From a virus: 63,549 nucleotides of DNA. Location: IMG/VR virus record IMGVR_UViG_3300023501_000009, positions 1-63,549 of that record, one strand, 5' to 3'. This document shows, piece after piece, positions 1 to 63,549 of this stretch; position 1 is the first letter of the stretch; each line of letters begins with the position of its first letter. Below the pieces are notes generated by a model, which was not told the origin of the DNA, searched no databases, and saw only the letters and a list, made by a program, of their open reading frames with translations. The position numbers and the translations under genes are program-made.

Positions 1-991
1 CTAAATCACCTGTACCATCTGGTGTAATTGTAATATTGCCATTTGTGTCAGTTGATGTAATAGCATTGCCATTAACTGCAATATTGTCAACTGCTAAATC
101 ACCAGTAACATTCAAGCCACCAGTAAGATTTAAGTCTGTACCATCCCAAGTAAAGTTTGCATCATCTTCCAATGCACCACTTGTGCCTGCAATAACAACT
201 CTATTGTCAGTCAAATCACTAACAATTGCACTATTGACTGTTAAGTTAGTGCCATCATACGTGAAGGTTGCGCTATCTTCAAGTGCTCCTGAAGTACCAG
301 CAATAACAACTCTATTGTCAGTCAAATCAGTAACAACTGCACTATTGACTGTTAAGTTAGTGCCATCATACGTGAAGTTTGTGTCATCTTCAAGTGCACC
401 ACTTGTGCCTGCAATAACAACTCTGTTATCTGTCAAGTCACTGACTGTAGCAGTTGCAATAACAACTTCACCACTGCCGTTTGGTGTTAGGTTAATTGCA
501 CCGTTTGTATCTGTACTACTCATTGTGTTACCGTCGATCTGAATGTTATCAATATCGAGCGTACCGGTTACGTCAAGTGCGCTTGCAGTAAGTGTCCCTG
601 CCTGTAAGTTTGCGTAACTTGTTAGTGTAACGTTACCTGCCGTTAAACCTGCTTCACTTGCTGTGACAGCTACGACAAACTGGTCTGCTGACTCGTCCCA
701 TAATATGGCAACGTTGTTGTCGTCTCCCCTTTCAACAACGATACCTGCATCAACTGTGCCTGATCCAGTTGCTCCTTTTGAAAGCAATAGAATTGGATCT
801 GCCACTGTTGTGTTAGTTGAATCAACTGTTGTTGTGGTCCCGTTAACTATTAAGTTGCCAGTAACTGTTAGATTCGAACCATATGTTAAGTTGTTTTCTA
901 ATTTTCCTGCGGTAATTGCTAAATCTGCAAGTTTTGCAGATTCGACTGCTGAATCAGAAATCTGATTCGCTTTAATTCTTGTAACAGCCAT
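1..991 (-). CDS. Repeat-rich tail fibre/virion structural protein, partial (C-terminus beyond left edge)
   Basis: An open minus-strand frame starts at ATG 989-991, with an AGGGAG ribosome site just upstream, and runs 330 codons off the left edge. The N-terminus (MAVTRIKANQISDSAVESAK) and low-complexity T/S/G/D/N-rich body are typical of phage fibres. Around residues 45-110 a segment like LTVTGNLIVNGTTTTVDSTN and an ILWDESADQF patch resembles the protein at 6602-7255. Three 37-residue repeats (VSDLTDNRVVIAGTSGALED core) lie at about nt 190-520. No enzymatic motif is visible. It heads the 3' end of the minus-strand fibre block, so a distal fibre role is inferred from composition and position only. 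Confidence 0.75.
   Translation of the reverse strand, partial: MAVTRIKANQISDSAVESAKLADLAITAGKLENNLTYGSNLTVTGNLIVNGTTTTVDSTNTTVADPILLLSKGATGSGTVDAGIVVERGDDNNVAILWDESADQFVVAVTASEAGLTAGNVTLTSYANLQAGTLTASALDVTGTLDIDNIQIDGNTMSSTDTNGAINLTPNGSGEVVIATATVSDLTDNRVVIAGTSGALEDDTNFTYDGTNLTVNSAVVTDLTDNRVVIAGTSGALEDSATFTYDGTNLTVNSAIVSDLTDNRVVIAGTSGALEDDANFTWDGTDLNLTGGLNVTGDLAVDNIAVNGNAITSTDTNGNITITPDGTGDL
191..523 (-). repeat. Tandem 111-bp (37-residue) coding repeats
   Basis: The string aataacaact recurs at 191, 302 and 413, an exact 111-bp spacing, with near-identical flanks. Each unit encodes a VSDLTDNRVVIAGTSGALED-type segment followed by TYDGTNLTV. The high DNA identity between units suggests recent duplication within the fibre gene. 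The outer boundaries are approximate. Confidence 0.85.
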
Positions 992-1054
992 TTGTTTCTC
1001 CCTAATTTTTAGCTAAAAATTCAATCTACCTCATCTGAGTATAGATAGTAATAT

Positions 1055-1062
1055 TATTTACC
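1055..1062 (-). promoter_or_regulatory. Possible T4-type late promoter (GGTAAATA)
   Basis: In the 187-bp gap between the first two minus-strand genes, GGTAAATA reads on the minus strand about 64 bp upstream of the 991 start. It matches the late consensus TATAAATA at six of eight positions (TAAATA core). This is weaker than other sites in the window and is offered as a candidate only. Confidence 0.35.
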
Positions 1063-1178
1063 AAAAAAGTCCAAAATGGTTCGACGTTGCCAATTTAGCA
1101 AATAGCGTATTATTATGGGAGAATAATTATTTTAGGTTAAGTAAGAGCATTGCACTCTTCACATCAGTATTTAGTTAA

Positions 1179-2462
1179 TTAGTGAAAATTTACCCAAACA
1201 CCGTTTGCATACCCCTGAAATTTGTTATCAGACGTATTGTAAATTACCCATCCGTTTGCAGGACTCAGTGCGTTCCTAGCAGTAGTGGTCATGTTAGCGA
1301 CTCTTACTGCTGTTGCAAATGCAGTAACAGTATCGGTCATTGTTGCGACTTCTGTGCCAGCGGCATCAAAACGTATTGTATCCCCGTCTGCTGTTTCTTC
1401 AGTCTGTATTTTTGTGTCATTGTCTGCATCTTTAATAACACTACCTGGACTATAAGCAGTACTAAGATATCGTACTTCAATAACGTCGCCTGACCGGGGT
1501 GCTTCTGTGTATGTTAGTGTGGTTCCTGATATTGAAAATGCTGTCGTTGCTACTTGCACAACACCATTGTGTGTTATAAGCACATCGTTAGTTGTTGTTG
1601 ATGCACTCAGTGTAAAAACTACTGTACTGCTGTCACCAGCAAAAGTATCTAACGTATGACTACCTGTGGCAGGGGCCAAGTCTTGCCAATCACTGCCATC
1701 GTAGTATTCTAAATAACCAGTAGAAGTATTAACACGTATATCACCTGTACTACCACTTGGTCGCTGTGCAGTAGTCCCTGAGGGCACAGTTAATGCATTA
1801 GTGCCATTGATTATAACTTGACCAGTTCCGTTAGGATCTAAACCTATATCGGAGTTTGTTACAGCACTAGTTAAAGTTGTTTGTGGTGACCCACTTGTGG
1901 TGAAGTCACCAAAGTCAGTTGCGTTCAGCCCAGTGCCTATGTTTCCTATATATCTTCCGCCACTTATGTAAACACTCTTGCCTGAAAAACTAATGCCGTT
2001 GGGTAAGTTATCACCAATAAAGTGCAGTACGCCAGACTGATAATCGAAGAACCATTCGTCATCATTGCCTGAACCAGTTGCAAATACTTGGTCGCCGCCT
2101 GATGCTCCTGCGGCATCACTAGCAGTATGAATATAAATTTTTGCTTGATACGTTGACCCAAACTCCGGGCTAATCCAATTAATTAATCCTGTTTTCCAAG
2201 TTCTATTGGCAGTAGATGTGCCATCAAGAGTACACTCACTCGGTGCGCTTGTTGGGTATACTGTAACTACGCTTGAGCTACTACCTGGCAATGTGGCGGG
2301 AATATTTCCACTTTGCGACCACATTGTATCAAACCGCATTAACAGCGGGCTGGCTATCGCTTCGTTTGGTGCTTTTTTGTTAGCGTTTGTGTCTGATTTA
2401 GTTGCTGAGTAACCTAGTTTCTTCCACAAGTAATCAACTTTTTGTGTATCTGATATAGCCAT
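1179..2462 (-). CDS. Virion structural protein (fibre/whisker-like)
   Basis: 427 residues. The N-terminus (MAISDTQKVDYLWKKLGYSA) is charged and probably anchors to the virion. The middle has DDEWFFDYQSGVLHFIGD. Residues 215-260 carry a GTTAQRPSGSTGDIRVNTST segment ending in YYDGSDW, a motif common near fibre tips. Around residues 270-335 is a GDSST... module like those in the proteins at 5862-6281, 34765-45723 and 45734-48778. The C-terminus ends in NGWVIYNTSDNKFQGYANGV, another fibre-tip style motif. It starts exactly where the neighbouring PKD gene stops (2462), so the two are translationally coupled. Specific role unknown. Confidence 0.7.
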   Translation of the reverse strand: MAISDTQKVDYLWKKLGYSATKSDTNANKKAPNEAIASPLLMRFDTMWSQSGNIPATLPGSSSSVVTVYPTSAPSECTLDGTSTANRTWKTGLINWISPEFGSTYQAKIYIHTASDAAGASGGDQVFATGSGNDDEWFFDYQSGVLHFIGDNLPNGISFSGKSVYISGGRYIGNIGTGLNATDFGDFTTSGSPQTTLTSAVTNSDIGLDPNGTGQVIINGTNALTVPSGTTAQRPSGSTGDIRVNTSTGYLEYYDGSDWQDLAPATGSHTLDTFAGDSSTVVFTLSASTTTNDVLITHNGVVQVATTAFSISGTTLTYTEAPRSGDVIEVRYLSTAYSPGSVIKDADNDTKIQTEETADGDTIRFDAAGTEVATMTDTVTAFATAVRVANMTTTARNALSPANGWVIYNTSDNKFQGYANGVWVNFH

Positions 2463-5400
2463 TAGCTTGCCACTCCTACGCTGAGTGCTGTGACACTTTG
2501 ACCACTTGTTAATGCTATTCTTACCAACACAACATTGCCTGTTGCGTTCGTGCCGTTCTCACTACCAAGTGTCATTGTATAACCACCACTAAGTGACGTG
2601 CTGGCAGCAATTCTATCGCCAGATGTAAACGCACATCCATTAGATCCATTACCACCACTGCCTGTGTTAGAGCCCGGTACACCTGAGCCGCCATACGTTG
2701 TACTTGCGTCTAGCCAGCCGTTAATCCCTGACGCTGAATCAATACCAGTACCCGGTGCCGCTATCCATAACCCTGCAATGCTTGCACTTGTTATGTTAAT
2801 GTCAAAGTTTGCCATTGTGGTACGTCTAAATGCAAATGTAAAGTATTGTGTTCCGGTGTCACTGCTTCTGTCTGGGCCTACTGGAAGATATCCTGAACTA
2901 TAATCTGTAACATCATACTTCAAAACACCTAATCTAATAGTTGCTTCTTTTGTGCCTTCAACACCAAGGTCGCTTGCTTCTGTGTAAGGACTGTTTGTGT
3001 AGAAATTGGTTGAGCCAGTGTAACTTGGGTTGTCTGTTGTAGCGGCACTAAAATCGAATACCCTAACACCATCATCGTCAAATCCTGCTCCTAAATCGTC
3101 AGACACTGCAACAGCGATCTCACTGATACCACTTTGTGCTGACTTGTGTACTTGTACGTTGGTTGTGTTTGCACTGTAACTACCTACACCATTACAGTTC
3201 CTCGCACGTACCTGAACTCTGTCTATTGTTCTTACTGAACTGGCTGTAATAGGAATAGTTAAGTTACCTATTGTGTATGCTCCGCCAACCCCTGTGTCTG
3301 TAACTGGTATACCGACCGACAACATAGTACTTGCGCCATCTATATTGCTATAGCTGTAATCAGTATCGGTTGTTCCTGCACTTGATGTGCCTTCTTGATT
3401 TGATGCAGAATCTACTTCAACAGGATTAGACACATCCGAATATGCTTGTCCTGTCAGGTTGCTTATTTGTACACTGCTCAAAACAACTGTTGGCGATCCT
3501 GAATTGTAATATGGAATACCCGAAATATATCGTTTAGTTCCACCTGTGCCTTCAATTAGCGTACCTGCGGACACTATACTTGGTACACTTGTAATATCAT
3601 CATATACAACACTTACATAATTTGTATTACCTGTTGCACTGTGTTCAAGTCTCTGATCATTAACACCCACAGTATAACTGCTAAGTGCTTGTGTAATTTT
3701 AGCGTCAAATGTTTGATAGAATCCTGTTGGATACGTACTTGAGCTGATGCTATCGTGTGCATCAAGTTGTCCACTAACAACAAGACTTGTAAACGTTCCA
3801 TTTTCTCCTGTTGATGTGCTAAATGCTTTGCTGCCTGTAGTAACACCGTTAATACTAGCACTTAGTGTTCCTGATGCTCCGTTATAAGCATTGTCTACAA
3901 CACTTGTATCAATAGTACCTGAGGTGTACCTTCTTGCTGTGGTAGTTTGCAGACTTGCACCTGCACTTAGAGGATTTGAATCACTGTTGTCTGTAAAGGA
4001 AGCACATAGTTTTGGACTTGTTCCTTGTACACTGTCAGACAGTGTGATTGACTTTGTGCTTAAATTAGCCGGTGTTGAAGGCACAGCGTTTAATGTAAAT
4101 GTTATACTACTATCAGTATCTGTTTGTAACGTAATGTCTGGTTGGCCATTTGCAGTAAAACTTAAATTATAGTTGTCTGTTGATTCGCCTGCATAGTTAT
4201 GATCTAATGTTGCTCCTATACTACCTGACGCTGATCCATCTTCTGTGACGGTATCGTTTGTGCCACCGTCTGCCCAATCGTATTCATAATCATCACCATT
4301 TTGTGATGTATTAGTTGCACGTACTAGCGCACGATTGTTGCCACTTAAATCTGTAAAGTCATACAAGTCATACTGGTTGTCACCATTTCTATCACTAATT
4401 GTTACTGCTGTTGCCGCAATGTTTGCTCTAACATCTGGCTCTACGTGTACCGTAAATGTTGAACTAATAAACGGTGAACTAGTATGGTTGCTAATAACTC
4501 TTAGGTTACCAGTAAAGTCCTGCGCTGTTCCATCTGCTTGGTCACCTGAGCTTAACGCAAATGTGTGGCTAATTGTGCCACCAGTATCTCCGCTACTTCC
4601 TGATCCAACGTTTACTGTATTATCGGATGTGCCGTCACCCCATTGATACTGGTATTGGATACCATATGTTGCAAAACTACCAATTGAGCTTTCTGTATTA
4701 TTAGTAAACGTAATTGGTAATCCACTTGTTCCTTCTTCGTTAACGCCCGTAGATGCACTTAACGACACTGTTGGGGTATGTGTGTCATAAATTTTATGAG
4801 CAGTATTGTCACTTGTTGGTACAGATGCAGGCAATGCCGTGCTGTGACTATCCAATGTAAGTGTTACTGTTCTTGTTTGTTCTTGTTCTGTGCTGGCAGT
4901 AAATGTATGTGCTATTCTGGCGCCGCCTACTCCACCTGCAGATGCATCGCTCGATACTACATCGTCACTACTACCGTCGCCCCAGTCCCAAGTATACTGA
5001 ACTGTTGCACCACTTGTGTTTGTGGTTGTATTTTCAAAGTAAACTGTGTCGCCATCGTCCCATTGTGTAATAGCACTCCCACCTGAGCTTGCTGTATAGG
5101 CCGCAAAAGTTACAACAGGATCTGCTGTGTATATAATAATGTATGATGTACGTGTCTTACTTGTTTCGCTACAAGTACCACTACCACCATTATTATATGC
5201 TCTAACAGTAATATCGAATGGTGATCCTGAATTAGTAGCATAAGTGTGCGTTGGCGTTGAATCAGTTTGGTTTGAGTCGGTATCGCCATCGCCCCAGGTA
5301 ATGTCATACCTATTAGGATTCCCGGCAGTAATAATAGTTAGCGTAACTGATGTACCAGCACCACCTGATGTTACATCAGCAGTAAAGTCCATGTTAGCAA

Positions 5401-5851
5401 CGGCTGTGTTGTTAATAATATTAAGCATACACTCGTTGGTGTCATCATGTGCATTAGACAACAATGTAGATTCTGACCAAGTGTTAATTGCTCCATCAGA
5501 CCATGAGCTATCTTCTGGAATGCCCAAATTTATAGTCAGACCGTCTGAACTAATAGATGTCCAGGTTAAGTTGCCGCTACCATCAGTTGTTAAAACTTGT
5601 CCATTGGATCCGCCTGTTACTGAAATATTACTATTAGATCCCAAGTCTAAAGCACCGCTTGTGCTTCGTATCTGACTGCCTTCTATAGTAACGTTATCGA
5701 CTTGTAGGCTTTTGGTAGGACTTGCTTCATTAATACCAATGCGATTGTTAGTAACATCTAGGTATAATAAATCAGTGTCTACTGCAATATCCACACCTAA
5801 ACGTTCTAGGTTAGATTTTAGCATGGCTCCTGATATTCTGCCAATTGCCAT
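2462..5851 (-). CDS. Large PKD-domain virion protein (probable adhesin/fibre)
   Basis: 1129 residues. An N-terminal fibre-like segment (MAIGRISGAMLKSNLERLGV; GINEASPTKSLQVDN) is followed by several PKD-type Ig domains, recognised by repeated W-[GA]-D-G cores: ITWGDGDTD, WDWGDGSSDD, YQWGDGTSDN and YDWADGGTND, roughly residues 180-560. The C-terminal 600 residues are T/S-rich, with a Gly-rich tail (YGGSGVPGSNTGSGGNGSNG). PKD domains are extracellular beta-sandwiches used in glycan or protein contacts, so a receptor-binding or capsid/tail decoration role is likely. The ribosome site AAGGAT precedes ATG 5851. No protease motif was noticed. Confidence 0.7.
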   Translation of the reverse strand: MAIGRISGAMLKSNLERLGVDIAVDTDLLYLDVTNNRIGINEASPTKSLQVDNVTIEGSQIRSTSGALDLGSNSNISVTGGSNGQVLTTDGSGNLTWTSISSDGLTINLGIPEDSSWSDGAINTWSESTLLSNAHDDTNECMLNIINNTAVANMDFTADVTSGGAGTSVTLTIITAGNPNRYDITWGDGDTDSNQTDSTPTHTYATNSGSPFDITVRAYNNGGSGTCSETSKTRTSYIIIYTADPVVTFAAYTASSGGSAITQWDDGDTVYFENTTTNTSGATVQYTWDWGDGSSDDVVSSDASAGGVGGARIAHTFTASTEQEQTRTVTLTLDSHSTALPASVPTSDNTAHKIYDTHTPTVSLSASTGVNEEGTSGLPITFTNNTESSIGSFATYGIQYQYQWGDGTSDNTVNVGSGSSGDTGGTISHTFALSSGDQADGTAQDFTGNLRVISNHTSSPFISSTFTVHVEPDVRANIAATAVTISDRNGDNQYDLYDFTDLSGNNRALVRATNTSQNGDDYEYDWADGGTNDTVTEDGSASGSIGATLDHNYAGESTDNYNLSFTANGQPDITLQTDTDSSITFTLNAVPSTPANLSTKSITLSDSVQGTSPKLCASFTDNSDSNPLSAGASLQTTTARRYTSGTIDTSVVDNAYNGASGTLSASINGVTTGSKAFSTSTGENGTFTSLVVSGQLDAHDSISSSTYPTGFYQTFDAKITQALSSYTVGVNDQRLEHSATGNTNYVSVVYDDITSVPSIVSAGTLIEGTGGTKRYISGIPYYNSGSPTVVLSSVQISNLTGQAYSDVSNPVEVDSASNQEGTSSAGTTDTDYSYSNIDGASTMLSVGIPVTDTGVGGAYTIGNLTIPITASSVRTIDRVQVRARNCNGVGSYSANTTNVQVHKSAQSGISEIAVAVSDDLGAGFDDDGVRVFDFSAATTDNPSYTGSTNFYTNSPYTEASDLGVEGTKEATIRLGVLKYDVTDYSSGYLPVGPDRSSDTGTQYFTFAFRRTTMANFDINITSASIAGLWIAAPGTGIDSASGINGWLDASTTYGGSGVPGSNTGSGGNGSNGCAFTSGDRIAASTSLSGGYTMTLGSENGTNATGNVVLVRIALTSGQSVTALSVGVAS

Positions 5852-5861
5852 GTTTTATCCT

Positions 5862-6281
5862 TTACGCACTAGTACTATTGTAACCGTGCTGTACTATAAT
5901 TGTATGCGTATCTGGTGGAGGACTCGTAAATGTAAGTGTGGTCCCACTTATTGTGTAAGCAACATCTGGGTTTTGGTGAACATTACCAACATGCACAATA
6001 ATATCTTGCTCGTTTGCAACACTAATTGACATCGTGTATGCTGTGGTGGAACCGTCACCGGTAAATGTGTCTTTTGTGATAGTCACTAAGCCAACTACAC
6101 CAAGTGTCGCCCATGCACTGTTAACATACATCTCCATCACGTTAGCTGTTGTATTGTAGCGTAACTGTCCGTTTATTGGCGCTGTAGGTCGATCAGCTGA
6201 TGTTCCTACCGGTATCCTAATCGCACCAGCACCAGCACCAGCAACTTCAGGATTCTTTACGTATTTTCCTGGTTTAGCCAT
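5862..6281 (-). CDS. Small fibre protein with GDGST module
   Basis: 139 residues. Residues 20-62 form a RIPVGTSADRPTAPINGQLR / MEMYVNSAWATLG segment, a common phage fibre tip motif. Residues 70-135 form one GDGST module (TGDGSTTAYTMSISVANEQD ... SPPPDTHTIIVQHG) also seen in larger structural proteins here. Start ATG 6281 overlaps the stop of the upstream 102-aa gene, so the pair is coupled. Function inferred as a virion appendage component. Confidence 0.65.
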   Translation of the reverse strand: MAKPGKYVKNPEVAGAGAGAIRIPVGTSADRPTAPINGQLRYNTTANVMEMYVNSAWATLGVVGLVTITKDTFTGDGSTTAYTMSISVANEQDIIVHVGNVHQNPDVAYTISGTTLTFTSPPPDTHTIIVQHGYNSTSA

Positions 6282-6589
6282 TATACGCTCACATAACTTA
6301 CTGTTGCAGTTATAGCCGAGCCTGCGTCAGCAATGGCAATAACTTTGTCGCCATTATCAAGAATTATCCTGTCACCAGATAATATATATGTGTCGGATGC
6401 AGTAATTGCAACATCTTTAATAATAATAGTAGTATTATCGGCACTGTCTCCGCTAGGTACTACGTATAAAGATATAGTCCTACCTGCACCGCTATAGTTA
6501 CAAAAATACATGGTTATAGCACAAGTCTCTCCGGTTGAGGTGTAAATGTCTGTATTGGTAGCACCTACTGCTGTATTTTCTATTGCCAT
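6281..6589 (-). CDS. Hypothetical small virion protein
   Basis: 102 residues beginning MAIENTAVGATNTDIYTSTG. It is predicted all-beta with alternating hydrophobic residues (AITMYFCNYSG, ISLYVVPSGD, IIIKDVAITAS). It contains no catalytic motif and no signal peptide. It sits between two fibre-like genes and overlaps the downstream one by 1 bp. The fold resembles small trimeric head or tail decoration proteins only in general character. Family not recognised. Confidence 0.6.
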   Translation of the reverse strand: MAIENTAVGATNTDIYTSTGETCAITMYFCNYSGAGRTISLYVVPSGDSADNTTIIIKDVAITASDTYILSGDRIILDNGDKVIAIADAGSAITATVSYVSV

Positions 6590-6601
6590 TCTATGTTCCT
6601 A

Positions 6602-7255
6602 TTAAAAAATTAATCCGTATAATCTAGCTCTCTTATTTGAGGCTACTTCGTCTGTTCTTGTAGCGTTTGCTACATATAATCCTGTTTGCCCTGCACCCGG
6701 ATTCTTTGCATAAACAAAAGTATGTGTTGCTACTGCTGAGGGATCGCTCCCTACTTCCAATAATTTTAGTTCACTTGCTACTTCCAGTTTACCAGTGCCA
6801 TTAGGATCAATAACGACATCCTCGTTGGATCTTGAACTAGTAATATTAAAACCGTTAATGTCTAAATTACCGCCTAGTTGGGGCGTTGTGTCTTCAACAA
6901 CGCTGGCAATACCTGCACCGCCTACCGTAAGAACAGTGGCTAATGATCCTGTTCCGTTATCAACTTGCCAGGTGTCCGATGTTTCATCAAAAACAAATTT
7001 AGCGTTTGTTAAAGATCCTCGTTCAACTTCAATACCACTTGTTCCAGCAGTAACGCCCGCACCAGCCTCGCCACTATTAAGCGTAATTGTGTTATCTGAT
7101 ACTTCTGTGTTAGTTGTTTCAACAGATGTAGTTGTTCCCGTAACTGTTAGGTTACCGTTAACCGTAACTGTGTGTGTCGTAATAATAACATTATCAGTAC
7201 TTACATCTACTGAACTTATATGGTAATCACCGGAAACTCGTTTGGTTGTGGACAT
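6602..7255 (-). CDS. Tail fibre-like structural protein
   Basis: 217 residues. Residues 30-120 (VNGNLTVTGTTTSVETTNTE ... IEVERGSLTNAKFVFDETSD) are paralogous to the partial fibre at the left edge, which has GIVVERGDDNNVAILWDESA. Residues 125-165 contain PQLGGNLDINGFNI and DVVIDPNGTGKLEVA, repeat motifs of phage fibres. The last 40 residues (TGLYVANATRTDEVASNKRA) form a short distinct tip. The ribosome site is weak, and the gene runs in the same block as its neighbours. Confidence 0.65.
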   Translation of the reverse strand: MSTTKRVSGDYHISSVDVSTDNVIITTHTVTVNGNLTVTGTTTSVETTNTEVSDNTITLNSGEAGAGVTAGTSGIEVERGSLTNAKFVFDETSDTWQVDNGTGSLATVLTVGGAGIASVVEDTTPQLGGNLDINGFNITSSRSNEDVVIDPNGTGKLEVASELKLLEVGSDPSAVATHTFVYAKNPGAGQTGLYVANATRTDEVASNKRARLYGLIF

Positions 7256-7266
7256 TCTTTTTCTAC

Positions 7267-7851
7267 CTATTTCAATGTATTTAGTACAGTTTTAAAGTCA
7301 GTTGTAGACATGTGTTGCAGGTTTTTTAAAGGACCAAGCTCTGGTGGCTCATATCCAGACTCTGAAATTACCCTAACAAACCTTGTATTTTTAAACTCTG
7401 TAGCTGTTTGATGTATCTGTTTTAACCAGTTACCGTAAAATGTTGCTCGCTCTTCCGATCTTTTATAGTGGTCAGTGCCTGCATATACATTATTAAACTT
7501 GGTATTGCTGTCAAGCCCTGCTAAATCAAATCCAATCATATACAAATAACTGTGCTTTGCGTGGGCGGCATAACTTAGTGCAACTTGTCCACTTGACCAT
7601 CCATAATTGTATTCTATAGGTTTCGCTCCTGATCCTTCTTGTGGTCTTCTGGTATAGAATCTATTTGTGTTAGCATATCCTGATTCTTGTATTTCTTTAG
7701 CAATACCGTTATCAGTTGCTATCAGTACGTCAGGAACAAAGTCCCGGTATAGTGCATTACAGCCGTAGGTCATGCCTCGACCTCGTAGTGTATTAAGGTC
7801 TACATCTAGTCTGCTACGTCCGTTTCCGATAATAAATGCTATTGGTGTCAT
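7267..7851 (-). CDS. Sialyltransferase-fold (CST-I/MptE-like) phage protein
   Basis: 194 residues starting MTPIAFIIGNGRSRLDVDLN, then YGCNALYRDFVPDVLIATDN. The pattern of IGNGxSR near residue 9, a short helix, YGCNALY, and DVLIATD is typical of proteins with the alpha-2,3-sialyltransferase CST-I or DUF115/MptE-like Rossmann fold. A later segment (HSYLYMIGFDLAGLD) also fits. In such families the GNG loop binds a nucleotide. The substrate is unknown; glycan decoration of virion or host surface is an inference. No ribosome site is visible, because the ATG lies directly behind the T-tract of the preceding gene's terminator. Confidence 0.6.
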   Translation of the reverse strand: MTPIAFIIGNGRSRLDVDLNTLRGRGMTYGCNALYRDFVPDVLIATDNGIAKEIQESGYANTNRFYTRRPQEGSGAKPIEYNYGWSSGQVALSYAAHAKHSYLYMIGFDLAGLDSNTKFNNVYAGTDHYKRSEERATFYGNWLKQIHQTATEFKNTRFVRVISESGYEPPELGPLKNLQHMSTTDFKTVLNTLK

Positions 7852-7888
7852 AAAAAAAGGCTACACTGTAATTATCACTGTAGCCTTT
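7851..7888 (-). terminator. Rho-independent terminator after 7904-8338 gene
   Basis: A 10-bp stem AAAGGCTACA (7888 to 7879 on the minus strand) pairs with TGTAGCCTTT (7865 to 7856). The loop is 13 nt and a run of T follows on the minus strand. It lies immediately downstream of the 7904-8338 stop and ends at the start codon of the next gene. A shorter A/T pattern on the plus strand makes it potentially bidirectional. Confidence 0.8.
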
Positions 7889-7903
7889 ACTGTTAAAAAA
7901 ATA

Positions 7904-8338
7904 TTAACTGTTCGGTACTGAAACACTTACATTTGCTTCTGGTCCTGATGCGACTAATAAAGCCTTATCACCAACTGCAAATTGTGATCCTGTTCCAAGA
8001 TTGCCTACATGAAAATGACGTCCTGTAATTTTACTTGCAAAGTAAGTACCACCGGCACTATCTGTACCAGTAATCTGACATTGTCCTTGTGCTAATGAAC
8101 CATGCACTACTGATGTTAATTGCAGAGACTCGGTTCCATCACTATTTGTACAACGGAATTTCTTTGTTCCTTTTTGTAGAACTAGTGTTGTGTCTTGAAC
8201 ACTACCGCCTGTAATGTATGCTTTCATAACTATTTGATTGCCACTTAGAGCATTTGAACCAATTGGTAATGCTGTTGATGCTGATGCTACTTTAAGATTG
8301 CCGCCAACTGATTCGGCAGTTTTAATAGGTCTTCCCAT
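7904..8338 (-). CDS. Small virion structural protein (gp23-adjacent)
   Basis: 144 residues from ATG 8336-8338 (MGRPIKTAESVGGNLKVASA). That start is preferred because AGGAG stands 7-8 bases before it. An upstream in-frame ATG at 8365 has no ribosome site and would place nine extra residues over it. The protein is Gly/Ser/Thr-rich and probably all-beta, with GTKKFRCTNSDGTESLQLTS and FASKITGRHFHVGNLGTG segments. It resembles small structural proteins encoded near gp23 in marine T4-like phages, possibly a capsid decoration protein. It has its own perfect late promoter about 115 bp upstream and its own terminator, suggesting high late expression. Confidence 0.65.
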   Translation of the reverse strand: MGRPIKTAESVGGNLKVASASTALPIGSNALSGNQIVMKAYITGGSVQDTTLVLQKGTKKFRCTNSDGTESLQLTSVVHGSLAQGQCQITGTDSAGGTYFASKITGRHFHVGNLGTGSQFAVGDKALLVASGPEANVSVSVPNS

Positions 8339-8453
8339 TTGTTTTCTCCTTGTTAAGAAGTCCAATGCGAGTTCTAGTCGCTACGCTGTGGGAACAGCAT
8401 AAGTCAGTTTGGACAGGAAAAATTTTCCTGTTTACCTAACTACTGAACAGTAG

Positions 8454-8461
8454 TATTTATA
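8454..8461 (-). promoter_or_regulatory. Perfect T4 late promoter TATAAATA
   Basis: CTATAAATACT reads on the minus strand at 8462-8452, an exact match to the T4 gp55-dependent late consensus TATAAATA. It lies between the upstream terminator (8488-8510) and the 7904-8338 gene, giving an untranslated leader of roughly 110 nt. The leader contains a 9-bp ACAGGAAAA/TTTTCCTGT hairpin at about 8413-8432. A late sigma factor gp55 is encoded in this window. Confidence 0.8.
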
Positions 8462-8487
8462 GATTATGAAGCCATAAGAAAGGGATC

Positions 8488-8512
8488 AAATTTCGATCCC
8501 TTAAATTGATGC
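8488..8512 (-). terminator. Terminator hairpin after the riboswitch-controlled ORF
   Basis: AAGGGATC on the minus strand pairs with GATCCCTT across a 7-nt loop (GAAATTT), followed by a short T-containing stretch (TCTTATGG). The hairpin begins about 8 nt after the stop of the 33-codon ORF and ahead of the next late promoter, so it closes the riboswitch transcription unit. The U-tract is short, so termination may be incomplete. Confidence 0.7.
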
Positions 8513-8519
8513 TTACTTA

Positions 8520-8621
8520 TTAGTAGTGTACAAATGCACGTAACAGAAACAATTTAAGCATACAAGCCTTATGATAGTCTTGTTGTGCATGAGCTCTACA
8601 ATATCGAGTCCACAATGTCAT
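8520..8621 (-). CDS. 33-residue micropeptide under tandem glutamine riboswitches
   Basis: The ORF starts at ATG 8619-8621 and ends at TAA 8520-8522. It begins MTLWTRYCRAHAQQDYHKAC and ends in a hydrophobic-basic stretch LKLFLLRAFVHY. It carries one of the strongest ribosome sites in the window: AAGGAGG with 9-nt spacing. It is the only ORF between the two upstream glutamine aptamers and the terminator behind it. The peptide is basic (K/R/H-rich) with two cysteines. In cyanobacteria, glutamine riboswitches control small proteins such as glutamine synthetase inactivating factors. Similarity to those factors is too weak here to assign that function. No homologue recognised. Confidence 0.7.
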   Translation of the reverse strand: MTLWTRYCRAHAQQDYHKACMLKLFLLRAFVHY

Positions 8622-8649
8622 GTCAACACCCTCCTTCTTACAGTTAGGT

Positions 8650-8698
8650 GCGTTCCTTCGGTAACCATTACCTACTTCCGTCTCTTTCGAGATGAACG
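8650..8698 (-). ncRNA. Glutamine riboswitch aptamer 2 (glnA class)
   Basis: Read on the minus strand: CGUUCA, then P2 UCUC-GAAA-GAGA, then the conserved CGGAAGUA, then P3 GGUAA-UGG-UUACC, then GAAGGAACGC. P1 forms from CGUUC with GAACG. These conserved blocks (CGUUC, GGAAGUA, GAAGGAACGC) and the three-stem order match the glnA-type glutamine riboswitch. Only 17 nt separate its 3' end from the AAGGAGG ribosome site of the 33-codon ORF. CACC right after the aptamer can pair with GGUG beside that site, a possible expression platform (inference). Confidence 0.92.
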
Positions 8699-8706
8699 AT
8701 GATAAT

Positions 8707-8756
8707 GCGTTCCTTCGACTAATAGTAAAGTCTACTTCCGGGCTATTGCCTGAACG
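8707..8756 (-). ncRNA. Glutamine riboswitch aptamer 1 (glnA class)
   Basis: Minus strand: CGUUCA, P2 GGC-AAUA-GCC, CGGAAGUA, P3 GACU with AGUC across an 8-nt loop, then GAAGGAACGC. P1 is CGUUC/GAACG. The conserved single-stranded blocks are identical to those of aptamer 2, while the P2 and P3 stems differ in sequence but keep pairing. That is covariation within one locus and strongly supports a real structured RNA. The two aptamers are 8 nt apart. The predicted transcription start lies almost at the first base of this aptamer. Confidence 0.92.
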
Positions 8757-8762
8757 TATATA

Positions 8763-8793
8763 TATTTATACAGTAAGTCGGGAGTTAAGTCAA
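8763..8793 (-). promoter_or_regulatory. Hybrid promoter of the riboswitch transcript: sigma70-type overlapping a late motif
   Basis: On the minus strand TTGACT (8793-8788) is separated by exactly 17 nt from TATAAA (8770-8765), a near-consensus bacterial housekeeping promoter. The same -10 region reads TATAAATA (8770-8763), a perfect T4 late promoter. The predicted start is about 8757, immediately before the first aptamer. The unit could be read by host RNA polymerase early and by gp55-modified polymerase late. Confidence 0.82.
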
Positions 8794-8806
8794 GTTATTT
8801 TGACTT
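8787..8806 (-). terminator. Hairpin overlapping the remnant stop codon and the -35 box
   Basis: AAGTCA and TTGACTT on the minus strand flank a short A/T-rich loop that contains the TAA of the zinc-finger remnant. The 3' arm is also the -35 hexamer TTGACT of the riboswitch promoter. It may be a weak terminator insulating the riboswitch unit from capsid read-through. No long U-tract follows. Confidence 0.4.
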
Positions 8807-8938
8807 ACAGTTGTCACTGTGTCTATTGTACCAACCAAGTGAGATCTGCCTGTCACAATGTTGACAATAACGTTTCTCTCTGGGCTGTCCACGCAATAAT
8901 TCTGCTTTTTTAGCGATGGTTTCTGCTGACTGCTTCTT
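8795..8938 (-). pseudogene. Zinc-finger C-terminal remnant of a homing endonuclease-type protein
   Basis: A 47-codon minus-strand open frame ends at TAA 8795-8797. It reads AKKAELLRGQPREKRYCQHC, then DRQISLGWYNRHSDNCKSK: a C-x2-C...H-x4-C zinc finger preceded by a helix. This layout is characteristic of the C-terminal DNA-binding tail of phage homing endonucleases. The frame is closed upstream by TAA at 8939-8941, with no ATG or ribosome site; only a TTG at residue 15 is possible. It therefore looks like the surviving tail of a degraded endonuclease gene next to gp23. It could alternatively be a tiny zinc-finger peptide. Confidence 0.6.
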
Positions 8939-8944
8939 TTAGCC

Positions 8945-8970
8945 ACAAAAAAGGGGCCTTGCGACCCCTT
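8945..8970 (-). terminator. Strong terminator after gp23
   Basis: Minus strand AAGGGGTC and GGCCCCTT form an 8-bp stem (one wobble) closed by a GCAA tetraloop, followed by TTTTTT at 8950-8945. It lies about 50 bp beyond the gp23 stop and would end the head-gene transcript before the riboswitch unit. Confidence 0.9.
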
Positions 8971-9022
8971 CCTTGTATCCCATTCCGAACAGGAATTTTT
9001 TGTTGCGTTTTGACTTCTACAA

Positions 9023-10207
9023 TTATGAGAAGGACAAATTGCTTATGGCAATTTCACCCAGATAATCGCCGGCGTTACCGAGCGATGAAGCGGAATTTGT
9101 GAGCTCTACGTATCCGTAGCGAGTCATAAAGCCAACTACTGGCTCAAACGTTGCTGGATCAAGAACAACTCCACTGCTCATTAATGGAATATATGGGCAA
9201 TAGAAAGCCGCGGCATCTGCCTCGCTTGAACCCTTATAACCAACTAGAACTGCGGTTGAGTCACTTGCATAGCTATCAACATAAACTTTCATTGCGCCAT
9301 TTAGTGTACCAACAAACTTAGTGTTTGTAGGTGCTTCAAATGTGCCTTCAGTTGTCCGTGCGAAAGCTGATGTTGTTGCACTCTGTAAAACTGTTAGTGC
9401 GGCTGGGGAAACAACTGCCCAGTTACCTGCACCACGTCTTGTTCTTTGTGCAATCTTGTTTGCTGTTCTGTTGATAAGAACTGCCAATGCGGCATGCTCG
9501 TCACCAACGTAAGTAGCTGTACCAGATACTGCTGCCTGGTTGTATGTTTCTTCAGTTGCCGCAAGGCTACGTAAAGAACCAAGTACTTCCTGGTCAATTT
9601 CAACAGTGATCTCTTGAGCTAATGCAGCCATAATCTCTGCTTCAACATCTAAACCGTGCATTGACTGTGCGTCTTGTGCGGCTTCAAATGTCCAACGAGC
9701 TGATAGCTTACGTGTTTTAGCTTCAACAACTTGCTTTAAGATCTGAACGTTGATCTTACGTCCTGGTGAACCTTCAAATGATGCTGTGCTGTCTGCACGA
9801 CCAGTTGATGTTGAACCAGAGTATGCTGTGGCAATTTTGAATGGTGAAAGTGCTTCGTCACCTGATGTTGTGTTTGTATTAAACGGTGCACTTGCTGTAG
9901 ATGTTGCTGTTTCAGCGTAACGCACACGTAATGTGTGAATCTGTGCAACTGGACCAGTCATTGGCTGTACTCCAACAATTTCGTTGGCAATAACAGTTGG
10001 CATAACTCGTCTAATTACGGGAAGAATAACTCGGTTAAGAGTTGCAACGTTACCACTAGTTGTTGCACCGCCAGTGGCGGATTCTGCTAAGTGCTTTCTT
10101 GTGTTTTCCAATATGGAAGACATTGTTGTACGGCGGGAACCTTGTAAACCTTCTAACAGAGCTTCTTTGGTCTCACCCCAACGGCCTTCTAGTAAATTAT
10201 CTGACAT
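9023..10207 (-). CDS. 23: Major capsid protein gp23
   Basis: 394 residues, the HK97-fold shell subunit of T4-like heads. Recognisable features are the N-terminal prohead region (MSDNLLEGRWGETKEALLEG), LNRVILPVIRRVMPTVIANE (residues 57-76), VQPMTGPVAQIHTLRVRYAE, and the C-terminal AAAFYCPYIPLMSSGVVLDP...VGFMTRYGYVELTNS. At 394 residues it is shorter than T4 gp23 (521) and also short for cyanophage versions, so surface insertions are reduced. The N-terminal segment is probably removed by gp21; an exact cleavage site was not assigned. A TATAAATT late motif lies just upstream, overlapping the gp22 stop, and AGGAG precedes the ATG. Confidence 0.97.
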   Translation of the reverse strand: MSDNLLEGRWGETKEALLEGLQGSRRTTMSSILENTRKHLAESATGGATTSGNVATLNRVILPVIRRVMPTVIANEIVGVQPMTGPVAQIHTLRVRYAETATSTASAPFNTNTTSGDEALSPFKIATAYSGSTSTGRADSTASFEGSPGRKINVQILKQVVEAKTRKLSARWTFEAAQDAQSMHGLDVEAEIMAALAQEITVEIDQEVLGSLRSLAATEETYNQAAVSGTATYVGDEHAALAVLINRTANKIAQRTRRGAGNWAVVSPAALTVLQSATTSAFARTTEGTFEAPTNTKFVGTLNGAMKVYVDSYASDSTAVLVGYKGSSEADAAAFYCPYIPLMSSGVVLDPATFEPVVGFMTRYGYVELTNSASSLGNAGDYLGEIAISNLSFS

Positions 10208-10235
10208 TTCAGTTTTCTCCTAATAATAATTTATT

Positions 10236-10243
10236 AATTTATA
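10236..10243 (-). promoter_or_regulatory. gp23 late promoter (TATAAATT)
   Basis: CTATAAATTAA reads on the minus strand across the gp22 stop codon, 29 bp before the gp23 ATG. It matches seven of eight bases of TATAAATA. A dedicated late promoter for gp23 is established in T4. AGGAG follows at 10222-10218. Confidence 0.65.
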
Positions 10244-11336
10244 GCCCTGCTAAACGCTTTAGTTGGATGATATTAGTGCCATCTTCCTTAACAACGTCTT
10301 TTGCAGTGATTTTATCACCAGTTACTACTTTTTTGTTCTCTGAAAGAACGTGCTTTGCGGCGTGTTCGATCTTGGAATTATTAAGTACTGCTGGCAAATA
10401 CTTGTCAAATGCAGATCCAAGTTTATCGGTCTGCACTGATTCGAGCAAGTCACGCATTACCGTGGCTTTCTCTTTGTTTAATGTACTAAGTAATCCATTG
10501 AGTGTTTCTTTTCTCTCACTAGATTCCTTAATGACTTTAATTTCGCTCTTTGTAGATTCAACTAATTTCTTAGCTTCCTCTTGTGATTGTGTAGCTTCTG
10601 CAAGTTTCACATCCTTCTGAGCAATAATGCTCATAAGTTTTTTAATCTCCTGATTCTCATTTAAGTGAGTACCAGCAAATTCGCCTGCAAATGCTTCAAA
10701 CAATCTACGCCCAAACATATTCTCACGAGCTGTTTGGATGTCTTCTTTGAGTTGAGTTAACTCAGACTCTAGATTTGTAGCAACTGTTTCTTTAACTAAT
10801 GCGGAAGATCTAGCAACGAATTTAGTCTTAAGTTCATCTAACTTTTCCTTCGCTCGAGTAACAAGTCTGACCTTTGTTTCCACAATGGCTTTCTTGTCCT
10901 GTTCGAATTCTTTAAGTTCCTCAGCAAGTTGACGAATAACGAACTGCTCAACTTTGGCCATTGTACCAGCCATTGTCTTGCGGTCTTCACGTAACTCTTT
11001 GAGTTCATCGGTTAGTTTACCAACTAAGAAGCCTTTAAACTTATCTGCTGTTTCAGACATCTTTGTGTTGTACTTAACTCTATCTTCTGCTAATCTCTTC
11101 TTGTCTTCAGCGAATTCCTGAAGTTCTTTAGATAAAGACTCGTTGACCATTTTGTCTAAAGCCTCAACCATGACGGATTTGTCATGTTCATAGCGTTGCG
11201 AAAACTCTTCACGGAGTTCAGAACGAACAATTTCTTTAGCTTCAGAAAGTTTTGCTTCCCACGCCTCATTAATTGCTATCTCTGTTTCTTCGTTAATAAT
11301 TCCGCTATCTAGCAATGGTTTGATTGCTTCTAACAT
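10239..11336 (-). CDS. 22: Prohead core scaffold protein gp22
   Basis: 365 residues, almost entirely charged and helical, rich in E, K, L and A with heptad-like patterns (EEFSQRYEHDKSVMVEALDK; ELKEFEQDKKAIVETKVRLV), as expected for the coiled-coil main scaffold of T4 heads. It sits between gp21 and gp23, the conserved T4 order. GGAG precedes ATG 11336. The scaffold is expected to be degraded by gp21 during maturation. Confidence 0.92.
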   Translation of the reverse strand: MLEAIKPLLDSGIINEETEIAINEAWEAKLSEAKEIVRSELREEFSQRYEHDKSVMVEALDKMVNESLSKELQEFAEDKKRLAEDRVKYNTKMSETADKFKGFLVGKLTDELKELREDRKTMAGTMAKVEQFVIRQLAEELKEFEQDKKAIVETKVRLVTRAKEKLDELKTKFVARSSALVKETVATNLESELTQLKEDIQTARENMFGRRLFEAFAGEFAGTHLNENQEIKKLMSIIAQKDVKLAEATQSQEEAKKLVESTKSEIKVIKESSERKETLNGLLSTLNKEKATVMRDLLESVQTDKLGSAFDKYLPAVLNNSKIEHAAKHVLSENKKVVTGDKITAKDVVKEDGTNIIQLKRLAGL

Positions 11337-11345
11337 ACGGATCTC

Positions 11346-11969
11346 CTAAATTTTTAAGTTCTTAATTAAGCGTGTTACTTGCTCTTTTAAGTACTTCTGT
11401 ACTTTTTGATTTGCACCGGCATCAGCTGCCATTTCGAGAACCTTGTGTCCGCCCCTCATATTCATCAACCCTTCATACACAGTTGTTGGATATGCGTTAG
11501 GAGCACTTGGTTGTGCAACTACATCTACTGTTACAATTTCAAAACCGCTAACGTCTCCTGATGATTCTGAGACCTGACCACTGCCTCTAGAACTTACACC
11601 AAGTTTGACGCCCGATTCTAACATAGTTTTTACTAATTGTCCCATTGGGGTTGGTAATAATTTTAATTTACCAAAACCATTAGGTCCGTCCATCCACATT
11701 TCAGTAATCATGTGGCTAACACGATCTAAGTTAATTTTCAAATCATCTGGATGGTCAACTTCGCCTAAAACGGAGTAACCACCCTTAATTTGTTCATTGA
11801 CAGTACTGACTGCATTAGAGATTTCTGAAACAGGATAAATTCGTTTATTTTCATTCTTAACACCACCCTGAATGAAAATACCTTTCATAAACATATCTTT
11901 ACCATCGTCAGAGCCTTCTGTTACCATACGGGCCGCATCAAATGTTAAATGTTCTTTAAGTAATGTCAT
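11346..11969 (-). CDS. 21: Prohead maturation protease gp21
   Basis: 207 residues, a herpesvirus-type serine protease of T4-like proheads. Catalytic candidates are His73 in GEVDHPDD, Ser126/127 in KLGVSSRGSG and Asp149 in IVTVDVVAQPSAPN. KNENKRIYP near residue 40 is also typical. The length fits the family (T4 gp21 is 212). A TAAGGAT ribosome site precedes the start. It cleaves the scaffold and the N-terminus of gp23 inside the prohead. Confidence 0.96.
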   Translation of the reverse strand: MTLLKEHLTFDAARMVTEGSDDGKDMFMKGIFIQGGVKNENKRIYPVSEISNAVSTVNEQIKGGYSVLGEVDHPDDLKINLDRVSHMITEMWMDGPNGFGKLKLLPTPMGQLVKTMLESGVKLGVSSRGSGQVSESSGDVSGFEIVTVDVVAQPSAPNAYPTTVYEGLMNMRGGHKVLEMAADAGANQKVQKYLKEQVTRLIKNLKI

Positions 11970-11992
11970 TGTTTATCCTTAGTTAACTCTAA

Positions 11993-12643
11993 TTACTCAC
12001 CTGTCTTAGCGGCAGGTGCTCTTTCTAAAGGTGCTTTGCCACCAGCGGTATTCTTGTAAGACTTACCTGGTGCGACCTTAGGAGTAGAACCACCGTTTTC
12101 TTCACCGGTAGGATCAACTGCTTTACCGCCCATGTCGTTCTTACGAGCAACTGGTGATGTGACAGCTTCTGAATTATTAGCAGGCTGAGCAACTTTATCA
12201 ACATATTCTCTAACAACTTCATGTTCTTCTACTGACTCTTCTTGGTCGCCCATGTTACCCATATCCAGTTCCATGTCCATTTCAGGCTCTTTGTCGCCGT
12301 CATCGTCCAACATGGCATCAAATTCAGCTTTGAGTTGGTCTAATGCGTCTTCAAGATCCATAACTCGATCTTCAATTTCTGGCTCTGACTCTTCTGACTC
12401 TTCTGACTCTTCTTCGTCGTCCATGTCCATCTCGTCGTCTTCTTCACTGATACCTTCTTCATCAGCTTCGATAGCATCTGACATGTCATCCACTGTTTCT
12501 TCTTCAGAAAAATCGTCTTCGTCAATTAGATTCTCATAGATGTCACGACTAGTTTGAACTACGATATCATGGAAGAGTGCTTTTGCCTTATCCTCTTCTT
12601 CGTTGATGATATATTCAATCAACTGTTCATACTTTGTACTCAT
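11993..12643 (-). CDS. Acidic prohead core protein (gp67/gp68-like)
   Basis: 216 residues. Residues 1-40 are helical (MSTKYEQLIEYIINEEEDKA), 42-90 are extremely acidic (DEDDFSEEETVDD...SEESEESEPE), 91-115 form a helix (RVMDLEDALDQLKAEFDAML), and the C-terminal 70 residues are Gly/Pro/Lys-rich. T4 carries small core proteins gp67 (acidic) and gp68 between gp20 and gp21, and this occupies that place. An internal scaffold role is inferred from acidity and synteny, not from clear sequence identity. Confidence 0.65.
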   Translation of the reverse strand: MSTKYEQLIEYIINEEEDKAKALFHDIVVQTSRDIYENLIDEDDFSEEETVDDMSDAIEADEEGISEEDDEMDMDDEEESEESEESEPEIEDRVMDLEDALDQLKAEFDAMLDDDGDKEPEMDMELDMGNMGDQEESVEEHEVVREYVDKVAQPANNSEAVTSPVARKNDMGGKAVDPTGEENGGSTPKVAPGKSYKNTAGGKAPLERAPAAKTGE

Positions 12644-12725
12644 GCGAAGTTACTCCTATAGTAGTATTATAGTAGTATTTAACGGAGGTGCAGATTTACA
12701 CTGCAAAAAGGAGGTTTTTTGGGTA

Positions 12726-12749
12726 GTTTTAGTGTGAAAACACTAAAAC
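12726..12749. other. Perfect 10-bp stem-loop in the gap between core-protein genes
   Basis: GTTTTAGTGT and ACACTAAAAC pair perfectly around a 4-base loop (GAAA on plus, TTTC on minus). It lies 17 bp past the stop of the 72-aa gene. No T-tract follows on the minus strand, so it may be an mRNA-stabilising or processing hairpin rather than a terminator. Confidence 0.55.
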
Positions 12750-12765
12750 AAATAACTTTTTGCTA

Positions 12766-12984
12766 TTACATTGACTGTGGTGCGGGCTTATATTGTTGCC
12801 TAACGTCTTCTATTTTTTTAGATTTTTCAATTTTTTTAACGTCCCTTATATTCCTGAGCTTATTTAATTGTGCCAATGTGAGCCTGGTCTTACGTAAGTC
12901 ACTTAGTTTATAAACGCTGTTATCATCGTTATTACTAGGGTAACTTTCGCCTTCATCTTTCTTTAAGAATTCGTTTAGTAACAT
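12766..12984 (-). CDS. Conserved small protein between gp20 and core genes (gp67-position)
   Basis: 72 residues, highly charged: MLLNEFLKKDEGESYPSNND, then a basic helical stretch YKLSDLRKTRLTLAQLNKLR and DVKKIEKSKKIEDV, ending QYKPAPQSM. Its position after gp20 matches the small prohead core genes of T4-like phages. Assignment as a core or portal-associated protein rests on synteny. An AATAAATA late-like motif (12993-13000) precedes it, but no clear ribosome site is seen, so translation may depend on coupling to gp20. Confidence 0.6.
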   Translation of the reverse strand: MLLNEFLKKDEGESYPSNNDDNSVYKLSDLRKTRLTLAQLNKLRNIRDVKKIEKSKKIEDVRQQYKPAPQSM

Positions 12985-12992
12985 AATAGTAT

Positions 12993-13000
12993 TATTTATT
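12993..13000 (-). promoter_or_regulatory. Late-promoter-like AATAAATA
   Basis: AATAAATA on the minus strand overlaps the end of gp20, 9 bp before the ATG of the 72-aa gene. It matches seven of eight late-consensus bases. The spacing to the start codon is short, so it might instead serve the next gene. Confidence 0.4.
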
Positions 13001-14684
13001 ATTGTCTGACCGGAACCGGACTTGCAGATGCTTCTGGGCCTGCTGGTACGTCTACGTTAGCTTCTGGATTCTCTTCTGGTACCTCTGGAGGAGTCGCTAC
13101 TTCTAAGTCAGCGTCAATACCTGCTGGCGTAACGCCAACACTACGTAATCCTGCGTCCATACCTGGTACAGCATCTGTACCATTTTCTTCTTTCCAGAGC
13201 TCTTCGTTATCACGCATTTCTTCTTCACTAAGACCCAAGAACCGCTGTAACATAAAGCGTTTACTTAAGTAGGGCACTGCTTCTAAATTAGAGAACGCAT
13301 TAATACGGGTGTTATCTAGCTCTGCTTGTCTGTTTCTACTGAAGTTTTGTGGTTCGTTAAAGTGTAAATCAAATAAACTGTTGTCTATGTTGATGCCACG
13401 CCAACGCATAAACATCTTAAACTCTGTGTCAAGTTTTTCGACAACCATGCGCTGTAGACGTTTACAATACTGATTAAACCTCCATTCCTGAATAAGTGCA
13501 GTACCTACACGCCCATCGCTTACAGATTGTGAACCATCTTCTGGACCAGTTGGCAAATAACTGCTAGGAATACGTAGGCCTCTAAACAACTTGTTTGTAA
13601 AGAAACGCAAGTCGTCGATCTCGCCTAGGTTCTGCCCACCTGGTAGTGTTTCTACTTTAGACCCACGACCTTCTCCGGTCTGTGGGAAGAAATAGTCTTC
13701 GTTAATACTGAGTGGATTATATGTGGCATCCATCATGTTAGTGCCGCCACCAGTTTGTGTTGGTATTCTACGTTGATGTATCTCGTTTTTAACACGCTCA
13801 ACAAATGCCATAGCCATATGTGCTGGCATGTTACCCACATCAACATAAAATACTCTACGCTCTGGGGCTCTTTGTACCCTGTATATAATAATAGCGTCTT
13901 CAAGTAGTTCTTTCTGCTTAAAGACTTTAAAAACGTTCTCTAAAATGCTATTTCCAAAGGGCCAATTAACATCTAACCCCTCTGTCAGACTAGTGTGTAC
14001 AACGTGTTCAGCATTAACAACAGACTCGTTTTGTGCATTAGTAAAACGTGAGCCACCGCTACCATAAGGTGCATTGGGTTGTATGTAAGCACCATTAGGA
14101 CCACCTACTTGTGGGCGGTTGGTATATACATCGCTGGTGGTAACTGCTGAAACTGTTAAGTTCTGAAAGTTAGGGTTTAGGTCTTTAACAACATACTGCT
14201 CTGGTCTTTTGCCGTCGCTTTCGTTAACAATGACCTTAACAATCTTTGACATCTCAACCCAGTACATTTCAAATGTTTCTGGATCTCTAACAAATACCTG
14301 GTCACCGTACTTTAACACGTTCCTAAACATCTTAAACATACGTTGGTCTAGTTTGTTTAGACTACACCAGTTTTGCAGTTGTTCTTTAATAATTTTAATT
14401 TCGCTATCACTAGGCGTTTCTTTGAATACAAGGTCAAAAGCAGTGTTGTTTTCAATATTCTTCTGAGTACAGAACTCTGCGATAGTGTCTAGAGCCGCAT
14501 TGACTTCAGAGTCCATGTCCATTTGCTCGTACTGAGAATAACGCTCAACACGATTAGGGTGTCCGATATAAACTTCAGGTAGTTGGCTCTGATAGTTACG
14601 GAATCCAGGGGTCGGTTTAGCAGATTCTGAAATGTACCCAGTATCTACGTCATTGCTTATTTTAAAATATTTTTTCCAAGCCAT
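12999..14684 (-). CDS. 20: Portal vertex protein gp20
   Basis: 561 residues (T4 gp20 is 524). It forms the dodecameric portal through which DNA is packaged and the tail joins. Typical segments: QYEQMDMDSEVNAALDTIAE (residues about 50-70), KYGDQVFVRDPETFEMYWVE, YRVQRAPERRVFYVDVGNMP, KVETLPGGQNLGEIDDLRFF and LRIPSSYLPTGPEDG, which are highly conserved in gp20. The C-terminal 60 residues are Pro/Ala/Glu-rich. A perfect TATAAATA late promoter stands upstream. Confidence 0.97.
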   Translation of the reverse strand: MAWKKYFKISNDVDTGYISESAKPTPGFRNYQSQLPEVYIGHPNRVERYSQYEQMDMDSEVNAALDTIAEFCTQKNIENNTAFDLVFKETPSDSEIKIIKEQLQNWCSLNKLDQRMFKMFRNVLKYGDQVFVRDPETFEMYWVEMSKIVKVIVNESDGKRPEQYVVKDLNPNFQNLTVSAVTTSDVYTNRPQVGGPNGAYIQPNAPYGSGGSRFTNAQNESVVNAEHVVHTSLTEGLDVNWPFGNSILENVFKVFKQKELLEDAIIIYRVQRAPERRVFYVDVGNMPAHMAMAFVERVKNEIHQRRIPTQTGGGTNMMDATYNPLSINEDYFFPQTGEGRGSKVETLPGGQNLGEIDDLRFFTNKLFRGLRIPSSYLPTGPEDGSQSVSDGRVGTALIQEWRFNQYCKRLQRMVVEKLDTEFKMFMRWRGINIDNSLFDLHFNEPQNFSRNRQAELDNTRINAFSNLEAVPYLSKRFMLQRFLGLSEEEMRDNEELWKEENGTDAVPGMDAGLRSVGVTPAGIDADLEVATPPEVPEENPEANVDVPAGPEASASPVPVRQ

Positions 14685-14708
14685 AAGATAATCTTTTTTT
14701 ATATTATA

Positions 14709-14716
14709 TATTTATA
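14709..14716 (-). promoter_or_regulatory. Perfect late promoter TATAAATA before gp20
   Basis: CTATAAATATA reads on the minus strand 25 bp before the gp20 ATG, inside the short gap after the tape-measure gene. It is an exact match to the gp55-dependent late consensus and would drive the gp20-core-gp21-gp22 run. Confidence 0.8.
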
Positions 14717-14736
14717 GTAAGTTCGTGTAGAGAGAA

Positions 14737-16791
14737 TTAACTCAATGCTTTAACCATTCGTTGACCAGTTCTATTGCCCTGCTTAAGGGTGTCTAATATT
14801 TCACTGTTTAAAGCCACAGACTGTTCCATTAATGATGCTAGGTTGTCATTAGTGGGCGTCTTTAATTCCATACTTTTTAACAGTGCAGTTACGCTCTGAT
14901 CAAAACCACTTGTGTCTAATGTTACTGGTATAGATTTACCGTCGGGCAGTGGAACAACTGCTTCAGTTCCGTGCAATGTGGCTCTGTAACCGGTATCTGG
15001 GCCTTTAGCAATGCCGCCTGTACTAAGGAAATAGGCGGTGTCGTCGACACCGTGATCGGCTGTGTTAGACACTTTGCCCCCATCAGACTTGGAGACGTCG
15101 GTTGCTAACAAATATTGTTTGTGCAATTTATCTATCTTCTCTGGAGTAAAGCCGGATCCTAGTACGTCCACAAAGTCATTAGTAAATCCAGTCAGTTTCT
15201 GCACCATCTTTGTACGTGATTCTTCCAATGCTTCCGCCAGATCTGAGAACGCTGTAGCTATCTTAAGGGTGTTATCAATCATCGTTATGGAATTGTTTTC
15301 TGACTTCACACGCATTGCTTGTTGTCTTGCGTCTTCAGCGGCTATCAGAGCTGTACCACCTTGTTCTGTCAGAACAAGGTTCCGTAATGCTGTGTTAAAT
15401 TCGTCAACCAACGTGCCTGTTTTGGCAACTGTGTCCCTTGTTGCCACAAAGGTTGCGCCTAGGTCTTGTATAAATGCGTTGTCTGTCAGACCTGCCAGCA
15501 TTGCTAGGCTACCCGAGGCATCTCTGCCTGCTTTAATTTCGTCTTTTTTCTCGTCAAAAGCCGCACGAGATTGTCTTTGTGCCTCTTCAACACTGCCTGT
15601 AAAACCTTTGGTACCGTCAATTGCGTTTTGGCTAGCCTCCCCTAACGCTCGGTTCATCATCATGGTCTTACTGGCTTCTGCTGTTATTACCCTGCCGTAC
15701 ACTGCTTGCTCTATAGCAACTTTTTCAAATGCAGGTCCGTATTCTGCGGCGGCAGTAACTGCTTCTTGTAATGCGGCTGCTTCAGCAAGTTTGCCTTCAA
15801 TAGTTAACTTTTCAATTTTAGCGGCAAACTGTGCTTGATTAAGTCTTGCTGAACGTTCTGCTTGTTGTTGTTTGGCGTTTTCACCTGTTATAGCTGAGAT
15901 AGCCGCCAGGTTCTTTTGGTACTTTAATGTTTGTGTGGATAGTTCACCTGTTTCATAGCCTTGCCTACGACCCAGTAAACGCTGGTTGTTTGCGTATTCT
16001 GTCATTGCTTCCGCCATGTCATCTTGGCTTAGACCCATTGCAACAAAAGTCGCCCTAGTTGTATTTCCTTCCCTGTTAAGAACACTAAACTCTGTCTGCA
16101 ATGCAGATGCCGCTCTTGAGGCACCGCCAAACACAGTACTAAGACTTTTTGCATTTGTGGTTAGCATTCTGCTAAATTGGTCACTGGTTAGGCCAGCCTT
16201 ACCGGCCTCCTGACTAAATTTTTCCACATCCAGTGTTAACGCTCCAAAACTACCAGTTAGGTTCTGCATTGCTTTAAAGCTCTGACCTATAACTTTCATG
16301 TTGAGATCGTTATTCGCTTTAACTACGTCCATTCCTGCGGCAACTGCTTTTCCTGTGGCAGTCAATAAACTGCCTATTATAGGTATATCTTTCGCAAGTG
16401 CGGCAAATGGCCCTAGAGTTGATTTAACAGCATCTTCAACATACGCAAATTGTTTTGTTATGCCAGTGTTCATGTTAGCGAACACATCTTCTGTATCGTA
16501 AATCTGATTTTGAAAACTTAGCATACTTTGTGTTAGACGCATCTGAACACCAATGTAGCCCATTACTGATTGTGCAAGTGCATTGATGCCTGCGGCTAAA
16601 GGACTAACTCTTCCTGTTAGTCCTCCGAACGACCTGCCTAAATCAGAGACAGTCTCTTCGGCTGATTCAGCTGTTAGACCCAACCGTTGTAACGCTTGGC
16701 CCAACTGTTGTGCAGTTAATCCTGCGGCATTACCACTTCTTGCCATTTCATCAATAGCTGTCCGTAGTCGGTTAAGTTCTTCTGGAGTCAT
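14737..16791 (-). CDS. Tail tape-measure protein (gp29-like)
   Basis: 684 residues, mainly Ala-rich helix with hydrophobic stretches around residues 70-90 (INALAQSVMGYIGVQMRLTQ) and 125-155 (GPFAALAKDIPIIGSLLTAT), as expected for a tape measure that spans the tail tube and enters the membrane. The segment YRATLHGTEAVVPLPDG near residue 605 is a signature of many tape-measure proteins. T4 gp29 (590 aa) is the functional counterpart. It is divergent from gp26, which in T4 lies in the same hub cluster. It has a GATAAATA late motif upstream. Confidence 0.8.
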   Translation of the reverse strand: MTPEELNRLRTAIDEMARSGNAAGLTAQQLGQALQRLGLTAESAEETVSDLGRSFGGLTGRVSPLAAGINALAQSVMGYIGVQMRLTQSMLSFQNQIYDTEDVFANMNTGITKQFAYVEDAVKSTLGPFAALAKDIPIIGSLLTATGKAVAAGMDVVKANNDLNMKVIGQSFKAMQNLTGSFGALTLDVEKFSQEAGKAGLTSDQFSRMLTTNAKSLSTVFGGASRAASALQTEFSVLNREGNTTRATFVAMGLSQDDMAEAMTEYANNQRLLGRRQGYETGELSTQTLKYQKNLAAISAITGENAKQQQAERSARLNQAQFAAKIEKLTIEGKLAEAAALQEAVTAAAEYGPAFEKVAIEQAVYGRVITAEASKTMMMNRALGEASQNAIDGTKGFTGSVEEAQRQSRAAFDEKKDEIKAGRDASGSLAMLAGLTDNAFIQDLGATFVATRDTVAKTGTLVDEFNTALRNLVLTEQGGTALIAAEDARQQAMRVKSENNSITMIDNTLKIATAFSDLAEALEESRTKMVQKLTGFTNDFVDVLGSGFTPEKIDKLHKQYLLATDVSKSDGGKVSNTADHGVDDTAYFLSTGGIAKGPDTGYRATLHGTEAVVPLPDGKSIPVTLDTSGFDQSVTALLKSMELKTPTNDNLASLMEQSVALNSEILDTLKQGNRTGQRMVKALS

Positions 16792-16802
16792 AAATTACCT
16801 GG

Positions 16803-16823
16803 TTAAATATAGTTATATTTATC
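16803..16823. promoter_or_regulatory. Divergent late-promoter pair between tape measure and gp26
   Basis: In a 45-bp divergent gap, GATAAATA reads on the minus strand (16823-16816) toward the tape measure, and TTAAATAT reads on the plus strand (16803-16810) toward gp26. The minus site matches seven of eight late-consensus bases; the plus site is weaker. The gap holds no other feature. Confidence 0.55.
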
Positions 16824-16836
16824 GAGGAAAAAATGC

Positions 16837-17661
16837 ATGTCAAATCCATTATCAAAGTTCTTTAGACAGCCGTCGCTGTATATTGATTTGCCCAGCGGTG
16901 GTAAGTACTGGCCCGCAGGCACCATAGAACTCGACGACAACGGTCAACTGGCAGTTTACCCTATGACAGCTAGGGACGAACTAACACTTAAAACACCAGA
17001 CGCACTAATGAATGGACAAAGTGTTGTGGACGTTATTAAAAGTTGCTGTCCAGGAATTAAAGACCCTTGGCAGATGCCTGCTATGGATACCGACTTTATT
17101 CTTATATCTATAAGAATTGCAAGTTACAGTGAAAACATGGAGTTCTCTGCAACGTGTCCTGAATGTAAAGAAGAGAGTCCGTACGAGCTACACCTACCCA
17201 CGGTGTTAGATGGAGTTAAGGCTCCCAACTATGCAACACCGTTATACCTAGACGGCATGGAAGTTTATCTAAAACCACAGACTTATAGACAAAATAACGA
17301 TGCTGGACAGCGTATGTATCAGGAGAAACGTCTCTTAGACACAGTTAACAGTAGTGACTTAGACCAGGAAGCCAAGTTACGACAGTTTAAGGAAATCTTC
17401 AAGGACGTTACAAATATCAATCTTGCTAGTGTAGCAACTCATGTGAGTAGTATTGTTACATCAGAAGGCGAAGTTACAGATTTGCGTTTCATCAATGAGT
17501 TCCTAGACAATACCCCTAAAAAATCCTGGGACGCTGTACAAAAATATATCACAGAGATCAATGACGTAGGCAAACTGCCAGACAATCAATTAACCTGTGA
17601 TAGTTGCAGTCACGAATACAAGGTGCCGATTGTGTTTGACTACTCGGCTTTTTTCGAATAA
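16837..17661 (+). CDS. 26: Baseplate hub assembly protein gp26
   Basis: 274 residues. The opening (MSNPLSKFFRQPSLYIDLPS, GGKYWP) and YPMTARDELTLKTPDALMNG are hallmarks of the T4-like gp26 baseplate family. Two CxxC pairs (CPECKEE near residue 108; CDSCSHEY near residue 259) could bind zinc. T4 gp26 is shorter (208 aa). The ribosome site GAGGA precedes ATG 16837. It is followed at once by a gp51-like gene, as in T4 (26 then 51), which supports the assignment. Confidence 0.85.
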   Translation: MSNPLSKFFRQPSLYIDLPSGGKYWPAGTIELDDNGQLAVYPMTARDELTLKTPDALMNGQSVVDVIKSCCPGIKDPWQMPAMDTDFILISIRIASYSENMEFSATCPECKEESPYELHLPTVLDGVKAPNYATPLYLDGMEVYLKPQTYRQNNDAGQRMYQEKRLLDTVNSSDLDQEAKLRQFKEIFKDVTNINLASVATHVSSIVTSEGEVTDLRFINEFLDNTPKKSWDAVQKYITEINDVGKLPDNQLTCDSCSHEYKVPIVFDYSAFFE

Positions 17662-17666
17662 GGCTT

Positions 17667-17885
17667 TTGACGTTAACTGATCAAGAAGTAGTAGAATATC
17701 TAAATAGTTTAGATAAAGAATCAAAAGCCGTAAAAAAAGATCTACTTAAAATGTGCTGGTATATGAGGGGCGGGCTAACCTATGATGAAGCCTTTTACCT
17801 GGGCACACATGAGCGTGCAATTATCAACGACATAATTAAAGACAATCTCGAAACCACAAAAAAATCAAAGCTGCCTTTCTTTTAA
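17667..17885 (+). CDS. 51: gp51-like baseplate hub assembly protein
   Basis: 72 residues, translated from a TTG codon (17667); no ATG is available upstream of the conserved body. It is charged and helical: EVVEYLNSLDKESKAVKKDL, then MCWYMRGGLTYDEAFYLGTH. Its size and place immediately after gp26 match gp51, the hub assembly catalyst of T4, and similar short proteins in marine T4-like phages. Assignment depends on synteny plus the WYMRGG-type motif and is moderate. Confidence 0.6.
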   Translation: MTLTDQEVVEYLNSLDKESKAVKKDLLKMCWYMRGGLTYDEAFYLGTHERAIINDIIKDNLETTKKSKLPFF

Positions 17886-17886
17886 T

Positions 17887-18573
17887 ATGAAACCAATAGT
17901 ATTTGTAGGGCATAGAAGCAATTTACACGACATCTTGTTAGTATGTAAGGACACCGGGCGTCAAGTAGTAGGACTCCTGGATCAGTATTTTTACGGTAAC
18001 ACCAACGATGTCTGTGGCGTTCCTATAATAGGTGCAGACTCTATGTTAGAGGATAAAGCATTTGTCGAAGATCATGATTTCTTCCTTACGTCATGGTGGG
18101 ACGGTAATGACAATCTTAAAAATCCAGAACACTCAGGAGATAACTTACGTAAGACACGCATCAAGATGCTAGACGACCTAGGTATCAAGTGTACTAACCT
18201 CATGCATCCAGACTGCAAACAGTTAGACAACACCAAAATAGGTCATGGTGTCGTCGCTATGCCGTTCTCAGGCATAAGTCATAATTGTGTTGTGGGAGAT
18301 TACTCTGTAATTGATTGGTATACGTATATAGGACATGGATGTAAAATAGGCAGGAATGTTATTGTGGGTGCTAGATCAACCCTAGGAGGAGACATTGTCG
18401 TCGAGGATAATGTCAGAATCGGACTCAGTGTTACTATAACAGAAGGTCATGAAAGACAAATTACCATACACAAGAACGCTAAGTTATGGGCTGGTGCAGT
18501 TGTCTTTGATTCAATTCCAGAAGACTCAAGTTATACACATAACCATCGAGTACTTAGGAGACTTACTACGTAA
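17887..18573 (+). CDS. Sugar O/N-acyltransferase, left-handed beta-helix (PglD/NeuD-like)
   Basis: 228 residues. Residues 1-95 form a Rossmann-like domain (MKPIVFVGHRSNLHDILLVC; RQVVGLLDQY; GVPIIGADSML). Residues 110-225 form hexapeptide repeats (IGHGVVAMPFSGISHNCVVG; YIGHGCKIGRNVIVGARSTL; VVEDNVRIG), the acetyl-CoA-binding left-handed beta-helix. This architecture is that of PglD/NeuD-type sialic acid or bacillosamine acetyltransferases. The aromatic-rich loop FFLTSWWDGN is unusual. It may alter host surface glycans or virion sugars; the substrate is unknown. It follows gp51 by 1 bp and ends in a terminator. Confidence 0.8.
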   Translation: MKPIVFVGHRSNLHDILLVCKDTGRQVVGLLDQYFYGNTNDVCGVPIIGADSMLEDKAFVEDHDFFLTSWWDGNDNLKNPEHSGDNLRKTRIKMLDDLGIKCTNLMHPDCKQLDNTKIGHGVVAMPFSGISHNCVVGDYSVIDWYTYIGHGCKIGRNVIVGARSTLGGDIVVEDNVRIGLSVTITEGHERQITIHKNAKLWAGAVVFDSIPEDSSYTHNHRVLRRLTT

Positions 18574-18585
18574 GTCTATTGTTTT
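18559..18585 (+). terminator. Terminator at the end of the gp26-acyltransferase unit
   Basis: AGACTTAC (18559-18566) and GTAAGTCT (18570-18577) form a perfect 8-bp stem around TAC, followed by ATTGTTTTC. The stop codon lies in the 3' arm. It ends the short plus-strand unit. Confidence 0.75.
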
Positions 18586-18981
18586 CACTAACGTTCAAAC
18601 AATCTTTTTTTAAACTTTAAGATTAATAATTGCTTTTACTGGTATCATCTAGATGTGAGCCATACTTCTCCTATTGCTAGGAGAAATAATAGACATCATC
18701 TGAGTTTAGTCCATACTAATTAAAAGAGATTTCTTTTCAGAACAGAGGCGGTTGCCCGGTACCCCTTACTCTAGCTTCATGCAACGGTAGTCTGCAAGTC
18801 GTAATTAGCCAACTTACAGTTACTCCTAGGTTGTATCTGTTTCACAGAGCCTAGATCATTTAGTTTTTATACTTAAATGCCTGTTTGCCGTCCCGTTCCC
18901 AAGTCTATTCTTGGGAGTTCCATGCGTCACCGCAATCACCTCATAGGACACAGAGAAAACACTCTGCATTAGTGGCTAATG
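18586..18981. other. Gene-free, hairpin-rich segment (candidate structured RNA)
   Basis: About 400 bp without a credible ORF. Several strong inverted repeats stand out. TTCTCCTA/TAGGAGAA (18666-18685) has a TTGC loop. GTTGC/GCAAC spans 18751-18785. CTAGG...CCTAG (18826-18854) carries an inner TCTG/CAGA. CCCAAG/CTTGGG lies at 18898-18915. CAGAG/CTCTG (18952-18966) and ATTAG/CTAAT (18969-18981) follow. The density suggests a folded transcript, but no known RNA family (tRNA, tmRNA, RNase P, group I intron) could be matched. The strand is undetermined because the stems are symmetric. Confidence 0.4.
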
Positions 18982-19437
18982 TTAAAGTTTAGTTTTTATG
19001 TTTAAGTCCTCAATTAAAAGACCTTTTACTGAGTTACCACCAAGTCTAATGTTGATAATACCGTTATAGTTGTTTTCCTTTAACAGTACACCTTCTATAA
19101 ATTGATAATACGTTTCGCAGTAGTTGGTTTCGCCTCGAGTTTTACAGAGCCTGATTATTTCCCGTGTGAACTTCTCTTTGCCTAGTTTGTCTATGTCTGC
19201 CTGTAGATTTTGACTGGATCCCCAATAAGTTTTCCAATCTGTTTCCACTGTTGATCTTCTTTTGTTTTTCTTGCCTTTTAAGGGAGGTCGTTTCTTAATG
19301 GTGTGGAAGAACTTCCTACCTATATAATCGTGCCCGTTAGTTGTGTTTGTGATTCGATATACAAAGCCATAATATTCGCCGATGTCTTCTGATTGAAACT
19401 CGTTTTCTTTATAAATCCAAGGATAATCATATGCCAT
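18982..19437 (-). CDS. GIY-YIG family nuclease
   Basis: 151 residues. GFVYRITN at residues 24-31 and DYIGRKFFH at 37-45 form the GIY-YIG core; Arg41 would be the catalytic arginine. A basic loop (RPPLKGKKNKRRSTVE) and DWKTYWGSS follow, with NYCETYYQF near the C-terminus possibly supplying the metal-binding glutamate. No separate DNA-binding domain is present, so it may be a stand-alone homing or host-DNA nuclease. It lies beside gp46, which carries another mobile element. Family assignment is firm; role unknown. Confidence 0.82.
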   Translation of the reverse strand: MAYDYPWIYKENEFQSEDIGEYYGFVYRITNTTNGHDYIGRKFFHTIKKRPPLKGKKNKRRSTVETDWKTYWGSSQNLQADIDKLGKEKFTREIIRLCKTRGETNYCETYYQFIEGVLLKENNYNGIINIRLGGNSVKGLLIEDLNIKTKL

Positions 19438-19514
19438 TATACTAATTTATCTTCCGTGACTGAGTGACAAAAATATGTTATTTCTTTTATCAATATGCCA
19501 ATGATCTAATTGTA

Positions 19515-21497
19515 TTATACGGTGTCAACGTCATTATTGTAACTGGTAAATCCATTTTCCTTAACAACGTTCAATACATTATTAACTCGACCAGCTAGTT
19601 CGTCTTTGTGTGATATTAACCACACTGCTTTGTTGCCTTCTCTAGCCATCTTTTTAAGTATTGCTAGACTACTCTCAACACCCATACCGTCCATGCCGTG
19701 GTCAATAACCTCGTCAATAAACAATACGTTAATAGGCTGATATAAACTTTCCCATACGTCTCGGAAAGCCCAACTTAAACTTAATATAAGTCTATTGCGT
19801 TCTCCACGTGATAGGTTATCAAAGTCTAAGTCTCTGCCCAGTTCCTGTATGTCCACGGTTAAGTCGCTTAAGAAGGTTACCTGGTGCGGTAGTCCAATCT
19901 TATCTAAGTAATAACTTAGTCTAGCATTTAAGTATGCCAAGTTCTGATCAATAATTGTTTTTCTAATAAAACTGTCTTTGTTGGTTAACAGTTTTAACAA
20001 GAAGTCCTGGTGTTCCAGTCTTCTATTGAATTCATTAATTATGTTATAGTTAATCTCTCGTACAGCAGTAGTCTTCATCTCCTGAATTTGCCCTGTATAA
20101 AGATTAGACTCCTGTTGCTTTTGCTTAAGTTGTGTTTGTAGCGTGTCGACTTGTTGTTTGTGATTGTACGCATCGTCTATGCTGTCGTAAAACGTTGGAG
20201 GACAGTCCTCCAGTTTGCCTACATCTAATAGAGCTTGCTCTAGCGATTGCAAGCCCTGTGCGGCAGTTGCAATATCGTCCTGTAACTCTGCTATGTCTTC
20301 CTGTTTACTAACAATTAACTGCTCTTGTTTACTGTCGTGAAACTCTTGACCACAGGTAAAACACTTGTGATCTTGAAGTTGCTCTAGCTCTTTTGTGTAC
20401 TTTTCTACTTTGCTGTTACCAGCAACAACAGTTTTCTGATTGGCAGTAATAGCAGTGTCTAAGTCTCGAATATTACGGGCATGCTCTTTGTAAGTTACTA
20501 GACACCTATGTGCTTCTAACTCTGCTTCAATGTTCACACTCTCAAGCGCAGTTATGGCAGTTTGGAGGTTAACACTATCCTCCTGCTTTTTAGTTTCCCA
20601 CATTACTGAGCGACGTTCTAATTTAGACACCTGTGTGCCAACATGCTCGTTTGCTTCTTTAACTGCTTTAATTCTAAAGTCCTCTAGTTTAACAGAGTCT
20701 TTGACTTCTTTAATTTGTTCCTTGAGAGCGTCTGCTTTTTCACTAAGCATTGTTATGCCCAGCAACTGCTCAATCATCTGACGCTGGTCATTGGCTCGCA
20801 TGCTTAGGAAAGGCTCAGTGTAAGTGTTTAAGGCAACAACGTGCTTAAACATATCATGACTCATGCCCAGCAGGATCTCTATTTCCTTTTGTGTCTCACG
20901 ACTGTCGCCCTGTGCAGTGTTGTCATCTTGTTCTGTGTTATTGACGTAGAACCTTAACACGTTAGGTTTGCGACCACGCTCTATACGATATGCGCTACCA
21001 TCTTTTTCAAAGTCGATGGTAACCACCATATCCTTACCGTTTGTTTTATTGATTAGATTTTCTTTTCTAATCTTTGTCAGTGCTTCACCATATAACGCAT
21101 AACTTAGTGCGTTAATAATGGTGGTGTTATGTGACAGTATACCGTTAGAGTAGAATCTATGTGCGGGATGATTAACTGTAACATCAAACATGTTCTCTTG
21201 GCAAGATTTTTCGTCTACTTTACAAACAACGTCAACACCGTTCTTGGTTATTATTTTAGATTCCCATGGCACGATATCTTTAACAAATATTTCGTTATAG
21301 TTATGATCGAACACAATATGGGTATCTGCACAGTCAAGTGTAAGTCCGCTAACTGTCTCGATGTGCCAGGTAGTATACGGGATTGTTTTGTGTATAGTCG
21401 ATAATGGTTGCCATCCCGAATCGGTTTCGATCTCGAGATTAGTTAGATCAATACTATTGATAAATTTTCTGTTTACGTTTTTAGAAATTGTATGCAC
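19515..21497 (-). CDS. 46: gp46 C-terminal half with split-intein C-fragment (IntC)
   Basis: 660 residues from GTG 21497, preceded by GAGGAAG. Residues 1-124 are an intein C-fragment: LEIETDSGWQPLSTIHKTIP, then block B GLTLDCADTHIVF, then block F/G MFDVTVNHPAHRFYSNGIL ending SHN124. The C-extein begins Thr125 (TTIINALSYALYGEAL), exactly the second half of the gp46 Walker A. The rest is gp46, a Rad50/SbcC-like ATPase of the recombination nuclease: zinc hook CFTC at about 379-382 between coiled coils, ABC signature LSRGERN at about 558, Walker B NVLFIDEV at about 590. Protein trans-splicing with the 22545-22811 product would give about 588 residues, close to T4 gp46 (560). Confidence 0.92.
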   Translation of the reverse strand: MHTISKNVNRKFINSIDLTNLEIETDSGWQPLSTIHKTIPYTTWHIETVSGLTLDCADTHIVFDHNYNEIFVKDIVPWESKIITKNGVDVVCKVDEKSCQENMFDVTVNHPAHRFYSNGILSHNTTIINALSYALYGEALTKIRKENLINKTNGKDMVVTIDFEKDGSAYRIERGRKPNVLRFYVNNTEQDDNTAQGDSRETQKEIEILLGMSHDMFKHVVALNTYTEPFLSMRANDQRQMIEQLLGITMLSEKADALKEQIKEVKDSVKLEDFRIKAVKEANEHVGTQVSKLERRSVMWETKKQEDSVNLQTAITALESVNIEAELEAHRCLVTYKEHARNIRDLDTAITANQKTVVAGNSKVEKYTKELEQLQDHKCFTCGQEFHDSKQEQLIVSKQEDIAELQDDIATAAQGLQSLEQALLDVGKLEDCPPTFYDSIDDAYNHKQQVDTLQTQLKQKQQESNLYTGQIQEMKTTAVREINYNIINEFNRRLEHQDFLLKLLTNKDSFIRKTIIDQNLAYLNARLSYYLDKIGLPHQVTFLSDLTVDIQELGRDLDFDNLSRGERNRLILSLSWAFRDVWESLYQPINVLFIDEVIDHGMDGMGVESSLAILKKMAREGNKAVWLISHKDELAGRVNNVLNVVKENGFTSYNNDVDTV

Positions 21498-22573
21498 TGT
21501 TTAATTACTTCCTCTTTATTTTGCTTAAAATCGCTTTCCCATACTACTAATACTTCATACCCTTGGGCTTTAGCAAATTGAATTTTTGCCTTGTCCAATT
21601 TCCATTTCTCTTTGGCTATTATTTTAGTTCTTGGGTTTAAAAAATTATCATGGTAGTACAAAGGATTGGAGTGCCAAAAATCGCCATTATACTCAACAAT
21701 TTTATTATTATACATTATATCATACACAAATTGTTTTTTATTTTTTTGAAATAATGTAAATTGCGTGTCTACTGTTATTCCTAATAATGATAGATGTTCG
21801 ACAATTATTTTTTCAGCATTTGAGACTGATATTCCTTTTGACATTTTAGATCGATTTATTCTTGCTTTTTCCTTGTCTGTCTTTGCATTTAGCGTTGCCT
21901 GCCACCTATCTTGCCTGTCTTGCCATATTTCAAGACCAGACTCTTCACCATATTTTTTAATACATATATCTTTTGAAAAGTATTTTTGAGAATTAGATAA
22001 CATAGCCGCCGCTTCTTCTAACGTAGCACCTCTGCTGGTATAATACTCAATACATCGCTTAGAGGTAACCCTGCGAACCTCACTTGTTGCCGACGCACTG
22101 GCACCTTTCTTGTTGTTGCTTTCTTTGGCGCCAGCGGCAAAATCTCGTGCATCGCTGTTACTGTATCCTTTTTTGATCCAGTATTCTTTTTTAATGGGTC
22201 TACGAGAGTTCCGTTCGAAGTCTGCTTCGTCTACCGAATAGTGCTTGTTTGTTGCAGGATTAATTTTTTCTAGCCAGAATTCCCGGCTGTATACGCTTTT
22301 GCAGTTTTTCTGTTTATTTTCTTTAGCTTTTACATAAGCTTCGTTTGTACTCCATCCTCTTAGTAACCAATAATTTCTAGTATGTCTAGAGTCAGAAGTA
22401 ACGAGTCCTAATCTGGTTCGTACATATTTTTCTATTTCTTTTTTAGAGTTCTTGACATTAGCCTGTATTATGCAGGCAAGTAAAGTTTGGTATGTATTGG
22501 GTTCTATATTTTTGATAACAGTTTCCATTACTTGTGTGCAGTTATCATTTAGGCTGTTGTCCCACCGCGGCAT
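21473..22573 (-). CDS. EDxHD (Vsr-like) homing endonuclease inserted in the split intein gene
   Basis: 366 residues. The N-terminal two thirds contain at least three degenerate helical repeats of the form YW/YY-x-x-RG-x-S/T-x-x-EA (RNYWLLRGWSTNEAYVKAKE; KEYWIKKGYSNSDARDFAAG; IEYYTSRGATLEEAAAML), probably DNA-binding. The C-terminal domain fits the Vsr-like EDxHD nuclease: Glu254 (SNAEK), Asp285 (VYDIMY), His301 (GDFWHSN) and Asp327 (KLDKAKIQFA), then GYEVLVVWESDF. Its start lies inside the IntN coding region (29-bp overlap), with GGGAG there as ribosome site, and its end overlaps the IntC start by 25 bp. It is in a different frame from both halves. It would spread the intein/endonuclease by cutting gp46 alleles lacking it. 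Confidence 0.85.
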   Translation of the reverse strand: MPRWDNSLNDNCTQVMETVIKNIEPNTYQTLLACIIQANVKNSKKEIEKYVRTRLGLVTSDSRHTRNYWLLRGWSTNEAYVKAKENKQKNCKSVYSREFWLEKINPATNKHYSVDEADFERNSRRPIKKEYWIKKGYSNSDARDFAAGAKESNNKKGASASATSEVRRVTSKRCIEYYTSRGATLEEAAAMLSNSQKYFSKDICIKKYGEESGLEIWQDRQDRWQATLNAKTDKEKARINRSKMSKGISVSNAEKIIVEHLSLLGITVDTQFTLFQKNKKQFVYDIMYNNKIVEYNGDFWHSNPLYYHDNFLNPRTKIIAKEKWKLDKAKIQFAKAQGYEVLVVWESDFKQNKEEVIKQCIQFLKT

Positions 22574-22811
22574 TATACAATTCTCCCATAGTAAGTTCTG
22601 TTACTTCGCCGGTTTCTGTATTTCGAACTTTTACTAATGTATTTATACAAAGACACTTGCCTGTACCATTACGTGCGCCTGTGTCATCACCACCTAGGTC
22701 TAAATTCTGCCCCAGTACAAGTGTTAGGTCATTTCTGTCAAACCGAATACCCTGAGTGCTGTTTCCAACGCTCATAAAATTTTTCACACTAATATCAGTA
22801 ATCTTGAACAT
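22545..22811 (-). CDS. 46: gp46 N-terminal half with split-intein N-fragment (IntN)
   Basis: 88 residues. Residues 1-52 are the gp46 N-extein: MFKITDISVKNFMSVGNSTQ, then LTLVLGQNLDLGG, ending in the first part of Walker A, GARNGTGK52. Residues 53-88 are intein block A: CLCINTLVKVRNTETGEVTE, with catalytic Cys53, then LTMGELYNAA. The 36-residue IntN is far shorter than classical split inteins (about 90-100), like the atypically split class such as AceL-TerL. Start ATG 22811 lies 15 bp past the gp47 stop, so gp47 and gp46 form the usual nuclease pair. Confidence 0.9.
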   Translation of the reverse strand: MFKITDISVKNFMSVGNSTQGIRFDRNDLTLVLGQNLDLGGDDTGARNGTGKCLCINTLVKVRNTETGEVTELTMGELYNAAVGQQPK

Positions 22812-22825
22812 AGGTTTGTATTATA

Positions 22826-23839
22826 CTATAAATTTTGGTAGATGTCTAACAATAACTTCTTGTCAAACTGATTGCTGTCAATAGCTGTGATCTGATTTGT
22901 TACGATTTGATCTACACTTTTAAACTCTATCCGCACAGCGGTAGTGGCTTGATTGCTGTGTTCGTTCTTTTTAGGCAGTAACGTAATCTCACGTAGTTTG
23001 TGTGTGCCTACAAAGGTGTCTTTAATAAAATTTGCTTCTTCGTAACTGATCTCAATATCTAAGTTAACCCTAACATGCATGTTAGGTCTTAGTAATGTGT
23101 CTGCATGATCTATTATTTGACTAAGGTCAAACACACGGTAACTAGGTTGATCGGGCCAACTGATAAATTCCTTCTCACCTGACCAGTCCAGTATCATTAA
23201 ACCACGATCATCATCTCCTGCATCTGCATAGTTGTGAGGGAAGGCATTGCCTGTGTATGTGATATTGCCTTGTGTTTGACGTTTGTGGAAGTGTCCACTA
23301 AACACATGCTCTATGCCACCAAAGTGTTCATTTTTTATCTCACCATGATCTGGCATCTGTATCATAGCATTCATATAAAAATTAGGCAACTCAAAATGTC
23401 CAAACATAAACTTGCCAGACATCTTAGGTATCTTTTTATGCTCGTCACCTACTAACCAAGGCACAATTACAATATCATCTTCATTATAAAAGTCATTGAC
23501 TATTTGAATATTAGGGATATGTTTAGCCCACTCTGCTGACTGCACCTCACGTTTGTCTCTGTAGTACAAGTCGTGATTGCCAGGGATAAACAACACTCGG
23601 TTAAACGCCTTGCCTAAACGTTCTAGGGCTTTAAGACTGTAGTTAAGTGTAACAATGTTTATACTTGCACGATTATTATGCCAGTCTCCCATCATTATAC
23701 AGGTATCACATTCTTTTTCTTTTGCTGTTTTAATAACCCAGTCAACAAAGTTTAAACAGTCATCATTGTGCAACTGACTGTTAGACTTTAATCCAAAGTG
23801 TATATCCGTAAATACTGCGGCTCGTTTAAATGCAGGCAT
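22826..23839 (-). CDS. 47: Recombination endonuclease subunit gp47 (Mre11/SbcD-like)
   Basis: 337 residues (T4 gp47 is 339). The calcineurin-like phosphoesterase motifs are in order: FTDIHFG (Asp12, His14), MGDWHNN (51-56), PGNHDLYY (86-93), GHFE (147-150) and SGHFHKRQ (181-188). With gp46 it forms the Rad50/Mre11-type complex that resects DNA ends for phage recombination and host DNA breakdown. It is followed by the fractured gp46 and preceded by gp55, a common T4-like cluster. Confidence 0.95.
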   Translation of the reverse strand: MPAFKRAAVFTDIHFGLKSNSQLHNDDCLNFVDWVIKTAKEKECDTCIMMGDWHNNRASINIVTLNYSLKALERLGKAFNRVLFIPGNHDLYYRDKREVQSAEWAKHIPNIQIVNDFYNEDDIVIVPWLVGDEHKKIPKMSGKFMFGHFELPNFYMNAMIQMPDHGEIKNEHFGGIEHVFSGHFHKRQTQGNITYTGNAFPHNYADAGDDDRGLMILDWSGEKEFISWPDQPSYRVFDLSQIIDHADTLLRPNMHVRVNLDIEISYEEANFIKDTFVGTHKLREITLLPKKNEHSNQATTAVRIEFKSVDQIVTNQITAIDSNQFDKKLLLDIYQNL

Positions 23840-23869
23840 GCTATAATTTTACAGCATCTAGGACAAATG

Positions 23870-24778
23870 TCAAGAGTTAAGTTTACCAGGATGATTACGT
23901 CCTTCTTCTCGTTCCCAGACCTCTGCGTTCTGTCTAGTAGAACTAGGCGTAAAGTTATTCATCTCTAGTATGTCATCACGTATGCTCTGAACTTTCTTTT
24001 CGATGTGCAATACTCTGGTAAAACTGTTTGTAATAGCGGCAGTGTAGTAAGCAAAAGGATTTTGTGACTTAGACTCGTCAAACTGTAACCCTATTTGTGC
24101 TAACTGTAGCAATGCCTGGCTACGCATCTCGTCATTGTATGTGTATCCACGCCAGTTACTACGAGTAGCATAACGCTCGCACAGTTTCATAAACATGTGT
24201 GCTAGTTTGTTGGTCATGGTGCCGTGCTCTTTGCAAAACTCACCTGTGTCTAACTCACCCTTCCAATGACTCTTACCCACCAAATAAGGCTCGCATTCTT
24301 CGTTAATTTTGTAATGAAAGAACGGTGGGAAGTTTAATTTAAGATACTTTGCACGAAATTTTTTAGCTCTTTTAGCTGGATCTGGTTCGTACTCTTCAAC
24401 TACTTCTACTTCGTCTTCATCGACAGTCTCTCCCTTGCTCAAAGATTTTTTAGGTTCCTTAAGCGGGATATGTTCAAAAGTCATAACTCTAAATATCAAA
24501 TCAGTAACAGGAATACTACCGGCCTTTATTTTAAATTCGTCTAATTTAACCTTTGTCTTGGGATCTGCTGCCTGTGCCGCTTCAACCGCAAGTTTTGATA
24601 GACGGTCAGCACGTAGTTTAAGTGCTTCTTTAATGTTTGTTTTATGAATTTTATCTACGTTAAGTAGGATCATGTCATAATCTGCAATACTGGGATCGCT
24701 AAAATAACAGTAGGTATTCTTTGATTTGTGTATTTCTTTTAATATGTCTTTGTTATTAAGATAATTCTTTTTGCGCAT
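23870..24778 (-). CDS. 55: Late-transcription sigma factor gp55
   Basis: 302 residues, longer than T4 gp55 (185). Residues about 195-275 carry the conserved core: MFMKLCERYATRSNWRGYTY, EMRSQALLQLAQIGLQFDES, NPFAYYTAAITNSFTRVLH, matching the region 2-like part of gp55. The N-terminal 150 residues are a lineage-specific charged extension. gp55 directs RNA polymerase to TATAAATA late promoters, several of which occur in this window. GAAGG precedes the ATG. Confidence 0.93.
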   Translation of the reverse strand: MRKKNYLNNKDILKEIHKSKNTYCYFSDPSIADYDMILLNVDKIHKTNIKEALKLRADRLSKLAVEAAQAADPKTKVKLDEFKIKAGSIPVTDLIFRVMTFEHIPLKEPKKSLSKGETVDEDEVEVVEEYEPDPAKRAKKFRAKYLKLNFPPFFHYKINEECEPYLVGKSHWKGELDTGEFCKEHGTMTNKLAHMFMKLCERYATRSNWRGYTYNDEMRSQALLQLAQIGLQFDESKSQNPFAYYTAAITNSFTRVLHIEKKVQSIRDDILEMNNFTPSSTRQNAEVWEREEGRNHPGKLNS

Positions 24779-24818
24779 GTTATTATTTACCTTCTTTATA
24801 TTAGCATATTATAACACC

Positions 24819-24826
24819 AATAAATA
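24819..24826 (+). promoter_or_regulatory. Late promoter (AATAAATA) for the baseplate operon
   Basis: CAATAAATACA lies 20 bp before the gp48 ATG in the divergent gap between gp55 and gp48. It matches seven of eight late-consensus bases, and AAAGGAAA then precedes the start codon. Confidence 0.65.
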
Positions 24827-24846
24827 CATAATGCAAAGGAAACCCC

Positions 24847-25815
24847 ATGCCATTTAAGAATTTTTTGTCCAACTTAACCAATAAATCCAACGGGATAACT
24901 GGCCAAGCACAGGACATAGCCAAAAAGGCCACAGAATTAATTAGTAACCCCAGTCTATCAAGACTAAACATTAACAATCTTATGCCTGGGGGGAAAAGAA
25001 AGCGGTCAGACAGCTTGCCAGAAGTATTCTTTGGTAGTATTCAGGGCGGTAATCTAGCCGCAGAAAATGACTGGAAAGTCAAAGTAACTGCTCCTCTAGC
25101 AGGTCCCTTTGATTTTAGTACAGGCCCAATGAGTGCATTATCTGAAGCCAACGGAGTGGTTTTTCCTTTTACTCCTAATATTGCTGTAACACACAATGCA
25201 AGTTACGGGTCACTGACACCCACACACAGCAACTTCCCTAGCTACTTTTACAATAACAGTGAGGTAGGTGCTATCAGCATTAGTGCAGATTTCACTGCAC
25301 AGACAGAAGATCAGGCACGGTATGTTTTAGGCATGATATGGTTTTTTAGATCAGCAACCAAGATGTTCTACGGTGGACCTAATTCAGGCAACCCGCCTCC
25401 AATCGTTTATATAGATGGATACGGTGATTATTATCTGCCTCATGTTTCTTGTGTAGTAACTAACTTTACTCACACAATGCCTAGCAACACAGACTATATA
25501 GAATGCACAGTACAGCCTGGGTTAACAACTAATACTCTTGTGTTAGGCAGTATATTACCGCCGCAATTGCAGGCATTACAAACAGGATTAGCCACGAGCA
25601 CAAGCACAATTACTAATCAACTTGGCGCACAATTCCAAACACCCGGACAAGTCAGACGGGTACAGTCCTCTAGCAAGCGAGCCAGGATCCCAACAAAGTC
25701 GTCGATACAAGTAAGTCTACAGCCGGTATACAGTAGAAGCACTATAGCTAACAAGTTTACCTGGGAAGATTTTAGTAAGGGCTCACTGCTTAAAGGCAAT
25801 GGAGGATTCTTATAA
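24847..25815 (+). CDS. 48: Baseplate tail-tube cap protein gp48
   Basis: 322 residues. The N-terminal 60 are helical and basic (MPFKNFLSNLTNKSNGITGQ; GGKRKRSDSLPEVFFGSIQG). The core has ISADFTAQTEDQARYVLGMI, WFFRSATKMFYG and GPNSGNPPPIVYIDGYGDYY, then NFTHTMPSNTDYIECTV, matching the tube-like domain of gp48/gp54 proteins. gp48 is favoured over gp54 because it directly precedes gp53 with a 1-bp overlap and shows the FRSATKMFYG-type motif. It caps the baseplate as a platform for tube assembly. Confidence 0.7.
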   Translation: MPFKNFLSNLTNKSNGITGQAQDIAKKATELISNPSLSRLNINNLMPGGKRKRSDSLPEVFFGSIQGGNLAAENDWKVKVTAPLAGPFDFSTGPMSALSEANGVVFPFTPNIAVTHNASYGSLTPTHSNFPSYFYNNSEVGAISISADFTAQTEDQARYVLGMIWFFRSATKMFYGGPNSGNPPPIVYIDGYGDYYLPHVSCVVTNFTHTMPSNTDYIECTVQPGLTTNTLVLGSILPPQLQALQTGLATSTSTITNQLGAQFQTPGQVRRVQSSSKRARIPTKSSIQVSLQPVYSRSTIANKFTWEDFSKGSLLKGNGGFL

Positions 25816-26120
25816 TGTCTGTCACCTATAAAAGATCAAGTCCTTACTTCAATACCAATGTTGTCAACAACAAGTATTTGGACGTACTAAACTACAGGAA
25901 GATCCCAGCAAACCGTGGTGATATAGAATACATGATTACAGAAACCTACAAGTACAGACCAGATTTAATGGCGTTTGACTTGTATCAGGATGTTAATTTA
26001 TGGTGGGTGTTTATGGCACGTAACCCTAATACACTACGTGATCCTATTTTTGATTTTGCCACTGGCACAACAATCTATATTCCCAACAAAGACACTGTTA
26101 ACAGTGCATTAGGACTCTAA
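25815..26120 (+). CDS. 53: Baseplate wedge protein gp53
   Basis: 101 residues. The pattern SPYFNTNVVNNKYLDVLNYR, ITETYKYRPDLMAFDLYQDV and NLWWVFMARNPNTLRDPIFD is diagnostic of the gp53 wedge family, in which a LysM-like fold supports the wedge. It is shorter than T4 gp53 (196). Its ATG overlaps the gp48 stop (TAATG), so it is translationally coupled. Confidence 0.92.
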   Translation: MSVTYKRSSPYFNTNVVNNKYLDVLNYRKIPANRGDIEYMITETYKYRPDLMAFDLYQDVNLWWVFMARNPNTLRDPIFDFATGTTIYIPNKDTVNSALGL

Positions 26121-26123
26121 GAC

Positions 26124-28595
26124 ATGGCTGATGGATTAAGTGCCGCTCAACAGCGTAGGTTAAATCCAAACGTTACCACATCTACGTCAGGCGCAGGTAT
26201 AGCAGGCAGTAACGGTGGCAATATAGGACCCGTTGGGCTAGCTAATCAGGCTGATGCGCAACCACCTAAAGAGCCTCGGGCACCGTCACCATTTAACCTA
26301 GCGGGTGGTATAATACCTGCGGACCTTGGCAGTGCAGTAAACCTTGTAAGCAAGTTTGATCCTGCAGGCGTATTTGATCACGGTGACAAAAACCTAGTTA
26401 CCCAACAAGGCACTAGTGGAATAAGAAAAAACCCACTTAACGAGTTTTTAAATTACACATATAATATTAAACTGGGTGTAATGACTCCTGACATGTTGAA
26501 CGCATTTAATGACGGCGACTATGACTCTTTAGATCAAAACATAATGATAGCGTCTGGTGGTATCCTAAAAGAACGCCGAGCCGCATATTTTGATGTTGAC
26601 TTCTACATTGACGATTTAGATCTGAATAGTATAATTGGACTTAACAAAGTCACTGGTGGTTCAAATGCAACATCAATTAATTTTACTATTACAGAGCCCG
26701 GCGGTCTTACGTTTTTTAATAGGTTACTGGCTTTATGTCAGGATATGGGCATAAAGAACTATCTAGATGTGCCCTATTCTCTATCTATACAGTTTAAAGG
26801 ATATGATAATATAGAAGACAGCAATACCTTTAAAGAAAGTAGTGTGCCTTTTATTACTCCTATTAAATTTACAGAAATACAACACAGAGTAAGCAAGTCA
26901 GGTGGTGAGTACGATGTGCAAGCAGTTGCATATAGCGACAGTGCCTTGTTTAGTAATGAGTGTAGCATACACGAAAACTTCAGCAGTAAAAGCAAGACTG
27001 TGGGAGATTTCTTTAACGATTTAACAGAATTCTATAACAACTACTACAAGGTATCTCTGGAAAAACAAAAGAAAGCAGATCCTGATATTGTTGCTGGCGA
27101 CAATTTTTGCCACACAATAAAATTTGAGATAGACGACGAAATAAAAAACGCCCCCATTAAGTTTAACAACGATGTTAAGTCTGCTGACAAAACATCTATG
27201 GTGCCCACACCGCAAGGCGCATTTGATGTAACAGCGAGTCATGCATTTATTGACGCACAGAAAAAGATACCGTCAGGGGATATAAAAATTGATTTTAGTG
27301 CTGGCACAAATATTATTAAGATGATTAACACAATAATTATACAACAGAGTAGTTACATAAAGTCTCAGAAATTAAGTCCAGAAAATATTAACAAGATAGG
27401 GAATATGACTGATCCCAAAGTCAAGCAGGCGGCATTAGAAAAACTATCTGAAGACGTTGGAAAGCCATTAAGTTGGTTTAGGACAAGAAATAAAAAAACA
27501 ATTAAACAGTTTAACGTTAGTCTACAGAAGTATGCCAGGGAAAACACCTTTGTGATATCAAAGTATAACGTCTCTAATAGAACTGTTGCATCCTATCCGG
27601 GTTGGGGAGAAACTAAACCGGTTAAGCGTTACGACTATATCTTTACAGGAAAAAACGATTCTGTAATAGACTTTAATATAAAGTTTGATGCTTTGTATTA
27701 TCAGCAAGTATTGGGCAATCCTGCCAAATATGTATTGGCATCTGGCGAGGTTACTCGTTCTGGTGACACTGGAAATAGAGTATCGAAAACAGATGCTGGT
27801 GATTCACAAACAACTAGTGGTATCCAGCCACAGCAGTCAGAGAACACAAATGCTGATATTGAAAGTGGACAGGCTACGGAATCCAGTGATTACGAACAAC
27901 AGGACGACAGAGTACTAATTAACAATCAGTATACAAACTCCATGGGAGACATGGTGGAAGTTAAGTTAACTATTATAGGGGATCCTGACTTTTTGGTAGG
28001 ATACAACGAAAATGTTATTGCAGGTAATAGTTTAAACATCTTAAACTCTGAAGACGAACTTACCTGTCTTATAAATTATAAGAGCCCACAGGACTGGGAC
28101 GAAAATACTGGAATGTTAGTAAAATCTAATAACCCAGCATATTTTGACAGTGCGTATAGCGGAGTGTACAAGATTATTGAAGTCAACAGCAACTTTAGTG
28201 GTGGTCAGTTCACACAGGTACTAACTACCGTTAGGTTGTTTAATCAGCCTGGACTAGGCACAGAACCTAAGAAATCAGGCGGTAACGTAACCAGTATAGG
28301 AAGCACAATTGCTGGAAGCCTAAGCTCTTTTAGTCCTGGTACTAGTGTGTTTACGGGGTTAGCGGCCAATATGCCTGCGTTGCAGTCTGACGCAGACAAT
28401 TTGTCTGCAGGAATACCAGGCATACAGTCAAACATAGTTACATCTAACGGATCCAGTGTGTTTACGGGGTTAGCGGCCAACACAAACGCCCGTGCCCCTG
28501 CCACACAAACAGCCTCTCAAAACCAGACTGCTCTGACCAAAGCACAAACCCGTGCAATTCAGACTGGCAGTTTTAAAACAGGATTTAATCAATAA
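26124..28595 (+). CDS. Large baseplate hub-region structural protein
   Basis: 823 residues in the interval between gp53 and gp5. A low-complexity Gly/Pro/Ala N-terminus of about 80 residues leads into a beta-rich body. Examples are GGLTFFNRLLALCQDMGIKN, VPYSLSIQFKGYDNIEDSNT, and a KPVKRYDYIFTGKNDSVIDF region like hub or LysM-spike adapters. The C-terminal part contains GDPDFLVGYNENVIAG and YSGVYKIIEVNSNFSGGQFT, then a linker with two SVFTGLAAN copies. T4 gp27 is the expected gp5 partner and is otherwise missing here, so this may be its enlarged counterpart (inference). Family not firmly recognised. Confidence 0.6.
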   Translation: MADGLSAAQQRRLNPNVTTSTSGAGIAGSNGGNIGPVGLANQADAQPPKEPRAPSPFNLAGGIIPADLGSAVNLVSKFDPAGVFDHGDKNLVTQQGTSGIRKNPLNEFLNYTYNIKLGVMTPDMLNAFNDGDYDSLDQNIMIASGGILKERRAAYFDVDFYIDDLDLNSIIGLNKVTGGSNATSINFTITEPGGLTFFNRLLALCQDMGIKNYLDVPYSLSIQFKGYDNIEDSNTFKESSVPFITPIKFTEIQHRVSKSGGEYDVQAVAYSDSALFSNECSIHENFSSKSKTVGDFFNDLTEFYNNYYKVSLEKQKKADPDIVAGDNFCHTIKFEIDDEIKNAPIKFNNDVKSADKTSMVPTPQGAFDVTASHAFIDAQKKIPSGDIKIDFSAGTNIIKMINTIIIQQSSYIKSQKLSPENINKIGNMTDPKVKQAALEKLSEDVGKPLSWFRTRNKKTIKQFNVSLQKYARENTFVISKYNVSNRTVASYPGWGETKPVKRYDYIFTGKNDSVIDFNIKFDALYYQQVLGNPAKYVLASGEVTRSGDTGNRVSKTDAGDSQTTSGIQPQQSENTNADIESGQATESSDYEQQDDRVLINNQYTNSMGDMVEVKLTIIGDPDFLVGYNENVIAGNSLNILNSEDELTCLINYKSPQDWDENTGMLVKSNNPAYFDSAYSGVYKIIEVNSNFSGGQFTQVLTTVRLFNQPGLGTEPKKSGGNVTSIGSTIAGSLSSFSPGTSVFTGLAANMPALQSDADNLSAGIPGIQSNIVTSNGSSVFTGLAANTNARAPATQTASQNQTALTKAQTRAIQTGSFKTGFNQ
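28344..28484 (+). repeat. Duplicated 26-bp coding segment
   Basis: agtgtgtttacggggttagc plus ggccaa occurs at about 28344 and again at about 28458, encoding SVFTGLAAN twice near the C-terminus of the hub-region protein. Exact DNA identity over 26 bp suggests a recent internal duplication in a flexible linker. Confidence 0.75.
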
Positions 28596-30160
28596 TGGCG
28601 GTTAATAACACAGAAAAATTTGCAAGTATAAAAAATCTTCAGTCGGTACATTCCGGAGATTTAATTAGTGCTGGGCCCTGGATAGGAGTTATAAAGAATA
28701 ACATAGATTATTCTAGAAACGGCAGACTTCAGGTTTACATACCATCATTGGGCAGTGTTAATCCCGAGGATCCCACCGGCTGGGTAATTTGCCAGTACCT
28801 AAGTCCTTTTATGGGCTTTACAAACATGAACGCATCGGAAGAAGGCAAGAGATACGACAAAACACAACAGAGCTACGGCTTCTGGATGGTGCCGCCTGAT
28901 ATAGGTGTTAGGGTTATGATTATCTTCGCTGAACATGATATTAACAAGGCATACTGGATAGGTTGCATTCCTGAACCCCTTAAGAACCACATGGTACCTA
29001 GTATAGGTTCTAGAAGCTATAATGACCAGAACGGTAGTGTAGTTAACTTTGGTGCTGAGTACCAGAGCGATCTGATGATACCAGCTTTTCAGGAAAGTCT
29101 AACACAGTGGTTTACTGAAAACCCCAGTGACCTAGAAGGAATCAAGTTTCCTGTAGGTGAAGTGCAATTTAAAACACAGAATCAAGATGGTGCCGGTAAC
29201 GGAGAAGAGTCTGTGATGGAAACATTCTATGGTTCAACTAGGGGCATTCACGAAGACCTGTACAAACAGTTTATTGTACAAGGAATACAGAACGATAAAG
29301 ACCGTGGACCTATTACTAGTAGCGCACAGAGAGATACCCCTAGTCAGGTATTTGGTTTTAGCACTCCTGGCAGAACCCGTAAAGACATAGCCCAAGACGC
29401 TACCCTTGTTAGAAAATTAAAAGCAGGAACTGCCGAATCAGACGAAGTTAAAGATTACGTAAACAAAGGCAACAAAGCAAGGCGAGGCGGTCACAGCCTT
29501 ACTATGGATGATGGCGATGTAGCAGGACAAAACAACCTTGTGCGAATCAGATCAAGTCGTGGTCATCAGATCACCATGCATGACACAGAAGAGTTTATAC
29601 ATATACAGCATGCTAACGGTCTAGCCTGGATAGAGATAGACGCTGTCGGACAGATAACAATCTTTAGTAATAACAGTCTAAACATTAGAACAGGTCTAGA
29701 CCTTAACTTACGTGCAGATAACAACATTAATCTAGAAGCAGGCAATGAAGTAAACATACGTGGTAAGAACAAAATTAAGACAGAAACTACTGATATGTAT
29801 ATGAAGAGTCTAAAAACCACACGAATGCATCAGGGCGAGGACTTTACTATGCTTACTGATGGTTCTATTGCATTAAATTCAACGACGTCAAGTGGTTGGA
29901 ACTGTGCCGCCACTCTTAATTACCAGGGATCCACTATAAATCTTAATAGTGGCCCAGCCCCAAGCAGTCCTGTTGTAGAAAAGTTGCCTAAAGAAAAGTA
30001 CACAGATGTAGTTAATAGCGATGGTGTTATCTGGCAGGAAGAAAAAGAGCCCAGTATAGAGTCTATATTAAATTGGGTACCTACACACGAACCATACCCT
30101 CGCAGAATTAACCCTAAGACACCAGAGCAAATTGCTAGATTTTACAGGAATCTATTATAA
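28595..30160 (+). CDS. 5: Baseplate hub spike protein gp5 (no lysozyme domain seen)
   Basis: 521 residues. Residues 22-140 form the OB-fold of gp5/VgrG proteins (GPWIGVIKNNIDYSRNGRLQ; GWVICQYLSPFMGF; FWMVPPDIGVRVMIIFAEHD; AYWIGCIPEP). Residues 300-440 are the beta-helix needle with regular repeats (LVRIRSSRGHQITMHDTEEF; LNIRTGLDLNLRADNNINLE). T4 gp5 holds a lysozyme domain between them; here the intervening region (GVEQFKTQ...GRTRKDIAQDA) shows no lysozyme motif. The C-terminal 60 residues (IWQEEKEPSIESILNWVPTH) are distinct. It starts 1 bp before the previous stop. Confidence 0.9.
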   Translation: MAVNNTEKFASIKNLQSVHSGDLISAGPWIGVIKNNIDYSRNGRLQVYIPSLGSVNPEDPTGWVICQYLSPFMGFTNMNASEEGKRYDKTQQSYGFWMVPPDIGVRVMIIFAEHDINKAYWIGCIPEPLKNHMVPSIGSRSYNDQNGSVVNFGAEYQSDLMIPAFQESLTQWFTENPSDLEGIKFPVGEVQFKTQNQDGAGNGEESVMETFYGSTRGIHEDLYKQFIVQGIQNDKDRGPITSSAQRDTPSQVFGFSTPGRTRKDIAQDATLVRKLKAGTAESDEVKDYVNKGNKARRGGHSLTMDDGDVAGQNNLVRIRSSRGHQITMHDTEEFIHIQHANGLAWIEIDAVGQITIFSNNSLNIRTGLDLNLRADNNINLEAGNEVNIRGKNKIKTETTDMYMKSLKTTRMHQGEDFTMLTDGSIALNSTTSSGWNCAATLNYQGSTINLNSGPAPSSPVVEKLPKEKYTDVVNSDGVIWQEEKEPSIESILNWVPTHEPYPRRINPKTPEQIARFYRNLL

Positions 30161-30960
30161 TGGCTTTAACAGAAGAGGCAGATGTTCTTTTTAATGATCC
30201 CAAACTAGATAGCAAGGTAACAAAGGGATTTGATAAAATAAAAAACTTTAAGGGTTTCGATAGCATTACTGCCAAACTTTCTGGACAACTTGCAACATTA
30301 GAGGTTCCCGAAGAAGGGTTTGACCAACTTAATGAAGTATTAGCTGATGGCATAGACTTGCCAGATGATCTCGCCAGTAAATTTCAACAGTCCATAGACC
30401 AGCTTAATAAGGATGGTGGTTTACAGGAGCTCGGTAACTTGAATGCGGGGCAACTAGACGGACTAACAACAGAACTTGCAAACTTCAACACCGGTTTTGC
30501 CGAAGGCAGATATAACACAGACGTCGACGGACTATTAGGAAAGTTTAAAATGGATCCTAGTATGTTACAAGAGGCTGGAATGCTTCAGTCTGGAGTAGGT
30601 GATAAGTTTAGATTAGGACAGTTATCCGCCTCTGAAATAGTAAACAACCCGTCGAGCTGGAAGGGAGGAAGCATGCCAGGAAACAAGGCTGGTTTTCTGA
30701 ATAACCCTAAAGCTCAGGAAACAGGATTTAAGAATGCATTGTCAGGATTTTTTAACAAAATGCAGTCCAACGGTGGCATAAAACCTACTGATACTGCCGA
30801 ACTACAAGGGGCAATGATGGCAGTAAGTACTAAGTTGGGACCAGCGGCCGCTAAACAGTGGCGTACAGTCGCACAGCCAGGAAACACATCAAACAAATTA
30901 GCAGACTCGTTAGCACAACATGGTGCTTACGGTATAAGCGTATTAGGAGTTAAGAAATGA
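30160..30960 (+). CDS. Hypothetical baseplate-operon protein
   Basis: 266 residues, acidic N-terminal helical region (MALTEEADVLFNDPKLDSKV; FDQLNEVLADGIDLPDDLAS), a DGLLGKFKMDPSMLQEAGML segment, and a C-terminal GTAxx-like stretch (FFNKMQSNGGIKPTDTAELQ; KLADSLAQHGAYGISVLGVK). No catalytic residues recognised. It overlaps gp5 by 1 bp and gp25 by 4 bp, so it is clearly part of the baseplate operon. Role unknown; tail-tip or hub association is inferred from location. Confidence 0.6.
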   Translation: MALTEEADVLFNDPKLDSKVTKGFDKIKNFKGFDSITAKLSGQLATLEVPEEGFDQLNEVLADGIDLPDDLASKFQQSIDQLNKDGGLQELGNLNAGQLDGLTTELANFNTGFAEGRYNTDVDGLLGKFKMDPSMLQEAGMLQSGVGDKFRLGQLSASEIVNNPSSWKGGSMPGNKAGFLNNPKAQETGFKNALSGFFNKMQSNGGIKPTDTAELQGAMMAVSTKLGPAAAKQWRTVAQPGNTSNKLADSLAQHGAYGISVLGVKK

Positions 30961-31337
30961 TAACATATAAAGGGTTCAGCACAGTAAATAATACTAGAAA
31001 GATTCGCTACACTGATTTTGAATTAGCAAAACAGGATCTAATCAACCACTTTCATATAAGAAAAGGTGAGAAGTTGCATAATCCAAATTTTGGTAGTAAT
31101 CTCTGGAGTATTGTATTTGACCCACTTACTGACACAACTAAACAGGCAATTATAGATGATATACGGGCTATTGCAAGTTACGACCCCAGAATAGCTGTAA
31201 ACAGTGTAAACGTAGTAGAGTATGAGCAAGGAGTGCAGGTAGAGTTAGATTTATCCTACCTAGCAGAGGACATTACAGAGTCTCTGCTACTGCAATTTGA
31301 TCAGGAATCTCAAGGTCTTAGCGTAGGCAACTTATAA
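30957..31337 (+). CDS. 25: Baseplate wedge protein gp25
   Basis: 126 residues (T4 gp25 is 132). IRYTDFELAKQDLINHFHIR, RKGEKLHNPNFGSNLWSIVF and DDIRAIASYDPRIAVNSVNV match the gp25/TssE wedge family, including the conserved E-[KR]-[LV]..P.FGS motif. It nucleates sheath polymerisation on the baseplate. Its start overlaps the preceding stop. Confidence 0.95.
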   Translation: MITYKGFSTVNNTRKIRYTDFELAKQDLINHFHIRKGEKLHNPNFGSNLWSIVFDPLTDTTKQAIIDDIRAIASYDPRIAVNSVNVVEYEQGVQVELDLSYLAEDITESLLLQFDQESQGLSVGNL

Positions 31338-31357
31338 AAGTAGCACATTTTAATTGC

Positions 31358-31365
31358 AATAAATA
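31358..31365 (+). promoter_or_regulatory. Late promoter (AATAAATA) before gp6
   Basis: CAATAAATACTTAAAGG lies 19 bp before the gp6 ATG in a 46-bp gap. It matches seven of eight late-consensus bases. AAAGG follows as a ribosome site. It would give gp6-gp7 an extra start within the operon. Confidence 0.65.
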
Positions 31366-31383
31366 CTTAAAGGTATACTTAAT

Positions 31384-34300
31384 ATGGCGATAAACGAACG
31401 ACAAGTAGGGCTTTTAGCCGCAGAAGACTGGAAAAAAGTCTATCAAAGTTTCAGGGAGGCAGACTTCCAGAGTTACGATTTCTCGACTCTGCGAAAGTCT
31501 ATGATTGACTATCTACAACTTTACTATCCTGAAGACTTCAATGATTTTACTGAATCAAGTGAGTACATCGCTCTAATAGATTTAATTGCATACATGGGAC
31601 AAAGTCTAGCATTTAGAGCAGACTTAAACTCCCGTGAAAACTTTATTGATACTGCTGAGCGCAGAGACAGTATTCTGCGACTAGCACGGCTAGTTAGCTA
31701 TAACCCTAAGCGCAGTATACCAGGCAGCGGATTCCTGAAATTTCAGGCTCTAAGTACTACAGAAACTCTCAGAGATGGCACTGGAAAAAATATCAGCAAC
31801 ACAGTAATTAACTGGAACGATACTTCTAACCCAGACTGGGAAGAACAATGGAACAGTATTTTAAATTCCGCAATGATTACTGGACAAAAGGTAGGCAAAG
31901 CTGGTAACAGTCAGACGCTGAACAAAGTTAAAACACAGGAGTACACGTTACAGATAGATAACGCATCTCTCAGTGTGTTTCCGTTTCAGAAGACAATAGA
32001 CGGCACTAAAACAAATTTTGAGTTGGTGAGTCCTACCACACTTAACCAGCAATATGTATACGAAGAAAATGTAGCACCTGACGGCACATTCCAGGTTCTC
32101 TACAAGAACGATAACCTAGGCAATGCCAGTAACACAACAGGTTACTTCTTCTACTTTAAACAAGGTTCATTAAACAGCATTGACTTAAACTTTGAAGAAA
32201 GTTTATCTAATAGAGTTGCAAATATTAATATTAACAACATAAACAACACTGATGTTTGGTTGTATAGTCTAGACGACAACAACAATGAGGTAGATTTGTG
32301 GTCAGCAGTGCCCAGTGTTGCTAGTGCTAACGTAATTTACAACTCTGACACATCAGCAAGTCGCAATGCCTATCAGGTTACTACAAGACAGAATGACCAA
32401 ACAAACTTGGTATTTGGTGATGGTGCATTTGCTAATATTCCTCAGGGAAAATTCAGATTATACTATCGTGTGTCAAACGGACTAACATATCAGATCACAC
32501 CTAACGATCTGCAAGCCATCAGTTTTAATATTGCATATCTAAGCAAATTAAACAGAATTGAGACGTTGTCGGTAACTGCCAGTTTACAGTATACTGTGAC
32601 AAATGCTACCGCAAGAGAAACTGCTGATGACATTAGACTTAAAGCACCACAACAGTATTACACACAGAACAGAATGGTTAATGGAGAGGATTATAACATA
32701 TTCCCATTTACCAGTTTTAGTGACCTAGTTAAAGTTAAAGCAGTTAACAGAACATCATCAGGCATAAGCAGGTTTTTAGATGTTGCAGACACTTCTGGCA
32801 GATACAGCAGTACAAATATATTCTGCGAAGACGGGCTACTCTATAGAAAAGAAGCAAATAAGACTTTTGCATTTGACTTTGTTACAGTAGCAGATATTCA
32901 GAACACATTTAACAATCAGGTTAATCCAGCTCTTGCTGAACGAGAAACTTTACATTTTTACTACGACAAATTTAATAGATATACTGTGGCAAGTCTCAGT
33001 TGGCAACAAAGCACAGTTGCTACCAACGCAAGTACAGGTTATTTTGTAAATGCCGCAGGTGACTCACAGAACATAGGTAGTTATGTTGGTGACAACAGAA
33101 AGTATCTTACTGAAAACAGTCTTGTTAAGTTTGATGCACCAAGTGGCAAATATTTTACAGCGGGCAACTTGTTAAAAACAGGATCACCGACACTGCCAGG
33201 AGATAGAACAACAATATGGGGATCGATCTCAGACGTAGTTACTGATGGCACCAACGGAGGCCTAGGTAACCTAGAGAACGGCAATGGTCCTGTAACATTA
33301 AATGACATTGTGCCTACAGGCGCAGAAATGTCACAGATTATCCCAACATATTCTAATACTCCAAGTGCTACAGTGCAAACCGCAATGATAGCACTGATAA
33401 AAGTTTACGATGAGTTTGGACTAGGGTATGAACAAGGCACACGCACGTGGTATATTATTGCAGATGCCGATTTAGACCTAGTAAACGATTTTAGTCTAAC
33501 AAATGCCAAGAACACAACAAGCGCCAGTTTAGATGCTAGTTGGTTAATGCATTTTAAGGCAACTAATCAGGTGTACACATCAACTTATAGAAACTTAGAA
33601 TACCTTTATGAGTCAGAAGGCGAGACAAACTTTTACGTTGATGACAACGTAAAAATATATGATCCTAGACAAGGTAGAATTATTCGAGATAACATCAAGG
33701 TACTAAAGACAAACTCTCAACCAGACTCCAGTGACTCGTTTACTATAGATACTAGCCTACAAGTATATAAATCTGTTCTTGAGGCTGATGGTTACATAAA
33801 CACAAAGAGAGTTCGGATAAGTTTTACTGACAGAGATGATGATGGTATTGCTGATGATCCAGACTTTTTTGAAACGCTGGTGTCACCAGATACAAATCCT
33901 AACAATAAGTTAGTATTCTTTAAGCCATCAACTGATCAGTACAGCTTTAACGATGTTACTCCTTTAACCACAGGAACTGTAAGCACTGAGTTTACTGCCT
34001 TAGATGAATTAGAGGCAAACAAGAATGATTACCCTACCGGGCAAATATTCTTTACAACTACTACAAAGTTATTCTATCAGGCCAGTCTAGTTAATAATGT
34101 CAAGGTAGTTAATAGTCTGTCAGGATACCTGTATTATACAGGTAGACAAGGATTCTACTTCCAGTACAGACACAATGCACCAGGATACAAGCGTATTGAT
34201 CCTAATCCAAGTAATATTATTGATTTATTTTTACTCACAAACGACCACAACGATAACTTTAGACTGTGGGCTAGAGACACCACAGCAAGGATAGTTCAGC

Positions 34301-34761
34301 CAACAAGGCCTACATCTGAAAGCCTGAGACTAAATTACGCAACTTTAGAGAACTTTAAAAGTATATCAGACACAATTATCTATAACAGTGCTAAATTTAA
34401 ACCACTGTTTGGAATAAAGGCAGATAACGGGTTAAGAGCAACATTTAAGGTTGTAAAAAACCCTAACGTAAATATCAGCGACAGTGAAATAAGAGTACAG
34501 GTTGTTACAGCTTTAGATGAATATTTTGCGTTGGAGAACTGGGACTTTGGAGAGTCATTCTACTTTAGTGAGCTTAGTGCTTATCTACATGCAGAACTAG
34601 TACCCAATGTAGCAAGCATTGTGATTGTACCGGACAACAGCAATTACGGAAATTTACAGCAGATCTCATGTAATGCAGATGAGATTTTTATAAGCGTGGC
34701 AACAGTTGATCAGGTAGCAATTGTGCCAAGTTTAACAGCATCCAATTTAAAGTTAGGTTAA
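31384..34761 (+). CDS. 6: Baseplate wedge protein gp6
   Basis: 1125 residues, nearly twice T4 gp6 (660). The N-terminal gp6/gpJ-like domain is clear: YYPEDFNDFTESSEYIALID, LIAYMGQSLAFRADLNSREN, FIDTAERRDSILRLARLVSY, NPKRSIPGSG. Residues 425-440 have KAPQQYYTQNRMVNGEDYNI. The C-terminal part ends with ETxx-like FKVVKNPNVNISDSEIRVQV...ALENWDFGESFYFSELSAYL, typical of gp6 dimerisation domains. Lineage-specific insertions lie in the middle. gp6 with gp7 and gp53 builds the wedge ring. Confidence 0.92.
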   Translation: MAINERQVGLLAAEDWKKVYQSFREADFQSYDFSTLRKSMIDYLQLYYPEDFNDFTESSEYIALIDLIAYMGQSLAFRADLNSRENFIDTAERRDSILRLARLVSYNPKRSIPGSGFLKFQALSTTETLRDGTGKNISNTVINWNDTSNPDWEEQWNSILNSAMITGQKVGKAGNSQTLNKVKTQEYTLQIDNASLSVFPFQKTIDGTKTNFELVSPTTLNQQYVYEENVAPDGTFQVLYKNDNLGNASNTTGYFFYFKQGSLNSIDLNFEESLSNRVANININNINNTDVWLYSLDDNNNEVDLWSAVPSVASANVIYNSDTSASRNAYQVTTRQNDQTNLVFGDGAFANIPQGKFRLYYRVSNGLTYQITPNDLQAISFNIAYLSKLNRIETLSVTASLQYTVTNATARETADDIRLKAPQQYYTQNRMVNGEDYNIFPFTSFSDLVKVKAVNRTSSGISRFLDVADTSGRYSSTNIFCEDGLLYRKEANKTFAFDFVTVADIQNTFNNQVNPALAERETLHFYYDKFNRYTVASLSWQQSTVATNASTGYFVNAAGDSQNIGSYVGDNRKYLTENSLVKFDAPSGKYFTAGNLLKTGSPTLPGDRTTIWGSISDVVTDGTNGGLGNLENGNGPVTLNDIVPTGAEMSQIIPTYSNTPSATVQTAMIALIKVYDEFGLGYEQGTRTWYIIADADLDLVNDFSLTNAKNTTSASLDASWLMHFKATNQVYTSTYRNLEYLYESEGETNFYVDDNVKIYDPRQGRIIRDNIKVLKTNSQPDSSDSFTIDTSLQVYKSVLEADGYINTKRVRISFTDRDDDGIADDPDFFETLVSPDTNPNNKLVFFKPSTDQYSFNDVTPLTTGTVSTEFTALDELEANKNDYPTGQIFFTTTTKLFYQASLVNNVKVVNSLSGYLYYTGRQGFYFQYRHNAPGYKRIDPNPSNIIDLFLLTNDHNDNFRLWARDTTARIVQPTRPTSESLRLNYATLENFKSISDTIIYNSAKFKPLFGIKADNGLRATFKVVKNPNVNISDSEIRVQVVTALDEYFALENWDFGESFYFSELSAYLHAELVPNVASIVIVPDNSNYGNLQQISCNADEIFISVATVDQVAIVPSLTASNLKLG

Positions 34762-34764
34762 TAC

Positions 34765-37700
34765 ATGGCAGTTAGAACATTAGATCTTTTACCAGCAGTA
34801 TTTAGAACTAGCAAGAATCAAAAGTTTTTAAATGCCACACTGGAACAGGCAACGTCAGAAACCGATCTTGCGAGAGTCAATGGTTTTGTGGGTCGAAAAT
34901 TTACTCCTACGTTTCGGTCAACGGATAACTATCTACCTGAACCAACAACGGACAGAGAAAATTATCAGTTCGAACCTAGTACAGTTGTAAAAAATGATCA
35001 GGGCGAAGTAATCTTTGTTAATACGTACATTGATTTATTACAGGGCATAGGCTTCCACGGTGGCCTAACTAACAACCATGATAGATTATTTTCTGCAGAA
35101 GCATATACATTTACCGGAGAAATAGACTTAGACAAGTTTGTAAACTTCTCTCAGTATTACTGGTTACCAAGTGGTCCAGATAGTGTAGACATCCGTACAA
35201 CGAGTGTTGCTACTAGCGAAACCTATAGGATAACTCGTAGTCCACATTTAAGTGAATATTCTTTTGCTGATTCAGGTGATGTAGCTACCTCTATCGGTAT
35301 AGGTGGTACCCCAACAATATATCTTGCAAGAGGCGGTAGTTACACTTTTAATGTGTCTCAGACTGGTATTCCTTTCTGGATACAGTCTGAAATAGGCACG
35401 ACAGGAGTTAGAGTAGCCCAGAGTAACATAAGCTCACGTGAGGTATTAGGCGTAGGAAATAACGGAGACGACTTTGGTAGTATCACATTTAATGTGCCGC
35501 TTAAAGACTCTCAGAATTTCTACCTAAACATGACAACGCTTCAGGAAGTGGATCTTGCTACTGACTTAGATTTTAATAAGGTACACAACCAGTTACTCAG
35601 CACAGTATTGGCAACATATGGTGGCATAGACGGTCAACGAAGTTTAGATGCCAAGACTGTAATTTTCTCCAGTCAAGATGGTTGGTTATTTGGTGGAGTA
35701 TTTGACAAAGATGGTGAAAACTACGATGCTAACCTGTACGATGCAGGTTACGAACCAACAGATGCTCAGAAGTGGGGTATATGGCGTGTAAAATATATGG
35801 GAAATGTAAGCGACCCTATAGTTACGCTAGTCCCTCTCAGAGAGATTCTAACTAACAATAAAGTGTTAGTTAGAGAAGGCTTAGAATACGGAAACAAGGA
35901 ATTTTATAAAGCGAATTCAGGTTACCTAGAGGAAGTACCTATAATAACAGCAATACTTGACACACTATATTATCAGGACGGGGTTGATGGAGAACGTTAC
36001 GGTACTATAAAACTTGTGGAACCCACAGCAATTGCCAATATTAATGTTGATGCTGACATATTAGGCAAAACAGTATATACGTCTGCAAGCGGCGTCGTCT
36101 TCACTAACGGTCTTAAAGTAAGGTTTGATTCAGGGGTAATACCCGTAGCATATCAAAACAAATTATATTACGTTGAAGGTGTAGGCAGTGGTATTACACT
36201 TACAGACGTAGGAACTCTTGTTACTCCAGAAACCTATACAGTTGATGAGAGCGTGGGCTTCGATTTAGAACTATACGATTCTACCGGTTACGAAGCAACG
36301 GCAAACGCACCCACATCACAGGATTATATTGTATCACAACGAGATAGTTTAGATGGCAATGCCTGGGCACGTGGAAATAGATGGTTCCACATTGATGCTA
36401 TTAATGCAACTGCCACATACAATAACTTTACGCCTACAATAGATCAGACAAAACGTGGCAAGAGACCTATTATCGAGTTTAATCCAAATTTAGAGATGTA
36501 CAACTTTGGTAAGGTTGCAAAGGCTCCTGTAGACATAATTGACACTTCAACATTAGATGCATTTACACTGGTAGAAGGTTCTGCAAGTTATGTGTCAGAT
36601 GGTATTGACCTTGCAGGTGGACAGCGCATAGTATTTGCGGCTGATAGTGACGATGACGTTCGTAATAAGGTTTATGAAGTTTTAATTATCGATCCACAAA
36701 ACGATGGGTCGTTACAGATTCATTTAACTCCTACAGTCGATACTGCTGTACAAGCATATGAAACTGTGGTGGTAAAACTAGGAACACAGAACCAAGGTAA
36801 GCAGTTTTGGTTCAATGGAACAAACTGGATTTCAGGACAACAAAAAACATCAACAAATGTTGAACCTCTTTTTAATATATACGATTCAGCTGGTAATAGT
36901 TTTTCAGATACAACAGCATATCCTGGAACAGACTTTAAAGGCACAAAGATTTTCTCCTACAGACGTGGTACAGGTACTTTAGATCAGTACTTGGGGTTCC
37001 CACTAAGTTACAGGAATTTCCAGAGTGTTGGTGATATTTTATACGATAACAACTTTGCATCAGATAATTTTAGAACTACTGCGAGTAGTACTAATGCGGT
37101 TAATAACGGATTTCTCCACAGTAACAGTAGTCTGACAGCTTTTACCTCTAAGAACACTTGGGAAAAGACATTATCCGATACCAGACAGTTTCAGGTATAC
37201 AGTTATGAGTACAAAGCATCTAACAAGTTCTTGTACCCTGCGACTGAAATTACATCAGTACAACGCCAGACACTTAAAGTGTATGTTGGTAGTGTTTTGT
37301 TAGGTGAAAGTCAATACAGTAAAGTAACTATCAGCAACCAACAATATATTGAGATATCAACCACTGTAGATTTAACTGACAAAACAGTTACAATATTAAC
37401 TCTTGACAATAGCGTACTTGCTAATGCGTATTATCAGATACCGACCAACTTGGATTATAATAGTGTTAATGCTAATTTTAACAATGTTACGTTAGGACAA
37501 CTGCGTAACCACTTCCAAACAAGTTTTGAAAATACGCTGAATGTTTCCGGAGTGTTTCCTGGAAGAAATAACTCCAGAGATATTAACGCTAAACAAAGTC
37601 AGGGAAGTATACTACAACACACATCTGGGCTACCTTACGCAATGTTGTTTACTGGTGATAAACAGACAAACTTCTTTGACAGTTTAGATCTTGCCGCTAG

Positions 37701-40700
37701 GGAATACTCTAACTTTAAAAATAAGTTTATTGAGGCGTCATTTACGCTGTCAGGTTTAGAACAACTATCCACTGACAAAGCGGTAGATGCCATAATAACA
37801 AGTATTAACGAAGCAAAAACAGACACATTCCCTTGGTACTACTCAGATATGATTCCTGCTGGAAGCACGTACACAGAGTTTACAGAAACCTGGCGGGCTG
37901 GCAACAGTAAGTCCATAAGGACAACATACACTAATAAAATGGATACTCCTAGTCAGGTGTCTGTGCTGGTGTTTAATGGTACCACACAACTATTAAGATA
38001 TAAGGACTATAACATAAGCAGTGATGGATTGTTTGTTGAATTTACCGCAGACTATACTCCTGCTCATAATGATGTTATAACAATTAGAGAGTACACCAGC
38101 ACTAACGGAAGTTTTGTTCCTGAAACACCCACCAAGATGGGAATGTATCCTAGTTATCAGCCTAGATTACTGACAGATAGTACATACAGAACAACAACTA
38201 CATTTGTTATTGGACATGACGGTAGTTACACCCCTAGCTTTGGTGACTCAAGAGACGACCTACTGCTAGAATTAGAAAAAAGAATATACAACAACATAAA
38301 AGTAAGATACCAAAAGTCTAGACTAGACTTACATGATGTGTTCCCAGGACAATTTAGAACAACTGAGTACTCAAGAGCAGAATGCGTAGGGATCTTGGGA
38401 CAGGAGTTTTCTAGGTGGGCAGGCAATAATGTAATTGATTTTGCTAACCAGGACTTCTTTAACAACTCTGATCCTTTTACTTACAACTGGAGTCAAAGTT
38501 CTAGTGCGGTAGACGGTGTGTTATTGCCAGGTTTCTGGCGTGGTGTTTATAGGCACTATTACGATACTGATACTCCTCACTTGACTCCCTGGGAGTGCCT
38601 GGGTCTTGCAGAAGAGCCAAGTTGGTGGGCTGCCGCATACGGTACCGCACCTTTCTCTTCAGGTAACCTAGTACTCTGGGACGACTTAGAAACAGGATAT
38701 ATTAAAGAACCAGGTAATACTCGAATCGATACTCGCTATGCACGACCTGGAGTAACAAAATTTATTCCTGTAAATGTTTACGGTGAATTAAAAGCACCTA
38801 ACGAGTTTTTAATTAGAAGTTTTAACGGTACATATATACAAAAAACATTTGTAGCGGGAGACGAGGCGCCTGCTGAAACTGCCTGGATCAAGAGCAGTCA
38901 ATATCCGTTTGCTGTACAAAAGCTATTAGCTTTGGTAAAACCAGCAAAGTACTTTGGACTTAATGCCAGGGTTAGTGGATTTACAGTTAATAGTAATTTA
39001 GGACAATACGTTTTAAGTTCTACGAACAACAGATTAACAAAATCAGATATTACAATTAATGGTGCTCTTGTTGGTAGCGTCCGGCAGTTTACTGCTGGCT
39101 ATGTAAACTGGATTTCAGACAGGATAAGATCCTTGGGCGTTGACCCAGCAGTAACTCTACGTAACAAGTTAGACAACCTTTATATACAACTAGCAAGTAA
39201 ATTAGGAGGCTTTACTGATAAGACCTACCTTAAAGTGTTAGCGGAACAGAATAGTCCTACAAGTACAACTGATTCTGTGTTTATTCCTGACACAGACTAT
39301 GAGTTGTTCCTTCAGAAGTCTAGTGCTATTGAGCGTTTAAGTTATAGTGCTGTGATTGTAGAGAAAACAGCAAAAGGATACAAAGTTGATGGGTACGATA
39401 CAGATAACCCTTACTTTAGAATAGTACCTCACAGGAAAGAATCAAAGTCAGGCGGCACACTTAATATTTTTGGTGCTAGTGTTGCATTAAACGACGAGTT
39501 TCTCCCTGTGTCAGAATCTGTGCCTTACGGTACAGAGTTTACATCACAACAAGCAGTAATAGACTTTCTGTTAGGATATGGTAGATATCTAACAGCGCAG
39601 GGATTTGTTTTCCAGGCAAGAATAGGAACTTTAGGTGAGACTAAAACCTGGTTAATGAGTGCGAAAGAGTTCTTAGTCTGGGCACAGCAGGGCTGGGCAT
39701 CTGGCAACCTTTTAGTATTAAGTCCAGTGTTTGATCAACTTGAGTTAGTTCTTGATAATGCTACTATAGACAACATATCAGGTGCGTATAGAAGTAGCAG
39801 AATCTTAGATCAGAACTACAACACGATTGGTAGCAAAGAATTAGAGATAGATAGAATAGGCAACAGTGCATCAATAAAAACAGCCAATAATAAAACTATT
39901 GGACTCGCTGTCTTAGAAACTATACAGTACGAACACACTTTTGTCCCTAACAATATTACTGTGTTTAATGATGTTATCTATCAGCCTGAGTTGGGCAATA
40001 GGCAAGGTAGGGTTAAATTAGTTGGATTTAAATCCAACAACTGGAACGGCACAATCTCACCTGGAGGTTTCTTGCTAAACCAGGATAACATTGCATTATG
40101 GCAAACCAATACAGATTATAGAAAAGGCAAGTTAGTTAAGTTTAAACAGAGATATTACCGAGCCCTGGCTAATACCCCAGCAAGCACCACGTTTAAAGAA
40201 GAAAACTGGGTAAAGATAGATTACAATGCTATTAAGAAAGGCTTATTGCCTAACCTAAGTAATACAGCAGCCGCTATTGAGAAATTTTACGATATAGATG
40301 ATATTAATTTAGAAAGCGATGCAGACTTATTCAGTAAAAGTTTAATAGGATATAAAAACAGAGAATATCTTAATGCTCTTGGTATAGACGACACCAGTCA
40401 GGTAAAATTCTACCAGGGATTTATTCAGGAAAAAGGTACTCTAAACTCAATAAATGCATTGGTCAAAGCACGGTTAAACAACTTAAATACCAGTGTTAAC
40501 CTATTTGAAGAGTGGGCATTTAGAACAGGCAGTTACGGAGTATTAGACAAAAATCAAGTTATTGAAATACAAACCTCTGATGCCACATACAGTAACAGCA
40601 ATACCACAGTTAAATTACTAACGGCATCTGATGCCACACCTATAGATATTGTTAGTGTGCCATTTGCAGGAGTGTACAAGCGGCCAGCTAATTATAATGC

Positions 40701-43700
40701 AACTCCTTTCGTGTACAGAGATTTCGACACAGATTTAAACAAAGACATTGCTAAGGCTGGATTTCCTAGACTTGACGACACAGACTGGAAAATATTTGAT
40801 ATAAGATCAGCCACTACGCTGGATCAGAGCGTTGAAAAGTTTGGACTTGGACAAGAGATCTGGGTAGCTAAAGATTACAACGGAAGCTGGAATACTTACA
40901 GAATTACAGAAACAAATACACTAGTTACAAAACTCACAAACATCACAAATAACTTTATGAAGGTTACTTGTAGTTTACCACACACTCTTTCTAAAGATGA
41001 TGTAGTAATAATTAAAGACGTTGATACACGATTCAATGCAATTTATAGAGTCTATAGTGTAATTAATGGTCTAGAGTTCAGTGTTAAATCAACACAGGCT
41101 AGGATGAGTTTGCTAATAGATCCAAACACTGGAGCTCCTGGCAGTGTAGGAAAAACCGGAAACGTATATAAGTTAGTTAGTAACCGTTATGCATACCCCA
41201 GCAGAGTAGCCGCTACAGATCCACTAAACCATTGGAAAGTGGGTGATAAAGTATTTGTAGATGAATATAACAGTGCTGGTGACTGGCAAGTATTAGAAAA
41301 AACAGAACCTTGGAGCAACAATAAGAAATATATAAGAGCAGGATTTGATGCAGATGACTTATTAGGTCAGACTGTACTTATAGGACAAAGTGCTACCTGG
41401 GTTGCAGTAGGTGCACCAGGCAGAGATACTGGTAGAGTACAACTTTACGATATTAACAGCATTAACGATTTAGAACAAGATACGTTACTAGACGCAGAAG
41501 TAGGAGCAGGTGCAGACATTACCCAGTTGTTTGGTAGAAGTCTTGCTACTGGACAACTTAGTTTTAACTATGACGGATCTACAGTAGTTAGTGACGAATA
41601 TCTTGCAGTAGGTGCGCCTGACAGTAACAGCACACGTGGCGGAGTTGTAATTTACAGATACAGAAGCGGCACATGGACAGCGCATCAGTATATTGCACCA
41701 GTTAGTGCAGTTGTTAGTGATGAGTTCGGTAAAGCAGTAGCGATAAGTCAAGACGCAAGTTGGTTATATATTGGTGCACCAGGCGAAGATAAAGTTTATG
41801 CTTACTGTTTAGATACAAAATTAACAGAACAGTCTGTTACAGTAACAGGTGATGGTAGTACCACAGTACATGCATTAGGATTTACTCCTAAGAGCCTGAC
41901 AAGTATTTTTGTACAGGATGCGACAGGTGTTATATACAGACCCACAACAGACTACACAGTTAGTGGCAGTGATATTACTTTTGCAACTGCGCCTAGTGTT
42001 AATGTTACAGTGTCAGAAAACTTTAGTTACAAATATATTGCTACACTTACCGCAAGTGGTGGAGATGCTGGCGATCAGTTTGGTGCTAGTGTTTGGACAA
42101 GCACAGATGGTACACAAACAGTAATCGGCGCTCCTAGTCATGATAACGCAGGAGAGGATAGTGTTATAAATTCAGGCGCCTCTTACGTGTTTGATAGAAC
42201 TGTAGAAGCATTTAAAGGAGACGGTAGTACAACAGCATTTACTACAATACGCTCAATGGATGCAGATGTTAACAAAACAACTGTTAACCGGGTGTTACAG
42301 GATCAGCGCAAAGGCGCTGATGCATATTGGGACTACTCAGTATCAGGAACAACTCTAACATTTAACATTGCGCCGAGCTCAGGTGCAATTATAAAAGTCG
42401 ACACAAATACGTTTATACAAATGCAAAAGATGGCAGAGCAGACTGCTAACACACGTGGTGTGGGTAATAGTTTTGGTAAGACTGTGCTAATTTGTCCTAC
42501 AGACTGTTCGATATACATTGGAAATCCAAGCGACGATCCAAGAGAACTACGTAACTCAGGCAGTGTTGATCGCTATGTTAATCAGGGTCGAGTATACGGC
42601 TTAATAACAAGCACCAAAACTAGCCCCACAGTGACAGCTACTGATAGTATCAGAATAAACGACTTTGAGGTTGCGTTTACAGGCACAACTATAGATTCTG
42701 TTAAGACAGATATTAACAATGCTGGTATTGCAGGTGTATCTGCCAGTGTTACTAGTGGTGTGCTTACAGTTACAAGTACAAGCACTATCGAATTACAAAA
42801 GTTAAAAGTATTACCAGGCGTAGGCACAGGATTAATTGATTTAGGCTTAACAGTATTTTACTACACACAATCAATACTAGCGCCCAAAGGTTCTTCCAAC
42901 AGTAATTTTGGTGACACCATTGCAATAAGTGATGATGCAACCAAGTTGTTTGTCGGTGCTCCTAACTGCACTATGAGAGTTAATGTACAGTTTGATGTTG
43001 ACGCTGTTGATAACAAACCAGATACAACTTTTGATATAGATAGCACAACATTCTTTGATACAAATCCTAACTCTGGCGCAGCCTACGTGTACGAATTTTT
43101 AGGTAATCCTCGCAATCTCGTTACTGATCCTGGACAGTTTGACTTTGTGCAAGAACTAGAAGTTAGTTCTGCAACTGACAACATGGCGGCAGAAGATCGG
43201 TTCGGTGTTAGTATTAGTGTTAGAGGTAATTACGCTGTAGTTGGGGCCGAGCAAGATGACGAGCAAGGCATTGACGCAGGCGCAGTATATGATTTTGATA
43301 GTACAGGTGTTGGTGGTTGGAAAGTACTTAGATCTCGAACTAGTCAGATAGAACCAAGAGTTATTAATAAAGCATATCTCTATAATAGAGTTACTAAAGA
43401 AATATCTACATACTTAGATGTTTATGACCCTGCTAAAGGAAAGTTTATAGGTTTAGCAAGCCAAGAGACAGACTACATTTCTGAAGTAGATCCTGCCACA
43501 TACTCTACCGGTTGGTCAGGTTTTAATAAAGGCAAGTATTGGTGGGACACCAGTACTGTTCGTTATATAGATTACGAACAAGGAGATTACCTCTATAGAT
43601 CAAATAACTGGGGATCTAGTTTTCCTGGCAGTGTCTTTAATGTTTATGAATGGGTAGAAACTGATGTGCTTCCTAGCAACTATGTAAGTGCAGGATACAA

Positions 43701-45723
43701 CGGAGTCCCAAGAGACGAGAACAACATAGACTATGTTACAAAAACTAAAAACGACACAAGTACAGGCGCTTCTACTCCAATTTATTGTTATTGGGTAGGT
43801 CAAAGAACAGTGACAGACAACATAACTAAGAGTCTAACAATCAGTCAGGTAAATGCATTGCTGACAGATCCCTTCAATCAGGGAGTTGCACATATAGCTA
43901 TAATGGACAAGAACCTAATAGGTATGTTTAATATACAATCTTATATAGATTCAGATAATGTAATCCTGGGTATAAATTATGACACAAGTTATAATGAAGC
44001 AGTCTTACACAACGAATACCAACTCGTGCAAGAGAACAAAGCAGATGCCGCATTGCCTAATAACATTGTTGAAAAACTATACGATAGTTTGTGTGGTGAG
44101 GACGTATACGGAAATGCAGTACCTCAGACAGGCTTAGTAAAAACTGAGCGGTATGGAATAAACATTAGACCTAGACAGACTGTGTTTGTGGATCGAGGCA
44201 ATGCATTAGAAGCATTGTTTAGGTATGTTAACATTGTTATGACAGAAAATCAGGTGTCTGAATCGAGAGACTTAACCAGGTTATTATCTAAAGAGCCCAC
44301 ACCTACTAAAGCAGTTGGTGGTTGGACAGAAAGTTTAAACAGTTATGCAGAGCTACTGTTCTTAGATCAAGACTTATTCAGCGACGGGTACAAAGTACTC
44401 GTACTAGCAGATGAACAAAATAATGCAGGTGGTTGGTCACTATACGAATTAGATGTAGTTGATTCAAGCACACGCATATGGTTGCAGATAGATAAACAGT
44501 CATACGATACAACAACGTACTGGGATTATGCAGATTGGTATGCGTCAGATCATGATTTAACAACTATACCAGACCACAATGTGACTGATAGAAATGCAGT
44601 TGCAGGGCTTACTAATTTATCTGTAGGAGATATAATTAATGTTACAAACAGGGGTAACGGTTTATTTGAAGTGCTTCGTGTTAAGGATGACTTAACTACA
44701 GAAGTAGTGGGATTAGAAGACGGCACCATACAGTTTAAGTCTACAATTTGGTCAGAAGTACAATCTGGGTACTGGGACGATTATAATATTTTTGCTACAG
44801 GAGCACAATCAGGAATACAACAAGTAGGTGCTAATATTAATAATGTATGGGGCATAGGCAGTGGAGACGCAGGCTATGGACAAACAAATATCATAGTACC
44901 TAAAGCAGAGGATAGTGAACCATCAACTGAAGAATGGAGTGCTATGTTCACTATTAATAATAGTATAGGAAGTCATCAGGACACAGCGATGTTGGCTATG
45001 TCCTCAGATGATTTAGAACTGGACTTAGATGATATTAGTACAAACATAACTAATATTCACACAAACAGATTGGTTGCAAAAACAACCAATGTCGGTCGGT
45101 TAACAAACATAGATAGCACAGGATCCTGGAGTGATAGTGCAACTCAGGTAATAAGATCGGTATTCAATGATCCCGACAAGACACGTTATTTCTTTAATGC
45201 TGGCGGTTACATTGCAATTGCACCCACAGTTACAGGTTATACAGATGATGCCAAAGCACGTAGTTGGGTTGCACTTACACAGATGAGTGGCACAATAAAA
45301 TTAAACGCACAAACAACCACAGTTACGGGAGATAGCACAAGTGCTACTGTAACAGAAACACACACAAGTAGTACAAGTGTTGTAGGTTCTAATATTGGAT
45401 ATTATGATTTAACTTCGGTAGACCAATTAATTTTCGAGAAAACGTTAACCACAGCGGGAAGTCCGTATATAAGTGCCACAGCAAACAACGTAAAAATTTA
45501 TGCAAAAACAAATGGCACAATTGGCAATAACACTGACAACGGAACGATAATTACATTTACAGTTGTTTTGTCTGATGCGTCAGACGATTCAACAGGTGCA
45601 CCAACAGACACAATGGACGGAACAGTACGATCAGCAGTTACGTATTACGAACCAAGCGCAACATACATAAGCAAAACCTGGTCAGTGCCTGCAACAAGTT
45701 TGTACAGTAAAACACATGAATAA
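34765..45723 (+). CDS. 7: Giant baseplate wedge protein gp7 with beta-propeller and C-terminal fibre module
   Basis: 3652 residues (T4 gp7 is 1032). The N-terminus is marine-type gp7: MAVRTLDLLPAVFRTSKNQK, LPEPTTDRENYQFEPSTVVK, DRLFSAEAYTFTGEIDLDKF, VNFSQYYWLPSGPD. Around residues 2200-2840 FG-GAP-like repeats recur (AVGAPGRDTGRVQLYD; LAVGAPDSNSTRGGVVIYRY; WLYIGAPGEDKVYAY; LFVGAPNC), suggesting a seven-blade beta-propeller as in integrin-alpha heads, interrupted by two GDGST modules near 2362 and 2487. The last 320 residues (NINNVWGIGSGDAGYGQ ... YFFNAGGYIAI ... GYTDDAKARSW) are homologous to the two stand-alone proteins at 52828-54849. Follows gp6 by 3 bp. Confidence 0.88.
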   Translation: MAVRTLDLLPAVFRTSKNQKFLNATLEQATSETDLARVNGFVGRKFTPTFRSTDNYLPEPTTDRENYQFEPSTVVKNDQGEVIFVNTYIDLLQGIGFHGGLTNNHDRLFSAEAYTFTGEIDLDKFVNFSQYYWLPSGPDSVDIRTTSVATSETYRITRSPHLSEYSFADSGDVATSIGIGGTPTIYLARGGSYTFNVSQTGIPFWIQSEIGTTGVRVAQSNISSREVLGVGNNGDDFGSITFNVPLKDSQNFYLNMTTLQEVDLATDLDFNKVHNQLLSTVLATYGGIDGQRSLDAKTVIFSSQDGWLFGGVFDKDGENYDANLYDAGYEPTDAQKWGIWRVKYMGNVSDPIVTLVPLREILTNNKVLVREGLEYGNKEFYKANSGYLEEVPIITAILDTLYYQDGVDGERYGTIKLVEPTAIANINVDADILGKTVYTSASGVVFTNGLKVRFDSGVIPVAYQNKLYYVEGVGSGITLTDVGTLVTPETYTVDESVGFDLELYDSTGYEATANAPTSQDYIVSQRDSLDGNAWARGNRWFHIDAINATATYNNFTPTIDQTKRGKRPIIEFNPNLEMYNFGKVAKAPVDIIDTSTLDAFTLVEGSASYVSDGIDLAGGQRIVFAADSDDDVRNKVYEVLIIDPQNDGSLQIHLTPTVDTAVQAYETVVVKLGTQNQGKQFWFNGTNWISGQQKTSTNVEPLFNIYDSAGNSFSDTTAYPGTDFKGTKIFSYRRGTGTLDQYLGFPLSYRNFQSVGDILYDNNFASDNFRTTASSTNAVNNGFLHSNSSLTAFTSKNTWEKTLSDTRQFQVYSYEYKASNKFLYPATEITSVQRQTLKVYVGSVLLGESQYSKVTISNQQYIEISTTVDLTDKTVTILTLDNSVLANAYYQIPTNLDYNSVNANFNNVTLGQLRNHFQTSFENTLNVSGVFPGRNNSRDINAKQSQGSILQHTSGLPYAMLFTGDKQTNFFDSLDLAAREYSNFKNKFIEASFTLSGLEQLSTDKAVDAIITSINEAKTDTFPWYYSDMIPAGSTYTEFTETWRAGNSKSIRTTYTNKMDTPSQVSVLVFNGTTQLLRYKDYNISSDGLFVEFTADYTPAHNDVITIREYTSTNGSFVPETPTKMGMYPSYQPRLLTDSTYRTTTTFVIGHDGSYTPSFGDSRDDLLLELEKRIYNNIKVRYQKSRLDLHDVFPGQFRTTEYSRAECVGILGQEFSRWAGNNVIDFANQDFFNNSDPFTYNWSQSSSAVDGVLLPGFWRGVYRHYYDTDTPHLTPWECLGLAEEPSWWAAAYGTAPFSSGNLVLWDDLETGYIKEPGNTRIDTRYARPGVTKFIPVNVYGELKAPNEFLIRSFNGTYIQKTFVAGDEAPAETAWIKSSQYPFAVQKLLALVKPAKYFGLNARVSGFTVNSNLGQYVLSSTNNRLTKSDITINGALVGSVRQFTAGYVNWISDRIRSLGVDPAVTLRNKLDNLYIQLASKLGGFTDKTYLKVLAEQNSPTSTTDSVFIPDTDYELFLQKSSAIERLSYSAVIVEKTAKGYKVDGYDTDNPYFRIVPHRKESKSGGTLNIFGASVALNDEFLPVSESVPYGTEFTSQQAVIDFLLGYGRYLTAQGFVFQARIGTLGETKTWLMSAKEFLVWAQQGWASGNLLVLSPVFDQLELVLDNATIDNISGAYRSSRILDQNYNTIGSKELEIDRIGNSASIKTANNKTIGLAVLETIQYEHTFVPNNITVFNDVIYQPELGNRQGRVKLVGFKSNNWNGTISPGGFLLNQDNIALWQTNTDYRKGKLVKFKQRYYRALANTPASTTFKEENWVKIDYNAIKKGLLPNLSNTAAAIEKFYDIDDINLESDADLFSKSLIGYKNREYLNALGIDDTSQVKFYQGFIQEKGTLNSINALVKARLNNLNTSVNLFEEWAFRTGSYGVLDKNQVIEIQTSDATYSNSNTTVKLLTASDATPIDIVSVPFAGVYKRPANYNATPFVYRDFDTDLNKDIAKAGFPRLDDTDWKIFDIRSATTLDQSVEKFGLGQEIWVAKDYNGSWNTYRITETNTLVTKLTNITNNFMKVTCSLPHTLSKDDVVIIKDVDTRFNAIYRVYSVINGLEFSVKSTQARMSLLIDPNTGAPGSVGKTGNVYKLVSNRYAYPSRVAATDPLNHWKVGDKVFVDEYNSAGDWQVLEKTEPWSNNKKYIRAGFDADDLLGQTVLIGQSATWVAVGAPGRDTGRVQLYDINSINDLEQDTLLDAEVGAGADITQLFGRSLATGQLSFNYDGSTVVSDEYLAVGAPDSNSTRGGVVIYRYRSGTWTAHQYIAPVSAVVSDEFGKAVAISQDASWLYIGAPGEDKVYAYCLDTKLTEQSVTVTGDGSTTVHALGFTPKSLTSIFVQDATGVIYRPTTDYTVSGSDITFATAPSVNVTVSENFSYKYIATLTASGGDAGDQFGASVWTSTDGTQTVIGAPSHDNAGEDSVINSGASYVFDRTVEAFKGDGSTTAFTTIRSMDADVNKTTVNRVLQDQRKGADAYWDYSVSGTTLTFNIAPSSGAIIKVDTNTFIQMQKMAEQTANTRGVGNSFGKTVLICPTDCSIYIGNPSDDPRELRNSGSVDRYVNQGRVYGLITSTKTSPTVTATDSIRINDFEVAFTGTTIDSVKTDINNAGIAGVSASVTSGVLTVTSTSTIELQKLKVLPGVGTGLIDLGLTVFYYTQSILAPKGSSNSNFGDTIAISDDATKLFVGAPNCTMRVNVQFDVDAVDNKPDTTFDIDSTTFFDTNPNSGAAYVYEFLGNPRNLVTDPGQFDFVQELEVSSATDNMAAEDRFGVSISVRGNYAVVGAEQDDEQGIDAGAVYDFDSTGVGGWKVLRSRTSQIEPRVINKAYLYNRVTKEISTYLDVYDPAKGKFIGLASQETDYISEVDPATYSTGWSGFNKGKYWWDTSTVRYIDYEQGDYLYRSNNWGSSFPGSVFNVYEWVETDVLPSNYVSAGYNGVPRDENNIDYVTKTKNDTSTGASTPIYCYWVGQRTVTDNITKSLTISQVNALLTDPFNQGVAHIAIMDKNLIGMFNIQSYIDSDNVILGINYDTSYNEAVLHNEYQLVQENKADAALPNNIVEKLYDSLCGEDVYGNAVPQTGLVKTERYGINIRPRQTVFVDRGNALEALFRYVNIVMTENQVSESRDLTRLLSKEPTPTKAVGGWTESLNSYAELLFLDQDLFSDGYKVLVLADEQNNAGGWSLYELDVVDSSTRIWLQIDKQSYDTTTYWDYADWYASDHDLTTIPDHNVTDRNAVAGLTNLSVGDIINVTNRGNGLFEVLRVKDDLTTEVVGLEDGTIQFKSTIWSEVQSGYWDDYNIFATGAQSGIQQVGANINNVWGIGSGDAGYGQTNIIVPKAEDSEPSTEEWSAMFTINNSIGSHQDTAMLAMSSDDLELDLDDISTNITNIHTNRLVAKTTNVGRLTNIDSTGSWSDSATQVIRSVFNDPDKTRYFFNAGGYIAIAPTVTGYTDDAKARSWVALTQMSGTIKLNAQTTTVTGDSTSATVTETHTSSTSVVGSNIGYYDLTSVDQLIFEKTLTTAGSPYISATANNVKIYAKTNGTIGNNTDNGTIITFTVVLSDASDDSTGAPTDTMDGTVRSAVTYYEPSATYISKTWSVPATSLYSKTHE

Positions 45724-45733
45724 AGGAAATTAA

Positions 45734-48700
45734 ATGGCCGTAGGATCAACAGAGATTAGAAATATCTTAGAGGCATTAGAAAATGATATTTTCATTAAAG
45801 ATCTAAGTATTGAACACCGAAATATGTTCTTTGTTCTTATTAGACAAATCTTGTCTGAGCAAACTTCTGTTGATTATGCATTCAAGACTAGTTTATTAAC
45901 GGTATTACACAAGTTAAGAGACCTTGACCAAAATCCTAGTTATCAGAAAGACAACCAGACATATTTACAGGATTACATTAATGAGGTTAAACCTTACCAC
46001 ACAAAGATAAGGGAATACCTACTTAATTATACTAAGTTAGAGAATAACTACGTAGGCAACAGTGACTTTGATTTGCCAGCATATTACCACACCACTGTAA
46101 ACCGGTTTAGGAGTCCTAGTGGAGAGTTTACTGTTGACCCGGATCTACTGTCAACACAACCAGAATATACAGACTGGAACACTCACCACAAGTATCAAGT
46201 ACAGAGCATTGATATCTACCAAGGTGGAGTAGGTTACACGCAAACTCCCACAGTAACAATTACAGGTGGGGGAGGCACCGGCGCAACGGCTACAGCAAGA
46301 ATAGTTAACGGTATAGTAACATCTATAACTATGGTCACCAGAGGAGTCGGTTATACAACTACTCCAACAGTAACTATAGGACCTGCACCTATTACGGGAA
46401 CAACAGCAAAGGCGTATGTACAATTAGGCAACAACACACTTGTAAGAACTTTTAGTAATACATTAAAATTTGACCGTATTACTTATAGCCATACTATTAA
46501 CGACTGGGCCGCTAGCACGGCATACGCTGAAGACGATTATATTAGATACCTAGGCAAAGCGTATCAAGCCACAACAGGCTTCACTAGTGGAAGCACGTTT
46601 AGTTTAACAAACTTAACAGAACTAGGTGGTAGCGAATTCGAAAACGCCAATGATAGGATTATGGCATTATACAATCCTACTAGTGGAATGTTGGGTAGAG
46701 ACCTAACTCAGTTAGTTGATGGATTAGAATATCGAGGCGTTCTCGTGCAGGACCTAAACACAACATACAGTGATGCAAGCAGTATTGAAGCAAGTACGGA
46801 CTATTACGATACTTTTATTAGTAGTACGTTCGTAGACGCAGATGGCTCATCTGTAACGCTAGGGTTAAAGGCAGAAGATATTAATATAGATGGCGCCGCA
46901 TTTGTTGATGAGTTCAGTTCGTTTGCTCCGCAGGAGTTACTACCTGGCAGAGTTTTTGATACTTTAGACATACAGGTATATCAAACATCTGGCAACGATA
47001 TCGAATCAGACGGTAGCGGAAGTCTGCAACACTTAATAACTCATACCGGAGACGGAAGCGCAACAACGTTTAGTTGGGCAAGTGCTCCTGGGGGCCACCA
47101 ACTCTTTGTTTACACTCAAACTCGAGGTGACCTACACAATCCTACGCACTACACAACAGATTACACTAATAGAACAATAACTTTAGGAACTACTCCAGTT
47201 GCCGGTGACATTGTATTCATTTATGTTATGGATATTGTTGGAAATAATGAAATTTTTACCGGTGAATATGCCGGAGACGGAAGCACAACAGATTTTATTG
47301 TTAATGCTGACTATGCATTAACAATAAATACGTTAGTACTAGTAGACAACGTAGAGACAGCACACACTGTAGTTGATAGCGATCCAGGACAAGCAATTAT
47401 TAGGTTTAGTCCTGCTCCGTTGGCAGGAACACACATTGACGTCCACGTGCATAATGGTGCAACGGGCGTAAGAGATGTTTCTTACCCACATTCTCAATAT
47501 GAGACACTGACAGGTGGAACATACCCAACTGACTATACAATAACTCTAGACAAAGAATTACAATATGAAGGTCCGTTGAGTGCGATGCTTATCTTAGAGC
47601 TAAATGGAACAAGATTACGCCCATCTAATAATGCTTATTATACCGGTGATGGATCAACCACAGTGTACACAGTAAGTGGCAGTGATGGAACATTAGATCC
47701 GGATACGGTTGCAGACAACGATGTAGAAGTGTATAATAATGGTACGAGACTTGTGCAAAATATTGATTATACACTAGCACCGAGTGACGGTAGTAGTTTA
47801 CGTTATATTACATTCATTACAGCACCAGTAAGTGGCAACAGAGTTGTTATATCTTTACTAACAGGACAACAATTTAGAATTAATTCAAGTAGCGAGATTT
47901 TATTAGACAGTGGCTTAACTTTAGCGGCAGGTAATACTATAACTATACACACTTTTGCTAACCATGATCCGCTACGTATGAGAACACAGGTTTTCGTTGG
48001 TACTACAACAGGTACAACAACAGTTACAACAGGGTATGATGAACTTGGGTATGAGGCAGATACTTTTGACGGAGAAACGTCATTAGTTGTTACAACACCT
48101 GAATATACCTTAAGCAGAGGCGTAACAAATGCAACTTTTCTCTGGGTTGCTGTAGATGGTGTTAGAATACACCCAACAGTGGACTTTGAAATAACTGGCA
48201 CTAATAAGATATTATTGGGAGACCACTTAAATGTAGCTGGTGATACAGTAATAGCAGTAACGTCGTTTACTGAAAACGTAAGACCAGATGCATTTGGATT
48301 TAGAATAGGGCAAGATATATTAGGCAATGTAATTTACAAACGTATTAGTGACCAAGAGGCTACTACATTGTCTAGAACGCTACAGATTACAGATACTGAA
48401 ATACACGTTACTAATGCAAGTGTTTTACCAGATCCAGGTATAACAGCCAACGATCCAGGCATTGTGTATATTGACAGTGAACGAATTACATATTATGCAA
48501 TAGACAAAGCAAATAACACATTATCGCAGTTAAGAAGAGGAACATATGGTACAGGCGCAAAAAATACTCACCTGGCAGGCAGTACAGTGCAGGATGCAAG
48601 TACACAGCAGAATGTACCAGCTACAACAAAGATATGGTATGACATAGATGCAGGAGGCCAGGTTGGTCCGGACGGAAGCACACTGGTGGTTAAGACTACA

Positions 48701-48778
48701 GCAGGTAAAAGTTTGGGTACAGCAACAACTACACAGGCTAAATTCCTAAGAGATCGAACAGCATTTTACCAAGGATAA
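45734..48778 (+). CDS. Large baseplate/fibre structural protein (gp8 position)
   Basis: 1014 residues following gp7. Residues 1-100 are helical and charged (NILEALENDIFIKDLSIEHR; MFFVLIRQILSEQTSVDYAF; INEVKPYHTKIREYLLNYTK) and resemble the wedge-anchoring part of marine gp7/gp8-region proteins. A GGxGYTxxPTVTI tandem repeat occurs twice near 160-215 (GGVGYTQTPTVTITGGGGTG; RGVGYTTTPTVTIGPAP). Four GDGST-type modules lie between residues 430 and 870, and IVYIDSERITYYAIDKANNT and LRRGTYGTGAKNTH near the end. It does not resemble T4 gp8 in sequence; the gp8 label is positional only. Confidence 0.6.
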   Translation: MAVGSTEIRNILEALENDIFIKDLSIEHRNMFFVLIRQILSEQTSVDYAFKTSLLTVLHKLRDLDQNPSYQKDNQTYLQDYINEVKPYHTKIREYLLNYTKLENNYVGNSDFDLPAYYHTTVNRFRSPSGEFTVDPDLLSTQPEYTDWNTHHKYQVQSIDIYQGGVGYTQTPTVTITGGGGTGATATARIVNGIVTSITMVTRGVGYTTTPTVTIGPAPITGTTAKAYVQLGNNTLVRTFSNTLKFDRITYSHTINDWAASTAYAEDDYIRYLGKAYQATTGFTSGSTFSLTNLTELGGSEFENANDRIMALYNPTSGMLGRDLTQLVDGLEYRGVLVQDLNTTYSDASSIEASTDYYDTFISSTFVDADGSSVTLGLKAEDINIDGAAFVDEFSSFAPQELLPGRVFDTLDIQVYQTSGNDIESDGSGSLQHLITHTGDGSATTFSWASAPGGHQLFVYTQTRGDLHNPTHYTTDYTNRTITLGTTPVAGDIVFIYVMDIVGNNEIFTGEYAGDGSTTDFIVNADYALTINTLVLVDNVETAHTVVDSDPGQAIIRFSPAPLAGTHIDVHVHNGATGVRDVSYPHSQYETLTGGTYPTDYTITLDKELQYEGPLSAMLILELNGTRLRPSNNAYYTGDGSTTVYTVSGSDGTLDPDTVADNDVEVYNNGTRLVQNIDYTLAPSDGSSLRYITFITAPVSGNRVVISLLTGQQFRINSSSEILLDSGLTLAAGNTITIHTFANHDPLRMRTQVFVGTTTGTTTVTTGYDELGYEADTFDGETSLVVTTPEYTLSRGVTNATFLWVAVDGVRIHPTVDFEITGTNKILLGDHLNVAGDTVIAVTSFTENVRPDAFGFRIGQDILGNVIYKRISDQEATTLSRTLQITDTEIHVTNASVLPDPGITANDPGIVYIDSERITYYAIDKANNTLSQLRRGTYGTGAKNTHLAGSTVQDASTQQNVPATTKIWYDIDAGGQVGPDGSTLVVKTTAGKSLGTATTTQAKFLRDRTAFYQG

Positions 48779-48781
48779 ATA
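48774..48781 (+). promoter_or_regulatory. Late promoter (GATAAATA) at the gp8-position gene end
   Basis: GGATAAATACT overlaps the stop codon at 48778 and matches seven of eight late-consensus bases. A start about 5 nt further on would leave ATG 48787 with virtually no leader, but would give ATG 48811 a leader carrying AGGAT. Confidence 0.55.
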
Positions 48782-48810
48782 CTAATATGGAAGAAAATAA
48801 GCAGGATAAT

Positions 48811-49443
48811 ATGACTACTGAACAACAAGAAAAGCCCAATGAGGACTCTGGAATCCATATAGAAGGCCACATAAAAATTCATGATCCAGACTCAGGTGAA
48901 GTATTTGTGGATAAACGTAATGCTATTCATTACGAGAACATCAGTGAAGCACTAGCACTAAGTTTATCAAACAAAACCACTGGATTTATTCATGAGATGC
49001 ACTTTGGCAACGGTGGCACAAGTGTGGACCCTACCGGGGTAATTACATATTTGCCAGCAAACAACACAGGTCAAAATTCTGACTTATACAACCAAACTTA
49101 TTACAAAGTTGTAGATGATAACTCCAGTTTAAATACAGACCCCACCAGAAATAAAATTGAAACTAGGCACACAGCGGGCAACAATTACACAGATATTCTA
49201 GTAACTTGTTTATTAGATTATGGAGAACCTAGCGGACAAAGTGCATTTGATAACACCTCCAATTTAGATGAGGAGTATGTTTTTGACGAACTAGGGCTTA
49301 AGAGTTGGGTAGGGACAATTGCTACAGGCAAATTACTAACACACGTAATTTTTCATCCAGTGCAAAAATCATTGAATAGATTAATACAAATTGACTATAC
49401 TGTTAGAATTCAGAGTTTAACTAACTTAACCGGTGTTGCATAA
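48811..49443 (+). CDS. Conserved marine T4-like virion protein
   Basis: 210 residues from ATG 48811 (MTTEQQEKPNEDSG), preferred because AGGA stands 5 bases upstream; an in-frame ATG at 48787 would add eight residues. Core: GHIKIHDPDSGEVFVDKRNA, IHYENISEALALSLSNKTTG, FIHEMHFGNGGTSVDPTGVI, TYLPANNTG. These are well-conserved motifs of an uncharacterised structural protein encoded near gp8 in marine T4-like phages. The C-terminus is beta-rich (VIFHPVQKSLNRLIQIDYTV). Probably baseplate or fibre linking. The stop overlaps the next ATG. Confidence 0.65.
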   Translation: MTTEQQEKPNEDSGIHIEGHIKIHDPDSGEVFVDKRNAIHYENISEALALSLSNKTTGFIHEMHFGNGGTSVDPTGVITYLPANNTGQNSDLYNQTYYKVVDDNSSLNTDPTRNKIETRHTAGNNYTDILVTCLLDYGEPSGQSAFDNTSNLDEEYVFDELGLKSWVGTIATGKLLTHVIFHPVQKSLNRLIQIDYTVRIQSLTNLTGVA

Positions 49444-51149
49444 TGAGTTATACCATTAATAAGACAGATGACACTATCTTAACTGTAGTTGAAGATGGGA
49501 CATTGGACACAACAACAAACTTAAGACTGATTGGCAAGAATTACAGTAATTTTGGTGAAGTTTTTAATGAAAATTTAATTAAACTACTGGAAAACTTCAG
49601 TAATGCCACTTCACCAACGACCCCACTTGAGGGGCAGCTCTGGTGGGATAAGAGTAATGATAGACTTAGCGTCTACAACGGATCTGTTTTTAAATCACTT
49701 GGTGTGGTAGTTGTGCAATCATCTACCCCTGCAAGTCAGCAAGCAGGAGATTTATGGTATAACACCACAAACGAGCAGTTGTATCTAACAGACGGAAATG
49801 CTCACAAACTATTAGGCCCGCAATACACAGATTCACAAGGGCAAAGTGGTATATTTGTTGAAACATTACAAGATAGCACAACAACAAGTTATGTTGTTAG
49901 TAAGGTCATGCAAGCAGGGGTTGTTATAGCATATATATCAACGACAACATTTACTCCTAGTCCTAGTATTAGTGGCTTTGCAGAGATAAAAGCAGGCTTA
50001 ACTTTTAGTGCTGATTATTCGTCAATGAAGTTCCAAGGAACTGCCACAAGTGCAGATCAGGTCGACAGTTTAGATAGTTCAAAATTTATGCGACTAGACC
50101 TGGCGAATGTAGCAACAGCAAAGTTAACAATTAATAATAATGCTGGTATGGTGCTGGGCTCAAACGCATTTGTGACTCAGGAAATACAAGACGATGATTA
50201 TATAGTAAAAAATGAAGCATTAAACAAAGATATTATTTTTCAGGCCAAAGACAGTTCTACATTATCTACTTTACTGACACTAGATGGTAGCACTGGTAAT
50301 GTTATAGCAACTAATACATTGTCAGCGGCAATCCTTTCAGCAGGAACTATAACGGCATCAGGTGTACTTACTGGAGACACAGTTGTGGGTACATTGACGA
50401 CAGCGGCACAGCCTAATATCACAAGTATTGGTACATTGGGAAGTTTAGCAGTCACTGGCACAGTAACTGCAAATACATTTAGTGCAACAACATTAACAGG
50501 AACGTTAAGTACAGCGGCACAGCCTAATATCACAAGTATTGGTACATTGGGAAGTTTAGCAGTCACTGACACAGTAACTGCAAATACATTTAGTGCAACA
50601 ACATTAACAGGAACGTTAAGTACAGCGGCACAAACAAACATTAATCAAATTGGAACATTGAGCGGACTACAAGTATCTGGTTCAGCAACGTTTAATAATG
50701 GTATCAATGTTGCAAGTGGGGTAATTAGTGGTACACTAGGCTCTGCGTCACAAACAAATATCACAAGCGTTGGCACACTAGGCGGGTTAACTGTAAGTGG
50801 CACAGCAACAATAACTACACTGGCGCTAACCAATGACTTAGCAGTTACAGAAGGCGGCACAGGCGCAAGCTCAGCCGCAGACGCAAGGACGAACTTAGGT
50901 GCTGTTAATATTGCCGGCGATACATTGACAGGTGCATTAACATTATCTGGTGTACCAACAGCAACAGGGCATGCCGCAACAAAAGGTTACGTAGATAGTG
51001 CTGTATCAGACACGTTGGGCTCATACGCACTTAAAACATATGCAGATCAAACAGCCAAGTGGCAGGGTTCCAACAAACATGTTGAAACAAGTGCGCCTAC
51101 TGGCAGTGATGGTGTCGATGGTGACATCTGGTTTGTTAGGGAAGCATAA
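49443..51149 (+). CDS. Tail fibre protein A (paralogue of the 51331 gene)
   Basis: 568 residues. The N-terminal 90 residues (MSYTINKTDDTILTVVEDGT; LRLIGKNYSNFGEVFNENLI; LEGQLWWDKSNDRLSVYNGS) form an attachment domain shared with the protein at 51331-52818. Residues 310-480 hold repeats of TLSTAAQPNITSIGTLGSLA type. Then ALTNDLAVTEGGTGASSAAD and TGHAATKGYVDSAVSDTLGS, classic fibre-shaft and tip motifs. Two repeats are nearly identical at DNA level. Probably a trimeric host-recognition fibre. Confidence 0.75.
   Translation: MSYTINKTDDTILTVVEDGTLDTTTNLRLIGKNYSNFGEVFNENLIKLLENFSNATSPTTPLEGQLWWDKSNDRLSVYNGSVFKSLGVVVVQSSTPASQQAGDLWYNTTNEQLYLTDGNAHKLLGPQYTDSQGQSGIFVETLQDSTTTSYVVSKVMQAGVVIAYISTTTFTPSPSISGFAEIKAGLTFSADYSSMKFQGTATSADQVDSLDSSKFMRLDLANVATAKLTINNNAGMVLGSNAFVTQEIQDDDYIVKNEALNKDIIFQAKDSSTLSTLLTLDGSTGNVIATNTLSAAILSAGTITASGVLTGDTVVGTLTTAAQPNITSIGTLGSLAVTGTVTANTFSATTLTGTLSTAAQPNITSIGTLGSLAVTDTVTANTFSATTLTGTLSTAAQTNINQIGTLSGLQVSGSATFNNGINVASGVISGTLGSASQTNITSVGTLGGLTVSGTATITTLALTNDLAVTEGGTGASSAADARTNLGAVNIAGDTLTGALTLSGVPTATGHAATKGYVDSAVSDTLGSYALKTYADQTAKWQGSNKHVETSAPTGSDGVDGDIWFVREA
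50401..50633 (+). repeat. Tandem 111-bp fibre-shaft repeats
   Basis: cagcggcaca recurs at 50401, 50512 and 50623, exactly 111 bp (37 codons) apart. The first two units differ in one base (Gly to Asp); the third diverges after its start. Such identity suggests recent unit duplication in the shaft. Confidence 0.85.
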
Positions 51150-51292
51150 TGTCCACTAATGTTTATGTAAAAGTAGCAGGATCACAAAAACAGGTCACAG
51201 CAATTAAGACCAAGGTAAGCGGAACATGGAAGAACATTACTGCCGCTTATGTTAAAGTAAGTGGAACCTGGAAACAAATTTTCTCAGGTTAG
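51149..51292 (+). CDS. 47-residue fibre-associated protein with duplicated VKVSGTWK motif
   Basis: ATG 51149 overlaps the upstream stop (TAATG) and the frame ends at TAG 51290-51292. The 47 residues contain VYVKVAG, KTKVSGTWKNI and YVKVSGTWKQIFSG: a short beta unit repeated two to three times, a motif common at fibre tips and in small fibre-associated proteins. Coupled translation with the fibre gene suggests a tip or chaperone role. Too small for most automated calls, but the overlap and the repeat pattern support it. Confidence 0.7.
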   Translation: MSTNVYVKVAGSQKQVTAIKTKVSGTWKNITAAYVKVSGTWKQIFSG

Positions 51293-51298
51293 AATCGT

Positions 51299-51306
51299 AA
51301 TAAATA
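51299..51306 (+). promoter_or_regulatory. Late promoter (AATAAATA) before fibre gene 51331
   Basis: TAATAAATATAAG in the 38-bp gap matches seven of eight late-consensus bases, 25 bp before ATG 51331; GGAG at about 51317-51320 is the ribosome site. Confidence 0.6.
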
Positions 51307-51330
51307 TAAGATAAATGGAGTAAACTATAA

Positions 51331-52818
51331 ATGGCTTATACAATTAACAAAACAAGTGGGGCGGTGTTAACAACAATCGCTGATGGTACTATCGACACCA
51401 CTTCAGACTTAACCTTAATTGGCAAAAATTATGCTGGTTACGGTGAGTTACAGAACGAAAACTATGTGAAGTTGTTAGAAAACTTTGCAAATACTACACA
51501 ACCAGGAACGCCTATTGCAGGACAACTTTGGTACGATACTACTACCAGTCACTTAAAAGTGTACATCAGTGGTGCTGTTGGCTTTAAGCGGTTGTCAGCA
51601 ATTACAAGTACTACTAGTACGCCCACAAATAACACAACAGGTGATTTATGGTGGAGCAGTACTGACAAGCAGTTGAAAGCATACGACGGGTCAGCATTTA
51701 TTCTCGTTGGTCCACCCGCTACAGCAGGCGCAGGAACATCAGGCGCCATTGTTGAGACAGTCACCGATACTCCGGGTGCAGTGGATCATGTCGTTATTAA
51801 GAACTATACTAGTAACACAGTAGTTAGCATTATCAGCAAGGATGGAACATTTACCCCAGATCCAAGTATTACAGGATTTAGTACTATTAAGCCAGGTATT
51901 AATCTTGCAAGTACAGGAACTATTGCAGGTATCCAACTAACAGGCACAGCAAGTAATGCAGACTTGTTAGATAGTCTAACTAGTACACAGTTTTTACGTG
52001 CAGACGCTAACGACTCAACATCAGGAACACTGAGTGTACTTAACGATACAGGATTTATTGTTGGTGCTGACAGTGACGTAAAAATCAGTGTTAGTGGCAG
52101 TGATGCAACAATTCAAAATCAAACATCAGATGGAGACATCTACATTAAAGTTAACGATGGTGGTGTACTTACTACGGCATTAACAATAGATGGTGCTACA
52201 TCAACTTTGTTAGTAGCAAGTGATCCTACAACAGGACTAGGTGTAGCAACAAAGAACTATGTAGACAACATTATCCTAACAGGTAATGCACTAGCAAGAA
52301 ACGGCGCAAACACTATAAGTGGAAATATTTTACCAGACACTAATAATACTCATAATTTGGGTGCATCGTTAACTAAGTTTGCTACAATATATGCAACAAC
52401 ATTTAACGGAACATCAACACAAGCGCAATACGCTGACGTGGCCGAACGCTTCCACGCTGATGATGTTTATACACCTGGTACAGTAGTTGCACTAGGTGGT
52501 GTTAATGAAATTACTAGAGTATTAGACGATGCATCAGAAGATGTATTTGGTGTTATTAGTAAACAACCAGCACACTTGATGAATGCTGGAGCAGGCACAG
52601 ATGAAACACATCCTGGTGTTGCTCTACAAGGTAGGGTACCAGTACAAGTGCTAGGTAAGGTAAATAAAGGTGATAGATTAATTTCAGCTGGAAACGGACT
52701 TGCAAGAGCAGGTACTCGTTCAGAGATCACTTCTTTTAACGTAATTGGTCGAGCATTAACAAGTAAAACTGATGATGGCATCGGCGTAGTAGAAGCAGTA
52801 GTCCAATTGAATTCATAA
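51331..52818 (+). CDS. Tail fibre protein B with autocleavage/chaperone-like C-terminal domain
   Basis: 495 residues. The N-terminal attachment domain (MAYTINKTSGAVLTTIADGT; LTLIGKNYAGYGELQNENYV; IAGQLWYDTTTSHLKVY) is paralogous to fibre A. The shaft ends in NILPDTNNTHNLGASLTKFA and TIYATTFNGTSTQAQYADVA. The last 130 residues (AERFHADDVYTPGTVVALGG; DVFGVISKQPAHLMN; HPGVALQGRVPVQVLGKVNK) resemble intramolecular chaperone / peptidase G2-type domains that end many phage fibres. Cleavage is not shown by sequence. Sharing the anchor with fibre A suggests alternative or nested fibres. Confidence 0.72.
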   Translation: MAYTINKTSGAVLTTIADGTIDTTSDLTLIGKNYAGYGELQNENYVKLLENFANTTQPGTPIAGQLWYDTTTSHLKVYISGAVGFKRLSAITSTTSTPTNNTTGDLWWSSTDKQLKAYDGSAFILVGPPATAGAGTSGAIVETVTDTPGAVDHVVIKNYTSNTVVSIISKDGTFTPDPSITGFSTIKPGINLASTGTIAGIQLTGTASNADLLDSLTSTQFLRADANDSTSGTLSVLNDTGFIVGADSDVKISVSGSDATIQNQTSDGDIYIKVNDGGVLTTALTIDGATSTLLVASDPTTGLGVATKNYVDNIILTGNALARNGANTISGNILPDTNNTHNLGASLTKFATIYATTFNGTSTQAQYADVAERFHADDVYTPGTVVALGGVNEITRVLDDASEDVFGVISKQPAHLMNAGAGTDETHPGVALQGRVPVQVLGKVNKGDRLISAGNGLARAGTRSEITSFNVIGRALTSKTDDGIGVVEAVVQLNS

Positions 52819-52827
52819 GGATGTAGT

Positions 52828-53829
52828 ATGGCATACCAAACCGGAGACACGATATTAGATGACGAATACAATGTATTTGCCACAGGATTAATAGGCGGTG
52901 GCTCCACAGATAGTGCAAACATAAACAATGTCTGGGGCATCGGACAAGCAGACAGAGGTTACGGCCAGGCAACTACACTGAGTGCTGTTACAGCAGGATC
53001 CACAGTAACTGCTACACAATGGTCTACTATGTTAGCTCGTGTCACTAGTGCGGCAGACCATCAGGGATCTAGCATTTCATCTATGACAAATCCTAGTGCT
53101 ACAGACATTATTGAGGTTATCGGCACAATTAGTGCCAATGTTAGCACTATACACACTAATAGGAAAACTGCTGTAGCAACCGGTTCTAGTACAACATCAA
53201 ACATAGATAGCACAGGATCCTGGTCAACACAGGCACAACAAATTATTACACTTACGTGGGCAGATGCAGATGAAGTAAGATATTTCTTTAATGCAGGTGG
53301 ATACATACATATTAATCCCACAGTTATTGGCTACACAGACGATGCAAAAGCACGTAGTTGGGACGCATTGGTACAGATGGCAGGAAGTCTACAGTTTAAG
53401 TCAGACGCTACAACAGTTACTGGAGAATCAAATAGTATTACAGTTACAGATGCCCATGCATCAAGTCCTGCATCCGTAAGTGCGTTAGGTTATTATGACC
53501 TAACTACAAGCAATCAATTGCTGTTTGACAAGACATTGACTACATTTGCTAGTCCTTATATTGTAAATACAGCAAATAACGTTAAGGTTTATGTGAAATC
53601 AAATGGGACTCAGGGGAGTTTTAGTGACAACGGAACAATTATTACAGTTACAATAGATTATAATGACGCAAGTGAGGATAGTACCTTTGATAAGACTGAA
53701 TATAGTGACTTAGATATTATGGATGGCACAGTACGAAATGAAATTTCTAGTGTTCCACCTAGCACAACATATTTGACTCAGAGTTGGTCTAATCCAACAA
53801 TTGCGTTGGGTAGTAGTACACATACATAA
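52828..53829 (+). CDS. Virion module protein, copy 1 (homologue of the gp7 C-terminus)
   Basis: 333 residues opening MAYQTGDTILDDEYNVFATG, then NINNVWGIGQADRGYGQ, YFFNAGGYIHINPTVIGYTD and DDAKARSWDALVQMAGSLQF. It shares these blocks with the last 320 residues of gp7 and with the next gene. The shared module probably folds as an independent receptor-facing or decoration unit; the role is inferred. GGATG precedes the ATG. Confidence 0.72.
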   Translation: MAYQTGDTILDDEYNVFATGLIGGGSTDSANINNVWGIGQADRGYGQATTLSAVTAGSTVTATQWSTMLARVTSAADHQGSSISSMTNPSATDIIEVIGTISANVSTIHTNRKTAVATGSSTTSNIDSTGSWSTQAQQIITLTWADADEVRYFFNAGGYIHINPTVIGYTDDAKARSWDALVQMAGSLQFKSDATTVTGESNSITVTDAHASSPASVSALGYYDLTTSNQLLFDKTLTTFASPYIVNTANNVKVYVKSNGTQGSFSDNGTIITVTIDYNDASEDSTFDKTEYSDLDIMDGTVRNEISSVPPSTTYLTQSWSNPTIALGSSTHT

Positions 53830-53844
53830 TAGGAAGAAATAAAG

Positions 53845-54849
53845 ATGGCATACCAAACCGGTGATACAATACTAGATGACGAATACAATGTATTCGCTAC
53901 AGGGCATACTGGAGGAACGGCAACCGACAGTGCAAATATTAACAACATTTGGGGAACTGGGACAGGAGACCGGGGTTACGGTCAGTCTGGAACATTATCA
54001 GCAGTTACAGCAGGCAGTAACGTAACTGCAACACAGTGGGCTACGGCTCTTTCAAGAATAACCACAATGGGCAGTCACCAAGGGTCTAGTTTAACTTCAA
54101 TGACTTCTCCTAGTGCAGGAAATGAGATTGAAATCATAGCCGCAATTAGCACAAACATTAGTACATTACATAGCAACAAAACTAATGCGGCGGCCCAAGG
54201 ATCAACTGCTTCTTCAACCTTTAACTCGTCAGGCAACTGGACAGTAAGTAATATTCAGGAAGTAACTTTTACATTTAGTTCAGCAGATCAAGCAAGATAT
54301 TTCTTTAATGCAGGTGGTACAATTGTATTAGATCCGCAAATGGTAGGTTATACAGATGATGCCAAAGCAAGATCCTGGAACGCATTAACACAGATGGCTG
54401 GGTCTCTGGTATACAGTGCAAACGGTAGCGTTATAAGTGGTGGTGCCGATTCTATCACAGTTACAGAAGCACACACAAGCTCTCAAGTCACATTAGCAAC
54501 TACTATTGGTTATTATGACATGACCACAGGTTATCAGACAATACTTCAAAGAGATTTAACATCAGCTGGTAGCCCGTACATTAGTGGTGCCGCAAACAAT
54601 ATTAGGATTGAAGCAAAATCTAACGGCGCACAAGGATCAAACAGTGATAGTGGCAGTATTGTAACATTTAAGATTAGCTTCTTAGACGCTTCAACAGACC
54701 AAACTTATGATAAGCCAGAATATGATCCTCTTGACATAATGGACGGTGATGCTAGGGTTGTGGCCAGCAATGTCCCACCAAGTGCAACGCATTTAACTAC
54801 TACTTGGGGCACAGTCACAATGGCACAAGCAACGGCGGCAGTCGCATAA
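53845..54849 (+). CDS. Virion module protein, copy 2 (homologue of the gp7 C-terminus)
   Basis: 334 residues opening with the same 20 residues as its neighbour (MAYQTGDTILDDEYNVFATG), then NINNIWGTGTGDRGYGQ, RYFFNAGGTIVLDPQMVGYT and DDAKARSWNALTQMAGSLVY. Downstream blocks (SPYISGAANNIRIEAKSNGA; DIMDGDARVVASNVPPSATH) parallel copy 1. The central part has diverged substantially, so the duplication is not very recent apart from the N-terminus. GGAAG precedes the ATG. A terminator follows. Confidence 0.72.
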   Translation: MAYQTGDTILDDEYNVFATGHTGGTATDSANINNIWGTGTGDRGYGQSGTLSAVTAGSNVTATQWATALSRITTMGSHQGSSLTSMTSPSAGNEIEIIAAISTNISTLHSNKTNAAAQGSTASSTFNSSGNWTVSNIQEVTFTFSSADQARYFFNAGGTIVLDPQMVGYTDDAKARSWNALTQMAGSLVYSANGSVISGGADSITVTEAHTSSQVTLATTIGYYDMTTGYQTILQRDLTSAGSPYISGAANNIRIEAKSNGAQGSNSDSGSIVTFKISFLDASTDQTYDKPEYDPLDIMDGDARVVASNVPPSATHLTTTWGTVTMAQATAAVA

Positions 54850-54873
54850 CTTAGTTTTACAAATAAACACAAA

Positions 54874-54901
54874 TTTGGCACTAGAAATAGTGCCATTTTT
54901 G
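54874..54901 (+). terminator. Terminator closing the structural operon
   Basis: GGCACTA (54877-54883) and TAGTGCC (54888-54894) form a 7-bp stem with a GAAA tetraloop, followed by ATTTTTG. It separates the fibre genes from the accessory cluster. Confidence 0.9.
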
Positions 54902-54903
54902 TA

Positions 54904-54932
54904 TTGACTATTCAACAATATTAATGTAAAAT
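54904..54932 (+). promoter_or_regulatory. Host-type sigma70 promoter of the accessory cluster (leaderless)
   Basis: TTGACT (54904-54909), exactly 17 bp, then TAAAAT (54927-54932). Only six bases separate the -10 from ATG 54939, so the predicted start coincides with the start codon and no ribosome site is present: a leaderless mRNA is likely. The -35 hexamer and spacing equal those of the glutamine riboswitch promoter. Confidence 0.75.
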
Positions 54933-54938
54933 ACCAAC

Positions 54939-55262
54939 ATGGACAAAGTAGATAAATTAGAACAGTTCGCACAGGCTCGTTTCGAACTTGCTGTAGCAAA
55001 AAAGAATCTTAAAGAACGTATAGATTCAGATCTATACGTTGCACACAATGGTGGTATGTTTAAGGCAGATCAAGGTCTAATAGCATTTCTAAATGCCTGG
55101 GAAGAGGACACTATCTATATGGTAGACACCTACGAAAATCCTATTCAGGTACAAAGAACAACATTATTAGAATATGCTAAACAATCATACCAACAAAAGA
55201 TTAATGCATACCATGTAGAATATGAGCAACTCAAACAAACCAGGCGAGCAACCCAAGTCTAA
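54939..55262 (+). CDS. Small helical protein, first gene of accessory cluster
   Basis: 107 residues, helical and charged: MDKVDKLEQFAQARFELAVA, KKNLKERIDSDLYVAHNGGM, FKADQGLIAFLNAWEEDTIY, then a C-terminal coiled coil-like YQQKINAYHVEYEQLKQTRR. Similar short proteins occur in marine T4-like phages but have no known function. The ATG is directly behind the -10 box (leaderless). It overlaps the following gene by 41 bp. Confidence 0.65.
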   Translation: MDKVDKLEQFAQARFELAVAKKNLKERIDSDLYVAHNGGMFKADQGLIAFLNAWEEDTIYMVDTYENPIQVQRTTLLEYAKQSYQQKINAYHVEYEQLKQTRRATQV

Positions 55263-56052
55263 AGGTGTACTAATGTTCGCACGTAATTCTAAACTGGATT
55301 ACATGCGCATAGCACAACATAATTGTGGATTGATAAAAGAACATTTACAGTTACCAGTAGCAGTAATTACTGACACCAAGACACGTGATGAATCAGACAC
55401 CACCATGTTTGACCATGTCATCATGGATAATACTGAAGACACGAACAAAAGGGTGTTTTACTTTAACGGCGAATCATTGTCAACTCCCTGGATAAATGGC
55501 AGTCGCAGTGATGCATATGACCTAACGCCTTTTGATCGGACACTTTTACTAGATGCTGACTACTTGATAATGTCAAACAACTACAAAAAATTGTTTGATC
55601 TGGATATTGAATTTACATGTCACTACAGTGTGTTAGATGTTACCGGGCAGAACTTATATAACTCCGACAAGAGGTTAAACAGTTACACTATACCAATGGT
55701 ATGGGCAACAGCAGTTTTGTTCGACAAGTGCAACTTTTCAGAAAATGTATTTACGATGATGAAGTTAGTTAAAGAACACTGGGAGTATTATTCATCACTA
55801 TACCAATTTAACCGCAAAGTATTTAGGAACGATTTTGCACTTAGTATAGCATTACACATACTGGGAGGCTATGGCACAAATACATATAGCATACCATGGG
55901 CATTGCCCACACTGACATCTAGAGCAAAGATCATTGACTACAATGAACGTGGGATAAAATATGTCTACGAAAAACAAAAGCATAACTATGTAGGCAGGGT
56001 CCGACAAGACATACATATTATGGATAAAAAGTCGTTAGTGGATTTTATATGA
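55222..56052 (+). CDS. GT-A-like glycosyltransferase family protein 1
   Basis: 276 residues. GVLMFARNSKLDYMRIAQHN and LPVAVITDTKTRD form the nucleotide-binding start, and DRTLLLDADYLIMSNNYKKL supplies a D-x-D motif (LLDADYL) near residue 115. The layout suggests a GT-A fold transferase or a relative. WATAVLFDKCNFSENVF and FRNDFALSIALHILGG resemble the acceptor half. The donor and acceptor are unknown. It is paralogous in outline to the next gene and overlaps it by 4 bp. Confidence 0.6.
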   Translation: MSNSNKPGEQPKSKGVLMFARNSKLDYMRIAQHNCGLIKEHLQLPVAVITDTKTRDESDTTMFDHVIMDNTEDTNKRVFYFNGESLSTPWINGSRSDAYDLTPFDRTLLLDADYLIMSNNYKKLFDLDIEFTCHYSVLDVTGQNLYNSDKRLNSYTIPMVWATAVLFDKCNFSENVFTMMKLVKEHWEYYSSLYQFNRKVFRNDFALSIALHILGGYGTNTYSIPWALPTLTSRAKIIDYNERGIKYVYEKQKHNYVGRVRQDIHIMDKKSLVDFI

Positions 56053-56900
56053 CATCAGGGTACGTGACAATAGCACAGAACAATAGTACTACTGACTACT
56101 TAGAGTTAGCGTATCTGCAGGCTCTGAGTATTAAACTAACACAGAAAAAATATACCAACTATGCAGTACTGGTTGATAAACAAACCAGACTGGCAATGAA
56201 GGAAAAGTACCTGGCTGTATTTGACCATGTAATTGATTTACAACAGGACGATGCCGTCGATGATGACTGGAAACTGGCCAACGAATGGCAGGTGGGTCCA
56301 TTGACTCCCTTCAAGGAGACAGTAAAAATTGAATCAGACATATTATTAACCACCAACATAGATCATTGGTGGTCTGCAATGCAGGAGCGTGAGGTCTGCA
56401 TTTGTACAAATATACGAGACTGGGAAGGCAACATCAATAACACGATGACTTACCGTAAATTGTTTGTGGAAAATAATTTATTAAACACGTACAACGGATT
56501 TAGTTATTTTAGGTATGGGCATACCAGTCAGGAGTTCTGGCGGCAACTAAGGTATGTATACCAACATTGGCCAAGATTCAGAGATAGAATACTTAAAAAT
56601 TGTAGGGAAGATAGGGTTAGTACCGACGTTGCATATGCAGTAACAGCAAAGCTAGTAGGAGAAGAACGGTGTTATTTACCACATGCTATACCAAGTTTTG
56701 TGCATATGAAAGGTGCAGTTAACAGTTGGCATCCTAATTTAAACTGGCAAGATCATGTACTAGCACAGTTTGGCAATGATGGGGTGTTAAGTTTGAACAC
56801 ACAAAAGCAGATGTATCCTGTGCATTATTTTATAAAGGACAAAGAGTTTGTCAGACAAGCAATCCAAAGCCTGGAGCGAATTTTCCAAAGCCGTAACTGA
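56049..56900 (+). CDS. GT-A-like glycosyltransferase family protein 2
   Basis: 283 residues. GYVTIAQNNSTTDYLELAYL, YTNYAVLVDKQTRLAMKEKY and ETVKIESDILLTTNIDHWWS reproduce the arrangement of the preceding protein, with ESDIL in place of the DAD motif. TYNGFSYFRYGHTSQEFWRQ and VSTDVAYAVTAKLVGEERCY follow. The active D-x-D is reduced to E-S-D, so catalysis is uncertain. It may be a substrate-binding relative. Start ATG overlaps the previous stop. Confidence 0.55.
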   Translation: MTSGYVTIAQNNSTTDYLELAYLQALSIKLTQKKYTNYAVLVDKQTRLAMKEKYLAVFDHVIDLQQDDAVDDDWKLANEWQVGPLTPFKETVKIESDILLTTNIDHWWSAMQEREVCICTNIRDWEGNINNTMTYRKLFVENNLLNTYNGFSYFRYGHTSQEFWRQLRYVYQHWPRFRDRILKNCREDRVSTDVAYAVTAKLVGEERCYLPHAIPSFVHMKGAVNSWHPNLNWQDHVLAQFGNDGVLSLNTQKQMYPVHYFIKDKEFVRQAIQSLERIFQSRN

Positions 56901-57213
56901 GTTTATTCCACCTAAAGCTATTGTAGAAACATACAGAATATATTATAATAGTGAAGGAGAAGTAACTAAGCAAGTTCATAATGAACCGGGAGACCCCACT
57001 GGTCCTTGTTTGGAAATGAACTGGAACGAATATAATACAGTTATGCATAAGTTACATAACTGTATTATTAAGGACGGCACGATAACAGATATACCACATA
57101 AGGTAAAGACTAAATTACTAAAACCAAGCAATTCAGGCTACAGTGTTATGCGTAACAACCTAGCATTTCCTGATGACAACAATCCGGAGTATTGGGACCA
57201 TGGACATTATTGA
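56848..57213 (+). CDS. Hypothetical protein in accessory cluster
   Basis: 121 residues from a TTG codon, chosen because AAAGGA lies 8 bases upstream and no ATG precedes the conserved body. It overlaps the end of the previous gene by 53 bp. Body: VETYRIYYNSEGEVTKQVHN, EPGDPTGPCLEMNWNEYNTV, ending LAFPDDNNPEYWDHGHY. The beta-rich central part is reminiscent of small phage proteins of unknown role. No motif recognised. Confidence 0.55.
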   Translation: MSDKQSKAWSEFSKAVTEFIPPKAIVETYRIYYNSEGEVTKQVHNEPGDPTGPCLEMNWNEYNTVMHKLHNCIIKDGTITDIPHKVKTKLLKPSNSGYSVMRNNLAFPDDNNPEYWDHGHY

Positions 57214-58123
57214 TGTAGCAGATTTAGATGTCATATTTTTAACGTATGACGAGCCCAAGAAGGAAGAGTTCTGGATTAAAATACAAAACATAGTACCTTG
57301 GGCCAAACGTGTGGACGGTGTGCAAGGCAGTGATAATGCACACAAAGCCGCAGGTGAAGCAAGTGACACATATAGGTTTGTGTTAATAGACGGTGACAAC
57401 TTGCCTGATCCAGACTTCTTTAACATACAGTTAGAGCTAGATGATACAAATCGAGACTGTGTGTTTAGATGGAGAGCCCGCAATGAGATAAACGGACTTA
57501 TGTATGGCAATGGTGGTATCAGTTGCTGGACAAAAGACTTTGTTGCCGATATGCGCACACACGAAAACTCAGACGGTAGTGATGATACCGCAGTGGAGTT
57601 TTGTTTCGACAAACGATATTTGGCAATGCATAATTGTTATAGTACTACCTATCCTAACCAAACACCTTTTCAAGCATGGCGAGCAGGATTTAGAGAAGGT
57701 GTAAAGATGTGTTTGGATCGTGGAGTTAAACCATCGCTGTTGGAGTTTGATAAAAAAGTAAACAATAGGAATTACGATCAGTTATGTATTTGGCAAAGTG
57801 TTGGACAGGACATAACTAACGGCATCTGGGCAATGTATGGCGCACGACTTGGTACTTACATGACCATGTTGGAAGACTGGCCTTACAAGCGTGTACAAGA
57901 CTTTGTGGAACTAGAAAAGTTATGGGAGTCAGTTAAAGACAACGACCCAGTAGAACACAGTAAGATATTGGAAACTGTTCTATCAAAACGATTAGGACTG
58001 CCAATTGTTACACTAGATGCAGAGCAAAGTAAATTTCTAAAGCATCACCTAACCGGAAAACATTTTAACATAAAGCCCATGACCAGAGAAATAGACATTA
58101 TCAGGATTGTTGAAGGCTGGTAA
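57200..58123 (+). CDS. GT-A-like glycosyltransferase family protein 3
   Basis: 307 residues from ATG 57200 (MDIIDVADLDVIFLTYDEPK), preferred over an ATG at 57173 that lacks a ribosome site; GGAG stands 12 bases before 57200. VIFLTYDEP, NIVPWAKRVDGVQG, and YRFVLIDGDNLPDPDFFNIQ (D-G-D motif near residue 75) fit a GT2-like nucleotide-sugar binding domain. FRWRARNEINGLMYGNGGIS and CWTKDFVADM follow. C-terminal half is helical (MTMLEDWPYKRVQDFVELEK). The exact reaction is unknown. Confidence 0.6.
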   Translation: MDIIDVADLDVIFLTYDEPKKEEFWIKIQNIVPWAKRVDGVQGSDNAHKAAGEASDTYRFVLIDGDNLPDPDFFNIQLELDDTNRDCVFRWRARNEINGLMYGNGGISCWTKDFVADMRTHENSDGSDDTAVEFCFDKRYLAMHNCYSTTYPNQTPFQAWRAGFREGVKMCLDRGVKPSLLEFDKKVNNRNYDQLCIWQSVGQDITNGIWAMYGARLGTYMTMLEDWPYKRVQDFVELEKLWESVKDNDPVEHSKILETVLSKRLGLPIVTLDAEQSKFLKHHLTGKHFNIKPMTREIDIIRIVEGW

Positions 58124-59310
58124 TGGAATTAGCAGAGTTAACCGATGATCGAGTAAACTTACTCGTAAGCAAACAAGACAGGTGGTATTGTGACACCAAT
58201 GCTGGAAGATTGTTTGACATCAGTTGTGGCAATCAGACATTTATCTGGGGATACAACCACTGGAATATACTCTGGGCAGTACATGGTATAACAAATAAAG
58301 TATCATGGGTAAACTACAAGGCAAGCGAAAGCACCGAGTCTGTAGATTTACTTGCCAACAATATCACACAGGAAAGTGGATTACACAGTGTAGCATGGGC
58401 AGTTAGTGGTACTGATGCCGTAGAGCTTGCGTTTTACCTTAAAGATTTGTATTTTAAAAAACATAATCCCAATAGACAGGAAATAATATGTTTTGCACCA
58501 GGGTATAGTGGTACAAGTCTTTTGCCTAGTATATTACGTGGTGAATTCGAGGTTCCCTGGTGCCACATTGTGGATACTGGTATATGGCCAACTATAGTCG
58601 CAAGACAACATCATGAAAATGCCGCTTTACAACAGGTAGAGGATCTATTAAAGAATAATCACAATATCGGCACAGTGTTTATGGAGTCCATACCCTGGAT
58701 AGAAAAATTGCGCCCCTGGTCGGATTCCTGGTGGCATGAAGTGCGTAGGTTGTGCGACAAGTATGAATGTTTACTGATTGTTGATGATGTCATGGGCGGC
58801 TATGGTAAAACAGGTACACGATTTACACACAATGCACAGGGCATCTTACCTGATCTGGTAATAAGTGGTAAAAGTATTACTGGTGGATACACACCACTAA
58901 GCACAGTGTGTATGAGCGAGGATATCACAAGATCAGTAAGTGCGAAGTTTGGTTTTAGTCACACCTGGAGTCCTAACATGGCAGGAGTTGATGCCGCAAA
59001 CTGGATCTGGAGACATTGGCCAGAAGAAACAGCCTTTAATAATATTACTTCTAGGTTCAACAGTTTAATTACTGAGAGGCTAACAAAGGGTCACATTAAA
59101 CAAGGCTGGCACAAAGGTATTTTGTGTAGTGTTGAGCTAGTTAACCCAATAACACAACTTAAGTTGTTAGAGAGTGGAATAATGCCCAGCGGATTAGGAT
59201 GTTATTATGACAATAATCATTTAACATTATGTGTTCCTGTCGGTATAGAAGATAATGGTTATTGGGACGAGTTAAACGAAAGGTTAGACAATGCGTTTAG
59301 CAACACATGA
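58123..59310 (+). CDS. Class III PLP-dependent aminotransferase (GSA-AM/BioA-like)
   Basis: 395 residues. AVSGTDAVELAFYLKDLYFK is the class III phosphate-binding SGTDA.E.A motif; IICFAPGYSGTSLLPSILRG follows. LLIVDDVMGGYGKTGTRFTH gives Asp221 (pairs with PLP N1), and LVISGKSITGGYTPLSTVCM supplies the Schiff-base Lys250. FSHTWSPNMAGVDAANWIW fits the active-site loop. Family members transfer amino groups between keto acids or act as aminomutases; the substrate cannot be read from sequence. It starts at the previous stop (TAATG). The PLP machinery is complete, so an active enzyme is likely. Confidence 0.88.
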   Translation: MELAELTDDRVNLLVSKQDRWYCDTNAGRLFDISCGNQTFIWGYNHWNILWAVHGITNKVSWVNYKASESTESVDLLANNITQESGLHSVAWAVSGTDAVELAFYLKDLYFKKHNPNRQEIICFAPGYSGTSLLPSILRGEFEVPWCHIVDTGIWPTIVARQHHENAALQQVEDLLKNNHNIGTVFMESIPWIEKLRPWSDSWWHEVRRLCDKYECLLIVDDVMGGYGKTGTRFTHNAQGILPDLVISGKSITGGYTPLSTVCMSEDITRSVSAKFGFSHTWSPNMAGVDAANWIWRHWPEETAFNNITSRFNSLITERLTKGHIKQGWHKGILCSVELVNPITQLKLLESGIMPSGLGCYYDNNHLTLCVPVGIEDNGYWDELNERLDNAFSNT

Positions 59311-59767
59311 ACAACAAAATCATCTATTAATCTGGATTAAACGTTTAGTAATGCCTTACGAAGAATTAGGCGGCAATCGTGTTTGTCCTTATGCACACCT
59401 GGCTAAGATGCGAGCAGTTAATGTACAAATTAGAGACCTTAAAGAACTGCCAGACATTAAGTGTGATGTACTGATACTAATCTGTAGTGAACAGAAGTTA
59501 AGTCATAACAACCCGCTGACACACAACGAACTAAAAGAGCATTGTGCTAGATTAGCAGAACAATATCCTGATATGATATTTTTACCTGACAGTGAAAAAG
59601 AAACACACATTAACGGTGTGCAGACTAATAACGGCAAGTATAAGTTAATACTGTGTCAAAATAAACAGAAACTACTAGGCGCACGTACGCAGTTAGCAAA
59701 AACAGATTATTATACATTTTGGGAACCAGAATACTTAAAGGAGATTGTTGGTGACAGTCTGGACTGA
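59291..59767 (+). CDS. Conserved hypothetical protein between aminotransferase and amidinotransferase
   Basis: 158 residues: HLLIWIKRLVMPYEELGGNR, VCPYAHLAKMRAVNVQIRDL, CDVLILICSEQKLSHNNPLT, then FLPDSEKETHINGVQTNNGK, KLLGARTQLAKTDYYTFWEP. The CPYA segment with neighbouring basic residues is conserved-looking. Family not recognised. It overlaps the aminotransferase by 20 bp and the amidinotransferase by 17 bp, so it must act in the same unit. Confidence 0.6.
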   Translation: MRLATHEQQNHLLIWIKRLVMPYEELGGNRVCPYAHLAKMRAVNVQIRDLKELPDIKCDVLILICSEQKLSHNNPLTHNELKEHCARLAEQYPDMIFLPDSEKETHINGVQTNNGKYKLILCQNKQKLLGARTQLAKTDYYTFWEPEYLKEIVGDSLD

Positions 59768-60722
59768 ATGGGATCCACTTGAAGAAGTTATAGTAGGAGA
59801 TTGCAGACCTACATATCCAGGCGTGCCTGAGTTAGATAAAATACTAACAGAAACAAAAGAGGATTTAGATAACTTAGCCAACTACTTAACTAAGTTAGGC
59901 ATTAAAGTACACCGCCCAACAATAGGCGATCTACAGCCTAGTCAAATATATCCTATTGTGCCACGTGATCAGTATTTGGTATATGGCGATTGTGTATACC
60001 AAACATATACAAGTATGAAGGATAGATACTGGGACGGCTTATGTTATTATGATGTATTTGCACAACTGTTTATGCAAGGACATAACTGGTTAAGTCAGCC
60101 ACCGCCTATACTAGAACAGTTATCCTACCAAATGGTTGCCACACCGTATCATCACGAATATAAAAATAAATTGTTATGGCACACTGCTACAATGTTTAAG
60201 GCAGGTGATAGCATAATTATTAATGACTACGGTCCGGGTAACCAAAATGGGTATGACTGGATGGAGAGAAACTGTGAAGGCACTCTAGTAAAAAACGTAG
60301 ACACAAGACAAGGTCGATGGGGCCACATAGATCAAGGCTTTTACATGACGGATGATGACACAGTGTTTTGTGTTGACATCTCGTGGGTACCACAATGCTT
60401 ACGTAGCAAAACAATTATAGAACTAAACAATAGAACTTTCAAGTATAGTGAAAGTTTAAAAGACATACAACAGGGTAACAGGAAAAATTTATTTACGTGG
60501 CTGGAACAGTGGCAAGGACTCGCACAAGACACAGCATTTGAAAGTAACGTTTTAGTTGTGGACAGCGAAAACATTGTAAGTAGTATAGAGTTACCTGAAG
60601 TAGAAGCACATGGCATAACAGTACACCATGTTCCCGTAAGACACGGCATGTTTTGGGAAGCCGGTATACATTGTTTAACACTTGATGTTAGACGTAACGG
60701 ATCAAAGAGAAGAGTAGTATGA
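59751..60722 (+). CDS. Amidinotransferase (glycine amidinotransferase-like, GME superfamily)
   Basis: 323 residues from GTG 59751, chosen because AAGGAG ends 7 bases before it; a TTG at 59745 would sit on the ribosome site. WTEWDPLEEVIVG, YPIVPRDQYLVYGDCVYQTY, RQGRWGHIDQGFYMTDDDTV and HHVPVRHGMFWEAGIHCLTL match the guanidino-modifying superfamily. Asp (PRDQ), His (GHID) and Cys308 (GIHC) give the usual catalytic set. Relatives move the amidino group of arginine to glycine, lysine or an aminosugar. With an aminotransferase next to it, a guanidino-compound product is plausible but not shown. Confidence 0.85.
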   Translation: MTVWTEWDPLEEVIVGDCRPTYPGVPELDKILTETKEDLDNLANYLTKLGIKVHRPTIGDLQPSQIYPIVPRDQYLVYGDCVYQTYTSMKDRYWDGLCYYDVFAQLFMQGHNWLSQPPPILEQLSYQMVATPYHHEYKNKLLWHTATMFKAGDSIIINDYGPGNQNGYDWMERNCEGTLVKNVDTRQGRWGHIDQGFYMTDDDTVFCVDISWVPQCLRSKTIIELNNRTFKYSESLKDIQQGNRKNLFTWLEQWQGLAQDTAFESNVLVVDSENIVSSIELPEVEAHGITVHHVPVRHGMFWEAGIHCLTLDVRRNGSKRRVV

Positions 60723-62089
60723 CAAAAGGCGATCAAAGCGAATTTATGTCAGCGGCAGAGGCCATGAAGGACCAGTTGGGTCCTAGTCTTTGCTATGCAA
60801 AATGGAAACAAGTAAGTTTGCACCTGCCCACAGGACTTAACAACAGTTGCTATCATCCACCGTTGCACAAAATACCTTTAGCGGCAATACAAAAGAATCC
60901 CAGCGCACTACATAACACAGAGCATAAAAAACAACAACGTAAGTTAATGATAGAGGGCAAGCGTCCTGAAGAGTGTAGTTACTGTTGGGCAATAGAAGAT
61001 GCAGGTAACTTGAGTGATAGACATTATCGTTCAGGTGAGCCCTGGGCACAAATGGATCCTGCCACAATAGACTGGCAAGAAGATGTTATACCTAGTTATG
61101 TGGAAGTCAATTTTAACAACGCATGTAACCTTAGGTGCAGTTATTGTAGCCCACAGTTTAGTTCAAGTTGGGCAAAAGAAGTACAAGACAAAGGTGCTTA
61201 CCCAACAATACAACCACACAATGCACCAGAACACTTTATGGGAGACAGGCGACCTGTTCCTAATAGAGAAGAAAATCCATATGTTGACGCATTTTGGAAA
61301 TGGTGGCCAGAACTATACCCCAAACTAGAACACTTTAGAATGACTGGTGGTGAGCCACTAATGGATCGTAACACATACCGTGTGTTTGAGTACGTGTTAG
61401 CATTGCCTAAGCCTGATTTACATTTAAATGTTACCAGTAACTTCAGTGTTGAGAATGGTTTGTTTATCAAGTACATAGAATACGTTAAGAAGATGTGTTC
61501 GAGCAACTACTTAGAACACTTTATGCAGTATGTTAGTGTAGACAGCATGGGTGTACAAGCAGAGTACATACGTGATGGTTTAAAAATGCAACGCTTGACA
61601 GGATACGTAGAGCATTACCTACGTGAAGTTAAATACAAGAACAGTCTAACATTTATTATTACAATGAATAATTTAAGTGTTATCAGATTACAAAAATTGC
61701 TAGGCTGGATATTAGAATTGCGACGTCAACACAATAAAGAGTACAATAAAATTTGGTTTGATACTCCTTTACTTAGACAACCTGCTTGGCAGAGTTTACA
61801 AATACTACCAGAAAGTTATGCACAACGTCTAGACGAAGTTGCTGACTGGATGGAAGAGAATATAGAATACAGTACAGGTTTTAAAGACTTTGAGGTACAA
61901 CGTATGCGAAGAACCATTGCTTGGATGCGAGAAGGCCAACAACTGGATGGAGAGTACATTAAACAACAAAAGAGAAACTTCTTTTTATTTTTCAATGAAC
62001 ACGATAAACGTAGAAATACAAACTTTTTAGAAACTTTCCCGGAAATGGAATCCTGGTGGTCAGAATGTAGGTACCATGCACAAGTTTAA
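60719..62089 (+). CDS. Radical SAM protein with N-terminal accessory cysteines (twitch-type), copy 1
   Basis: 456 residues. NNACNLRCSYCSPQFSSSWA holds the CxxxCxxC iron-sulphur motif (Cys136, Cys140, Cys143); HFRMTGGEPLMDRNTYRVFE is the GGEP motif that binds S-adenosylmethionine; LHLNVTSNFSVENGLF and FIITMNNLS complete the barrel. The N-terminus has NNSCYHPPLHKIPLAAIQKN and PEECSYCWAIED, an accessory cluster-binding layout. Substrate unknown. The ATG overlaps the amidinotransferase stop. Such twitch radical SAM genes are frequent in marine T4-like phages. Confidence 0.88.
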   Translation: MTKGDQSEFMSAAEAMKDQLGPSLCYAKWKQVSLHLPTGLNNSCYHPPLHKIPLAAIQKNPSALHNTEHKKQQRKLMIEGKRPEECSYCWAIEDAGNLSDRHYRSGEPWAQMDPATIDWQEDVIPSYVEVNFNNACNLRCSYCSPQFSSSWAKEVQDKGAYPTIQPHNAPEHFMGDRRPVPNREENPYVDAFWKWWPELYPKLEHFRMTGGEPLMDRNTYRVFEYVLALPKPDLHLNVTSNFSVENGLFIKYIEYVKKMCSSNYLEHFMQYVSVDSMGVQAEYIRDGLKMQRLTGYVEHYLREVKYKNSLTFIITMNNLSVIRLQKLLGWILELRRQHNKEYNKIWFDTPLLRQPAWQSLQILPESYAQRLDEVADWMEENIEYSTGFKDFEVQRMRRTIAWMREGQQLDGEYIKQQKRNFFLFFNEHDKRRNTNFLETFPEMESWWSECRYHAQV

Positions 62090-63302
62090 TGAAAACACCT
62101 GCCCAGCATTCTATGTAGATGCTACTGTAGATCCTGCAGGATCATATAGCCCATGTACTGCGCTGGGGGGCGGGGCATACAAATTTCCTAATAAAACTTT
62201 TAAGGAGATTTGGGCAAGCCCTGAACTTGAAGATGCTAGACAGCGATCCAGTAACGGCGAACAATTAGACATGTGTCAGAGATGTTGGTCGGAAGAAAAA
62301 TTAGGACATAGAAGTGAAAGAGTAAATCAACTAAGTAGATTATCCTTGTTTGATTTTGTTAACACAGATTACACTAAAGGACCTAAAAACTTAAACATTA
62401 AAGTAAGTAATATATGTAACCTGCGTTGCAGAACATGTCAAAGTTACGACAGTTACTTGTACCACATAGAAGGCAAACACTATGAAGAAAAACATGGGTT
62501 GTCTAATACAATATACACCAGAGAAAAGTTTAAAAAACATTTTACAGATGAGCAGTTGGATGACCTATATAACTATGTTGATAACTTAGAAAAAATAGAA
62601 CTGTATGGTGGGGAGCCACTGTTGGATAACATGGTTCCTAAACTGCTTACTCGCATTGTTGATTCAGGAAAAGCCAAAGACATAGACCTAAAGATAAGCA
62701 CAAACTGCACACATAAGTTGACAGAAGCCTGGCGTAACATTTTACTTGGTTTTAAAAATGTAACTGTTAACATCAGTCTGGACGCAGTGGGCAAAAAGAT
62801 AACCTACGTGAGACACCCAGCAGATTGGAAAATAGTATATAATAACCTATGTGATTTTATCAAACTAGAAGAACAGTCAAACTATAGTGTAAGTATCGTC
62901 CCTGTCATATGTGTAAGTGCTATTAATGTATGGGACTTTCATGAAGTATATGAACAGTTTGTAAAGTTTAAGATGTTTCACAATATTGAGATCACACCGT
63001 TTGTAATACTTGTACAGTGGCCCAGTTATTATTGCGTAAATGTAATACCAGACAAAATTAAACCTATTGTGCGTGAACATTTAGAGTCTCATGTAGAACT
63101 TATAGGAAAAAATAATGTAACGTCTATAGTAAAACTACTTGAAACAAAACCAAAGTTATTTGATGAATCAGAGTTAAATGTCAACACACCCTGGGACGAG
63201 TTTAAGTTTTGGACAAAAGAAAAAGACTTGTATAGAAATGAAGATTATGTTACAATATTTCCTGAGTATGGAAAAATACTCAATGACAATGGAGTATGGT
63301 AA
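62076..63302 (+). CDS. Radical SAM protein with twitch/SPASM-like N-terminal cysteines, copy 2
   Basis: 408 residues. SNICNLRCRTCQSYDSYLYH gives the CxxxCxxC motif (Cys114, Cys118, Cys121); KIELYGGEPLLDNMVPKLLT is the GGEP motif; DLKISTNCTHKLTEAWRNIL and NVTVNISLDAVGKKI follow. The N-terminus (NTCPAFYVDATVDPAGSYSP, then C) plus LDMCQRCWSEEKLGHRSERV carries additional cysteines, typically binding an auxiliary cluster. It overlaps copy 1 by 14 bp. Substrate unknown. The third copy begins immediately after the stop. Confidence 0.88.
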   Translation: MHKFNENTCPAFYVDATVDPAGSYSPCTALGGGAYKFPNKTFKEIWASPELEDARQRSSNGEQLDMCQRCWSEEKLGHRSERVNQLSRLSLFDFVNTDYTKGPKNLNIKVSNICNLRCRTCQSYDSYLYHIEGKHYEEKHGLSNTIYTREKFKKHFTDEQLDDLYNYVDNLEKIELYGGEPLLDNMVPKLLTRIVDSGKAKDIDLKISTNCTHKLTEAWRNILLGFKNVTVNISLDAVGKKITYVRHPADWKIVYNNLCDFIKLEEQSNYSVSIVPVICVSAINVWDFHEVYEQFVKFKMFHNIEITPFVILVQWPSYYCVNVIPDKIKPIVREHLESHVELIGKNNVTSIVKLLETKPKLFDESELNVNTPWDEFKFWTKEKDLYRNEDYVTIFPEYGKILNDNGVW

Positions 63303-63549
63303 TTGAATGATTTAGAATTTAAGAAACAAATGTTAGACACAAAGTCAGCGAGCTTTTGTGGAGCGAAATGGTATAACGCCACCATATGGTTAGGCAGTGG
63401 CATGAGTACCAGTTGTCATCACCCACCAGCACACAAAGTTGATATTGAAGAAGTTAAGCGTAATCCCAAAGCAATACACAACACGCCCGAAAAGAAGCAA
63501 GACAGGGCGCAGATGCAGGCAGGAGAACGTCCGCCAGGTTGTGAGTACT
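63303..63549 (+). CDS. Third radical SAM-type protein, N-terminal part only (cut by right edge)
   Basis: An open frame from TTG 63303, one base past the previous stop, runs off the window. The 82 visible residues include FCGAKWYNATIWLGSGMSTS, then CHHPPAHKVDIEEVKRNPKA, IHNTPEKKQDRAQMQAGERP, ending PGCEY. They align with the N-terminus of copy 1 (LCYAKWKQVSLHLPTGLNNS; CYHPPLHKIPLAAIQKNPSA; LHNTEHKK). GGAG lies about 10 bases upstream of the TTG. The SAM motif would be beyond the edge, so the call rests on this paralogy. Confidence 0.75.
   Translation, partial: MNDLEFKKQMLDTKSASFCGAKWYNATIWLGSGMSTSCHHPPAHKVDIEEVKRNPKAIHNTPEKKQDRAQMQAGERPPGCEY

Follow-up and report, generated by a model that had tools for sequence, protein, structure and literature searches.

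We describe a compact operon that follows the tail-fibre genes of a jumbo phage and recurs, in the same gene order, in many uncultured viruses. As a tentative proposal, held well short of even confidence, we take it to represent a widespread and undescribed operon class: a polymorphic decoration cassette linked to tail fibres, which would combine twitch radical SAM enzymes with three uncharacterised transferases behind a leaderless promoter, and whose cargo here would be a class III aminotransferase (AT3), a compact thiolate-heme oxygenase (p158) and an amidinotransferase with an Asp-to-His change (ADT).

Source phage and gene layout

The DNA analysed, referred to below as the window, is the whole 63,549-bp IMG/VR record IMGVR_UViG_3300023501_000009. 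It comes from a jumbo phage, a myovirus in the T4 superfamily, whose portal protein shares 50-55% identity with the Phosso, Atu_ph07 and PA5oct proteins; structural and tail genes occupy 24.8-54.8 kb. Two neighbouring tail proteins (52828-54849) share the N-terminal start MAYQTGDTILDDEYNVFATG and are apparently recent paralogues. A longer, near-identical record of 289 kb, IMGVR_UViG_3300025502_001322 (G001), differs from the window between position 48,123 and the window end by 4 mismatches, all within the last ~65 bases (63488-63549), which may reflect strain variation or an assembly-end effect. The features of the cassette region, all on the plus strand, are as follows.

54876..54895, +, intrinsic terminator stem-loop, an 8-bp stem followed by a T run (scan and fold, z -4.1)
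54904..54932, +, putative sigma-70-type promoter, TTGACT-17-TAAAAT, with leaderless spacing (6 nt to ATG 54939)
54939..55262, +, sm107, conserved 107-aa protein, function unassigned
55222..56052, +, GTa, putative transferase with an invariant DxD, no family library match
56049..56900, +, GTb, paralogue of GTa
56848..57213, +, sm121, small protein that varies from locus to locus
57173..58123, +, GTc, highly conserved, with an invariant DGD-type motif
58123..59310, +, AT3, class III PLP aminotransferase, cargo
59291..59767, +, p158 (phrog_10325), putative compact thiolate-heme oxygenase, cargo
59745..60722, +, ADT, pentein amidinotransferase-like, with His146 at the place of the triad Asp, cargo
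60719..62089, +, radical SAM protein 1, N-terminal twitch family (NF033640, 318 bits against a cutoff of 170; CxxxCxxC)
62076..63302, +, radical SAM protein 2, N-terminal twitch family (NF033640, 260 bits against a cutoff of 170; CxxxCxxC)
63303..63549, +, radical SAM protein 3, truncated at the window edge (447 aa in G001, where four more follow)

The cassette thus comprises eleven closely packed genes, of which ten are complete and the last is truncated. A preliminary description of this DNA had counted nine overlapping genes and a cut tenth; the packing holds but the count does not. Its overlaps of 1-53 bp are those of the cassette genes, except that the last junction measures 0 bp. The three radical SAM proteins that it listed belong to that family, as judged by the CxxxCxxC motif, although only two of the genes are complete in the window. 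In G001 the unit continues to a total of seven radical SAM genes in a row; the genome as a whole has 14 matches to NF033640. Wherever dN/dS was computable among the compared cassette genes, it was about 0.04-0.23, which indicates purifying selection.

Further downstream on the same strand, an APS-kinase-like gene (Pfam) is found with small membrane-like proteins (L041:11835-12829, at 91.8-92.8 kb of G001), and sulfate activation is a possible function of that region.

A putative leaderless promoter

The candidate promoter lies directly 3' of the terminator, and no Shine-Dalgarno sequence precedes ATG 54939. In two relatives (L002 and L003), the terminator stem and the -35 box are identical to those of the window, and the -10 box ends 6 nt before the ATG in all three. 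The same arrangement, defined as a match of at least 9/12 with the -10 box ending 3-9 nt before the first ATG, occurs in 28 of 72 homologous loci and in 41 of 1112 background genes, a comparison in which the 72 loci belong to the background. It includes near-identical contigs, so that the Fisher value overstates the enrichment. The consensus scan by itself gave 58 matches where 57 were expected, which is not significant; the case for the promoter therefore rests on conservation. The T4 late promoter TATAAATA was also considered: none of its four matches in the window falls at the cluster, and their number is at chance level.

The conserved layout in L002 and L003 and its recurrence in many relatives agree with the earlier proposal of a leaderless, host-type promoter after the structural terminator. 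The proposal of a single operon is likewise upheld, and the arrangement is found again in many relatives. The cassette would be transcribed from this host-type promoter directly after the tail-fibre genes, and its mRNA is probably leaderless.

A conserved backbone with an exchangeable cargo slot

The backbone of the cassette consists of sm107, GTa, GTb, GTc and the tandem twitch radical SAM genes. GTc has relatives in at least 578 viral stretches. Among the best 80 of the resulting uncultured viral loci, 76 carry GTa, GTb and GTc in this order together with radical SAM genes, and 72 carry sm107. The gene order is therefore conserved elsewhere, and the possibility raised in the preliminary description, that it is conserved nowhere, is excluded. 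The GTb sequences form about 40 lineages when clustered at 70% identity, and in 74 of 79 GTb-bearing loci a tail-fibre relative is encoded upstream of that gene, at a distance of at most six genes. By tblastn, sm107, GTa, GTb and GTc had no match in 50,697 named phage records, a set that possibly leaves out near-window records, and the first radical SAM protein matched only two Vibrio phages, at 24% identity.

The transferase-like proteins were compared with family libraries and with each other. GTa and GTb are paralogues by profile alignment (hhalign 98.85% over 243 columns, diverse alignments). DxD-type motifs are invariant in GTa (D111xD113) and GTc (D73xD75), and the GTb consensus at this position is ExD-like. 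Matches to Pfam, PHROGs, NCBIfam or PDB profiles that would identify any of the three as GT-A were not found, the hits to PDB sequence profiles being at chance level; 'GT' is therefore a working label, the DxD-type motif being the one feature behind the putative GT-A assignment. For the earlier term 'GT-A-like', a conserved motif was found but no matching family or PDB profile. Searches for GT8 (Pfam) in the window and GT2 (Pfam) in G001 gave no match.

The AT3-p158-ADT trio is an exchangeable cargo insert in this backbone. It is absent from most cassette loci, where the radical SAM genes follow GTc without it, and as a block within the cassette it was seen in three phages only, namely that of the window and G001, L002 and L003. 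Other loci carry UDP-glucose dehydrogenase, DegT sugar aminotransferase and NAD epimerase (Pfam) as cargo, and some carry canonical StrB1-like amidinotransferases.

AT3 is complete and ADT has a changed triad

AT3 matches PF00202 with 134.7 bits (cutoff 30.5) and has an invariant Lys250 and Asp221, as expected for the PLP lysine and its Asp, which confirms the complete class III aminotransferase of the preliminary description. No listed subfamily cutoff was reached, the best being bioA with 117 bits against 405.

ADT shows profile homology over its full length to HsvA (1e-40), StrB1 (1e-36) and L-arginine:glycine amidinotransferase (AGAT, about 1e-30). It shares with them the catalytic Cys310 (present in 19/19 homologues) and His194 (16/16 homologues of its clade), and it keeps two further conserved Asp residues, Asp75 and Asp196. 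Unlike these enzymes, the ADT clade has a His in place of the triad Asp, which we take to be D254 in AGAT and which was located in ADT by alignment: the position is His146 in 16/16 distinct close phage homologues. The triad Asp is kept in the Campylobacter copies and in a second amidinotransferase of G001 (282302-283318; L046:12303-13319), which lies between radical SAM genes and next to an apparent nucleotide-sugar dehydrogenase gene; G001 also holds DegT, epimerase and oxidoreductase genes. An intact Cys/His/Asp triad in ADT, as described earlier, is ruled out by these alignments; the family, Cys310 and His194 stand, and the catalytic residues are thus absent in part. Since dN/dS of ADT is about 0.08-0.09, the conserved Asp-to-His change suggests altered chemistry rather than decay. 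Two narrow pattern scans of bacterial and archaeal genomes, a weak search, returned no homologues of ADT or p158.

p158 may be a small heme protein

The preliminary description did not mention p158 (158 aa), relatives of which are encoded in at least 125 viral stretches. Named cyanophages carry it, and in two that were examined it is located just before the baseplate wedge genes. Two structure models had mean pLDDT values of 85.9 and 91.9, and for both Foldseek placed structures of AglA first, at a level that is not significant (E 0.06-0.07, TM 0.40-0.42). AglA, a guanidine hydroxylase of the thiolate-heme type, has Cys44 as its axial residue (PMC12866846). The best weak sequence match of p158 members was to Pfam DUF6875 (best E 0.00035, 21.1 bits against a cutoff of 24.5), and in four members the alignment is colinear and begins at profile position 3-4; the window p158 itself had no DUF6875 match in Pfam, and PDB sequence profiles gave chance matches only. 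DUF6875 proteins have been reported as heme proteins that oxidise L-tryptophan (PMC13307353).

p158 thus bears a weak resemblance to the YqcI/YcgG (AglA) and DUF6875 thiolate-heme oxygenases, which give its best fold match and its best weak sequence match. Further candidate common features are its four strands with flanking helices and a Cys after the first helix, Cys32, which is invariant in 34 diverse members and may correspond to AglA Cys44. It differs in being smaller, with a fold E value of 0.06 that is not significant and a Pfam score below the cutoff. We judge the chances roughly balanced that p158 is a heme protein.

Within five genes of 58 distinct p158 loci, ADT was found in 26, AT3 in 18 and tryptophan halogenase in 11. 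The three proteins travel together across unrelated phages, and outside the cassette they have other partners. In one case (L012:2615-4591), the p158 domain is fused to the C-terminus of a tryptophan halogenase. The record of another locus, L009 (G005, 265680 bp, a jumbo phage), holds five tryptophan halogenase and nine radical SAM matches.

Proposed function and alternative readings

Our leading candidate for the function, somewhat short of an even chance, is a polymorphic glycan-type decoration cassette for tail fibres or the host envelope. We favour it because the unit lies beside tail genes, has a backbone of transferase-like proteins and can hold sugar enzymes as cargo. What the sequences show directly is the gene order and its conservation, the promoter arrangement, the selection on the genes and the families to which AT3, ADT and the radical SAM enzymes belong; we infer the shared pathway, the glycan nature of the product, its target, the donor and the chemistry of p158. 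The cassette would make a modified sugar or sugar-like group and attach it to tail fibres or the host envelope: GTa-GTc would transfer the group, the radical SAM enzymes would remodel C-H positions, and cargo enzymes from the exchangeable slot would add functional groups. In the window phage, AT3 might place an amine, ADT might act on that amine with arginine as the donor, and oxidation of the product might fall to p158, possibly a small enzyme of the thiolate-heme type.

The grouping of radical SAM, amidinotransferase and nucleotide-diphosphosugar-transferase genes in phage CP220 speaks for the decoration model. The second G001 amidinotransferase near a nucleotide-sugar-dehydrogenase-like gene, the DegT, epimerase and oxidoreductase genes and the low dN/dS also point towards it. 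Several points count against it: no family or PDB profile backs the GT-A assignment, ADT is without the triad Asp, the trio elsewhere sits with tryptophan halogenases rather than sugar genes, and the proximity to tail genes may reflect an insertion hotspot only. Twitch/SPASM radical SAM enzymes, moreover, often act on peptides and not on sugars. The best argument against a sugar is the link of p158 to tryptophan together with the halogenase neighbours.

The same observations favour the first alternative, possible though unlikely, in which the unit makes a diffusible specialised metabolite (e.g. from tryptophan and arginine) that alters host physiology or competitors. In other phages the trio adjoins tryptophan halogenase, a B12 radical SAM protein and a 2OG-oxygenase-like protein; the halogenase fusion and the weak match to the DUF6875 proteins, reportedly tryptophan-oxidising (PMC13307353), fit as well. 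However, tryptophan halogenase was not found in G001 or in the L002 and L003 records, no carrier, ligase or exporter was recognised, and the backbone is transferase-like and tail-linked. Slightly less likely still, the enzymes would modify side chains of a phage protein such as the tail fibre, with the radical SAM proteins as peptide maturases. These proteins, of N-terminal twitch/SPASM type, weakly match peptide-maturase profiles, tail-fibre genes adjoin the cassette, and the halogenase, hydroxylase, amidinotransferase and transferase are all tailoring enzymes, yet no leader peptide or recognition element was identified, and the UDP-sugar dehydrogenase, DegT and epimerase cargo points to sugars. 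That there is no single pathway, and that an insertion hotspot gathers independent auxiliary metabolic genes, is improbable: the cargo is variable and missing in most relatives, and Timms et al. termed the clusters of CP220 and CPt10 an interchangeable module (PMC2853527), but the backbone genes overlap, have kept their order among deeply diverged phages and are under strong purifying selection, and p158, ADT and AT3 move together among unrelated phages.

Returning to the decoration cassette, the earlier statement that the overlaps imply one pathway is supported only in part: the trio is an insert in three phages of the cassette group, most relatives have the backbone and radical SAM genes without it, and outside the cassette it occurs in different company. 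Since other loci hold nucleotide-sugar enzymes as cargo, a glycan of the envelope or virion that carries a guanidino group is still plausible; the guanidino step itself is uncertain, since the triad Asp of ADT is replaced. If the decoration model is correct, about 40 uncultured phage lineages devote 10-20 kb to unusual radical chemistry tied to tail fibres, and their cargo slot varies much as bacterial surface-antigen loci do. Radical SAM enzymes would then be linked to phage-host recognition or virion masking, and the new enzymes would include an amidinotransferase whose active site is altered and possibly a very small thiolate-heme protein.

Comparison with known systems

The closest described system is that of the Campylobacter phages CP220 and CPt10, in which five radical SAM genes and a putative glycine amidinotransferase were called an interchangeable module in 2010 (PMC2853527). 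In CP220, two nucleotide-diphosphosugar-transferase-like genes lie beside the radical SAM-amidinotransferase cluster. The window cassette resembles these clusters in its row of radical SAM genes, its amidinotransferase and, for CP220, the sugar-transferase-like neighbours. It differs in that their amidinotransferase is only 25% identical to ADT and keeps the Asp, and in that no class III aminotransferase is annotated in their region. By hhalign with single sequences, a weak comparison, the CP220 gene preceding the amidinotransferase showed no homology to p158, nor did the CP220 transferases to GTa-GTc. The open-licence papers searched do not describe the conserved backbone with its promoter, tail-fibre linkage and cargo slot, nor the Asp-to-His ADT clade or the p158 lead.

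The preliminary description was aware of no phage pathway reported with such a combination. That exact combination was indeed not found, but the comparable CP220/CPt10 module has been in print since 2010, and the general kind, phage clusters of radical SAM and amidinotransferase genes, is already known. Another phage rich in radical SAM genes, a T4-like virus with 12 of them, was reportedly described by Nishimura and colleagues. This marine virus, TARA_ERS488813_N000010, was discussed in terms of Fe-S metabolism (PMC5332604). The window phage is like it in being T4-like and rich in radical SAM genes.
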